From NCBI GenBank assembly GCA_012729055.1, contig JAAYDW010000042.1, forward strand, positions 1 to 42,972: a stretch of 42,972 bases of DNA. The letters run 5' to 3'. Each line of letters begins with the position of its first letter. The first letter of the stretch is position 1. This document shows positions 1 to 42,972 of the stretch, one piece after another. The notes under the pieces were generated by a model. The model did no database searches and was not told the DNA's origin. It worked only from the letters and a program-made list of their open reading frames with translations. This stretch comes from Deltaproteobacteria bacterium. GTDB lineage: Bacteria > Desulfobacterota > Syntrophia > Syntrophales > Smithellaceae. A program made the position numbers and the translations under genes.

Positions 1-451
1 GCGGCGCGGGCGCTTCTTTTTTTGCGCTTTCCGGCGGCGGAGCGGGGGCCGTCTGCCGCATCGTTTCCAGTGCGGCGGGCGGCGGCGCGCCGGGCAAAAC
101 GGATTGGACCGGCTCTTCGCCCGTGCGGTAAATAAAAACGGCCAGCACGGCGATGACAAGGGTAGCGGCAATCGAAACAGGAATTTTGAACCTCAACGGC
201 CAAAACCAGTTTTTCGCCCGGCTTTCTGCCTCCCTGCGCACCTGCGCCATGATTTTCTGTTCGAACCAGGGCGGCAGGGCCGCCTCGGGCAGTCCGCGCA
301 CCAGCGCGGCCGCCTTGCGCAAATCCGCCAGCTCGCGAAAACAGGCGTCGCAGTGCGCCAGATGCTCCTCCACCAATCGCTTTTCCGCGTCGGACAAAAC
401 GCCCTCCTCGTAAAGCGGCAGAAGATTTTCAATGTTGGAACAGGTTTTCAT
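1..451 (-). CDS. Anti-sigma factor, zinc-finger type, C-terminus beyond window edge
   Basis: This is the membrane partner of the ECF sigma factor just upstream. The N-terminal cytoplasmic part carries a zf-HC2-like metal site, HxxxCxxC (His-Leu-Ala-His-Cys-Asp-Ala-Cys, about residues 31-38), with an upstream Cys at residue 4. A single hydrophobic membrane segment follows at about residues 90-110, then a Pro/Ala-rich stretch with PPP runs that enters the window edge still open. Its ATG overlaps the sigma stop codon as ATGA, which indicates translational coupling. Known for the family: such proteins hold the sigma factor at the membrane until a signal releases it. The signal and the periplasmic domain are outside the window. 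The family call is firm. Confidence 0.85.
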   Translation of the reverse strand, partial: MKTCSNIENLLPLYEEGVLSDAEKRLVEEHLAHCDACFRELADLRKAAALVRGLPEAALPPWFEQKIMAQVRREAESRAKNWFWPLRFKIPVSIAATLVIAVLAVFIYRTGEEPVQSVLPGAPPPAALETMRQTAPAPPPESAKKEAPAP

Positions 452-1077
452 AGCGTCCCCATGGCTTTTTTCAGACAGTCCTTCATCGCCAGCCGCGCGC
501 GGGCCAGCCGGGATTTCACCGTGCCTTCCGGTATCTTCAGAACCTCGCGGATTTCACCGTACGAAAAGCCCCGGACATCGCGCAGCACCAGGACTTCCCG
601 CTGGTCTTCCTCCAGCGCCGCCAGGCATTTTTCCACCTGGGCGTTGATCTCGCGCTGTTCCAGCGCCCGCTCCGGGTCGTTTGCGTCCGAAGCCGCCGGA
701 CAGGCGGGGCCCGCGCACCCGCCGTCTCCCGTTTCGTCAGGCGGTCCGCTTTCGCGCCCGGACAGGATCCGGATCTTTTTGAGCCTGTTTTTCGCGCAGT
801 TAACCACAATCCGGTACAGCCAGGTCGAAAACGCCGCGTCGGCCCGAAAGCTGCCGAGCGAGCGGTAAGCGGCCAAAAACGCCTCCTGGGTCACGTCGCA
901 CGCTTCGTCGTAATCGCCGAGCAGGCGGCAGGCAACCGTGAGCATTTTGGACGAGTGCCGCCGCACCAGGACGGCAAACGCCTCCGGATCGCCCTTCCGG
1001 CAGGCCGCAACGCACGCCGCATCATCGTCGGCGGAGGATTTTTTTTCGCCTTCTTCCCTTTTAGACAACCAGCGCAA
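448..1077 (-). CDS. ECF-family RNA polymerase sigma factor (sigma-E type)
   Basis: This 209-residue protein has the two-domain ECF layout. Sigma region 2 lies at about residues 35-100 and includes the DEACDVTQEAF and FSTWLYRIVVNCAKN stretches. A variable acidic, cysteine-containing linker follows, then sigma region 4 at about 150-205 (EDQREVLVLRDVRGFSYGEI and IPEGTVKSRLARAR). It should redirect RNA polymerase to an envelope-stress or similar regulon. The start is a TTG preceded by AAGGGGA at about 9 nt; a second TTG three codons later is possible. The gene overlaps its anti-sigma partner by 4 nt. No target promoter could be assigned with confidence. Confidence 0.92.
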   Translation of the reverse strand: MRWLSKREEGEKKSSADDDAACVAACRKGDPEAFAVLVRRHSSKMLTVACRLLGDYDEACDVTQEAFLAAYRSLGSFRADAAFSTWLYRIVVNCAKNRLKKIRILSGRESGPPDETGDGGCAGPACPAASDANDPERALEQREINAQVEKCLAALEEDQREVLVLRDVRGFSYGEIREVLKIPEGTVKSRLARARLAMKDCLKKAMGTL

Positions 1078-1139
1078 GGTTTTTGTTCCCCTTATTCTTC
1101 ACGGGATGGAAATGTTTATCACAACCCGCCGGTTCGTTC

Positions 1140-1343
1140 ATGATTTTTCATACAAATCGCCCCCCTGTTCGGCGCAAGGACTTCGACGCCCATTTCGAAG
1201 CGGTCAAAAGACTGACGCTCGCCGAAATGGAAACGGCGCCGGAAAAATGGCTGCCCGTCCTCGACCGCTGGAAAAAACTGCGCATTAATTTCGCCCGCCT
1301 GGGCGGCGGCGATCAGCTCGGCGAAAAGCAAGAGGATTTTTGA
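1140..1343 (+). CDS. Doubtful small hypothetical protein (67 aa)
   Basis: A short open frame between the divergent sigma operon and the 3' end of the dcw operon. The predicted peptide is highly charged and helix-like (for example EKWLPVLDRWKKLRINFARLG), which looks more protein-like than the antisense frame over the same bases. No clear Shine-Dalgarno precedes the ATG and I recognise no family. The 329-base stretch 1078-1406 holds nothing else I can support apart from the sigma factor's leader, and no strong terminator is visible after the radical SAM gene. Confidence 0.3.
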   Translation: MIFHTNRPPVRRKDFDAHFEAVKRLTLAEMETAPEKWLPVLDRWKKLRINFARLGGGDQLGEKQEDF

Positions 1344-1406
1344 ACAGCGGAGGCGATCCCTAATCTTTACCGGGCGGCTTCCTTCCCTGAGCGGATAACT
1401 GCAGCG

Positions 1407-3098
1407 TTAGGGCAAATCGGGAAACGCCTTGCGGTATTCCCGCATCAGCGCTTTTTTCGGAAGGCCGACATCGACAATATCCCAGGGCAGGAACTCCTGG
1501 AGCGCTTTTTGCCGGTAGACGTAGAAGTCGGGATTGACGGCGACTTCGCGGAGCGCTTTCATCCAGTGGCCGCCGCGGCGATGGACGGCCAGCAGAATGT
1601 CGCCCACGCGCCGGTCGCCCAGCGACAGAAGCGCCTGAACGAAGTTCCACTTGGGAACGTCTTTAAGGACGGCAATCTGCCGGTCGCGGCGAAAGGCGGA
1701 AACGATTTTTTGAATCCGCCGGTGCACGTCCTGCACGTCCGCCAGCGCGCACCACTGCAGCGGCGTGCGGGGCTTGGGAATGAACTGGTTGACGCTCAGC
1801 GTGATGCGACGGAATTTCTTCCGGCCCGCCGTGTGGGCAAGCGCCGTGTGCTGAATTTTCCTGGCCAGATCGATGATCGCGTCAATGTCCCCGTCCTCTT
1901 CGGTCGGAAGTCCGACCATGAAATACAAACGCAGATTGAGGATGTCTTTTTCAATCAGCAGCCGCGCTGCATCGAGGATGTCGGCGGCGGTGATCTCCTT
2001 GCGGAGGAGATCCCGCAGGCGCTGACTTCCCGCCTCCGGCGCCAGCGCGACGGTTTCCACCCCGCCCGCTTTCAGCAGATCCAGCATTTCGCCTGTAATT
2101 CGGTCGACGCGCAGGGATCCCACGCCCACGGCGGCGCCGCGCGCCACGATGTGGCGGCAGAGGTCCGCCAGGTCGGGATGATCGGAAACGGCCGTGCCGA
2201 CCAGGCCGATCTTCCCTTTCAGCGCCAGACCGCGGTCGACGGCCTTGACGATTTCGTCATATGCGCGGAAGCGCGGCGGCGCGTAGACATGGCCGGCGGC
2301 GCAGAAGCGGCACAGGTGCGGACAGCCGCGGTTCACTTCCACCAGGCACATGTCCGCCATTTCCGAATCGGGACTGCTCACGGTTTGCGTCGTGCAGAAG
2401 GCGTCAATGTTCCGGACGCGCTCGATCCGGATGGTCTCCGGCAAGCCGTCCGCAAGCGGGGTCATGCGCCGGACGGGACCTTCCGGAAAATAGGACACTT
2501 CGTAAAGCGCAGGAACATAAACGCCCGGCAGTTGCGTCTGCAAAGCGATCAGACGATCCCTGCGGGCAAGGCCCGCCGTGGCGGCGTAGAGGCGCGCAAA
2601 CGCGGGCAGAATTTCTTCCGCCTCTCCCAAGAGAAAAACGTCGAAAAAAGCGGCCAGCGGCTCGGGATTGAGCGTCGGCGCGATGCCGCCGCCCATCACC
2701 AGCGGATGGGTAAGATCGCGGTCTTCGGCCGCGAGGGGAATTCCCGCCGCTTCCAGCATTTGCAGGACGGCGGAGTAATCGTTTTCAAACGACAGGGAAA
2801 AAGCGAGAATATCGAAATCGGCGAGGGGTTTTTGACTCTCCAGGCTGACCAGGGGCGCCCGGCCGGCGGCGGATTCGGCGCCGCCGCCGGCGCTGGGCCA
2901 AAACGCTCGCTCACAAAGAAAGGAGGGCAAATCGTTAAACAGCCGGTACACCGTCTGGAAACCGAGGTTGGCCATGCCGATCCGGTAGGCGTTGGGATAG
3001 GCCAGACAAACCGTATGCCCGGTTCCCCAGACTTTTTTCACGACGCCCCGCTCGCGGGACAGCAGGGCTTCGTATTTCTGCTTTTGTTTCCAGTTCAT
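1407..3098 (-). CDS. B12-binding-type radical SAM protein (TIGR03960-like)
   Basis: A 563-residue protein with the radical SAM cluster motif CxxxCxxC in the stretch RGCPHLCRFCAAG (about residues 258-270). After it come the usual barrel elements, including KIGLVGTAVSDHPDL, the glycine/valine strands and an EAGSQRLRDLL segment. The N-terminal about 200 residues resemble the cobalamin-binding-like lead domain of this family. Many relatives carry a DUF2344 domain, either fused or as a neighbour gene; it is absent from this protein. The gene begins 26 nt after the ftsZ stop and is the last gene of the dcw operon. The first ATG has only a weak ribosome site. The reaction catalysed is not known to me. 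Confidence 0.85.
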   Translation of the reverse strand: MNWKQKQKYEALLSRERGVVKKVWGTGHTVCLAYPNAYRIGMANLGFQTVYRLFNDLPSFLCERAFWPSAGGGAESAAGRAPLVSLESQKPLADFDILAFSLSFENDYSAVLQMLEAAGIPLAAEDRDLTHPLVMGGGIAPTLNPEPLAAFFDVFLLGEAEEILPAFARLYAATAGLARRDRLIALQTQLPGVYVPALYEVSYFPEGPVRRMTPLADGLPETIRIERVRNIDAFCTTQTVSSPDSEMADMCLVEVNRGCPHLCRFCAAGHVYAPPRFRAYDEIVKAVDRGLALKGKIGLVGTAVSDHPDLADLCRHIVARGAAVGVGSLRVDRITGEMLDLLKAGGVETVALAPEAGSQRLRDLLRKEITAADILDAARLLIEKDILNLRLYFMVGLPTEEDGDIDAIIDLARKIQHTALAHTAGRKKFRRITLSVNQFIPKPRTPLQWCALADVQDVHRRIQKIVSAFRRDRQIAVLKDVPKWNFVQALLSLGDRRVGDILLAVHRRGGHWMKALREVAVNPDFYVYRQKALQEFLPWDIVDVGLPKKALMREYRKAFPDLP

Positions 3099-3124
3099 CG
3101 GCGTCTCATGGCCGACGGCCTCCC

Positions 3125-4276
3125 CTAGTCCGCCTGCCGGCGCAAAAACGTGGGAATCTCAATGTCGACGTGCTCCTGGTCGTCGTTGAGGCCCATGGTC
3201 AACACGGTGGCCGAGTCGCGGGATTTTTCCCGGCGCAGGAAAGCGGGCGTCGCGAGGTCTTCTTTCCGGAAGCCGCCCAGATGCGCCACGTTGGCCGGCG
3301 CCTGTTTTCTCTTCGTCACGTCTTCGAAGCCGGTGGCGATCACGGTAATCCGGATCTCGTCTCCCATGGATTCGTCGATGACCGTGCCGAAGATGATGTT
3401 GGCCTCCTCATGCGCTTCGGCCTGAATGAGCGACGAAGCTTCGTTGACTTCGTACAGACTCATATCCGGTCCGCCGGTGATGCTGAGCAGGATGCCCTGC
3501 GCGCCCTGGATGGTGTTGTCTTCCAGGAGCGGCGAGGAGATCGCCCGCTGCGCGGCTTCGACGGCGCGGTTTTCGCCGCTGGCCGTGCCGGTGCCCATGA
3601 GCGCCATGCCCATGTTGCTCATGATGTTCTTCACATCGGCGAAATCCAGGTTGATGAGGCCCGGGACGATGATCAGATCGGAAATGCCCTTCACGGCCTG
3701 ATACAGAATGTCGTCGGCCTTCTTGAAGGCTTCCAGAAGCGAAAGCCCCCGACCGCCGAGACTGAGCAGCCGCTGGTTGGGAACGACGATCAGCGTATCC
3801 ACCACGTCGCGCAGCTGGAGGATGCCTTCCTCCGCCTGGAGGTTGCGCCGCTTGCCTTCAAACTGAAAGGGCTTGGTCACCACCGCCACGGTGAGCGCGC
3901 CGCTTTCGCGGGCCACCTGCGCAATGACCGGCGCGGCGCCCGTGCCCGTGCCGCCGCCCAGGCCCGCCGTGATGAAGATCATATCCGCGCCTTCCAGATG
4001 CCGGCGGATTTCATCGCGGGACTCCAGGGCCGCCTGCTTGCCGACGTCCGGATTGGACCCGGCGCCCAGTCCCTTGGTGATCTCCGCGCCGATCTGGATC
4101 TTCACGGGCGCGCTGGAGGCCCCCAGCGCCTGGGAGTCGGTGTTCGCGATGATAAAATCGACGCCCCGCAGCGCATAGGAAATCATGGTGTTGACGGCGT
4201 TGCCGCCTCCGCCGCCCGCGCCTATTACCTTAATTCTTGCCGAATTCTCGATGCATACTTCCGTCAGTTCAAACAT
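3125..4276 (-). CDS. ftsZ: Cell division protein FtsZ (tubulin-like GTPase)
   Basis: FtsZ polymerises at midcell into the Z ring that organises the divisome. The glycine loop [13 protein letters not shown] lies near the N-terminus and the tubulin signature GGGTGTG at about residues 105-111. The catalytic T7 region ([15 protein letters not shown]) is present, and the conserved C-terminal peptide ([11 protein letters not shown]), which binds FtsA, ends the protein. Length (383 aa) is normal. I place the start at the ATG at 4276, because AAGGGGG lies about 6 nt upstream; a GTG two codons earlier abuts that site. The gene follows ftsA by 18 nt in the same operon. Confidence 0.98.
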
Positions 4277-4294
4277 GCGCACCCCCTTCTTTCT

Positions 4295-5524
4295 TTAAAA
4301 AAACTCCACAAACCATTTTTTGAGCGTTTTGAAAAATTCACTGAAAACATTTCCGGTCCTGCGATAAACGGAATCGCCGGGCACGTTCCGGCTGCCGTAA
4401 AGAATCAACCCGACGCCGACGGCAAAGGCCGGCGTGTTGGCGACATCGCTTAAGCCCCCCACGCCCGCGGGATACCCGCGGCGCACCGGCAGGTCGAAGA
4501 TCTGCTCCGCCATCTCCGTGATCCCCGGCAGCAGCGCCGTTCCGCCGGTCAGGACGATGCCCGCCGCCAGCAGATCTTCATACCCGGAGCGGACCATTTC
4601 CTTGAGCGCCATATTGAGAATTTCATCCATGCGGGGCTCCATGATCCGGCCCAGGATCTGGCGCGATACCATGCGCGCCTCCCGTCCGCCCACGCTGGGC
4701 ACCTCGATGGTTTCCTCTTTCGGAATCATCGACGTCAGCGCGCAGCCGTACTCGATCTTGATCTTCTCCGCCTCCGCAAAGGGCGTGCGCAGCCCGGTGG
4801 CAATGTCCGAGGTCAGAAAGTTTCCGCCCACCGGCAGCGACGCCGTGTGCTTGATGCTGCCTTCCGCGAAAACCGCAATGCTCGTGGTCGCGCCGCCCAG
4901 GTCGACGAGCGCGACGCCCAGGTCCTTTTCGTCGGCGCTCAAGACGGCCTCGCTGGCCGCGAGCTGCTCGAGAACCACGTCGTCGATGTCGAGGCCGACC
5001 CGGTTGACCGATTTGACAACATTCTGAATGGACGCCGCCGCGCCCGTGACAATGTGCACCTTGGCTTCCAGCCGCACGCCGGCCATGCCGATGGGATCGC
5101 GGATGCCGTCCTGGCCGTCCACCACGTAATTCTGGGGCAGCGTATGCAGGATCTCACGATCCACGGGAATCGCAATGGCCTTGGACGCTTCAATCGCCCG
5201 CTGCAGATCGTCTTCGCCGACCTCCCGGCCCTTGACGGCGACGATGCCCAGCGAGTTCTGTCCCTTGATGTGCGGACCCGCAATCCCGACGTAGGCGGAA
5301 TTGATGCGGCAGCCCGACATATGCTCCGCGTCCTCCACGGCTTTTCTGACCGCCTCAACGGTGTTGTCGATATTGACCACGCCGCCTTTGCGCAGCTCCC
5401 GGGCGGGCGTGATTCCCATGCCGATGATGTCGATGCCGGTTTCCGTCACCTCACCGACAATCGCCACGGTTTTCGTCGTTCCGATATCGACGCCCACCAG
5501 AACGTTGCTTTTTCTTCTGCCCAT
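4295..5524 (-). CDS. ftsA: Cell division protein FtsA (actin-like Z-ring anchor)
   Basis: FtsA tethers FtsZ to the inner membrane and recruits later division proteins. The 409-residue product has the actin/Hsp70-fold phosphate-1 motif near the N-terminus (GVDIGTTKTVAIVGE). It also has the SHS2 insertion typical of FtsA (about residues 80-165), phosphate-2 (VDLGGATTSIAVF), and the adenosine motif (GIVLTGGTALLPG). It ends in the amphipathic membrane-targeting helix (FFKTLKKWFVEFF), which is essential in the family. Position between ftsQ and ftsZ is canonical. Confidence 0.98.
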   Translation of the reverse strand: MGRRKSNVLVGVDIGTTKTVAIVGEVTETGIDIIGMGITPARELRKGGVVNIDNTVEAVRKAVEDAEHMSGCRINSAYVGIAGPHIKGQNSLGIVAVKGREVGEDDLQRAIEASKAIAIPVDREILHTLPQNYVVDGQDGIRDPIGMAGVRLEAKVHIVTGAAASIQNVVKSVNRVGLDIDDVVLEQLAASEAVLSADEKDLGVALVDLGGATTSIAVFAEGSIKHTASLPVGGNFLTSDIATGLRTPFAEAEKIKIEYGCALTSMIPKEETIEVPSVGGREARMVSRQILGRIMEPRMDEILNMALKEMVRSGYEDLLAAGIVLTGGTALLPGITEMAEQIFDLPVRRGYPAGVGGLSDVANTPAFAVGVGLILYGSRNVPGDSVYRRTGNVFSEFFKTLKKWFVEFF

Positions 5525-5553
5525 CAGTTCACCTTTTTAAACACGACCGCTTG

Positions 5554-6396
5554 TCAGATGCGATACTGCGGCCCCGATTTTTCGTTCTGCGCTTTTCCCA
5601 GCGCGTCTTTCCGCTGCACCGTCACCTTGGCCACGTCGGTCAGATCGACGAACAGACGGCCGTCCTTCATTCCCCGCTTCTCCAGGTCCGCCAGGACGAT
5701 GTCCAGCCGGCGGATCTTGCCTTCAAAATTGTCGCGGCCCAGTTTCAGGTGCAGTCCCCTGTCCGTGAGAATGGACAGACCGAAAACCTCATCGACGGAA
5801 ATTTCGGATATCGTTCCCAGCGAGGCGTGCGGTTCTTCGCCCAGCGTCTGGAGCAGTTTGAGGGCCTCCGACACCACGGCCGGCTGCGACCCGGCCTGAA
5901 TGTTCACCCCCGTCATAATCGCCAGATCCACATCGTCGCTCCGCGATAATTTTTTGAAGACGAATCCGTCCGCATCCATCAGGTAAAAGGTTCCGGCCTG
6001 TTTGACCAGCGCGACGGGCGTGCGTTCGCGCACCTCGATCACCAGGCGGTCCGGAAATTCCCGGCCGATGTAGACCGTCCGGATCCAGGGATTGGCGCGG
6101 ATCCGCCCGGACACCGCGTCCGCGCTCACCGACAGAAGGTTCGCCTGCGGCGCAATCTTCGCCAGAGCGAGAATGTCCTTTTCCGTAAGCTCCTTCACGC
6201 CACGCACGGATACTTCCCGGATCTGCAGATAGGAAGCGCTCAACACCGCGCTGTAGGCGTAAATGAACGCCGCGCCGAGCAAAGCCGCGCTGAAGAGCAG
6301 GACCGCCGCAGCGAAGGATTCGCCAAGCGCTCCGATCATCCGGCGGCGCAGTCGGTTTTTCCTGGCTTCCAGACCCCCTCGAATCTTCCCGTTCAC
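5554..6396 (-). CDS. ftsQ: Cell division protein FtsQ/DivIB
   Basis: A bitopic divisome protein that links cytoplasmic Z-ring proteins to the FtsW-FtsI synthase through FtsL/FtsB. It has a short basic cytoplasmic tail, one membrane segment at about residues 28-50, and a POTRA domain (starting IREVSVRGVKELTEKDIL, about 60-130). The FtsQ beta domain follows, with the conserved DADGFVF stretch. It starts at a GTG whose last two bases belong to the murB stop codon (GTGA overlap), so translation is probably coupled. Length 280 aa is usual. No ddl gene separates it from murB, unlike in E. coli. Confidence 0.93.
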   Translation of the reverse strand: MNGKIRGGLEARKNRLRRRMIGALGESFAAAVLLFSAALLGAAFIYAYSAVLSASYLQIREVSVRGVKELTEKDILALAKIAPQANLLSVSADAVSGRIRANPWIRTVYIGREFPDRLVIEVRERTPVALVKQAGTFYLMDADGFVFKKLSRSDDVDLAIMTGVNIQAGSQPAVVSEALKLLQTLGEEPHASLGTISEISVDEVFGLSILTDRGLHLKLGRDNFEGKIRRLDIVLADLEKRGMKDGRLFVDLTDVAKVTVQRKDALGKAQNEKSGPQYRI

Positions 6397-7319
6397 CGAT
6401 CCTCTCCGATCATCACGATTTCCGGCTCCAGATTCACGCCTCTTTCCCGATGAGCCGTCTCCTGCACCAGCCGGATCAGTTCCAGCATATCGGCGGCCGT
6501 CCCCTGTCCCTTGTTGACGATGAAGTTGGCGTGCTTTTTCGAAATCTGCACGTCGCCCAGCCGCCGCCCTTTCAGGCCCAGCTCCTCGATCAGGCGGCCG
6601 GCCGGCAGTCCCGGAAGATTTTTAAAAACCGATCCGGCGCTGGGATACTGCAGGGGATGCTTTTCCTGCCGCCACTTCATGATTTCATTCATCCGCGCCC
6701 GAATCGCCCCGGCATCTCCTTTTTTCAGGACAAAACGCGCCCCGCAGATGACGGTGTCCGCGGGCAGACCGGACCGGCGATAGGCAAACGCGATTTCCTC
6801 GCGGCGCAGCTTCTGCACCCGGCCTTCCCTGTCCATCACCGTCACATGGACGATCACATCCTTGATTTCTGATCCGTACGCGCCGGCGTTCATCCGGACG
6901 GCGCCGCCGACGCTGCCGGGAATTCCCGCGCAAAACTCGACGCCCGCAAGCGCCTCGGCCGCGGCCAGAGCGACCACCCGGCCCAGCGCCGCGCCGGCCT
7001 GGGCATCCAGAAAATAGGTTCCGTCCGGCCCGGGCGAAACGGCGGTTTGGTCCCAGCCCCGCATCCACAACAGCGCGCCGCGGTAGCCGCCGTCGCGCAC
7101 CAGGATATTGGTCAGATTTCCGACCGGCAGAAACGCAATGCCTTTTTGGGTCAACCGCCGCACGACCGCAGAGAGTTGGTCCTCATTGTCGGCCGCCACC
7201 AGCGCATCCGCAGGGCCGCCCAGACGCAGCGACGCATGACGCGACATCGGTTCGTCGTAGAGCACACTGCCGATCGTCAGCCCTTCGAGAGCGTCTGCTA
7301 TGGCCTGCCTTTTTGTCAT
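6393..7319 (-). CDS. murB: UDP-N-acetylenolpyruvoylglucosamine reductase MurB
   Basis: MurB is an FAD enzyme that reduces UDP-GlcNAc-enolpyruvate to UDP-MurNAc with NADPH in the cytoplasm. The FAD-binding signature (VGNLTNILVRDGG and GIPGSVGGAVRMNAGAYG) is present. So are the catalytic serine region (PSAGSVFKN) and the C-terminal glutamate segment (LEPEIVMIG). At 308 aa it matches the shorter type II form found in Bacillus and many deltaproteobacteria. It overlaps murC by ATGA and ftsQ by GTGA, a tightly coupled trio. Confidence 0.97.
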   Translation of the reverse strand: MTKRQAIADALEGLTIGSVLYDEPMSRHASLRLGGPADALVAADNEDQLSAVVRRLTQKGIAFLPVGNLTNILVRDGGYRGALLWMRGWDQTAVSPGPDGTYFLDAQAGAALGRVVALAAAEALAGVEFCAGIPGSVGGAVRMNAGAYGSEIKDVIVHVTVMDREGRVQKLRREEIAFAYRRSGLPADTVICGARFVLKKGDAGAIRARMNEIMKWRQEKHPLQYPSAGSVFKNLPGLPAGRLIEELGLKGRRLGDVQISKKHANFIVNKGQGTAADMLELIRLVQETAHRERGVNLEPEIVMIGEDR

Positions 7320-8725
7320 GATGACGCCGCTCCTTTTTTTTGCGCCAGAAACGCCTCGCCGATTTTATATACGCTGCCCGCGCCCAGGGTGAGAACCGTA
7401 TCGCCCGGCCGGGCTTCGGCCAGAAGAAAGTCCACCGTGCTTTGCGCCTGGCCGATGTATTCCACACGCGGATGGCCGCCTTCCTTGATCGCCGCCCACA
7501 GCGCGGCCGAGTTGATGCCGGGAATCGGGGTTTCCGAAGCGGGATAGATGTCGTTTAACACCAGAACGTCCGCATTGCCGAACGCCCGCGTGAATTCGTC
7601 AAAGAGCGCCTGCGTGCGCGTAAAGCGGTGCGGCTGGAAAACCACGAGCAGCCGGCCGGGCCACATCTGCCGGGCCGCGGCCAGCGTGGCCAGAATTTCC
7701 GTCGGATGGTGCCCGTAGTCGTCCACCACGGTAATTCCCCCAGCGCTTCCCTTGATCTCGAGGCGCCGCTGAACCCCGGTGAAGGCCAGAAGTCCTTCGC
7801 GGATCGTCGGCAGATCGAGTCCGAGCTCGACGCCGACGGCCGTCGCCGCCATGGAGTTGTAGACGTTGAAAAGCCCCGGCACGGCCAGCGCGGTTTCGCC
7901 CAGATCCTCTCCCTTGTAAAGCAGGCGGTAAAGGGTCCGCGCCGGCTGAAACCGGATGTCGCCCGCCCGGTAGTCCGCAGGCTCGTCAATGCCGTAGGTG
8001 ATGATCCGGCGTTTGACCGATCCGATGATGGCGCGCACGTGTTCGTTGTCGTTGCACATGACCGTGCAGCCGTAAAAAGGAACGATGTTGGCGAATTTCA
8101 GAAAGGCGTCCTTGATTTCGGCGATGCCCGGATAGTAGTCGAGATGCTCGCGATCGATGTTCGTGACCACCGCGATCGCGGGCGACAGCTTCAGAAACGA
8201 ACCGTCGCTTTCGTCCGCCTCCGCGACGATAATGTCGCCGTCTCCCAGCCGCGCGTTGGAGCCGATGGACGCCAGCTTTCCGCCGATCACCATCGTCGGG
8301 TCCAGACCGCCTTGGGCCAGAAGGGTTGAGATCATGGAGGTGGTCGTCGTCTTGCCGTGGCTGCCGGACACGGCCACGGAAAATTTCATTTTCAGAAGCT
8401 CCGCCAGCATTTCCGCGCGGGGAATCACCGGAATGTTCCTGCGATGCGCCGCCTTCACTTCCGGATTGTCCGCCTTCACGGCGGTGGAGGTCACCACCAC
8501 ATCCGCGTCGCCGATATTCTCCGCCGCATGGCCGTGGGCCACCTGGGCGCCGAGGCTCCGCAGTCGCTCCGTCGTATCGTTGACCTGGGTGTCCGAACCG
8601 CCGATGCCGTAGCCGAGATTGAGCAGCACCTCCGCAATGCCGCTCATGCCGATGCCGCCGATGCCGACAAAATGGATGCGCTTGACTTTGCGCTGCATGA
8701 ATCCGGTTTCCCGATCTTTTCCCAT
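7316..8725 (-). CDS. murC: UDP-N-acetylmuramate--L-alanine ligase MurC
   Basis: MurC adds the first residue of the peptidoglycan stem (L-Ala) to UDP-MurNAc with ATP. The 469-residue protein shows the Rossmann-like UDP-binding start (IHFVGIGGIGMSGIAEVL), the Mur ligase P-loop (GSHGKTTTTSM, about residues 118-128) and the Mg/carbamate region. The C-terminal domain contains VVDDYGHHPTEI, typical of MurC. The ATG at 8725 was chosen, with AAGGGA about 12 nt upstream; an internal ATG nine codons later is possible. It lies 29 nt after murG. Confidence 0.97.
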   Translation of the reverse strand: MGKDRETGFMQRKVKRIHFVGIGGIGMSGIAEVLLNLGYGIGGSDTQVNDTTERLRSLGAQVAHGHAAENIGDADVVVTSTAVKADNPEVKAAHRRNIPVIPRAEMLAELLKMKFSVAVSGSHGKTTTTSMISTLLAQGGLDPTMVIGGKLASIGSNARLGDGDIIVAEADESDGSFLKLSPAIAVVTNIDREHLDYYPGIAEIKDAFLKFANIVPFYGCTVMCNDNEHVRAIIGSVKRRIITYGIDEPADYRAGDIRFQPARTLYRLLYKGEDLGETALAVPGLFNVYNSMAATAVGVELGLDLPTIREGLLAFTGVQRRLEIKGSAGGITVVDDYGHHPTEILATLAAARQMWPGRLLVVFQPHRFTRTQALFDEFTRAFGNADVLVLNDIYPASETPIPGINSAALWAAIKEGGHPRVEYIGQAQSTVDFLLAEARPGDTVLTLGAGSVYKIGEAFLAQKKGAASS

Positions 8726-8754
8726 GGATATTCTTTTCCCTTCACCGGCGCCTT

Positions 8755-9852
8755 TCAGCGCCTTTTCTTTTTGACCAGTTCCAGGCAGGCATCGACGATC
8801 GCCGCTGCGGCGTCCGGCCGGCCCAGCGCCTTGGATTTTTGTTCCATCTCCCGGAGCCGGCGCTCGTTCTCCAGGAGTTCCTTCACCACACCGAAAAGCT
8901 TTTCACCCGTAAGCTCGCTTTGCCGGATCATCACCGCCGCGCCCGCATCCGCCATGGCGCGCGCGTTTTGCGTCTGGTGGTCGTCGGCTGCAAACGGAAA
9001 CGGAATCAGGACCGAGGCCTTTCCGGCCGCCGTGATTTCCGCAAGCGACGTCGCCCCGGCGCGGCAGATGATCAGATCCGCCGCCGCGTAAGCCGAAACC
9101 ATATCCGAAATGAACGGCGTCACCTCGGCCGCAACGCCGCAATCGCGGTACGCACGGCCGACCGTCTCCACCTCCCGTTCACCCGTCTGGTGGACGACGC
9201 GGACGGCGGGCGTAAACGTTTTCAGCCGAGGCAGCATTTCCGTCACGGCTTTGTTGATGGCCGCGGCCCCCTGCGAACCGCCGAAGATCAGCAGACCGCG
9301 CCTTGCATCCGCGGGAGAGCTTTGCTTCGACGCGTCGACAAACGCGGCCCGAACGGGATTGCCGGTCACCAGAACCTTCCTTGCCGCAAACGGCCCCCGG
9401 CTCTCTTGGTAGGTCAGAAACACCCGATCGACAAACTTTCCCAAAATGCGGTTGGTGTTTCCCGCCAGGGCGTTTTGCTCGGCGACGGCCGTCGGAATGC
9501 GCATCAGCCGGGCGGCCATCACCGCCGGCCCCGACGCGTATCCGCCGACGCCGATCACGACGTCCGGCCGGAATTCCCTGAAGATCCGCCGCGACTGCAG
9601 CATGCTGTTGGGAATCGCGTACAGCCCCCGGACGAGCGCTTTCGGCCCCCGGCCTTTCAAGCCCTCCACGTCGATCTCCCGCAGCGTGTAGCCCAGCGGC
9701 CCCAAGAGCCGGTGCTCGATGCCGCGCTTCGTCCCGATGAAGATCACCCGGTTGGCGGAATCGCGACGAAGAAACTCCTCCGCCACGGCAATGCCGGGAA
9801 ACAAATGTCCTCCCGTTCCTCCTCCCGCGATGACCATCCGCACCGTCTTCAC
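8755..9852 (-). CDS. murG: Lipid II synthase MurG (GlcNAc transferase)
   Basis: MurG transfers GlcNAc from UDP-GlcNAc to lipid I on the inner face of the membrane, giving lipid II. The N-terminal GGGTGGHLFPGIAVAEE motif binds the lipid diphosphate. The C-terminal half carries the GT-B nucleotide-sugar site (FGGSQGAAAINKAV and CRAGATSLAEITAAGKASVLIPFP). Length 365 aa is normal. The start is uncertain: GTG at 9852, GTG at 9843 and ATG at 9837 are in frame, and the GAGGTG ribosome-site-like sequence overlaps the first of them. Only 4 nt separate it from ftsW. Confidence 0.97.
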   Translation of the reverse strand: MKTVRMVIAGGGTGGHLFPGIAVAEEFLRRDSANRVIFIGTKRGIEHRLLGPLGYTLREIDVEGLKGRGPKALVRGLYAIPNSMLQSRRIFREFRPDVVIGVGGYASGPAVMAARLMRIPTAVAEQNALAGNTNRILGKFVDRVFLTYQESRGPFAARKVLVTGNPVRAAFVDASKQSSPADARRGLLIFGGSQGAAAINKAVTEMLPRLKTFTPAVRVVHQTGEREVETVGRAYRDCGVAAEVTPFISDMVSAYAAADLIICRAGATSLAEITAAGKASVLIPFPFAADDHQTQNARAMADAGAAVMIRQSELTGEKLFGVVKELLENERRLREMEQKSKALGRPDAAAAIVDACLELVKKKRR

Positions 9853-9856
9853 CTCA

Positions 9857-10966
9857 TTACGTCCGCTGGGTGGAGATGTTGAGCAGAATCCCCACCGACA
9901 GCATGCTCATGACAAACGACGTGCCGCCGTAGCTTAAAAACGGCAGCGCCAGCCCCTTGAGCGGAATGAGCCCCATTACGCCCGCGATATTGATAAACGC
10001 CTGCATGGCGATGAGCATCGTCAGTCCGGCGGCCAGAAGCGTCCCGAAAAGATCCGGCGCACGAAACGCGATCATGAAGCCGCGCAGCAGAAAAACGATG
10101 AACAGGACGATGATGAGCGTCACGCCGACAAAGCCGCTCTCTTCCGCGATGACCGCCAGAATAAAATCCGTGTGCGGCTCCGGCAGATAAAACAATTTCT
10201 GCATGCCGTCGCCCAGGCCCTGGCCGAAGACGCCGCCCGATCCGAAGGAAATGAGCGACTGGATGAGCTGAAAGCCCGTCTTGTCCGGATCCTTCCACGG
10301 GTCCAGAAAAGCCGTCAACCGCGCCAACCGGTAGCTCTTGTGCAGGATCAGCCAGATCCCCACGGGGATGAACGCCGCGCCGAGAAACAGCAGGTGCGTG
10401 ATCCGGGTGCCGGCCAGCGACAGCATCAAAAGCAGGATCGACGCGATAATGACGACGGTTCCGAAATCCGGCTGAAAAATGATCAGGCCCATGATGACGG
10501 CCGTCACCGACAGGGGCACGGCCACGCCCCGGCTGAATTTCTTCAGATGGTGCACCTTGCGCGTGAGCAGGTGCGCCAGAAAAACGACCATTGCCACCTT
10601 GACCAGCTCCGTTACCTGAAAAGTGAAGATGCCCATATTGAGCCAGCGGGTCGCCCCGCCCCGACGGATGCCGACATGCGGAATGAACAGCAGCAGCAAG
10701 AGCACAATGGAAACGATCACGCCGGGATACGCCACCTTCTTAAGATGCTCATAGGGCACCTTGGTCATCACGATCATCGTCACAAGGCCGACAAAAACAA
10801 AAAACAGATGCTTCTTGATGAAAAACTGTCCGTCCTTGAATTTTTCCATCGCCAGAATGGAGCTCGACGAATAGATCATCGCGGCGCCCACGGTCACCAG
10901 AACCAGCGTCACGAGCAGCAGGATGATATCCGGCGTATTGGTTTCTTTTTTAAAGGCGGCTTCCAT
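9857..10966 (-). CDS. ftsW: Peptidoglycan glycosyltransferase FtsW (SEDS family)
   Basis: FtsW is the septal SEDS glycan polymerase that works with the transpeptidase FtsI. The 369-residue protein is almost wholly hydrophobic, with about ten membrane helices. Family stretches include HVGIRRGGATRWLNMG, FQPDFGTVVI, the large periplasmic loop with GDGMQKLFYLPEPHTDFI and AVIAEE, and the C-terminal GLALPFLSYGGTS. Its ATG directly abuts the murD stop codon. Being in the dcw cluster, this is the division paralog rather than RodA. Confidence 0.97.
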   Translation of the reverse strand: MEAAFKKETNTPDIILLLVTLVLVTVGAAMIYSSSSILAMEKFKDGQFFIKKHLFFVFVGLVTMIVMTKVPYEHLKKVAYPGVIVSIVLLLLLFIPHVGIRRGGATRWLNMGIFTFQVTELVKVAMVVFLAHLLTRKVHHLKKFSRGVAVPLSVTAVIMGLIIFQPDFGTVVIIASILLLMLSLAGTRITHLLFLGAAFIPVGIWLILHKSYRLARLTAFLDPWKDPDKTGFQLIQSLISFGSGGVFGQGLGDGMQKLFYLPEPHTDFILAVIAEESGFVGVTLIIVLFIVFLLRGFMIAFRAPDLFGTLLAAGLTMLIAMQAFINIAGVMGLIPLKGLALPFLSYGGTSFVMSMLSVGILLNISTQRT

Positions 10967-12310
10967 CTAAAACGACCTCACCACGTCCTTGAAAAAATTC
11001 CCCCGTTCCTTGTAATTGGCAAATTCGTCGAAGCTCGCGCATCCCGGCGAGAGCAGCACAACATCCCCCGGACGGGCGTCGCGATACGCCCGGCGCGTCG
11101 CGTTTTCCAGCGTGGACTCCTTGACGCTCGGCACGCCCCGGCCGATCTGAGGTTCGATGCGGTCGCGCGCCTCGCCGAATAAAATCACCTGTTTGGCTTT
11201 CTTCTCCAAAATCCCCGTAAGCGCGGTAAAATCGCTGTCCTTGTCGCGGCCGCCGAGAAGCAAAATCACGGGCCGGTCGAAGGTTTCGAGCGCCCGGACG
11301 ACGGCATCCACATTCGTGCCCTTGGAGTCGTCGTAAAACCGGACGGCGTTTTTCTCGCCGGCAAACTCAATGCGGTGCGGAAGCCCGCGGAATCGGGAAA
11401 CGGTCTTTGCGATGCTCTCGGGATCCGCGCCGCAGCATCGCGCCGCCGCCAGCGCCGCCATGACGTTCTCCACGTTGTGCCGGCCCGGCAGCCGGATCAG
11501 GCCGAGCGGATAGCGCTCAGGGGCGTCGTTTTGCATCCGGCAGCAGATTGCGTCGTCTTCGAGCCAGAGGCCCTCCGTCTGTTTCCGGCGGGTGCTGAAC
11601 CGGACGATCCGCGCGGAGAGAGCCTCGTCAAGCCCCTTTTGCGCCTCGTCGTCGGCGTTCACGATCGCCCAATCGGCGCTTTGCTGATTTTCAAACACCC
11701 GGGCCTTGATCCGCCGGTACTCGTCAAACGAGCCGTGGTAGTCGATGTGGTCGCAGGTGATGTTGAGCAACAGGGCAACGCGCGGGCGAAAAGTTTCGAT
11801 CCACTGCAGCTGGAAGCTGCTGATTTCGGCGACGACGAAATCGTCGGTCTGCGCCGTGTTCGCGTAATCGATAAGCGGATTGCCGATGTTGCCCCCGACA
11901 AAAACCTTTTTGCCCGCCGCGCTCAGCATTTCGCCCAGAAGCGTGGTGGTGGTGGTCTTGCCGTTGGTGCCCGTCACCGCAATCAGCGGCGCACGGAGAT
12001 GACGGTACGCCAGTTCGATTTCGCTCAGGATCGGAATCCGCGCTGTTTGCGCGGCGACCAGAATGGCGTTGCGGGGAGAAATGCCCGGCGAGGGAACGAC
12101 CAGATCGGCGCCCGCGAGCACGGAAGGATCGTAGGGGCCGACGGACAGCCACGGGCTGGCAAGGATGCGGTTGCAGGTCTCGCCCCATTCTGCCGCGGGT
12201 TTTTCATCGACCGCGACCACGGACGCGCCCTGCGCGCCCAGAAACGCGGCGGCGGCGATGCCCGTTTTCCCCATACCGATGACGATGCTTTTCTTTCCTT
12301 TCAGGTCCAT
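10967..12310 (-). CDS. murD: UDP-N-acetylmuramoyl-L-alanine--D-glutamate ligase MurD
   Basis: MurD adds D-Glu to UDP-MurNAc-L-Ala. The 447-residue protein has the N-terminal UDP-binding fold (SIVIGMGKTGIAAAAFL), the ATP P-loop (VTGTNGKTTTTTLLGE, about residues 112-127) and the EISSFQLQ segment. The hinge and C-terminal domain carries FYDDSKGTNVDAVVRAL and LLLGGRDKDSDF, both diagnostic of MurD. It begins 7 nt after mraY and is joined to ftsW with no spacer. Confidence 0.97.
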   Translation of the reverse strand: MDLKGKKSIVIGMGKTGIAAAAFLGAQGASVVAVDEKPAAEWGETCNRILASPWLSVGPYDPSVLAGADLVVPSPGISPRNAILVAAQTARIPILSEIELAYRHLRAPLIAVTGTNGKTTTTTLLGEMLSAAGKKVFVGGNIGNPLIDYANTAQTDDFVVAEISSFQLQWIETFRPRVALLLNITCDHIDYHGSFDEYRRIKARVFENQQSADWAIVNADDEAQKGLDEALSARIVRFSTRRKQTEGLWLEDDAICCRMQNDAPERYPLGLIRLPGRHNVENVMAALAAARCCGADPESIAKTVSRFRGLPHRIEFAGEKNAVRFYDDSKGTNVDAVVRALETFDRPVILLLGGRDKDSDFTALTGILEKKAKQVILFGEARDRIEPQIGRGVPSVKESTLENATRRAYRDARPGDVVLLSPGCASFDEFANYKERGNFFKDVVRSF

Positions 12311-12317
12311 GTCTTCC

Positions 12318-13397
12318 CTACCGCAGTTTCAGCGTGCTGATCGCCACGAGCGCGAGCAGAATCGATATAATCCAGAACCGGACGATCACCTTCGGCTCCG
12401 CCCAGCCCTTGAGTTCGAAATGATGATGGATCGGCGCCATCCGGAAAATCCTTTTTCCGCCGGTGAGCTTGAAATATCCCACCTGGAAGATGACGGAAAA
12501 CGTCTCCATCACAAAAATGCCGCCGACGATCGCCAGCAGAATTTCCTGCTTGGTAATCACCGCAACCGTTCCCAGCGCCCCGCCCATGGAAAGCGATCCG
12601 ACATCGCCCATGAAGATTTCCGCCGGATAGGCGTTGAACCACAAAAAGCCCAGCGCCGCGCCCATGAACGCGCCGCAGAACACAGACAATTCGCCCGCGC
12701 CGGGCACATAGGGAATCTGCAGGTAATGCGCCACCTTGATGTTTCCGGCAAAGTAGGCAAACAGCAGGTACGTGACAAAGCAGATGCCCGCCGGTCCGGT
12801 CGCCAGCCCGTCAAGGCCGTCGGTGAGGTTCACGGCGTTGGCCGCGCCGACAATGATAAAAACGCAAAAGATTATGTAGCCCCAGCCCAGGTTGGGCAAA
12901 ACGGTTTTGAAAAAGGGGATCGTCACCTGCGTGTTGAAGCCCGGCTTGAAATACAGAATCACGCCGACGAACAACGCGATGACGATTTCCGCGGCAAGCC
13001 GCGTCTTTCCGGAAACGCCGCGGGAGCTTTTTCCCGCCAGTTTCCGGTAGTCGTCCAGAAAGCCGATCAGACCGAAGCCGACCGTCACCAGGAGCGCAAG
13101 CCAGATGTAGCCCACCGACAGGTTGGCCCACAGGAGCGTGGACGCGATGACCGCAAAGATGACGAGCACGCCGCCCATGGTGGGCGTGCCTTTTTTTACC
13201 AGGTGCGTCTGCGGACCGTCTTCGCGGATCTGCTGATCAATCTGCAGGGACTGCAGCTTCTGAATGAACCAGCGTCCCAGCACCAGGCAGATGACCAGAG
13301 CGGTAATGGAGGCAAAAATCGTCCGAAACGTGATGTACCGAAACACGTTGAAGAAAGAAAGCGCCGTATGCAGAGGATAGATGAGTTCGTAAATCAC
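12318..13397 (-). CDS. mraY: Phospho-MurNAc-pentapeptide transferase MraY
   Basis: MraY is an integral membrane enzyme moving phospho-MurNAc-pentapeptide from UDP to undecaprenyl phosphate to form lipid I. The 359-residue product has about ten membrane helices. It carries the Mg-binding motifs of the family: LGFLDDYRK-like ([14 protein letters not shown]), [13 protein letters not shown], and the C-terminal histidine motif [13 protein letters not shown]. It starts at GTG with GGGAG about 7 nt upstream and lies 30 nt after the murE-murF fusion. Confidence 0.97.
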
Positions 13398-13427
13398 TTT
13401 TTTTCTCCCGGCCGGTCGCGCCGTCCG

Positions 13428-16382
13428 TCACTCCTGCGTCCCGGCAACGCCCACCTCGGCGATGAGCCGTGCCGCTATTCTGTCCATTTTCATCCGGCGG
13501 GATCCTTTCACCAGGACCCAGTCGCCCTTGCGCAGCGCCTTTTTCAAAAAGGCCAGCGCCTCTTCATCATCCTTCAGAAGAAAAATCCGTCCTTCATCCA
13601 GGCCGTTAACCCGGGCGCCTTCCGCCGTCACGGAGGCAAAGTCACCCTGCAGAAAAACGGCTGCGACGCCGATGGTCGCCAAGAGCAGACCGACCTTGCG
13701 GTGCATCTCCGGCGCGGCGTCGCCCAGCTCCAGCATGTCGCCCAGAAACACGTAAGCGTTATGCCCGTTCTTCAGGTCCTTGAGCGTTAAGAGCGCTTCC
13801 CGGACGGACGCCGGATTGGCGTTGTACGCGTCGTTGATAATGTACGCGCCGTTTTGCAGCCGGACGATTTCCATGCGCCCGCTGACCGGCGTAAACAGGG
13901 CAAGCCCCCGGCGGATCGCCTCGACCGACGCCCCGCAGGCGAGCGCCGTCGCGGCGGCGGCAATGGCGTTGTAAAGGCTGTGAATGCCGGCGACCTTCAT
14001 CTCCACCCGGTGCGCCGCTTTGCCGATGAGCAGATTGAAGCCGGCGCCCCGAACGCCGTTTTTGCGGATGTCGCTAAGCCCCACGTCGGCCGCGGCGCTC
14101 ATGCTGAACGTGACGCGGCGTCCGGACCACCGGTTGGCCGCTTCGCAAACCGCCTCGTCGTCCAGATTCACGACGGTCGTTCCCGTTTTGCGGACGTTGG
14201 CAAACAGGTCGCCCTTCTCCTCGCGCACCGTCGCCACCGAACCGAAGCCCGCCAGATGCGCCGGACCGATATTGGTGATCAAGCCGATGTCGGGCTCGGC
14301 AATCCTCGCCAGTCGTTCGATCTCACCGCGTGTGTTCGTCCCCATTTCCAAAACGGCTATGTCGTGTTCGCCCGTCAGGCGGAAAATCGTCTGCGGCAGG
14401 CCGATCAGATTGTTGAGGTTCCCTTCGGTCTTGAGGACGTTTCTTTCCAGAGCGAGAATGGAGCAGAGCATTTCCCTGGTGGTCGTCTTGCCCGAAGAGC
14501 CGGTCAGGCCGACGACGGGAATGGAAAAACGCCGGCGGTAGGCGTTCGCCAGATCGCCGAGCGCCCGCAGGGTGTCTTCGACTACAATCACCGCCGCCCG
14601 CATGCCGATTGTTTCCGGACGAATGCCGGAGCCGGCGGCGACGATCACGGCTGCCGCTTTGTCGTCCACGGCGCCGGCAACGAACGCATGGCCGTCGAAA
14701 CGCTCACCGGTCAAGGCGACAAAAAGATTGCCCGGCCGGACGGTTCGCGAATCGGTGGAAATCCCGTAAATCAGCGTATCGGCGTTTCCGGCGGCCAACT
14801 GTCCGCCGGTCGCGGCCAGAACGTCGGCTACGGAAAACACCGGCGTTGCGCATCCGGCAAACCGCGCGTGCAGCGCCTCTGCGGCGGCCACCCGGTCGTC
14901 AAAAGCAATCTTTTTCGTTGCCAGGATCTGATAATCCTCATGTCCTTTGCCGGCAATCAGCACAATGTCTCCGGGACCGGCCAGCCCGATCGCAGCGTCA
15001 ATGGCCGCCTTCCGGTCGGCGATGACCGTGTAGGCGCGCCGGCCGGCGATAAAATCCGGAGTTTCGGAGTTTGTCTTTTCAATTTCTTTCGGATCCACTC
15101 CCGCCTCAATTTCACCGATGATCGCCAGGGGATCTTCGCGGCGCGGATTATCGGAGGTAATGATCGTCAAATCACTGAGCGCGGTTGCCGTTTGCCCCAT
15201 GAGCGGTCTTTTGGCGCGGTCCCGATTACCCCCGCAGCCGAAAACAGTCAATATCCTTTTTTGCTTAAGTTGGGTAAGCGTCTCGAGCACCTGCGTCAAG
15301 GCGTCCGGTTTGTGGGCATAATCGACAAAAACATGAATGCCGGCGGGGGATTGCACTCTCTCCAGACGGCCCGGAACCTGCCGCAGGTTGCGGATGCCGG
15401 CTTCAATCGCCGCCGGTTCCGCGCCCAGCAAAGTTGCGGCCGCCGTGGCGGCCAGGATGTTGGACAGATTGAACCGGCCGATAAGCCTGGATGTTACAGG
15501 GAGAATTCGACCCGTGAGGAGAATGTCGGCCCGGATGCCGTCCAGGGAATGTTCCTCCCGCGCAACAGTTATATCGCTTTGGCCTTCCAGGCCGTAAGTC
15601 AAGAGGGGAACCGCCGCCTCGCGAACCAGCCTTTGTCCCCAGGGGTCGTCCGCATTGACGACGGCCTTCTGCGGACGCGGTTTATTGCTAAGCGCCAGAA
15701 GCTCGGCAAACAATCTTTTTTTCGCCCGGAAGTAATCTTCCATATCCCGATGATAATCCAGGTGCTCCGGACTGAGATTGGTGAAGATGCCCAGATCGAA
15801 ATCGCACTCGTCCACCCGGCGCAGATCGAGCGCGTGCGAGGAGATTTCGGCAATCACATGCGTCACGCCGGCGTCGGCCATTTCCCGGAGGATCTTCTGC
15901 ATATCGCAGGATTCCGGCGTGGTGTTGGGCGCCGGCAGGACTTTGCCTCCGAACCGGTAGTTGACCGTCCCCAAAACGCCGCAGCCGAAACCGGCGGCCG
16001 AGAGCATCGATTCCAGCAGGTACGAGACGGTGGTTTTCCCGCTCGTTCCCGTAATGCCGACAAGCGTAAGTTCCGACGAGGGGTCGCCGAAAAAATTCCG
16101 GGCCAGCCGTCCCAGCGCGCGGCGGCTGTCGGCCACCCGGATCGCAACGATTCCGTCTGGAAACGTCATCTCCCTGGAGTAAACGATATACCGGGCGCCG
16201 CGTTCGACGGCCTCGCCGATGAAATCGTGTCCGTCATGCGCCAGGCCGGGAATAGCGACAAACAGGGAGTCCTTTCCGCACTGCGACGCCGCATAGCAGA
16301 CCGAAGACACCTCGCCCTCCCGATCCGCGTCGCCCGCGCATCCGACGATTTCGAGACCCTGTAATAGTTGCCGAAGTTTCAT
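13428..16382 (-). CDS. murE/murF: Bifunctional MurE-MurF ligase fusion
   Basis: One 984-residue frame holds two complete Mur ligases. MurE (about residues 1-505) has the P-loop GTSGKTT at 112-118, a DNPR motif at 411-414 that marks meso-diaminopimelate specificity in the family, and GKGHE at 478-482. MurF (about 515-984) restarts the ligase fold with its own DSRTV element, the P-loop GSSGKTTT at 628-635 and the YNANPASV stretch. It therefore should add m-DAP and then D-Ala-D-Ala to the UDP-MurNAc peptide. I use the ATG at 16382, 7 nt after the ftsI stop; the frame is open to a TTG at 16406 inside ftsI. No stop or frameshift interrupts the junction. Confidence 0.95.
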   Translation of the reverse strand: MKLRQLLQGLEIVGCAGDADREGEVSSVCYAASQCGKDSLFVAIPGLAHDGHDFIGEAVERGARYIVYSREMTFPDGIVAIRVADSRRALGRLARNFFGDPSSELTLVGITGTSGKTTVSYLLESMLSAAGFGCGVLGTVNYRFGGKVLPAPNTTPESCDMQKILREMADAGVTHVIAEISSHALDLRRVDECDFDLGIFTNLSPEHLDYHRDMEDYFRAKKRLFAELLALSNKPRPQKAVVNADDPWGQRLVREAAVPLLTYGLEGQSDITVAREEHSLDGIRADILLTGRILPVTSRLIGRFNLSNILAATAAATLLGAEPAAIEAGIRNLRQVPGRLERVQSPAGIHVFVDYAHKPDALTQVLETLTQLKQKRILTVFGCGGNRDRAKRPLMGQTATALSDLTIITSDNPRREDPLAIIGEIEAGVDPKEIEKTNSETPDFIAGRRAYTVIADRKAAIDAAIGLAGPGDIVLIAGKGHEDYQILATKKIAFDDRVAAAEALHARFAGCATPVFSVADVLAATGGQLAAGNADTLIYGISTDSRTVRPGNLFVALTGERFDGHAFVAGAVDDKAAAVIVAAGSGIRPETIGMRAAVIVVEDTLRALGDLANAYRRRFSIPVVGLTGSSGKTTTREMLCSILALERNVLKTEGNLNNLIGLPQTIFRLTGEHDIAVLEMGTNTRGEIERLARIAEPDIGLITNIGPAHLAGFGSVATVREEKGDLFANVRKTGTTVVNLDDEAVCEAANRWSGRRVTFSMSAAADVGLSDIRKNGVRGAGFNLLIGKAAHRVEMKVAGIHSLYNAIAAAATALACGASVEAIRRGLALFTPVSGRMEIVRLQNGAYIINDAYNANPASVREALLTLKDLKNGHNAYVFLGDMLELGDAAPEMHRKVGLLLATIGVAAVFLQGDFASVTAEGARVNGLDEGRIFLLKDDEEALAFLKKALRKGDWVLVKGSRRMKMDRIAARLIAEVGVAGTQE

Positions 16383-16389
16383 GCCTTCC

Positions 16390-18381
16390 CTAGTCTTTCC
16401 TTTCAAAGACGACCCGGCACAGCCGTTCGTCGCCCAGCGCCGAACCGGGCGCCGGCATCTGTTTTACCGCCCAGCCGCTTCCCGAAATCTGCAGATCGAT
16501 GGAGCGCGACTTCGCTTTGCGCAGGGCTTCACGAATCGTGAGGCCTGTAAAATCCGGCATGAGAGACGCATCGTCGTCGAAGTTCTCCTCCAGGACGGCC
16601 GCTTTTTCCAGCAGCGTTTCGTCCGCAGCCACCAGCTCTACGCTGCCGGGTTTGGGCGGTTCGAACACGGGCGTTTCCCGGATGTTCGTTTTAAAACAGT
16701 TGAGAATCTGTTCGCCGATGTTTCGGAAAACCGGCGCGGCGGCCACGCCGCCCCATTTGTCGCGCTGCGGTTCGTCCAGGATGACGAGAATCACCACCTG
16801 CGGATTGTCCGACGGGAAGAATCCGATAAACGACGTGCGCACGCGTTCCGAGGAATAGACGCCGCGCGCAAAATCGAACTTCTGCGCGGTGCCGGTCTTG
16901 CCGGCGACGTCGACATTGACGATATGGGCGTTCTTGCCTGTGCCGTCTTCGGCGCCGACTACCTGCGTCAGCATGGCGGTAAGGCGCCGGGACGTCTGCG
17001 CCGACACGACCCGACGGACGGTCTCCGGCCCGAACATTTTAATCGGCTGATTGTTCCGATCGGTCAGCCCCCGGACGACGAAAGGCTTCATCAGAACGCC
17101 TTCGTTGGCGATCGCCGACATCGCGGTGATGAGCTGAATGGCCGTGACGGATATCCCCTGGCCGAAAGCGATCGCCGCCGTATCCACGCGTGTCCAGTTT
17201 TTTGCGGGTCTCAGCAGGCCGATCGCCTCGCCGGACAAGTCGATGCCCGTCTTCGCCCCGAAGCCGAAACTCCGGATATAATCGTAGTACTTTTCCCGGC
17301 CGAGCTTTTCCGCGATTTTCGCGGAGCCGATGTTGCTCGAGTATTTCAGAATGTCGCGCACGGACAGGTAGCCGTGGCGTTTCCGGTTGGCCTCGCGAAT
17401 CACCCGGTTGGCGACGACGTAATGGCCGTTTTCGCAGAAAAACCGGTCCGCTTCCCGAACGACTTTTTCCTCCAGGGCAGCGGCGACCAGAAACGGCTTG
17501 AAGGTGGACCCGGGATCAAACGCGTCCGCAATGGCGCGGTTGCGCCAGATGTCGGGCGTGAGCCTCCGAATGTTGTTGGGATTGAACGCCTTCTCATTGG
17601 CCAAAGCCAGAATTTCGCCTGTCTTCGGATCCATGACGATGGCAACGCCGCCCTTGGCTCCCTTGTCCTGCACCGCCTGTTTCAGATGCGTCTCCACCAG
17701 ATACTGAATGCGGCTGTCGATGGTCAGCACCAGGTTGGCGCTGCTGTCCCGGGGCGAAGCCGCGCGTTCCACGTGCAGAAAAAGTTTTTTCCCTTTCGCG
17801 TCTCTCGCCCAGGTCAGTTTCTCCGGTTTTCCCCGCAGATAGGCATCGTACTTTTTTTCCAGCCCTTCAAGCCCTTCGGCGTCGAAACCGGAAAAGCCGA
17901 TCAGATGAGCGGCAAGCGGTCCGTTGGGATAAAACCGTTTCGGTTCCTTGATCAGAAAAACGCCTTCGATATTTGCCGCCTCGACCTGGGCGGCCTGTTC
18001 GGGCGATATTTTCCTGGCCAGCCAGCAAAAGCTCTTCGGCTCGGAAATTTTCCGAAAAACCGTTTCGGCGTTGAGATTCAAAACTGCCGCGATCCGGCGG
18101 GACGCCTTCGCGGGATCGTTGATCCGGGATGGGTCGGCGCACACGGAATCCGCCAGAACGGACATGGCCAGCTTCTCGCCGTTGCGGTCGTAAATCATGC
18201 CGCGCTCGGAATGGATCGGCAGCGTGGTGATGTGCTGGCGCTGGGCCATCTTCTTGAGCTGTTCGCCGGAGAGCACCTGCAACTGAAAGGCGCGCGACAA
18301 CAGCGCGATAAACAAAACCAGAAAGATCGCGAGAAGGCTCGCCAGCCGGAACTTCAGCCATTTTTTCGAGTCTGCCGCCAT
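16390..18381 (-). CDS. ftsI: Septal transpeptidase FtsI (PBP3) with C-terminal PASTA domain
   Basis: A class B penicillin-binding protein that cross-links septal peptidoglycan in the periplasm. One membrane anchor lies at about residues 12-30 and the dimerisation/pedestal domain follows. The transpeptidase has all three active-site motifs: SxxK (STFK, 292-295), SxN (SSN, 348-350) and KTG (KTGT, 495-498). After residue about 600 there is a single PASTA-like repeat (MPDFTGLTIREALRKAKSR...), absent from E. coli FtsI. The chosen ATG at 18381 lies 1 nt after the ftsL stop, with CGGAG about 8 nt upstream; an earlier in-frame start would sit inside ftsL. Confidence 0.96.
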   Translation of the reverse strand: MAADSKKWLKFRLASLLAIFLVLFIALLSRAFQLQVLSGEQLKKMAQRQHITTLPIHSERGMIYDRNGEKLAMSVLADSVCADPSRINDPAKASRRIAAVLNLNAETVFRKISEPKSFCWLARKISPEQAAQVEAANIEGVFLIKEPKRFYPNGPLAAHLIGFSGFDAEGLEGLEKKYDAYLRGKPEKLTWARDAKGKKLFLHVERAASPRDSSANLVLTIDSRIQYLVETHLKQAVQDKGAKGGVAIVMDPKTGEILALANEKAFNPNNIRRLTPDIWRNRAIADAFDPGSTFKPFLVAAALEEKVVREADRFFCENGHYVVANRVIREANRKRHGYLSVRDILKYSSNIGSAKIAEKLGREKYYDYIRSFGFGAKTGIDLSGEAIGLLRPAKNWTRVDTAAIAFGQGISVTAIQLITAMSAIANEGVLMKPFVVRGLTDRNNQPIKMFGPETVRRVVSAQTSRRLTAMLTQVVGAEDGTGKNAHIVNVDVAGKTGTAQKFDFARGVYSSERVRTSFIGFFPSDNPQVVILVILDEPQRDKWGGVAAAPVFRNIGEQILNCFKTNIRETPVFEPPKPGSVELVAADETLLEKAAVLEENFDDDASLMPDFTGLTIREALRKAKSRSIDLQISGSGWAVKQMPAPGSALGDERLCRVVFERKD

Positions 18382-18382
18382 A

Positions 18383-18730
18383 CTATTTCTCCGAAGGTTT
18401 GATGACAATCACCTGTTCCGCCGTGGGATAGGACATCTGCAGCTTGTTCCGGGCGATGTCTTCGATCCGCTGCGGCGATTTGAGCATGGCCATTTCCAGT
18501 TTCAGCTTTTTTTGTTCCTCCTGGAGCAGTTCCCGGGCCGAAAGCGCGGCGGCGATGTCGTACTCCATCTGGGTCATCCGAATGTGCAGCCCGACGTAAA
18601 CCAGCGCCACAAACATCAGAACCAGCGCCACCACGATGAACGTCGGATACTTCACGCCGAACGACGCGGCGGCGCTCTCCTTGGCGGGCCGGTTATGGGA
18701 AATCGCATGGGCTCCTGCCGTCTGCGCCAT
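18383..18730 (-). CDS. ftsL: Cell division protein FtsL
   Basis: A small bitopic divisome protein (115 aa) assigned from position, size and topology. It has a cytoplasmic tail, one membrane helix at about residues 28-50, then a periplasmic coiled coil rich in Glu/Leu/Lys (LSARELLQEEQKKLKLEMAML) and a conserved end-type stretch (RIEDIARNKLQMSYP). In the family it forms the FtsQLB complex that activates FtsWI. The ATG at 18730 has AAAGGA about 7 nt upstream and lies 2 nt after the rsmH stop; a TTG two codons earlier is less likely. Confidence 0.88.
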   Translation of the reverse strand: MAQTAGAHAISHNRPAKESAAASFGVKYPTFIVVALVLMFVALVYVGLHIRMTQMEYDIAAALSARELLQEEQKKLKLEMAMLKSPQRIEDIARNKLQMSYPTAEQVIVIKPSEK

Positions 18731-18732
18731 GA

Positions 18733-19668
18733 TCAAATCCTTTCTGCCACGCGCAGCTTTGCGCTGCGGGCGCGCGGATTTCGCCGGATCTCCGCATCCG
18801 GGGGCGTCGCCGCCTTGCGGGTTAAAATGTTCACGACGGCTTTCTTAGAGCAGACGCAGTATGGAATATCCCGGGGACAGACACAGGAGGCGGCCAGGTC
18901 CCGCAGGGTATTTTTGACGATCCGGTCTTCGAGCGAATGAAAGGAAATCACGGCCAGGCGTCCGCCGCTTTTCAGGGCCGCAACGGCGCTTTCGATCCCC
19001 CGGGGCAGCCGGTCGAGCTCGGCGTTCACGGCGATCCGCAGCGCCTGAAACGTCCGGGTGGCCGGATGAATCTTGAGCTGCCTCATCCGCGCCGGCATGA
19101 CGGAGGTCACCAGATCGGCCAGCTCCGATGTCGTCCCGATCGGAGCGATTCGCCTTTTTCGCGCTATGGTCTGGGCGATTCTTGCCGCCATTTTCTCTTC
19201 TCCGTATACCCGAATTATTTTTGCCAGTTCCGTAGGCGTGAAATCGTTGACAATATCGTATGCGCAAAGCTTCAGGTCGCGGTCCATCCGCATATCCAGC
19301 GGCGCACACCGACTGAAGCTGAATCCCCGGTGCGCCGCATCCAGTTGATGGGAAGAAACTCCCAGATCCAGAAGGACGCCGTCCACCTGATCGATCTGCA
19401 AATCCGCGAGCACCAGGGACAGATCGGCGAAATTCGCTTTCACCAGGACGACGCGCGATCCGAAAGACGCGAGCTTTTCGGCGGATGCCGCCAGGGCATC
19501 TTCATCGCAATCGATGCCGACGAGCCGTCCCGTGGTCGCCTCCAGAATCGCCCGGGCATGCCCCGCGCCGCCGATCGTACCGTCCACGTAGACGCCGCTT
19601 TTATTTCCCACCAGCCAGGAGAGCACTTCCTCGCGCATCACCGGTTCATGGGAAAATTCTGCGGTCAT
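18733..19668 (-). CDS. rsmH: 16S rRNA (cytosine-1402 N4)-methyltransferase RsmH (MraW)
   Basis: RsmH methylates N4 of C1402 in 16S rRNA using S-adenosylmethionine. The 311-residue protein starts with the family HEPVMREEVLSWL segment, followed by the SAM site (VDGTIGGAGHARAIL). It also has GVLLDLGVSSHQLD, RGFSF and the C-terminal ISFHSLEDRIVKN motif. It is the second gene of the dcw operon, 2 nt after mraZ, its invariant neighbour. Confidence 0.97.
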   Translation of the reverse strand: MTAEFSHEPVMREEVLSWLVGNKSGVYVDGTIGGAGHARAILEATTGRLVGIDCDEDALAASAEKLASFGSRVVLVKANFADLSLVLADLQIDQVDGVLLDLGVSSHQLDAAHRGFSFSRCAPLDMRMDRDLKLCAYDIVNDFTPTELAKIIRVYGEEKMAARIAQTIARKRRIAPIGTTSELADLVTSVMPARMRQLKIHPATRTFQALRIAVNAELDRLPRGIESAVAALKSGGRLAVISFHSLEDRIVKNTLRDLAASCVCPRDIPYCVCSKKAVVNILTRKAATPPDAEIRRNPRARSAKLRVAERI

Positions 19669-19670
19669 GG

Positions 19671-20117
19671 TCAGATCCCCAGACTGGCGGCAATCTCGTT
19701 ATCTCTGTCCATTTCAGCGCCGGCCGTTTTCAGTTTTTCGTCAAACTTGTCCTTCGGCCAGATTTCAATATTTTTCAACATGCCGGCCAGAACAATATCC
19801 TTCTCCAGGCCGGCGTATTCGCGCAGCGTCGGCGGAATCAGCACCCGACCCTGACTGTCCAGATTGCAGTCCACCGCTCCGGACATGAAGAACCGCTGAA
19901 AGTCGCGAAACTTCTTATCCAAAATGCGTTTCTTCGATATTTCTTCCTCGATGAGGCGCCATTCGGCGTAGGGAAACACAAGCAGGTATCCATCCCAGTT
20001 CGTGATGACCATTTTATTGTCATACTGCTCAGCAAAAATTTCGCGGAACTTCGACGGGAAAATTATTCTTCCCTTTTCATCAATACTGTGATGATATTGC
20101 CCACGAAATACGGACAT
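19671..20117 (-). CDS. mraZ: Transcriptional regulator MraZ
   Basis: MraZ is a ring-forming DNA-binding protein that, in bacteria studied, represses its own dcw operon. The 148-residue product has two tandem AbrB/SpoVT-like halves, each with the DxxGR signature (DEKGRIIFP near residue 13 and [10 protein letters not shown] near residue 88). It is the first gene of the operon and sits directly behind the promoter and GTGG-box array described separately, which fits autoregulation. GGAGGG lies about 7 nt upstream of the ATG and overlaps the last GTGG box. Confidence 0.96.
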
Positions 20118-20129
20118 TACACATTCCCT

Positions 20130-20153
20130 CCACGATGAGCCACTTTACTCCAC
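20130..20153 (-). promoter_or_regulatory. Predicted MraZ operator: three GTGG boxes with 10-bp period
   Basis: On the minus strand GTGG occurs at 20150-20153, 20140-20143 and 20130-20133, each followed by six non-conserved bases. The repeats therefore lie on one face of the helix. Published MraZ sites in other bacteria are tandem short G-rich boxes with similar spacing just upstream of mraZ. The array covers the expected transcription start and part of the leader, so binding would block initiation. Confidence 0.8.
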
Positions 20154-20159
20154 GTGGCC

Positions 20160-20188
20160 AATATAGAGGGGGAAAATGGCTTTGTCAA
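20160..20188 (-). promoter_or_regulatory. Sigma-70 promoter of the dcw operon
   Basis: A -35 box TTGACA (20183-20188) and a -10 box TATATT (20160-20165) are separated by exactly 17 bp. The -35 is perfect and the -10 matches 5 of 6. The predicted start lies near 20153, at the first MraZ box. Confidence 0.85.
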
Positions 20189-20235
20189 GAAAAAAATATA
20201 TCTTTCTTCCGATCGAATAACTTAAAATCACTGAG

Positions 20236-20258
20236 AAAAAAGGAGACCGCGACCGGTC
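20236..20258 (-). terminator. Possible terminator downstream of mltG
   Basis: On the minus strand a 5-bp GC-rich stem (GACCG/CGGTC, 4-nt loop) is followed by TCC and six Ts. It lies about 145 nt after the mltG stop and about 50 bp upstream of the dcw -35 box, where insulation would be useful. The stem is short. The rest of 20189-20401 shows nothing else I can assign. Confidence 0.35.
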
Positions 20259-20401
20259 GCAACGGCCGGTTCGGGACGAAGATGTTTCCGGACGGCGGCA
20301 AAGCGGATCCGCCGAAACTCTCCCCGCCGGGAAAACGGGCGGAGAAAATCAACAAAAAGCAATTATATTAAACGGATGGGGTTGTATCGGCCGGCCGGTG
20401 G

Positions 20402-21424
20402 TCACGGAGCATCGGTGGGCACGGTGCGCAAACGGACGATGGCGCTGTTGTGGGAGTCAAACGACGATGAGAAAAAATGGCTTCCGTCATTCTGGGAAAC
20501 GAAGTACAGGTAATCCACCGGCGCCGGATTGAGCACCGCCCGGTAAGAATCGAGGCCGGGATTGGCGATCGGACCGGGCGGCAATCCGCGGATGAGGTAG
20601 GTGTTGTAGGGGGATGCTCTTCTGTAGTGGCGGCGCAGCACTTTCCCGTTGAAATTCTTGAGGTCGTAAACGGTTGTCGGATCGCTTTGGAGCGGCATAC
20701 CCTTCTTCATCCGGTTGTAGAACACCGCGGCAATCAGGGGTTTTTCAGCGGTATAGCCGGTCTCCTTGCCGATCAGCGATGCAAAGGTGACAAATTCATG
20801 GGTGTTGAGCCCTTTTTGCGCCGCCTGGTTGATCATCTCCGGTGAAATTTTATCCCAGAAACGCTCCACCATCATCCGCATGACCTGACGGGTGCTCATC
20901 GACCGGTTCAGGTAGTATGTGTCGGGGAAAAGATACCCTTCGATCGAAGGTCCCGGAATGCCCAGCGAGGACAGAAATACGCGGTCCCTGGCCAGTTCAA
21001 AGAAGGTTTCTTCATCGATCATCTTGTATTCCCTGAGGCGCGCGGCTACCTCCTGAAGCGAAAAATCCTCGTGAATCGTCACGCGGTATTTTTTGATATC
21101 GCCGTGGAGCAGCTTGTCGATCAGCTGGGCGGGCGTGATGGACGGAACAAACTCGTACTCTCCCGCGCGGATCAACCGCGTCCCCCGTTTGACGACGACC
21201 AGGCTGTAAAACAAAAACCGGTTTTCAACCAGACCGGCGTCGGCCAGCATTTTCGTAACCCGGACAAAACTGGTGCCGGTCGGAATATCCACCAGAACCG
21301 GGGTTGTGTTCGTTTCATCAATCGGCAGGCGGGCATAGATGAATAAAAAAGCGCCGAAGACAAGGGCCGCCAGAAGCGGCACCAGCAAGGCATGACCTAT
21401 TATGCTAAGGATCTTTTTTTTCAT
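20402..21424 (-). CDS. mltG: Endolytic murein transglycosylase MltG (YceG-like)
   Basis: MltG is an inner-membrane-anchored lytic transglycosylase that cuts nascent glycan strands. The 340-residue protein has one N-terminal membrane segment (about residues 8-30) and a LysM-like region (IPTGTSFVRVTKMLADAGL). The YceG catalytic domain includes EGYLFPDTY, the ASLIGKETGY active-site stretch with its conserved glutamate, PLQSDPTTVYDL, YNTYLIRGLPPGPIANPG and YFVSQNDGSH. It follows ruvX by 49 nt and the two are probably co-transcribed. Confidence 0.95.
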   Translation of the reverse strand: MKKKILSIIGHALLVPLLAALVFGAFLFIYARLPIDETNTTPVLVDIPTGTSFVRVTKMLADAGLVENRFLFYSLVVVKRGTRLIRAGEYEFVPSITPAQLIDKLLHGDIKKYRVTIHEDFSLQEVAARLREYKMIDEETFFELARDRVFLSSLGIPGPSIEGYLFPDTYYLNRSMSTRQVMRMMVERFWDKISPEMINQAAQKGLNTHEFVTFASLIGKETGYTAEKPLIAAVFYNRMKKGMPLQSDPTTVYDLKNFNGKVLRRHYRRASPYNTYLIRGLPPGPIANPGLDSYRAVLNPAPVDYLYFVSQNDGSHFFSSSFDSHNSAIVRLRTVPTDAP

Positions 21425-21473
21425 TTTTCATCACATCATTGATATCAGGATGGAAAATAGACAAAGTGGAATT

Positions 21474-21905
21474 TCAGGATTGTCCGCCGGGCGGTTTACC
21501 GGCGTAATCCAGATAATTCTGAAGAATCAGGCAGGCGGCCAGCCGATCGACTTTTTCCTTCCTTTTTTGCCAGCGGACACCGGATGAAATCAAAATGTCT
21601 TCCGCTTCTTTGGTGGAAAGCGTCTCCGGCCATTTCAGCACGGGAAGAGAAAACGCATCGGCGAGCAACCCGGCAAAACGGTTGACCTTCTCACACTGGA
21701 TGCCTTCGGACCCGTCGAGCCGCACCGGATATCCGATGACGATCTTCTGCACCGAATATTCACGAATCCATCGCCCCAGAATGTCCAGATCATGCTTTCT
21801 TGTTTTCCGGACAAGCGTCGGCAGGCCCTGCGCTGTCAATCCCAGCTCATCACAGACGGCCACACCGATTCGTTTTTCACCGTAATCCAGCCCTAAAATA
21901 CGCAA
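21474..21905 (-). CDS. ruvX: YqgF/RuvX family putative pre-16S rRNA nuclease
   Basis: A 143-residue RNase H-fold protein. The first strand carries the conserved aspartate (ILGLDYGEKRIGVAV). The IVIGYPVRLDGSEG segment and the C-terminal catalytic aspartate region (KEKVDRLAACLILQNYL) are present. E. coli YqgF processes the 16S rRNA 5' end; the older Holliday-junction resolvase label is by structural analogy. The start is a TTG with AGAGGTG just upstream. It is paired with mltG, a common arrangement in deltaproteobacteria as far as I recall. Confidence 0.92.
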   Translation of the reverse strand: MRILGLDYGEKRIGVAVCDELGLTAQGLPTLVRKTRKHDLDILGRWIREYSVQKIVIGYPVRLDGSEGIQCEKVNRFAGLLADAFSLPVLKWPETLSTKEAEDILISSGVRWQKRKEKVDRLAACLILQNYLDYAGKPPGGQS

Positions 21906-21926
21906 AAAACACCTCTTGTTTTTTCC

Positions 21927-21955
21927 TGTCTAACAATTCCAATGCCTATTTTCAA
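21927..21955 (-). promoter_or_regulatory. Candidate promoter for ruvX-mltG
   Basis: TTGAAA (21950-21955) and TAGACA (21927-21932) are separated by 17 bp, about 20 nt before the ruvX TTG. The -10 is weak. Confidence 0.35.
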
Positions 21956-22007
21956 GAATAAAATCAGAGGCCGGCCGGCCCGGACCAAACCGCTTTCAAA
22001 TATGAGG

Positions 22008-22036
22008 TTGTGAAATACCCGGGAGTTTGTTATCTC
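22008..22036 (+). promoter_or_regulatory. Candidate promoter for selB
   Basis: TTGTGA (22008-22013) and TATCTC (22031-22036) are separated by 17 bp, about 35 nt before the selB ATG. Both boxes are imperfect. It diverges from the ruvX promoter across a 166-bp gap. Confidence 0.3.
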
Positions 22037-22071
22037 TTTTCCCGCAAATATCAAGACACTGGGACAGAGGC

Positions 22072-23985
22072 ATGCAGCATTTCGTTTTAGGCACAGCCGG
22101 TCATGTGGACCACGGCAAGACATCCTTGATCAAGGCGCTGACCGGCGTGGATACCGACCGTCTCAAGGAAGAAAAGGAAAGAGGCATCACTATCGAACTG
22201 GGATTTGCCTCCCTGACCCTTCCTTCCGGACCGACGCTCGGCATTGTCGACGTGCCGGGTCATGAAAAATTCATCAAGCACATGGTGGCCGGCGCAGCCG
22301 GTATCGATCTGGTGCTGATGGTCATTGCCGCTGACGAGGGCGTCATGCCGCAAACGAAGGAGCATCTCCATATCTGTTCGCTCCTGGGCATCACGACCGG
22401 TCTGGTCGCCCTCACGAAAATCGATCTCGTGGAACAGGACTGGCTGGAGCTCGTGCGGTCGGAAATTTCCGATTACCTCACGGGCACGTTCCTCGCCGGC
22501 GCGCCGATCATCTCCGTATCCGCCGTCAAGGAAACCGGCATCCGGGAGCTTTTGGCCGAAATCGACCGGGTCGCGGCGCAATTGAGCGAAAAAAACGACG
22601 ACGGCATTTTCCGTCTGCCGGTGGACCGGATTTTCACCATGAAGGGCTTCGGCACGGTGGTCACCGGAACGCTGATTGCCGACCGGATCCGGACGGGCGA
22701 GGAGATCACGATCCTGCCGGAAGGAACCGCGGCGCGCATCCGCGGCCTGCAGGTCCATAACGAACCGGTGGAAGAGGCCTTTTCCGGACAGCGAACGGCC
22801 GTCAATCTGCAGGGCGTCGAAAAATCAACGCTCGAGCGGGGCGATGTGCTGGTCCGGCCGCAGACCGTCTGGCCCACGCGGCGGATGGATGTTTTTTTTG
22901 AATATCTGCCCTCCAATACCCGGAAGCTGAAAAACCGCGCGCTGGTGCGACTGCACACGGGCACAACGGAAATCATGACGCGGATCATTCTGCTGGACAC
23001 GGATGAACTGGCCCCGGGCGAAAAGTCTTTCGCCCAGTTGATTCTGACGGACGAGGACGTTGTCGTGGCGGGCGATCATTTCGTGCTGCGCAGCTATTCG
23101 CCGGTCACCACCATCGGAGGCGGCCGGATACTCGATCCCCTGCCCGTCAAGCATAAAAGACACCAGCAAAAAATCCTCAACGATCTTCTGATTCTGCAAA
23201 GCGGCGCCCTGCCGGACCGCCTCTGTATTTTGCTGGAACGCGCCGGCTGGAGCGGCGCCAACGCCCGGATGCTGGCCTTTCGCGCGGGCGTCCCGGTGAA
23301 GAAAGTCCGCGACACCCTGGAAAAACTGTTTTCCGGCCGACAAGCCGTTCTTCTTGCCGGCGAGGAGGCCTTGTCCCTGTCCGCGCGTCTGTACGGCCAG
23401 TTGGAAGACATGCTGACGTCAAGCCTCAAGGCGTACCACAGGGACAATCCTCTCAGGGAAGGCATCTCCAAGGAAGAACTCAAGGCGGCGCTGCCCGCGG
23501 CCGTATCGGCGAAACTCTTCAACATGGTGCTGTCCGGCCTCACGAGAAAAGGCGCCGTCGCGGGTGACAAAGACAGCGTCCGGCTGGCCACCCACGCGGT
23601 GCAGCTCGCCGGCGAAGAAGACGAACTGCGGCAGTCCATCGCCTCGACCTATGCGCAGGCCGGACTCGCCCCACCGTCCCTGGCCGAGGTGATCAGCGGT
23701 TTTCCCGACCGGAAGGCCAAGGCGCAGAACATCGTCAAACTGATGTTCAAGGAGGGCGAACTCGTTCAGATTAACGAGGATCTGTGCTTCGCCCGCGGGG
23801 CGCTGGAAAAGCTGCGCGAGGACTACAGGACCCGGCTGGTCCGCGACGGTCAGGCGACCCCTGCGACTTTCAAAGATCTGACCGGCCTTTCCCGCAAGTA
23901 CATTATTCCGCTCATGGAGTATTTCGACGCGAGCAAACTGACTGTGCGCGTGGGAGACCACAGGATCCTGCGGGAAAAAAAATAA
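22072..23985 (+). CDS. selB: Selenocysteine-specific elongation factor SelB
   Basis: SelB delivers selenocysteyl-tRNA to UGA codons marked by a SECIS hairpin. The 637-residue protein begins with an EF-Tu-like GTPase domain: GHVDHGKT at residues 10-17, the [10 protein letters not shown] switch, DVPGHEKF, and TKID as the G4 motif. Two beta-barrel domains follow (about 175-370, including [14 protein letters not shown] and [10 protein letters not shown]), then a C-terminal half made of winged-helix repeats that bind SECIS RNA. The ATG at 22072 directly precedes the GTPase domain; an upstream in-frame start would add 15 unrelated residues. No selA, selD or tRNA-Sec lies in the window. Confidence 0.96.
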
Positions 23986-24024
23986 CTTAACGACTGTAAA
24001 ATTTTTTAACGAAAGGCGGTTCAT

Positions 24025-24981
24025 TTGAAAACCAAGGACATCTACCTGCAGGACATCAAACCCGGCGATAAAATCGCCTCTTCCTTTCTGGCCGCGGACA
24101 AGAGTTTGGCTTTTTCCCAGAAAGGCTCGCCGTATCTGAACGTCCGCCTGAAAGACAAAACCGGCGAAACCGACGGCAAGATCTGGGACAACGCCGTCGA
24201 ACTGGACCGCGTGTTCAAGAAGGGCGACATCATCTTCATCGAAGGACGGGCGCAAAACTACCGCAACGCGCTGCAAATCTCCATCGTCACGGTCAAGCCC
24301 TGCGCGCCCGGGGATGTCGATCCGGCAGATTATCAGCCGGTGAGCAAGATGGATATCCCGGCGATGTTCCGGGACATCCTCGCCTACATTGACTCGCTTT
24401 CGTCCGAACCGCTCCAAAAACTGCTGTGGGCGTTTTTCCATGATGAAGAAACGGCTGACCGGTTCCGGCGCGCGCCGGCGGCAAAAGGATTTCATCACAT
24501 TTACCTGGGCGGCCTCCTGGAGCATACGCTGTCCGTCGTCCGGATGCTCGACCGGGCGGCCGAACATTATCCTCACCTCAATCGGGACCTGCTCATCGCC
24601 GGCGGTATCCTGCACGACATCGGCAAGATTTACGAGTTCAACTACGACGGCCTCATTGCTTACAGCGACGAAGGCCGGATGATCGGGCATCTGGTGATGG
24701 GCGTGGAGATGATCGACAAGAAGATGGAAGCCATCGGGAGTTTCCCCCCGCAGCTCGCGCTGGAGCTTCGCCACATCATCTTAAGCCATCACGGCGAATT
24801 TGAATTCGGTTCGCCCAAGCGCCCGAAAACCATGGAAGCGCTGGTCATCCACTTCATGGACGACCTCGACGCAAAGCTCAACGCCTTTCAAAGCTTCGTC
24901 GCCGCCGACGCCGCCAATGCCGAGTCCGACTGGACGGCCTACAACCGTTTCTTCGAGCGGTACCTATTTAAAGGCCGGTAA
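24025..24981 (+). CDS. OB-fold plus HD-domain protein, YhaM-like 3'-5' exoribonuclease family
   Basis: A 318-residue protein with an N-terminal nucleic-acid-binding OB fold (about residues 10-95, including YLNVRLKDKTGETDGKIWD). An HD metal-dependent phosphohydrolase domain follows (about 155-290). The metal ligands are visible as H in LLEHTLSV, HD in GILHDIGKI, H in MIGHLVMG and D in HFMDDLDAK. Bacillus YhaM, with the same order, is a 3'-5' exoribonuclease; activity here is inferred. The TTG start has AAAGGCGG upstream at suitable spacing. It follows selB by 39 nt and probably shares its transcript. Confidence 0.85.
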   Translation: MKTKDIYLQDIKPGDKIASSFLAADKSLAFSQKGSPYLNVRLKDKTGETDGKIWDNAVELDRVFKKGDIIFIEGRAQNYRNALQISIVTVKPCAPGDVDPADYQPVSKMDIPAMFRDILAYIDSLSSEPLQKLLWAFFHDEETADRFRRAPAAKGFHHIYLGGLLEHTLSVVRMLDRAAEHYPHLNRDLLIAGGILHDIGKIYEFNYDGLIAYSDEGRMIGHLVMGVEMIDKKMEAIGSFPPQLALELRHIILSHHGEFEFGSPKRPKTMEALVIHFMDDLDAKLNAFQSFVAADAANAESDWTAYNRFFERYLFKGR

Positions 24982-25042
24982 CGAGCCGGAAGCGGCATCT
25001 CCGCGTTATTGTCGGCACCGAACAACGACTGTCACAACACGT

Positions 25043-25076
25043 AAAAAAAGGGGCTTTTGCCGTCGGCAAAAGCCCC
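25043..25076 (-). terminator. Strong intrinsic terminator after the lipoprotein gene
   Basis: A perfect 12-bp inverted repeat (GGGGCTTTTGCC / GGCAAAAGCCCC, 3-nt loop, 25050-25076) is followed on the minus strand by seven Ts (25043-25049). It lies 22 nt after the stop of the 25099-25734 gene. On the plus strand the hairpin could also end the selB transcript, although the T-run is poor there. Confidence 0.9.
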
Positions 25077-25098
25077 CTGTAATTTATGGGAAGGCACC

Positions 25099-25734
25099 TT
25101 ACTTCTTGGCGGGTTCCGCCTTCTTCTGCAGCTCCGCCAGCGAAGCTTGCAGATGCTTCTGAGCGACTCCCGGAGGCTTCACGGCCCGCGGCACATCTCC
25201 GAAAAAGTCGATGTTGTTCAGTTCGGCCATCACGGAGCGGAAGCCGCCGTCAAAGGAAAAGGCGCGGACGGATTTGTCGAAATTGATGTTCTTGCCGTAC
25301 TGGCCTACGAACGCCGCGGCTTTTTCGGAAATCATAATACCGTTGTCCGCGTTTCCATCCTGGTCCAGGGTCTGCAGAAGAACACAGATATTGACCACGC
25401 GCTGATCATTGGCTCCCTTGGCGTCCTTGACGATGTCCAGAGGAGTAATGACGGGTTTTCCCGTTGCCGAGCCGAGTTCAAGACCGCCCAGAGAAAAAGT
25501 AACGGTTTCACCGGCTTTATATTCAAATATTCCGTCCGCCTTGGTAACGCCTTTCAGGGTTGGGGTGGAGTAGTTCAGACCGCCGACCGGACCATCCATA
25601 AAAACGCCCTTCAAGGCAGGTGATCCGCTGACGCCGGTGCTCAAAGCGCTGCATCCGATCATGAAAACAAACAGAAAGACGCCTGCTGCTGCACATACAA
25701 AACCACGCATCAAAATACTTGATTTTTTCATCAT
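25099..25734 (-). CDS. Putative secreted lipoprotein of unknown function
   Basis: A 211-residue protein with a lipoprotein signal peptide: basic start, hydrophobic core, then M-I-G-Cys with Cys at residue 28. The mature part opens with a compact region (MDGPVGGLNYSTPTLKGVT, ADGIFEYKAGETVTFSLGG, TPLDIV). I have seen this kind of sequence at the N-terminus of many proteobacterial surface proteins, but I cannot name a function. A helical, lysine-rich C-terminus follows. The start is one of two adjacent ATGs behind GAGGAG. It has its own promoter and terminator and lies downstream of the two esterase genes on the same strand. Confidence 0.7.
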   Translation of the reverse strand: MMKKSSILMRGFVCAAAGVFLFVFMIGCSALSTGVSGSPALKGVFMDGPVGGLNYSTPTLKGVTKADGIFEYKAGETVTFSLGGLELGSATGKPVITPLDIVKDAKGANDQRVVNICVLLQTLDQDGNADNGIMISEKAAAFVGQYGKNINFDKSVRAFSFDGGFRSVMAELNNIDFFGDVPRAVKPPGVAQKHLQASLAELQKKAEPAKK

Positions 25735-25769
25735 GCCACTCCTCTCTTTAATTTTAATTTGACGGCATA

Positions 25770-25798
25770 TTGATAATATAGATGGCAGGGAATGTCAA
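25770..25798 (-). promoter_or_regulatory. Candidate sigma-70 promoter for the lipoprotein gene
   Basis: A perfect TTGACA (25793-25798) and a -10 TATCAA (25770-25775) are separated by 17 bp. They lie within AT-rich sequence about 35 nt before the start codon. TATATT/TATTAT alternatives sit slightly too close to the -35. Confidence 0.55.
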
Positions 25799-25832
25799 TG
25801 AATGAAAAAAATACCAGAAAAAGACAATAAAC

Positions 25833-25865
25833 ACGGAAGAGAACCGTTTTCAGGTCCTCTTCCGT
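25833..25865 (-). terminator. Intrinsic terminator after esterase 1
   Basis: A 9-bp stem (ACGGAAGAG / CTCTTCCGT) extended by three more pairs after one mismatch is followed on the minus strand by a T-rich tail containing five consecutive Ts. It begins 21 nt after the esterase stop and separates that gene from the lipoprotein promoter. Confidence 0.7.
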
Positions 25866-25885
25866 CTGGTGCAGTGACCGACCGC

Positions 25886-27706
25886 TTACAGCAGGGGCAG
25901 GACCCCCAGAGCGGCAAACAAAAAAGTCAGAACCGGTGACGGCGCGTTGGGATCCGTCGCCAGAGCCGTCAAAATTTCATTGTTGACGATGGCGGCCGTC
26001 GCCTCCGCATTGCTCATGACCAGCGCCGCCCGGTCCAGATCAGCATCAAAAATGAGGAATTTATTTTCTCCATCCGCATTGGACCACTGGGTCCACGGCA
26101 GCAGCGCCGACGCCGCCGGATTGGGATTGCCGGTATTCACAAACGCGCTCAGGTAATCCATCATTGCCCCCTGCAGCGCGACACGGCCGGCCTGGTTGGC
26201 CGGTGTAAACGAATAGCCCCTGAAGAGGTCTTCCTCGTCCCCGAAGAGGAACGGCACATCCTGGGCGTGCGATGCGCCGAAAATTTTTCGAAAATCTTCC
26301 AGGGCGGGATCGCCGCCTCCGGCCCAGGCAAACAGATAAGTATAAACCGCATTTGCGGCGTTTTCAGCTTTGATCGCCCGGGCGATCTGGTTCACATCGT
26401 ACTGCCACTTGCGCGCTTTCAGCAGACCGGACTGTTCGTAAGCGAACTGATCGCCCGCCGTCGGCAAAACCTCATCAAACGTCAATGTGCCGTTGAGCAC
26501 ATCGTAGAGGTTGTTCCAGGAATAGGCGCCGGAAGGAACACCCAGCCCCATCTTCAACGCCGCGCCATAAAGGGTCATCAAATCCTTGTATTCGTACTTT
26601 GTTGTCCCGATGATCAGCGGAACTTTCTTAAAATTGCCGGCTTGGATCGCCTCCAGCCAGCTTGTCGCCGGCAGAACGACGCCATCCAGAAAAGAGGTGG
26701 GCACCGGCATGGACGCCCCGCCGCCGGGGCCGGCGATAGCCGCCTGCATGATCTTGTTTGCCGCTTTTCCCCGCAGATAGGCCCGAACGGCTTCATCGGA
26801 CATGCCGGCCCGGTAGGCGGCGGCCGCCGCCGCGTCGGCGCAGGTTCCATCGTCCACCAGGAGCCAGTCAATGAGGGCGTCGGTCTCTGCATCCCCGTCG
26901 GCTAACGGCCGCAGCGGCATCAGTTGCGTAAGCGCCGGACTCATGGCAAGGGCGCGGTGAAACGTATTGACGAGGGGAGTGATGATCAGATTCATGACAT
27001 GCTGGCCGCCCGCGGACTGGCCGCCGATCGTCACCCGTCCGGGATCGCCGCCGAACGCCTCAATATTGTTCTGCACCCAGGCCAGAGCTTTCATATGGTC
27101 GAGGGTGCCGAAATTCCCCGACTGATCCAGGGCCGTCCCCGTGGATCGAAAGGCGGGATGCGCCAGCCACCCGAACATGCCCAGACGGTACTGAATCACC
27201 ACCACGATCATATTGCCGCGTTTGGCCAGAGCCGCCCCCTCGTAGAGAGCGGCCGCGCCCATCACATTCGCTCCGCCGTGAATCCAGACATAGACGGGAA
27301 GATTTCTGGCCGGCGTGCCGGGACGGTAGATATCCAGATACAGACAATCCTCACTGCCTACAAACTCCCCCGGGGCAGCGCGCCAGAATTTATCCGCTTC
27401 CTGCTGCGCGCAGGCGACGCAGGGCTCAGTGGCGTTCCGGACCCCCTGCCAGGGATCGGGATCCACCGGCGCCGCCCAGCGCAATTCGCCCACAGGCGGT
27501 TTGGCGTACGGAATTCCCTTCCAGCTGCTCACGCCGTCTTCGACAGAGCCCCGGACATAACCAAAACCGGTTTTGACGACTGTCGAACCGAACCATTCCT
27601 CTTCGCCGTTTTTGCAGCCGACGCCGGCGGCCAGAAACATCCCCAGCGCCATCAACGAAAAAGCATAACACAACTTTTGATAACAGGATTTGCGCTTCTT
27701 CTGCAT
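25886..27706 (-). CDS. Type-B carboxylesterase, putative lipoprotein (esterase 1)
   Basis: An alpha/beta-hydrolase of the carboxylesterase/para-nitrobenzyl esterase family, 606 residues. The nucleophile elbow GQSAG places the catalytic serine at about 231. The acid is probably the Glu in TKYEY and the histidine the one in GASHAQD. The oxyanion strand IHGGAN and the family SEDCLYLDIY motif are present. A signal peptide with a possible lipobox ends at Cys31, suggesting membrane anchoring. A CxxC pair (Cys96, Cys99) precedes the usual Cys121. The C-terminus ends in an unusual hydrophobic tail. AAGGAGGAG precedes the ATG. It is a close paralog of the next upstream gene; the substrate is unknown. 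Confidence 0.9.
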   Translation of the reverse strand: MQKKRKSCYQKLCYAFSLMALGMFLAAGVGCKNGEEEWFGSTVVKTGFGYVRGSVEDGVSSWKGIPYAKPPVGELRWAAPVDPDPWQGVRNATEPCVACAQQEADKFWRAAPGEFVGSEDCLYLDIYRPGTPARNLPVYVWIHGGANVMGAAALYEGAALAKRGNMIVVVIQYRLGMFGWLAHPAFRSTGTALDQSGNFGTLDHMKALAWVQNNIEAFGGDPGRVTIGGQSAGGQHVMNLIITPLVNTFHRALAMSPALTQLMPLRPLADGDAETDALIDWLLVDDGTCADAAAAAAYRAGMSDEAVRAYLRGKAANKIMQAAIAGPGGGASMPVPTSFLDGVVLPATSWLEAIQAGNFKKVPLIIGTTKYEYKDLMTLYGAALKMGLGVPSGAYSWNNLYDVLNGTLTFDEVLPTAGDQFAYEQSGLLKARKWQYDVNQIARAIKAENAANAVYTYLFAWAGGGDPALEDFRKIFGASHAQDVPFLFGDEEDLFRGYSFTPANQAGRVALQGAMMDYLSAFVNTGNPNPAASALLPWTQWSNADGENKFLIFDADLDRAALVMSNAEATAAIVNNEILTALATDPNAPSPVLTFLFAALGVLPLL

Positions 27707-27829
27707 TCTTTTTCTCCTCCTTAGAAAAAATTATTATTTTCGGACAGCCTCCGCTTAAAATCATCGGCCGCTCCCCGCCACCCGAGGCGGCAAAGCAACA
27801 ACGCGCACTCTCGCGCAAAGCATGCCGCG

Positions 27830-27899
27830 CCGATTTTTCTTGCACCGATTTTTGTTGTCTGGAAAAAATTGTGTGGAGCCGCGTGAACTGAAAAATCGG
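27830..27899. repeat. Three CCGATTTTT repeats upstream of esterase 1
   Basis: CCGATTTTT occurs at 27830-27838 and 27845-27853 (15-bp period), and its inverse AAAAATCGG at 27891-27899. They lie 120-195 bp before the esterase 1 start. An operator is possible, but in AT-rich sequence chance is also possible. Of the 336-base gap 27707-28042, only this group, the terminator at 27914 and the inverted repeat at 27972 stand out. Confidence 0.4.
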
Positions 27900-27913
27900 A
27901 AAAATGCAAGATG

Positions 27914-27952
27914 AAAAAAAATAGCCCCGGGCGCCGTAAAAATACCCCGGCT
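27914..27952 (-). terminator. Candidate terminator between the two esterase genes
   Basis: On the minus strand an imperfect stem (AGCCGGG pairing with CCC and GGCT, with a 2-nt bulge) is followed by ATTTTTTTT, eight Ts. It could end the esterase 2 transcript or attenuate read-through into esterase 1. Confidence 0.5.
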
Positions 27953-27971
27953 TTTCGGTAATTTCATCCCT

Positions 27972-28012
27972 GAACGGCGCCGGGGAGCCCACCGGCTTCC
28001 CTGGCGCCGTTC
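27972..28012. repeat. Long inverted repeat (18-bp hairpin) after esterase 2
   Basis: Arms GAACGGCGCC (27972-27981) and GGCGCCGTTC (28003-28012) are perfect. The inner arms GGGGAGCC and GGCTTCCC pair with one G-U. Loop CACC and one bulged base complete an 18-pair hairpin starting 30 nt after the esterase 2 stop. No T-run follows directly, so it may stabilise the 3' end or act together with the terminator-like hairpin about 20 bp further on. Confidence 0.7.
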
Positions 28013-28042
28013 TTCGCCGCAGCGGATAACTCATGATGTCAG

Positions 28043-29914
28043 CTAGAGGCCCTGAATCGTACAGGCCCACCAGGCCGCGGAAAAGGGAACTCCCTTGGCC
28101 GCGGCAATTTCAGCATCGAGGTCGGCGGCGATGATTTCCGTATTTTCGACGGCCAGCACCGCAGCGCCCGGGGTCGCGTCAAACGTCATCACCTTGGGAC
28201 CTCCCGCCGCCGGATCCCATTGCGGCCAGTCGGGCAACCCTGCAGCGGCCGGATTCGGATTCAAGGTTTTTACAAACGCAATCAGATAGTCCATCATCAC
28301 TTCCTGCAGGGCGATGCGCCCGGCTTGATTGACGGCGGTAAAGGAATAATTCCACGAGTCCGATGGCTGACCCTGGAAAAACGGAATATCCATTGAATGG
28401 GCGGCGCCGAAATAGTTTTTAAAGTCCTCCAGCGCGGGATCGCCGCCGCCGGCCCATTTGAAGATAAATCCGTAGACCGGATTGGCGGCATCGTTCGCCT
28501 TGAGCGCCCGGTTGATGTCGTCCACGCCGTTCAGCCTCCATTTGCGCGACCGCAAATCCGTCACGGTCTGATAAAAATCCTTGTCGGCCTGAAGAGGCAG
28601 CACCTGGTCCGCCGTCAGCGCGGGCGGCAGAAAGCCGATCACATTCCAGAGATTGAGCCAGGAATAGGTCCCGGAGGGAATATTGACGCCGGTCTGGGCA
28701 AAGACCATGGTTTTCATTGCGGCGCCATAGAGCGGAGCGAAGTTCTTCCACTCATAGCGCGTGCCGCCGTTGACGACGGGCACTTTATGGTAGTTGCCGG
28801 CGGCGATCGCATCCACCCAGGACGCGTCGCGCACGACACTGCCGTCGCGGATGCCGGTGTGCGACGCCATGGTGCCTGAACCGTCGGCCCCCGTTCCGTC
28901 TCTGCGGCATCGGGCAACGAGCTCGGCGGGCTGACTTTTCAGAAAAGCGCGAATCTGCGCGTTGGTCATGCCGGCGCGCAGAGCGGCGGCCGCTGCCGCG
29001 TCCGGCGCTAATCCGCCGCGAATCAAAAGACCGTCAATTGTGGTGTTGGTCCAGGCATCCGACTCGGCCAGGGTTCTCACATTCATCAAATCCGGACCGG
29101 GCACGCTCTGTGTGAACACACCGCGGAAATTGGCGGGCAGAGGAGACGTGAGCAGACACATGATGTCATGAGCGCCCGCCGACTGGCCTCCCACCACGAC
29201 TCGGGCGGGATCGCCGCCGAACGCGGCAATGTTGTTTTGCACCCAGACCAGCGCCTTCATAATATCGAGGATGCCGTAGTTCCCCGAATTATCCAACGCC
29301 GCCTGGCTGATGCCGGCGTCCACATTGATCGCCGCGGCGGCGTTTTCCCGAAGCGAGGGATGCGTCAAGAATCCCATCGCGTTGAGGCGGTACTGCACAT
29401 AGACCACGATCATGTTGCCGCGCTTGGCTATTTCGGCGCCGTTGTACTGCTTGGCGGAGCCGAAATTATTCGACCCGCCGTGGATATAAACATAGACGGG
29501 AAGATTTTTAGTCCAGGTGCGCGGCGCGTAAATATCGAGATACAGACAATCCTCGCTCCCGATAAAGACATTTTGTGAAAACCACTGCGGCGAGTAAACC
29601 TGCTGCACGCATTCGCTGCAGGGCTGGCTGGCGTCCCGAACGCCGGCCCACGGATCGGGATCCACAGGCGCCATCCATCGCAGGTCGCCCACCGGCGGCT
29701 TGGCGTAGGGAATCCCCTTCCAGACCCAGGCCTCCTCAACGGTGGTTCCCCGGACATCGCCAAACGCGGTGCTGATCGTCCTTTCTTGCGGTAAAAATAC
29801 GATCTGTTCATCCCCGCCGGTGCATCCCGTCATCCAGAATAAAACGGACAGCAAAGCCATCCCTGCCGCAATCAACCGCACTTGCTGGAAACAAAATTTG
29901 ACTTTCTTATGCAT
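28043..29914 (-). CDS. Type-B carboxylesterase, putative lipoprotein (esterase 2)
   Basis: A paralog of the neighbouring esterase, 623 residues. The signal peptide ends in M-T-G-Cys31. The family segments KGIPYAKPPVGDLRW and SEDCLYLDIYAP are shared almost word for word with the neighbour. The nucleophile elbow GQSAG gives Ser245; the likely acid is in TRYEW and the histidine in GAAHSMD. The extra CxxC pair (Cys99, Cys102) is conserved between the two. An insertion after LTHPSLRE lengthens one loop. I chose the ATG at 29914, with GGGAGGGGAG about 5-10 nt upstream; the frame is open 21 codons further but that extension lacks signal-peptide character. Probably controlled by the sigma-54 activator immediately upstream. 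Substrate unknown. Confidence 0.9.
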   Translation of the reverse strand: MHKKVKFCFQQVRLIAAGMALLSVLFWMTGCTGGDEQIVFLPQERTISTAFGDVRGTTVEEAWVWKGIPYAKPPVGDLRWMAPVDPDPWAGVRDASQPCSECVQQVYSPQWFSQNVFIGSEDCLYLDIYAPRTWTKNLPVYVYIHGGSNNFGSAKQYNGAEIAKRGNMIVVYVQYRLNAMGFLTHPSLRENAAAAINVDAGISQAALDNSGNYGILDIMKALVWVQNNIAAFGGDPARVVVGGQSAGAHDIMCLLTSPLPANFRGVFTQSVPGPDLMNVRTLAESDAWTNTTIDGLLIRGGLAPDAAAAAALRAGMTNAQIRAFLKSQPAELVARCRRDGTGADGSGTMASHTGIRDGSVVRDASWVDAIAAGNYHKVPVVNGGTRYEWKNFAPLYGAAMKTMVFAQTGVNIPSGTYSWLNLWNVIGFLPPALTADQVLPLQADKDFYQTVTDLRSRKWRLNGVDDINRALKANDAANPVYGFIFKWAGGGDPALEDFKNYFGAAHSMDIPFFQGQPSDSWNYSFTAVNQAGRIALQEVMMDYLIAFVKTLNPNPAAAGLPDWPQWDPAAGGPKVMTFDATPGAAVLAVENTEIIAADLDAEIAAAKGVPFSAAWWACTIQGL

Positions 29915-30030
29915 GATTTCTCCCCTCCCTGTTCCTGAAATGGATGCCTGACTGCCCGATGATTTGCTTCCGCTCACCGGATTCCCGAAAACCCACGAAA
30001 CTTTTTCAGATGATTTAAACCGAATGGACT

Positions 30031-30046
30031 TACAGGATACATGCCA
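30031..30046 (-). promoter_or_regulatory. Weak sigma-54-like promoter ahead of esterase 2
   Basis: On the minus strand TGGCATGTATCCTGTA matches the sigma-54 consensus well at -24 (TGGCAt). At -12 the invariant GC reads GT. The GG and G are 10 bp apart as required. It lies about 85-120 bp downstream of the paired dyads and about 115 nt before the esterase 2 ATG. Confidence 0.35.
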
Positions 30047-30123
30047 AAACTCACCGGCAGTTTTTTAATAAACAGCAGTGATATCTTATTCTTGCATTAG
30101 GGCGGCAGGGAGAGACGGATGAT

Positions 30124-30176
30124 GTGTGTGACATGGCACACATTTACAGGCCACACCACTGAGACATGTCACACAC
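30124..30176. promoter_or_regulatory. Paired dyads, probable activator binding sites (UAS)
   Basis: Two copies of a 12-mer, TGTGACATGGCA (30127-30138) and TGAGACATGTCA (30160-30171), differ at two positions, are themselves near-palindromic, and lie 33 bp (about three helical turns) apart. Overlapping them, GTGTGTGACATG (30124-30135) and CATGTCACACAC (30165-30176) form a perfect 12-bp inverted repeat. This is the layout of tandem enhancer sites for hexameric sigma-54 activators. A terminator role for the regulator gene is less likely because no T-run follows. Confidence 0.65.
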
Positions 30177-30183
30177 GTCCTTA

Positions 30184-31917
30184 TCAGGTGGGATTGACGG
30201 AGCTATTCTTTTCGATTTTTCGATAAACGGTGCGCCGGTTAATCCCGAGCAGACGGGCCGCCTCGGTTTTATTGCCGCCCGTTTTATGGAGAGCCTTCAC
30301 GATATCCTCGCGCGCCGTGGTCTTGCCGGCAATTCGCAAGCTTCTGACCTTGCTTTTTTCGGTTTCGATAGGATCGTTGATGGCCGCCGGCAAATGTTCC
30401 GGACTGATCATCTGCCCGCGGCATAAGATAAAGGCGTGCTCAATCGCATGCTCCAGCTCCCGAACATTACCGGGCCACGAATACTGCATGAACCGGTCCA
30501 GCACGTCTTCCGTCACGCCGTCGATGTGCTTGCTGAATTTTTCATTGAAGATCTGACGGAAATGATCGACCAGCAGCGGCAAATCCTCCATGCGTTCGCG
30601 CAGCGGCGGAAGAGGAACCTCCACCACCATCAGCCGGTAATACAGGTCTTCGCGGAATTCGCCCCGGCGGACCTTTTCCTTGAGATTGCGGTTGGTGCAG
30701 GCGATCACCCGCACGTTCGCTTTACGGGGAAAAGACTCGCCTACCCGTTCAAACACCTTTTCCTGGAGAACCCGCAGCAGTTTGAGCTGAATCAGGGGGG
30801 AAACCTCTCCGATCTCATCGAGCATGATGGTCCCGCCGTCGGCCGCTTCAAACCGCCCCTGCTTGTCTTTGACCGCGCCGGTAAACGCCCCGCGCACGTG
30901 ACCGAAGAGTTCGCTTTCCAGAAGGCTTTCCGCCAGAGCCGAACAGTTGACGGTCACAAAGGGACGGAAAGCGCGCTGACCCGTGTAATGCAGCGCCTTG
31001 GCCACGAGCTCCTTGCCCGTTCCGCTTTCTCCGGTGACCAGCACCGTGGTTTCCAGGCTCGCCAGGTCTTCGAGCAGACTGTAAATATCCTGCATCTTCC
31101 GGCTGCGGCCGACGATGTTCTGAAACGTGTGGCGTTCGCGCAGGTTTCTTTCCAGATCACTTAGGCGGGTGATGTCGCGGATCACCAGCACGGCGCCGGC
31201 GAATTCCCCCTGATGGTCCAGAAGCGGCGTGCTGTTGACGCTGACGAGCTGCCGGCAGCGGTTCTGGTGGTCGCATTCGATGCGGTAATCGGAAACCGAC
31301 ATCTTTTGTTCCAACGTCTGCCGCAGAACTTCGCAGCAGGCCCGATTGCACTGCTCCAGGCATTCGGAAAAGATTTTTCCTCCGATCCGCCGGGTGTTGA
31401 CGCCGCAAATCTTTTCCGTAGACTGATTGGCCTCGATGACCCGCAGATTCAGATCCACCGTGATGATGGCGTCTTTGACGCTGGCAAAAATGGCGTTGAG
31501 CCTGCGGCGCTGATCGTCGAGCTTCTGCCGGGACTCCTCGCGGTCCGTCACATCCCGCTGCACTGCCCGGAATCCGCTGATCCGGTCATCCTGATCGCGG
31601 ATGACCGACACGGAATCCTCCACAATGCGGCGCGCGCCGTCCTTGCGGATGATGTCGTGCGTGAAGCGGCCGGGCATTCCCGTCCGATAGACCTGGTTAT
31701 ACGCCTGGCGCAGGAATTTTGCGCCTTCCGGATCGATATAGGTGCGGTAATTGGACCCCAGAATTTCTTCCCGGGTGTACCCCCACAACCGGCAACCGGC
31801 GTCGTTGATAAAGGTCAGATTGCCCTTGAGATCCGTTTCCCCGACGCCGTCCTCAATCTCGTTGATGATCGTCTGGTAATGGCGAATGGATTCGTCGGAC
31901 GTCTGCTTGGTGTCCAT
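30184..31917 (-). CDS. Sigma-54-dependent transcriptional activator, PAS-PAS-AAA+-Fis
   Basis: A 577-residue bacterial enhancer-binding protein without a receiver domain. Two PAS sensor domains come first (about residues 12-128 and 138-255). The second has a cysteine group, C186, C190, C194 and C195. The AAA+ ATPase follows (about 265-495), with Walker A GESGTGKE at 296-303, the sigma-54 contact loop GAFTGA at 343-348 and Walker B DEIG. A Fis-type helix-turn-helix lies near the C-terminus (NKTEAARLLGINRRTVYRKI). It should sense a small molecule or redox state directly. I use the ATG at 31917; the frame extends 19 codons further to a TTG. It lies upstream of the two esterases on the same strand, so they are its likely targets. 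Confidence 0.93.
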   Translation of the reverse strand: MDTKQTSDESIRHYQTIINEIEDGVGETDLKGNLTFINDAGCRLWGYTREEILGSNYRTYIDPEGAKFLRQAYNQVYRTGMPGRFTHDIIRKDGARRIVEDSVSVIRDQDDRISGFRAVQRDVTDREESRQKLDDQRRRLNAIFASVKDAIITVDLNLRVIEANQSTEKICGVNTRRIGGKIFSECLEQCNRACCEVLRQTLEQKMSVSDYRIECDHQNRCRQLVSVNSTPLLDHQGEFAGAVLVIRDITRLSDLERNLRERHTFQNIVGRSRKMQDIYSLLEDLASLETTVLVTGESGTGKELVAKALHYTGQRAFRPFVTVNCSALAESLLESELFGHVRGAFTGAVKDKQGRFEAADGGTIMLDEIGEVSPLIQLKLLRVLQEKVFERVGESFPRKANVRVIACTNRNLKEKVRRGEFREDLYYRLMVVEVPLPPLRERMEDLPLLVDHFRQIFNEKFSKHIDGVTEDVLDRFMQYSWPGNVRELEHAIEHAFILCRGQMISPEHLPAAINDPIETEKSKVRSLRIAGKTTAREDIVKALHKTGGNKTEAARLLGINRRTVYRKIEKNSSVNPT

Positions 31918-32020
31918 CGGCGCTATACACCCCCGACACTTAAAAAAGCGTTTAAATCGACATTTGAAGATCAACCCGTGTGAGGTGACTATAGGAAATC
32001 AGCCTCGGACTGTCAACCGG

Positions 32021-32045
32021 AAAAACTCCCGCCCGGCATCCGGGC
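32021..32045 (-). terminator. Possible terminator after the CDF transporter
   Basis: On the minus strand a perfect 6-bp stem (GCCCGG-ATG-CCGGGC) is followed by GGGAG and five Ts, 62 nt after the transporter stop. The 189-base gap to the regulator shows no convincing regulator promoter. Confidence 0.4.
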
Positions 32046-32106
32046 CGCACGATTGCCGCCGGAGGAGAAAAGGCACAGCAAGGAGAGAAGGCGGTACGCG
32101 CCTTCG

Positions 32107-33084
32107 TTAAACGCTCTGTCCGCCCCGGGCGAGCTCTTTTTGCCGTCGTCGGTCTTCGGGCAAAAGACAACCGGTCCGGCAGAGCTCCGTGCAGTTCCCG
32201 TCGCAAGGCTCAATGTGGATGGTGACGCTCGTTGCCGGAAATCTTTCCAGGATGTCCCGTTTGAAGCGCTTCGTAATGTCGTGCGAATCCGTCACCGTCA
32301 TCAGCGGATCCACCTTGATATGAAATTCGACGAACCGGAAATGGCCGGCCTTGCGGGTTTTCAGCAGATGGTAACCGTGCACCTGCGGCCGGCGGCCGAC
32401 TATCAGGCTGCGGATCCACTGCTCTTCCTCGGGGGGCAGTTTTTCATCGAGGAGATCGCCCATCGCCTTGACGGTCAAATCGTAAGCCGCCTTTAAAATA
32501 AACACGGCGACGAAAATCGCCGCTGCCGGATCCAGCCAGTGAATGCGCGGATCGGCAAAGAAGAAATGGCCGACCCAGATGATTCCCAGGCTGATCATAA
32601 CGCCCAGAGAGGTATAGACATCGGTCCGCAGGTGCCAGGCATCCGCCTGCAGGGCCAGTGAATCCGTCTCGCGTCCCACGGCAAACAGCTTCCGGGATAC
32701 AAAAAAATTCATGCCCGCGGAAATTCCCATAACAACCACGCCCCAGCCGGGCGCGCCGAGTTCTTCGGTGGACATCAGCTTTTTGAGCGCCTCCAGAATA
32801 ATCCAGAAAGCCGCGACAAAAATCAGCGCCGCCTCAATGAGGCCGGAGATACTTTCAAACTTGCCGTGGCCGAAAGGATGGTCCTCATCCGCCGGGCGGC
32901 CTGATTTTCTGACGGAAAACATTGCGATGAGGGCCGCCAGCAGATCCATGGCCGAATGAATGGCTTCGGAAAGAATGGAAACGGAACCGATGAACGCGCC
33001 GGCGACGATTTTCAAAACCACCAGAATGGAATTGGAGACAACGGACAATGTCGCCACCTGCTCTTTGCGCCGTTGCATGGACAT
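32107..33084 (-). CDS. Cation diffusion facilitator (CDF) metal exporter
   Basis: A 325-residue inner-membrane transporter of divalent metals (Zn, Fe, Mn, Co or Cd), working by proton antiport in the family. Six membrane helices fill about residues 15-205. The transport-site motifs are HxxxD in helix 2 (SEAIHSAMDL) and its partner in helix 5 (LQADAWHLRTD). The loop HPFGHGKFE is diagnostic of CDF proteins. The cytoplasmic ferredoxin-like domain follows (about 210-290) and ends with HIEP. An extra C-terminal tail has four cysteines at i+4 spacing (C294, C298, C302, C306). ATG with GGGAGGGG about 7 nt upstream. Metal specificity cannot be told. Confidence 0.93.
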   Translation of the reverse strand: MSMQRRKEQVATLSVVSNSILVVLKIVAGAFIGSVSILSEAIHSAMDLLAALIAMFSVRKSGRPADEDHPFGHGKFESISGLIEAALIFVAAFWIILEALKKLMSTEELGAPGWGVVVMGISAGMNFFVSRKLFAVGRETDSLALQADAWHLRTDVYTSLGVMISLGIIWVGHFFFADPRIHWLDPAAAIFVAVFILKAAYDLTVKAMGDLLDEKLPPEEEQWIRSLIVGRRPQVHGYHLLKTRKAGHFRFVEFHIKVDPLMTVTDSHDITKRFKRDILERFPATSVTIHIEPCDGNCTELCRTGCLLPEDRRRQKELARGGQSV

Positions 33085-33215
33085 TCAGGCCCCTCCCTGT
33101 CGTTTGTTTTTTCCCATATCACGACCGGTGGACGATTGCCCGACAATTTTTACGGCGCGCGGAAAACGGATTTTCTGGGCACGAATCCGAAATTGTGGTA
33201 CGAAGCGCGATCAGA

Positions 33216-34304
33216 ATGGACGAAAAACTTTTAATGCACCGATTGAATATTTCCCGCCGGGACTGGCAAGACTGGCGCTGGCAGCTGCAGAACCGAGTCA
33301 CGACCCTGCCGGGCCTGGCTCAATATCTGAAGCTACCGGCCGCCGCGCCACGCGATCTGCGTCCCGTCCTCAGAGCCTATCCCCTGGCCGTCACACCATA
33401 TTATTTGTCCCTCATCGACCCGGACGTCGAGGCGGATCCGCTGGCCCGGCAGTGCCTTCCGGATGTTCGGGAAGCGGCTTTTTCCAACGCCGGCTCGGCC
33501 GATCCGCTCGATGAAGACGGCCGCATGCCGGTTTCGAACCTGATCCACCGCTACCCCGACCGGGTGCTGGCGATGGTGACAAGGAACTGCGCGGTTTACT
33601 GCCGGCACTGCAACCGCAAGCGTCTCTGGAAGACGCGGGAGACCGCCGGCTTCAGAAACCGCCTTGCGGCCATGGTCCGCTACGTCACAACTGCGCCGCA
33701 GGTGAGGGAGGTCATCCTGTCCGGCGGAGATCCGCTGATGTACGACGACAGCAGGCTGGAAGCCCTCCTCGCCGCGTTTAAAGCCGTTCCGCATGTCGAA
33801 GTCCTGCGCATCGGCAGCCGCATGCCCGTCGTGCTGCCGATGCGCATCACAAAAGACCTCTGCCGGATGCTCCGGCGCTACCGGCCCCTGTGGCTGAACA
33901 CACAGTTTAATCACCCGGCCGAAATCACGAAAGACACGGCGCGCGCCTGCGCCATGCTGCTCGAGGCCGGCATTCCGGTGTCCAACCAGTCGGTGCTGCT
34001 CCAAGGCGTGAACGATTCGCCGGAGGTCATGCGCCGCCTGCTGCACGGGCTGCAAAAGATATCCGTCCGTCCTTACTATCTTTTTCATTGCGAACCGGTC
34101 CGCGGCTGCATGCATCTGCGCACGTCCGTCTCCGCGGGTCTGGCCCTCATGGAAGCGCTGCGCAGGGACTGTTCGGGGCTTGCCCTGCCGCAGTATGTCG
34201 CCGATCTTCCCGGCGAGGCGGGAAAAGTTCCCCTGCTGTGCCTGTCGGAGACGCTGAAAAATGATTTACGAAAACATCAAGATTTTTTTGACAATTTCGA
34301 ATAA
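33216..34304 (+). CDS. epmB: EF-P-associated lysine 2,3-aminomutase EpmB (KamA family)
   Basis: A radical SAM/PLP enzyme expected to convert alpha-lysine to (R)-beta-lysine for EF-P modification. The cluster motif CAVYCRHCNRKR (CxxxCxxC) lies at about residues 127-138. The glycine-rich SAM segment LSGGDPLMYDD follows, and the KamA-family stretches RIGSRMPVVLP, SNQSVLLQGVND and PYYLFHCEPVRG are clear. At 362 aa it is close to E. coli EpmB (342) and shorter than clostridial lysine 2,3-aminomutase (416). The ribosome site is weak at the ATG used; another ATG lies six codons later. The efp and epmA genes directly downstream make this assignment strong. Confidence 0.93.
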   Translation: MDEKLLMHRLNISRRDWQDWRWQLQNRVTTLPGLAQYLKLPAAAPRDLRPVLRAYPLAVTPYYLSLIDPDVEADPLARQCLPDVREAAFSNAGSADPLDEDGRMPVSNLIHRYPDRVLAMVTRNCAVYCRHCNRKRLWKTRETAGFRNRLAAMVRYVTTAPQVREVILSGGDPLMYDDSRLEALLAAFKAVPHVEVLRIGSRMPVVLPMRITKDLCRMLRRYRPLWLNTQFNHPAEITKDTARACAMLLEAGIPVSNQSVLLQGVNDSPEVMRRLLHGLQKISVRPYYLFHCEPVRGCMHLRTSVSAGLALMEALRRDCSGLALPQYVADLPGEAGKVPLLCLSETLKNDLRKHQDFFDNFE

Positions 34305-34365
34305 TTGGATTAGGAAGAACGTCAAACAAATCCCAACGCTGTAAGGATGAGGAGAAAGACTTTTT

Positions 34366-34929
34366 ATGTACACCGCCAGTGATTTAAGAAAGGGGCTGCG
34401 CCTGAAAATCGACAGCGATCCCTATGTGATCACCGAGTTCAACTTCGTCAAGCCCGGCAAGGGCCAGGCGCTTTACCGCTGCCGGCTGAAGAACATGCTC
34501 AACGGCAGCCAGTTCGAACGCACCTTCCGGTCCGTCGATGTTTTTGAACCGGCCGATCTGCGTGAAAAGAAGATGCAGTATCTTTATAAGGAAGGCGACA
34601 AATACTGCTTCATGGACAATGAAAACTACGAGCAGGTTTATCTGTCGGAAGACCAGGTGGGCGACGCGGTCAACTTCATGACCGACAACATCGAAGTCGA
34701 AATTCTGCTCTTTGAAGACCGGCCTATCGGGCTCAGCCTGCCCAATTTCGTCGAGCTGGTCGTCACCGAGTCCGAACCCTGGGCTAAAGGCGACACGGTT
34801 TCCGGCGCCACCAAGCCGGTCAAGGTACAGACGGGCTATACGATCCTGGTGCCGACCTTCATCACCGAAGGAGAAAAAATCCGCATCGACACGCGCACGG
34901 GAGAGTACCTGACCCGCGTGAAGGGATGA
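34366..34929 (+). CDS. efp: Elongation factor P
   Basis: EF-P binds ribosomes stalled on polyproline runs and speeds peptide-bond formation. The 187-residue protein has the three-barrel layout. The N-terminal KOW-like domain carries the modification loop KPGKGQA, with the target lysine at residue 32, equivalent to E. coli K34. The C-terminal OB domain contains GDTVSGATKPVKVQTGYTI and the end signature TGEYLTRV. An AGGAG-containing site precedes the ATG. It lies between the two genes that make and attach beta-lysine, and its stop overlaps the epmA start. Confidence 0.98.
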   Translation: MYTASDLRKGLRLKIDSDPYVITEFNFVKPGKGQALYRCRLKNMLNGSQFERTFRSVDVFEPADLREKKMQYLYKEGDKYCFMDNENYEQVYLSEDQVGDAVNFMTDNIEVEILLFEDRPIGLSLPNFVELVVTESEPWAKGDTVSGATKPVKVQTGYTILVPTFITEGEKIRIDTRTGEYLTRVKG

Positions 34930-35870
34930 TGTCGGATACAGAACATCGGGATGATCGGTTTTATCTGACGCGCAAGGCGCACGCGCTTGGTCTTCGCGCT
35001 TCTTTTTTGCAAAGCCTCCGCAGGCGCTTTGCCGCCCTGGATTTTCTGGAAGTCGAAACGCCCGTTCGCGTTCCCTCTCCCGCACCCGAAGAACACATTG
35101 AAGCCCTTCCCGCAGGCGACTGGTTTTTGCAGACCTCGCCGGAACTGGGCATGAAAAGGCTCATCGCCGCCGGCTTTCCCCGGATCTTTCAGATCTGCAA
35201 ATGCTTCCGGGCCGGCGAAAGAGGCGCGCGTCATCTGCCCGAATTCACTCTGCTGGAGTGGTACGTTGCGGGATTTGACTACCGCGACCTGATGGATCAG
35301 TGCGAAGCCCTGCTGATCGCCGTCCTGAAGGAGATGGGCCATGACCGGCATCTCGTCTGGCAAAACAGACGTCTGACGCTTACCGCCCCCTGGGAACGCG
35401 TAACCGTGGCCGATGCGTTTGCCCGCTACGCGCCCGTGAAGCTGGAGAAAGCTCTCGCGGATCAGCAGTTCGACGAAATGCTGACCGAGCACGTCGAACC
35501 GCGCCTCGGCTGCGACCGTCCGACCTTCCTCTACGATTATCCGGCCCCGATGGCGGCGCTGGCCCGTGTAAAAAAAAGCGATCCTTCCGTGGCGGAGCGT
35601 TTCGAACTTTACATCGCAGGCCTGGAGATCGCCAACGGCTTTTCGGAATTGACCGATGCGGCCGAACAGCGTCAGCGCTTTGAAGAAGCCCTGCGCGTCC
35701 GCGCCCGGAAAAACTGGGCGCCCTACCGCATGCCCGAAAAATTCCTCGACGCCCTGGCCGTCATGCCGGATGCCGCCGGCATCGCGCTCGGCATCGACCG
35801 GATGGTCATGCTCCTGGCCGCTGCTTCTTCGATTGACGACGTGGTCGCCTTTCCTCCGGAAACGCTCTGA
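34926..35870 (+). CDS. epmA: EF-P beta-lysine ligase EpmA (GenX/PoxA)
   Basis: A class II lysyl-tRNA-synthetase catalytic core without the anticodon-binding domain; it attaches beta-lysine to EF-P. The 314-residue protein shows the motif 1 region (FLEVETPVRVPSPAPEEHI), motif 2 (RIFQICKCFRAGERG followed by PEFTLLEWY), IANGFSELTDAAEQRQRF, and motif 3 (GIALGIDRMVML). These match E. coli EpmA closely by eye. Starts at an ATG sharing ATGA with the efp stop. I see no epmC hydroxylase gene. Confidence 0.96.
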   Translation: MMSDTEHRDDRFYLTRKAHALGLRASFLQSLRRRFAALDFLEVETPVRVPSPAPEEHIEALPAGDWFLQTSPELGMKRLIAAGFPRIFQICKCFRAGERGARHLPEFTLLEWYVAGFDYRDLMDQCEALLIAVLKEMGHDRHLVWQNRRLTLTAPWERVTVADAFARYAPVKLEKALADQQFDEMLTEHVEPRLGCDRPTFLYDYPAPMAALARVKKSDPSVAERFELYIAGLEIANGFSELTDAAEQRQRFEEALRVRARKNWAPYRMPEKFLDALAVMPDAAGIALGIDRMVMLLAAASSIDDVVAFPPETL

Positions 35871-35956
35871 AGCGGACAAAACGGGTCTGCCGTGAAGGAC
35901 GCGGCGATGATCCTGATCCGCTTTGCGCCGCGGCAAAGCCTGCGGCAAAAGATGTA

Positions 35957-35985
35957 TTGACAAGCCCTCCTTTTTCCTTTAGGGT
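35957..35985 (+). promoter_or_regulatory. Candidate promoter for the tol operon
   Basis: A perfect TTGACA (35957-35962) is followed after 17 bp by TAGGGT (35980-35985), 40 nt before the tolQ GTG. The -10 is poor, so an activator may be needed. Confidence 0.5.
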
Positions 35986-36024
35986 ACAACGCAAAATTTC
36001 AAACCCTTTTCCGGAGATGATAAA

Positions 36025-36744
36025 GTGAAAGATATCGGTTCATTAGATATAGCAAGCCAGTTTCACGGCTCTCTTTTGGGCATGATTCTCGACGCCGGTC
36101 TGATGGTCAAGTTTGTTTTGCTCATCCTGCTTGTTCTCTCCATCGTTTCCTGGACGATCATTTTCCTGAAGTTCCGGTATTACCGGAAGATCCGCTCCGA
36201 GAACAACGCGTTCGAATCCGATTACCAGCGCAGCAGCAAGCTTTCCGAAGTGCTGCCCGCAGCCAAGAAATACGCTTCTTCCACAACGGCGGAAGTTTTC
36301 CGCGTGGGCTATTCCGAACTGACCAAAATGAACCGGTCCACCAAGGACGCGCCGCGCGGCGAAGACATCAGCCTGTCCTCGCTGGATAATGTGCAGCGGG
36401 CGCTCAACCGGGCATCCAATACGGAAATGACCAAGCTGGAAAGCGCGCTGGGATTTCTCGCCACTACCGGGTCGGCAAGCCCCTTCATCGGCCTGTTCGG
36501 AACGGTCTGGGGCATCATGGAAACTTTCCAGTCCATCGGCGCCCGCGGCTCAGCAACGCTGGCCGTGGTTGCCCCCGGCATTTCGGAAGCGCTTATCGCC
36601 ACGGCGGCGGGACTGGCCGCGGCCATTCCGGCGGTTATCTTTTACAACTACTTCCTCAACAAATCCAAAACCATGGTTCAGGAAATGGACAACTTCGCCG
36701 ACGAGTTTTTAAATATCGTCGAGCGCTACCTGATCCGCAAGTGA
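36025..36744 (+). CDS. tolQ: Tol-Pal proton channel protein TolQ (MotA/TolQ/ExbB family)
   Basis: TolQ forms the proton-driven stator with TolR that energises TolA during outer-membrane constriction. The 239-residue protein has three membrane segments: about residues 28-50, 145-165 and 180-205. The family core ([24 protein letters not shown], then [26 protein letters not shown]) is intact. Start is GTG with CCGGAGA upstream. Operon context (tolR, tolA, tolB, pal) separates it from ExbB. Confidence 0.93.
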
Positions 36745-36765
36745 GCTGAACGAAAACAGGGCGTC

Positions 36766-37188
36766 ATGCGGCACACACGCAGAAGAAATTCGGAAACAAG
36801 ATCGATGGCGGACATCAACGTCACCCCCCTGGTGGATGTCATGCTGGTGCTCCTCATCATCTTCATGGTCACGGCGCCGATGCTCTCCATGGGCATTGAC
36901 GTCAACCTGCCCCGCGTCAAATCAAAAAGCATCGACCTGGCGGAAGAAAAACTGGTGTTAAGCATCAACGAAAGCAGGGAAGTCTATCTGAACAAAACGC
37001 GGCTGCCGATGCAGGATCTCCACGCGAAGCTGGCCGCGATTTTCGCCCAGCGGGTGGACCGGGAGATCTTCCTGCGCGCCGATAAAAACGTTCCCTACGG
37101 ATTCGTTGTGGAGGTGATGTCGGAAATACGCCGGGCCGGCGTGGACAAGTTGGGAATGATCACCGAACCGCCCGAGGACCGCAAATGA
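36766..37188 (+). CDS. tolR: Tol-Pal protein TolR (ExbD family)
   Basis: TolR partners TolQ. The 140-residue protein has a short cytoplasmic tail and one membrane helix (about residues 22-42). That helix contains the essential aspartate in [16 protein letters not shown] (VDVML), the proton-path residue of the family. A periplasmic domain follows, ending DKLGMITEP. It overlaps tolA by ATGA. Confidence 0.94.
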
Positions 37189-37916
37189 CCTCCCGGATGC
37201 CCCATAGGAACCTCTTCGGCAACTCCGGCAGTCCCTACAACATGTTTTTCGCCTCGCTGCTGCTCCATCTGATCGTGATCGCCGCCGTGCTGATGACGGC
37301 GCCCGGCAGTTCGAAGCCGCTGACGTTCGGCGCCCCTTACTCTGTCGCGCTGGTCGGACCCGAAGCGCTTGAAGCGCCGGGAGATTTTTTCGGGCCGAAG
37401 GATTTGCCGCCGTCTCAGGCGGTGGGAATTCTGAAACGCGACCCGGCTGGAGAAAAAACGCCGGCGCTGACGAAAAAGACCGAAACGGAAAAACCGGACA
37501 TTGAAAAGGCGCTTGGCGCCCTGAAAGAGAAAATGCCCTCCGCCGCGGAGGCGACTCCGTCCGCCCCCGGCAGAGCGGCGGCGTCTCCGGCACCCGCTCC
37601 GGCGGCCCGGCAGCTGTCGACGTCCGATGACTACACCCGGTTTATCTGGTCGAAGGTCAAGAGAAACTGGACCCTGCCCGCGGCACTGCTGCCCAAAAAT
37701 CCGCTGGAAGCCGTGATTGACGTCCGCATCGGGCCAAGCGGCGCGCTCGAGCATCTCGGATTTGAAAAACGCTCGGGCAACGCTTATTTTGACGAGTCGG
37801 CGCTCCGCGCCGTTAAAAAATCCGCTCCCTTTCCGCCGCTGGCGGGACGGGCGGCCGGTCGCTCCGTTGAAATCGGCATCCGGTTTCATTCCTCGGAAAT
37901 ACAGTCATCCCGTTAA
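37185..37916 (+). CDS. tolA: TolA-like energy transducer (TonB C-terminal domain)
   Basis: A 243-residue protein with one membrane helix (about residues 20-38) and a Pro/Ala/Lys-rich spacer. Its C-terminal TonB/TolA domain (about 150-240) includes VKRNWTLP, AVIDVRIGPSGALEHLGFEKRSG and FDESALRAVKKSAPFPPL. In the family it spans the periplasm and contacts Pal/TolB. The middle helical domain is far shorter than in E. coli TolA (421 aa). Starts within the tolR stop. Confidence 0.88.
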   Translation: MTSRMPHRNLFGNSGSPYNMFFASLLLHLIVIAAVLMTAPGSSKPLTFGAPYSVALVGPEALEAPGDFFGPKDLPPSQAVGILKRDPAGEKTPALTKKTETEKPDIEKALGALKEKMPSAAEATPSAPGRAAASPAPAPAARQLSTSDDYTRFIWSKVKRNWTLPAALLPKNPLEAVIDVRIGPSGALEHLGFEKRSGNAYFDESALRAVKKSAPFPPLAGRAAGRSVEIGIRFHSSEIQSSR

Positions 37917-37933
37917 AAGGATTGTCGCTTATC

Positions 37934-39253
37934 ATGAAAAACAAAATCTTCATTTTTCTGATCTCGCTCTGGACGGCTTTGAGCATGGTCTGTCTGTCGG
38001 ACATCGCGCAGGCTAAAGTGTATATCGATATTGACGCGCCGGGGTTTCAGCAGTTCCCGATTGCGGTTTGCGATTTTCAAAACAATAAAACCGGAACGCC
38101 TCCGTCGGACGACGAAGGCGTTGTCCTGGCCGACCATATCCGGCGCCTCCTCGACCTGTCGGGGATTTTCAATATCCTGGACAAGAAAAGTTTTCTTGAC
38201 GGCGTTGAGTCGCAAACGCCGGAAGTCATCCGTTTTTCCGACTGGTCGGTCATCGGCGCCGATTTTCTGCTGCGCGGCGATCTCGCCTTCGGCGCGGAAG
38301 GACTCCGGGCGGCAAGCCGCCTCTACGATGTGACGCGCGGCCAGACGCTGTTTCAGAAAACGTATGCGTATAAAACCGGCGATCTGCGGGCCGCCGCGCG
38401 GGCCGTCGCTTCCGATGTCCTCGTCGCGCTCACCGGCGACGAAGGGGACTTCAACACGCAAATCGCCTTCGTCATCAAAAAAGACGCCCGGTCGGACATC
38501 CACACCCTATCTTACGACGCAGCCGACCTGAAGAATCTGACCGGACATCAAAGCATCGTCACATCGCCGCGCTGGTCGCCGGATGGGCAATACCTCGCTT
38601 TCACCTCCTATAAGAACGGCCGGCCGGAAGTCTATTTGCGCTCCCTGAAAACGGGCAAGGAAAGAAAAGTCGCCGCTTTCCGGGGGCTCAACCTGTGCGG
38701 CTCCTTTTCTCCGGACAGCAGGAAACTGCTTTTGACCCTAAGCAAGGACGACAATGAAGAAATTTATTCCCTGGACATCGAGACGCTGGCGCTTCAACGC
38801 CTGACCCGCAGTTACGCCATCGACGTTTCTCCGGCCTGGTCGCCCGACGGTCGGAAAATCGCCTTTGTCTCCAACCGCTCCGGGTCTCCCCAGATATTCG
38901 TCATGGACGCGGACGGCAACAATGTCCGGCGCGTCACCTACGAAGGCAACTACAACACCTCCCCGTCCTGGTCGCCCCGGGGCGGCCGGATCGCCTACGA
39001 AGGCCTGATCAACCGCAAATACCAGATCTTTTCCGTCGATGAGGAGGGAAACAATCTGATTCAGCTGACGTTCGACGATGCGGACAACGAATATCCCTCC
39101 TGGTCTCCGTCCGGACGGCAGATTGTCTTCAGCTCGCAGCGGGGATCGAAAAGCCGCATCAGCATCATGAATGCCAACGGGCTGAACGTCCGCGTGCTCA
39201 GGGAAGGCCGCGAACAGATGGTCATGCCGTCCTGGTCGCCCCGGCTGAAATAA
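37934..39253 (+). CDS. tolB: Tol-Pal system beta-propeller protein TolB
   Basis: A periplasmic protein of 439 residues. The signal peptide (MKNKIFIFLISLWTALSM...) is cleaved near DIAQA-K. The N-terminal domain lies at about residues 25-170. A six-bladed propeller then carries repeated WSPDG/WSPRG blade ends (SPRWSPDGQYLAF, SPAWSPDGRKIAF, SPSWSPRGGRIAY, YPSWSPSGRQIVF, PSWSPRL). It binds Pal and TolA. I use the ATG at 37934, where the signal peptide begins; a TTG four codons earlier is closer to AAAGGA. Confidence 0.95.
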   Translation: MKNKIFIFLISLWTALSMVCLSDIAQAKVYIDIDAPGFQQFPIAVCDFQNNKTGTPPSDDEGVVLADHIRRLLDLSGIFNILDKKSFLDGVESQTPEVIRFSDWSVIGADFLLRGDLAFGAEGLRAASRLYDVTRGQTLFQKTYAYKTGDLRAAARAVASDVLVALTGDEGDFNTQIAFVIKKDARSDIHTLSYDAADLKNLTGHQSIVTSPRWSPDGQYLAFTSYKNGRPEVYLRSLKTGKERKVAAFRGLNLCGSFSPDSRKLLLTLSKDDNEEIYSLDIETLALQRLTRSYAIDVSPAWSPDGRKIAFVSNRSGSPQIFVMDADGNNVRRVTYEGNYNTSPSWSPRGGRIAYEGLINRKYQIFSVDEEGNNLIQLTFDDADNEYPSWSPSGRQIVFSSQRGSKSRISIMNANGLNVRVLREGREQMVMPSWSPRLK

Positions 39254-39409
39254 AAAATTTCATGTTGGGGTTGTTATTTTCCGGCCTTTGCCGTATAAAT
39301 AGCGACATGATGAAATTATCCTTTGACCGAAATCACGAAAAACAGCGGGGCTGCCGGGCATCACCCTGAAGTCATCATCATATTTCATTGATATTTAAAC
39401 AGTTTTTTA

Positions 39410-39439
39410 TTGACGCGATGTCACGGATTGTGCTTAAGT
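39410..39439 (+). promoter_or_regulatory. Candidate internal promoter for pal-cpoB
   Basis: TTGACG (39410-39415) and TTAAGT (39434-39439) with an 18-bp spacer lie about 50 nt before pal, in a 237-nt AT-rich gap. Pal is usually needed in excess of TolB, which fits a separate promoter. Confidence 0.4.
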
Positions 39440-39490
39440 TAGGGCCCAATACGTGTAAATTTTTATTTACATTTTTGAAAGGAGAGAATT

Positions 39491-40087
39491 ATGAAAAAGT
39501 CTTTAACCCTGATTGGTTTATTGTTGGTTTTTGCTTTCGGCCTCATGATCCTGGGCGGTTGTGCGGAAAAACAGGCGGTCGTCAAGGACGAACCGGCCCA
39601 GGAACAGAAGGTGGCCCCCACGCAGGCGCCGGCCGCGCCGGTCGCGGACGATGAAGCCGCAAGACGGGCCAAGGAACAGGCGGACCGGGAAGCCGCTTTG
39701 AGGGCGCAGGCCGCCAGAGACGCGGCAGCGAAAAGAAATGCGGCAGCCCTGGCCGATCTGAACATCCAGAATATTTACTTTGATTTCGACAAATCCAGCA
39801 TCCGTCCTGACGCACGGGAAATTCTGAAAGCCAATGCGGAGATCTTCACCAAAAACAGCGCCGCCAAAATCACGGTGGAAGGACACTGCGATGAGCGAGG
39901 CACGGCCGAGTACAACATGGCGCTGGGCGAAAGACGCGCGCAGGAAGTCAAGCAGTATCTGGTGAATCTGGGCGTCGATGCCGGCCGGATCGAAACCGTC
40001 AGCTACGGCGAAGAACGTCCGGCGGACCAGGGCCACACGGAAGAAGCCTGGGCGCAGAACAGACGCGCACAGTTTCTTTTAAAGTAG
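39491..40087 (+). CDS. pal: Peptidoglycan-associated lipoprotein Pal
   Basis: Pal tethers the outer membrane to peptidoglycan. The 198-residue protein has a lipoprotein signal ending in L-G-G-Cys, then an Ala/Glu/Arg-rich helical linker (about residues 30-85). The OmpA-like domain (about 90-198) has the diaminopimelate-binding motif region: IYFDFDKSSIRPDA, VEGHCDERGTAEYNMALGERRA, VSYGEERP. AAAGGAGAG precedes the ATG. The linker makes it slightly longer than E. coli Pal (173). Confidence 0.95.
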   Translation: MKKSLTLIGLLLVFAFGLMILGGCAEKQAVVKDEPAQEQKVAPTQAPAAPVADDEAARRAKEQADREAALRAQAARDAAAKRNAAALADLNIQNIYFDFDKSSIRPDAREILKANAEIFTKNSAAKITVEGHCDERGTAEYNMALGERRAQEVKQYLVNLGVDAGRIETVSYGEERPADQGHTEEAWAQNRRAQFLLK

Positions 40088-40119
40088 AGGCGTTTGAGCG
40101 TCTGTAAGAGGAGACTCCC

Positions 40120-40935
40120 TTGAAACGATCTTTGCATTTCATTGCGCCGCTGCTGTTTCTTTTTTTGACCGCCTGCGCGACGTCGTCCGAATTGAACGCC
40201 GTCCGCTCGGAAGTGAACCAGCAGATGGAAGCCAATCTGGCCGCCCTGGACGCCCGGATCGACAAACTGCAGAAAGAGCAGGTCAAAAGCGCCGAGACGC
40301 TCGCTTCCATCCGCAAGGGTCAGGCCAATACGGGCGCGGACATGGTCGAGCTGCGCGAACAGATTCAGCAGCTGCGGGGCCAGGTCGAAACGCTGAAGAA
40401 GGAAACGGGCAGGGACGCCAAGAAAGAGGAAGAGTACCGGGAAAAGATCGACGGCATTTTGCTGAAGATCGGTTTCATCGAAAATTTTCTGGAAATCGGC
40501 AAGAAGGATTACGCAGGCGATGCCGAAACTTCCGATCTGCCCCGGGATGCCTCGGGCAAGCAGGACAAGGCATCCCAGTATGCCGCAGCCTACTCGACCT
40601 TCAAGGCCGGAAACTACGCCAAGGCCAGAGAAGCTTTTCAGAACTTTCTGGCCGCTCATCCGACCGGCGAGTATGCCGACAACGCCCAGTTCTGGATCGG
40701 CGAGTGTTATTTCTTTGAAAAGAAGTACGACAAGGCCATTCTGGAATATGAAAAGGTCACCAAAAAATTCCCCAACAGCAACAAGGTTCCTTACGCGTTG
40801 CTGAAACAGGGAATTGCGTTTCAAAGCCTGGGCGACAAGGTGAGCGCCAAGCTGCTCCTGCAGCAGGTCATCCGGGACTATCCCAACACCAGTCAGGCGC
40901 GCATCGCGCGCGCCAAGCTTCAGGAAATCAAATAA
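40120..40935 (+). CDS. cpoB: Tol-Pal system coordinator CpoB (YbgF), probable lipoprotein
   Basis: In E. coli CpoB links Tol constriction with peptidoglycan synthesis. The 271-residue protein has an N-terminal coiled coil (about residues 25-110), then TPR repeats (about 145-270: YSTFKAGNYAKAREAFQNFL, FWIGECYFFEKKYDKAILEY, YALLKQGIAFQSLGDK). The signal peptide ends L-T-A-Cys, a good lipobox, so it is probably lipid-anchored, unlike the soluble E. coli protein. The TTG start has GGAG at about 7 nt. Confidence 0.92.
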   Translation: MKRSLHFIAPLLFLFLTACATSSELNAVRSEVNQQMEANLAALDARIDKLQKEQVKSAETLASIRKGQANTGADMVELREQIQQLRGQVETLKKETGRDAKKEEEYREKIDGILLKIGFIENFLEIGKKDYAGDAETSDLPRDASGKQDKASQYAAAYSTFKAGNYAKAREAFQNFLAAHPTGEYADNAQFWIGECYFFEKKYDKAILEYEKVTKKFPNSNKVPYALLKQGIAFQSLGDKVSAKLLLQQVIRDYPNTSQARIARAKLQEIK

Positions 40936-40962
40936 CCGTTTGAACCCGTTTTATCACCGCAA

Positions 40963-40990
40963 GGGGCTTTGTTAAAAAGCCCCTTTTTTT
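40963..40990 (+). terminator. Strong intrinsic terminator of the tol-pal operon
   Basis: An 8-bp stem GGGGCTTT/AAAGCCCC with a 5-nt loop is followed by seven Ts, 27 nt after the cpoB stop. Confidence 0.93.
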
Positions 40991-41077
40991 ATCCACTGGC
41001 GTGTCCAGCCGATGCCGGGCCTTCTTTTATCCGCCGCAGTCTGTCCGCGGCGGATAAAGGGTTTCCCCGGAATTATC

Positions 41078-41107
41078 TTGACAAAAAAATACCGTTTCAT
41101 TTACAGT
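41078..41107 (+). promoter_or_regulatory. Candidate promoter for the SDR pair
   Basis: A perfect TTGACA (41078-41083) is followed after 18 bp by TACAGT (41102-41107), or after 17 bp by TTACAG. The leader to the TTG start would be about 130 nt. Of the 310-base gap 40936-41245, only the upstream terminator and this promoter can be assigned. Confidence 0.5.
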
Positions 41108-41245
41108 ACGCTGCATTTCCATGACGGACCTCCTTCATGGCGATGCAATTCAACCCAAACAAAAGAATCCCGCGACTTCCCCGTCTTTTACCGCATGGGC
41201 AAAAAGAGGCGGCGGATTGCGTTGTCAAGAAAGGAGAGACTGATT

Positions 41246-42013
41246 TTGGAAATCAAAATGTTTGAAGGGAAGATTGCGCTCGTGACCGGAGCCACGGCCG
41301 GCATGGGACGAGCCACGGCGATGGCATTCGCCAGGGAGGGCGCCAAAGTCGTCATGGCGGCGCGCCGCGAAGAGCGCGGACAGGAAGTTGTCGAACAAAT
41401 CGCCCGGGCCGGCGGCGAATCTCTGTTCGTGAAAACGGATGTCCGCAATCCCGCGGATATCGACAACCTCTTTCAGACCCTCATGGACCGCTACGGTCGT
41501 CTGGACTTTGCTTTCAACAACGCCGGTGTTTCCACCTCCCATAATCCCACCGTCATCAAATACGACGACGACGAATGGGACCGTGTTCTGGAAACCAATC
41601 TGCGCGGCGTCTGGCTGTGCATGAAGCACGAAATCGACATCATGAAAAAACAAGGCGGCGGCGTCATCATCAATACCGCCTCTATCCTCGGCGTCGTCGG
41701 CGACTGGGGTTTGAGTTCGTACTGCGCCTCCAAGCATGGTTCGCTGGGAATGGCCAAAACCGCCGCGCTCGAGTACTGCAGGGACAATATCCGTATCAAC
41801 ACCATCTGCCCGGGGCCCATCATGACCGAAATGCTCGAAAAAGCGCTGCCCTTCATGCCCAAGATGCTGGAAGTCATGGCCGGCAAAACCGCCGTGCGGC
41901 GCATCGGCCAGCCGGAAGAAATCGCCGGCGCCGCCCTGTGGCTCTGCACGGACGAAGCGGCCTTCATGATCGGCAAGGAAATCGCCATTGACGGCGGATA
42001 CATCACCTACTAA
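41246..42013 (+). CDS. Short-chain dehydrogenase/reductase (SDR 1)
   Basis: A classical SDR oxidoreductase, 255 residues, NAD(P)-dependent, substrate unknown. The cofactor motif TGATAGMG (TGxxxGxG) sits near residue 13. An arginine pair after the second strand (AARREERG) suggests NADP preference. NNAG, the catalytic Ser region (NTASILG) and YCASK (YxxxK) follow, then the PG motif ICPGPIMTEM. The start is best placed at the TTG at 41246, with GGAGAG 7-9 nt upstream; the ATG four codons later is 21 nt from that site. The frame stays open far upstream, but that part has no SDR character. Confidence 0.9.
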   Translation: MEIKMFEGKIALVTGATAGMGRATAMAFAREGAKVVMAARREERGQEVVEQIARAGGESLFVKTDVRNPADIDNLFQTLMDRYGRLDFAFNNAGVSTSHNPTVIKYDDDEWDRVLETNLRGVWLCMKHEIDIMKKQGGGVIINTASILGVVGDWGLSSYCASKHGSLGMAKTAALEYCRDNIRINTICPGPIMTEMLEKALPFMPKMLEVMAGKTAVRRIGQPEEIAGAALWLCTDEAAFMIGKEIAIDGGYITY

Positions 42014-42033
42014 CGCGCATAAGGAGACGCACA

Positions 42034-42804
42034 GTGAATACGCAAAGATTTCAGAATAAAGTTGTGCTGGTCACCGGCGGCAATTCCGGCATCGGCCGCG
42101 CCGCGGCTCTGGCTTTCGGCCGGGAAGGGGCCAGGGTAATCATCGCCGCGCGCCGCGAAAAAGAGGGCGCCGAGGCGGCAAGCGAGATTCAAAGCCTGGG
42201 CGGTGAAGCCCTGTTTGTAAAAACGGATCTGACGCTCGCGGGCGACATCGACCGTCTGTTTGCGGTGATTGGAGAAAAATTCGGAGAGCTGCACTGCGCC
42301 TTCAACAACGCGGGCGTCTGGCCGGCCATGAAACGCGCCGCCCGTTACACCGTTGAGGAATTCGACGCCGTCATGAACATCAACGTCAAAGCCGTCTGGC
42401 GCTGCATGCAGCGGGAGATCCCCATGATGATCACCGCCGGCGGCGGCGCCATCGTCAACTGCTCGTCTGTCGCGGGCTGGACCGGCGAACCCGGTTCCTC
42501 CCTTTATACGGCCAGCAAACACGCCGTGATCGGGCTCACCCGGGCGGCGGCCGTTGAGTTCGGCCGCAAAAACATCCGCATTAACGCGGTGTGTCCGGGA
42601 ATGACCGAAACGCCGATGCTCGATCAGACGCTGCAAAGCGCGGGGCCGGAAATCAAAAAGGTCATGCTGGACATGATTCCCCTCAAACGCTTCGGGAAAC
42701 CGGAGGAAATGGCCGGGGCGGTTCTGTTTTTGTGTTCGGAGGCGGCATCCTACATCACCGCCAAGAGCCTGGTGATCGGCGGAGGCCAGGCCATCGGTCC
42801 CTGA
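42034..42804 (+). CDS. Short-chain dehydrogenase/reductase (SDR 2)
   Basis: A second classical SDR, 256 residues, clearly paralogous to the preceding gene by aligned motifs: TGGNSGIG, IIAARREKEG, NNAGVW, NCSSVAGW, YTASKHAVIGL and VCPGMTETPML. All catalytic residues (Asn, Ser, Tyr, Lys) are visible. It starts at GTG with AAGGAG 7 nt upstream, 20 nt after the first SDR, so the two form an operon. Substrate unknown; a fatty or aromatic hydroxy/oxo compound is only a guess. Confidence 0.9.
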   Translation: MNTQRFQNKVVLVTGGNSGIGRAAALAFGREGARVIIAARREKEGAEAASEIQSLGGEALFVKTDLTLAGDIDRLFAVIGEKFGELHCAFNNAGVWPAMKRAARYTVEEFDAVMNINVKAVWRCMQREIPMMITAGGGAIVNCSSVAGWTGEPGSSLYTASKHAVIGLTRAAAVEFGRKNIRINAVCPGMTETPMLDQTLQSAGPEIKKVMLDMIPLKRFGKPEEMAGAVLFLCSEAASYITAKSLVIGGGQAIGP

Positions 42805-42813
42805 CGTTTAAAT

Positions 42814-42846
42814 CGCTGCGGCAAGAAAATCCCTCGCTTCGCAGCG
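42814..42846. terminator. Possible bidirectional terminator between convergent genes
   Basis: A perfect 7-bp inverted repeat CGCTGCG / CGCAGCG with a 19-nt loop lies between the SDR 2 stop and the stop of the converging minus-strand gene. No T-run follows on either strand. Confidence 0.3.
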
Positions 42847-42847
42847 G

Positions 42848-42972
42848 TCAATCCAGCGAAATGATTTTGGCGCCCGGCGGGTACGGCAGGTTGAAGACGG
42901 CCGTATCCGTCGCCGGCTCGATTTTCCAGTCGTCGTACCGGACCGTCAGGGATGCGCCGGACGTTGCCCAGC
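42848..42972 (-). CDS. C-terminal fragment of an unidentified protein
   Basis: An open frame enters from the window edge and ends with TGA at 42848-42850. The last 40 or so residues read WATSGASLTVRYDDW, then NLPYPPGAKIISLD. The alternating hydrophobic strands and the final PP-G-A-K-I-I resemble the last strands of LolA-like periplasmic proteins, but the piece is too short for a firm family call. Confidence 0.5.
   Translation of the reverse strand, partial: WATSGASLTVRYDDWKIEPATDTAVFNLPYPPGAKIISLD

Follow-up and report, generated by a model that had tools for sequence, protein, structure and literature searches.

We found that the window (the whole stretch of 42,972 nucleotides analyzed here) carries, upstream of mraZ, a promoter followed by three GTGG boxes at a fixed 10-bp step, and that this array is very probably the operator through which MraZ regulates its own dcw cluster; from homologues we expect that MraZ would bind there and block the transcription start. 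The operator type itself is already known, and judged from its letters the array is a very well-conserved example of that type of switch. Additional to the sequence-only reading are the merging of the third box with the ribosome-binding site, the extra boxes lying 21 or 31 bp from an array, and the relaxed boxes of genomes whose MraZ has a shortened loop. In many bacteria, mraZ is the head of the division cluster.

The mraZ leader and the cluster behind it

The features of the leader, as predicted, and of the genes around it are as follows.

20236-20263, minus strand: terminator-like hairpin plus T run, separating mltG from the dcw promoter (consensus scan only)
20183-20188, minus strand: -35 hexamer TTGACA (sequence reading and consensus scan)
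20160-20165, minus strand: -10 hexamer TATATT, 17-nt spacer to the -35 hexamer (sequence reading and consensus scan)
20150-20153, minus strand: MraZ box 1, GTGG, where transcription is expected to start (about 20153)
20140-20143, minus strand: MraZ box 2, GTGG within AAAGTGG (sequence; conserved register)
20130-20133, minus strand: MraZ box 3, GTGG, its GG common to the box and the ribosome-binding site
20126-20131, minus strand: Shine-Dalgarno-like GGAGGG overlapping box 3 (from sequence and distance to the ATG)
19671-20117, minus strand: mraZ, 148 aa, the expected repressor (TIGR00242, 118.6 bits; cut-off, 98.35)
18733-19668, minus strand: rsmH (mraW) (TIGR00006, 342.6 bits; cut-off, 154.3)
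18383-18736, minus strand: ftsL (TIGR02209, 55.3 bits; cut-off, 42.45)
16390-18408, minus strand: FtsI-like (PBP2/SpoVD-type) transpeptidase (best profile TIGR02214, 523.1 bits; cut-off, 688, not reached)
10967-12310, minus strand: murD (TIGR01087, 449.4 bits; cut-off, 211.95)

Read along the minus strand, TTGACA is followed after 17 nt by TATATT and, 6 nt beyond this predicted -10 box, by GTGGAGTAAAGTGGCTCATCGTGGAGGGAATGTGTA and then the mraZ ATG at 20117. The sequence-only reading had described this promoter, with GTGG every 10 bp after it, and all of these elements lie where it placed them. It had also put the boxes directly before mraZ; the upstream position holds, but the adjacency does not, as 12 nt separate the GTGG of box 3 from the ATG. 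The overlap by which box 3 runs into GGAGGG (20131-20126) is absent from that reading. Three direct repeats, each with a GTG core, make up the array, and their step is exactly 10 bp (7-nt repeat, 3-nt spacer). The pattern GTGG-N6-GTGG-N6-GTGG has a single match in the window, and none of 100 dinucleotide shuffles contains it. A TGTG at 20123 was considered as a fourth box and not counted, since its GTG starts at 20122, one base off register.

The -35/-10 pair agrees with the consensus at 11 of 12 positions in the consensus scan. By count, such promoter matches are not above chance (2 found, versus a mean of 1.6 in shuffles of 2.5 kb); the promoter call is supported instead by conservation, TTGACA being exact in all 86 distinct Syntrophales leaders described below. 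Most of these relatives have TATAGT as the -10 hexamer, versus TATATT in the window. Terminator-like sites numbered 11 in 2.5 kb, versus a mean of 3.3 in shuffles, in the same kind of scan.

The MraZ protein matches PF02381 in two stretches (107.6 bits; cut-off, 23) and scores 131.8 bits against the narrower NF001482, under its cut-off of 168. Its predicted fold (mean pLDDT, 91.1) matches the solved MraZ 1n0e_A with a Z score of 20.8 and an rmsd of 1.7 over 138 aligned residues, including the two-domain architecture with two D-x-x-G-R type loops. Asp-13, Gly-16, and Arg-17, together with Asp-87, Gly-90, and Arg-91, were invariant among 26 aligned MraZ proteins; these loops are presumably the ones that contact DNA.

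Behind mraZ, on the same strand, lie rsmH, ftsL, the PBP2-type transpeptidase gene, and murD, which marks the locus as a dcw cluster; of the reading frames behind mraZ, profile identification covered these four. Upstream of mraZ are mltG and ruvX. The former (20402-21424, minus strand) is the direct neighbor of mraZ, with the terminator-like hairpin between them, and an MltG-like sequence was seen in the flank of 73 of 80 Syntrophales mraZ loci.

We also searched the 3.36-Mb genome for further arrays. The three-box pattern gave two matches, versus none for a reversed control pattern; the second match (on contig C108) was rejected as an operator because a 611-aa reading frame of the opposite strand encloses it. 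Searching this genome for two boxes with purine lead-ins gave three sites, versus three for its reversed control, and this pattern misses the array of the window itself because C precedes boxes 1 and 3. Within the family of the window, the three-box pattern was present in 47 of 51 genomes; 47 of the 50 matches stood beside MraZ and 3 did not, and the reversed pattern had 5 matches. Four genomes lacked the pattern: in three of them no MraZ was found, and the fourth (G018) has MraZ. With no second strict three-box array outside coding sequence in the genome, a search that could miss single or looser sites, direct MraZ control is probably limited to the dcw operon here.

Conservation and placement of the array

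The Syntrophales sample was built from 80 MraZ loci of named records (a large share from Smithella, Syntrophaceae, or Syntrophales) and from the family of the window, in which MraZ was found in 48 of 51 genomes and 30 were taken as loci. It comprised 116 leaders, six of them fetched separately, and since the named and unnamed collections overlap and give duplicates, our counts rest on the 86 leaders that are distinct in their last 80 nt. The nearest records are Smithellaceae and Syntrophaceae, so the term "deltaproteobacteria" used in the earlier reading is right in its old sense.

In 84 of the 86 distinct leaders, all three GTGG boxes are kept at an exact 10-bp step, the two exceptions (L068 and L111) having ATGG or CTGG as the third box. 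The AA preceding box 2 was invariant in all 84 three-box leaders; the twelve core letters are invariant in this set by construction, because the leaders were chosen for having three boxes. Information in the array spacers ranged from 0.44 to 2.0 bits per position, and the values were 0.17 to 0.42 bits at positions -12 to -5 before box 1 and 0.04 to 0.49 bits at positions 30 to 33 after the array start.

For the wider phylum, we drew 118 genomes evenly and found MraZ in 107, of which 104 lie outside the family of the window. Their 104 leaders (30 taken as loci and 74 fetched) were reduced to 101 anchored by profile, with uncertain start codons in five (L141, L145, L164, L174, and L208); L214, L216, and L217 (genomes G120, G150, and G086) were dropped as unanchored. 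Among the dropped genomes, G086 shows two overlapping three-box matches about 35 to 60 nt upstream of its MraZ match. The 101 leaders contained 147 GTGG pairs at 10 bp, none at 9 bp, 2 at 11 bp, and 71 at 20 bp, versus 0.15 to 0.9 pairs per distance (0.35 at 10 bp) in shuffled leaders, and CCAC pairs were absent. At least two GTGG in register were found in 87 of 101 leaders (versus 1 of 101 shuffled leaders) and at least three in 51; 14 leaders had fewer than two. When any fourth base is allowed, at least two GTG in register were present in 93 leaders. At the level of families, two or more GTGG in register occur in 47 of 51, and some of the four families without such a leader have GTG with another fourth base. 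Thus, a loss of the boxes where mraZ is kept, which the sequence-only reading had named as the outcome that would speak against it, is not what the leaders show in either sample.

A few side observations belong here. An over-strict pattern with A at fixed places was abandoned, as it matched only 26 of the 118 genomes and also misses the array of the window. In L261 (genome G169), one pair of boxes (AAAGTGGGTATAAAGTGG) has an 11-bp step instead of the usual 10 bp, which is rare. L170 and L185, from one genus, and also L161 have AAATCCCATAAAGTGG or a similar sequence between boxes, where TCCCA may represent a degenerate box of the other strand.

The position of the array relative to the promoter is also constrained. 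The array starts between -2 and +9 nt from the end of the -10 element in all 86 distinct Syntrophales leaders: 6 to 9 nt past it in 79, and overlapping it (TATAGTGG) in 7. Elsewhere in the phylum, the start falls between -2 and +12 nt in 69 of the 81 distinct leaders in which both elements were found; in the other 12 the array is further off, under a promoter rule that prefers a 17-nt spacer. Of 100 leaders of this set, 13 have no array and 6 have no promoter by the same rule.

These data fit the repression by blocking of the start that the sequence-only reading had predicted, and they suggest the following mode of action, in which the spacing and conservation of the boxes are computed and the binding of MraZ is taken over from homologues. 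A sigma-70 type promoter would direct minus-strand transcription from about 20153. A ring of MraZ subunits (an octamer in mollicutes) would contact the GTGG boxes, which return with each helical turn along the same face of the DNA. Once bound, the ring would sit over the start site together with the earliest transcribed bases and exclude RNA polymerase, and this occlusion would restrain both MraZ and the downstream division genes, as a negative feedback. Within Syntrophales, the distance from array to -10 element varies by about 9 nt, with overlap in 7 of 86 leaders, so the precise mode of blocking is not necessarily uniform.

That MraZ binds but activates, or acts by pausing or as a roadblock after initiation rather than by simple blocking of the start, is unlikely in our view. 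The variation in array position, by about a helical turn, would suit such a role, and in Mycoplasma gallisepticum MraZ overexpression went with increased FtsZ, according to the available text of PMC8475190. In the same text, however, MraZ is described as the repressor of its own cluster in Escherichia coli, and loss of mraZ in M. genitalium raises mraW, MG_223, and ftsZ; the close approach of the array to the -10 end, in all 86 Syntrophales leaders and in 69 of 81 others, likewise argues against such a role.

Box 3, extra boxes, and the MraZ loop

In Syntrophales, the third predicted MraZ box doubles as a Shine-Dalgarno sequence, as read from the leaders. The third box reads GTGGAGG in 80 of the 86 distinct leaders of this order. 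Elsewhere in the phylum, GTGGAGG in register was seen in 0 of 101 leaders, and the array usually stands apart from the ribosome site; L153, outside Syntrophales, has GTGGAGG near the start, though not in the register of its array. The two bases preceding GGAGG are GT in 74 of the 80 mraZ loci, versus 23 of 456 other GGAGG sites on the same strand of the same loci. The comparison offered by rsmH was empty, with GGAGG within 22 nt of the start in 0 of 78. GT is no part of the Shine-Dalgarno consensus and yet is kept, which is best explained by MraZ.

The same evidence bears on the proposal that the repeats act in the mRNA, through ribosome standby or translational control, and not as DNA. The GGAGG at Shine-Dalgarno distance within the third box and the location of most arrays downstream of the expected start site fit it, but the first box of the seven Syntrophales leaders that overlap the -10 element would escape transcription, the GT before GGAGG is left over, and the usual separation of array and ribosome site in the rest of the phylum runs counter to it. 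We regard an action in the mRNA as highly improbable.

Isolated extra boxes were counted in the rest of the phylum. At 21 bp from the array, 9 were observed versus 0.79 expected, and at 31 bp, 8 versus 0.71; the neighboring distances gave 0 (22 bp), 1 (30 bp), and 2 (32 bp). A Poisson probability of 7e-13 (17 observed, 1.5 expected) ignores both the relatedness of the leaders and the fact that 21 and 31 were picked after looking. At 20 bp, 10 were observed versus 0.82 expected, which would fit arrays with a degenerate middle box. The extra boxes 31 bp upstream come from six families, and in four of the six (L120, L146, L173, and L206) only a few bases separate the box from the -35 element; the window has no extra box. 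Leaders with extra boxes, which belong to many families and in some of which the box follows right after the -35 element, are L120, L122, L129, L140, L146, L148, L170, L173, L183, L185, L192, L193, L206, L209, and L212.

A further departure concerns the fourth base of the box. In the order of genome G144 (leaders L245 to L273), MraZ was found in 38 of 41 genomes and 30 loci were read. The loop between the residues matching Cys-84 and Gly-90/Arg-91 was one residue shorter in all 29 readable proteins of this order. The fourth base of in-register GTG boxes was G in 38 of 90 boxes with the short loop versus 316 of 322 with the usual loop (112 proteins), a comparison that amounts to one evolutionary contrast and not many, because the short-loop proteins all come from one order and the usual-loop set is mostly Syntrophales. 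Individual genomes depart from the trend: G113 (L166) is a counter-example with the usual loop length and yet GTGT boxes, 2 of the 112 usual-loop leaders (L008 and L118) have under two thirds G at the fourth base, and the short-loop genomes of L245 and L273 have G boxes only. Boxes of the short-loop order look like GTGTCAYAAAGTG, the fourth base often not being G.

It is possible, if somewhat short of probable, that all of these features hold together as one grammar: arrays stepped at exactly 10 bp, extra boxes set 21 or 31 bp off (whole turns of B-DNA), a fourth base that tracks the length of the C-terminal MraZ loop, and, in Syntrophales, a last box plus ribosome-binding site read by both MraZ and 16S rRNA. 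In the titles and abstracts of the literature searched, we found no account of such a grammar of spacing and specificity or of the merged ribosome site. Operators of fixed spacing across a phylum, together with the contrast between loop deletion and relaxed boxes, are material for testing how the MraZ ring reads its boxes.

The relaxed boxes also weigh against a reading in which the G-rich repeats are kept because they fold into a G-quadruplex acting on mraZ. Such control has been proposed for Staphylococcus aureus, where the available text of PMC11796246 places a quadruplex in a G-rich tract downstream of the mraZ promoter and calls the motif conserved in other bacteria. The window does hold four ordered G runs (GG, GG, GG, and GGG), but two-G runs with loops as long as these would form a weak, two-layer quadruplex, and a quadruplex needs neither the GTG letters nor the fixed step seen in the pair counts at 10 and 9 bp. 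Moreover, the GTGT and GTGC boxes of one order break the G runs and keep the 10-bp step. A quadruplex is thus a scarcely credible reason for the conservation of the array, which we read as an MraZ operator. The main text of PMC11796246 has no mention of MraZ boxes, and the S. aureus tract may itself be an MraZ box array; if so, the G-quadruplex work would be read differently.

Comparison with known MraZ systems

The sequence-only reading held that MraZ operators are characterized in few bacteria, and this agrees with the literature: as far as the available text of PMC7761207 goes, the papers name E. coli, Bacillus subtilis, mollicutes, Corynebacterium glutamicum, and Burkholderia cenocepacia. 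In the literature searched, which lacks most subscription papers, neither titles nor abstracts dealt with the mraZ operators of Deltaproteobacteria. Our outgroups beyond the phylum were E. coli K-12 and published sites only.

The closest likeness is to Pmra of E. coli, for which autorepression is reported (Eraso et al. 2014, as cited in the available parts of PMC8475190 and PMC7761207). In K-12, TTGACA is followed by three GTGGG at 10 bp, so that both systems have a TTGACA promoter, three 10-bp repeats just past the -10 element, and a place at the head of the dcw cluster. Unlike the window, E. coli has G as the fifth letter (GTGGG) and GGGG at the would-be fourth box, and its box 3 is not the ribosome-binding site. 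In B. cenocepacia, PmraBc has four 7-nt repeats with 3-nt spacers downstream of the -10 element and over the start site, and binding of MraZ to an operator fragment was seen by gel shift (PMC7761207, available text). The 10-bp step is common to PmraBc and the window, and in the window, too, the array follows the predicted -10 element; the repeats number four there and three here.

For mollicutes, the site is given as (AAAGTGKN3)3 in the accessible portions of PMC5282649 and PMC8475190, which also report the motif only at mraZ in M. genitalium. This site shares the GTG core and the 10-bp step with the window, whose box 2 reads AAAGTGG; it differs in that boxes 1 and 3 of the window have no AA before GTGG and in the fourth base, which is G or T there and G here. 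Two cryo-EM entries, by their titles, show M. genitalium MraZ with its promoter (PDB 9r4j) and with a 4-box promoter (PDB 9sz7). The MraZ of the window matches these folds with Z scores of 19.3 and 19.8 over 139 and 138 residues, respectively, at 27 to 28% identity. By fold and title, they present a homologous protein on multi-box promoter DNA, as we propose for the window.
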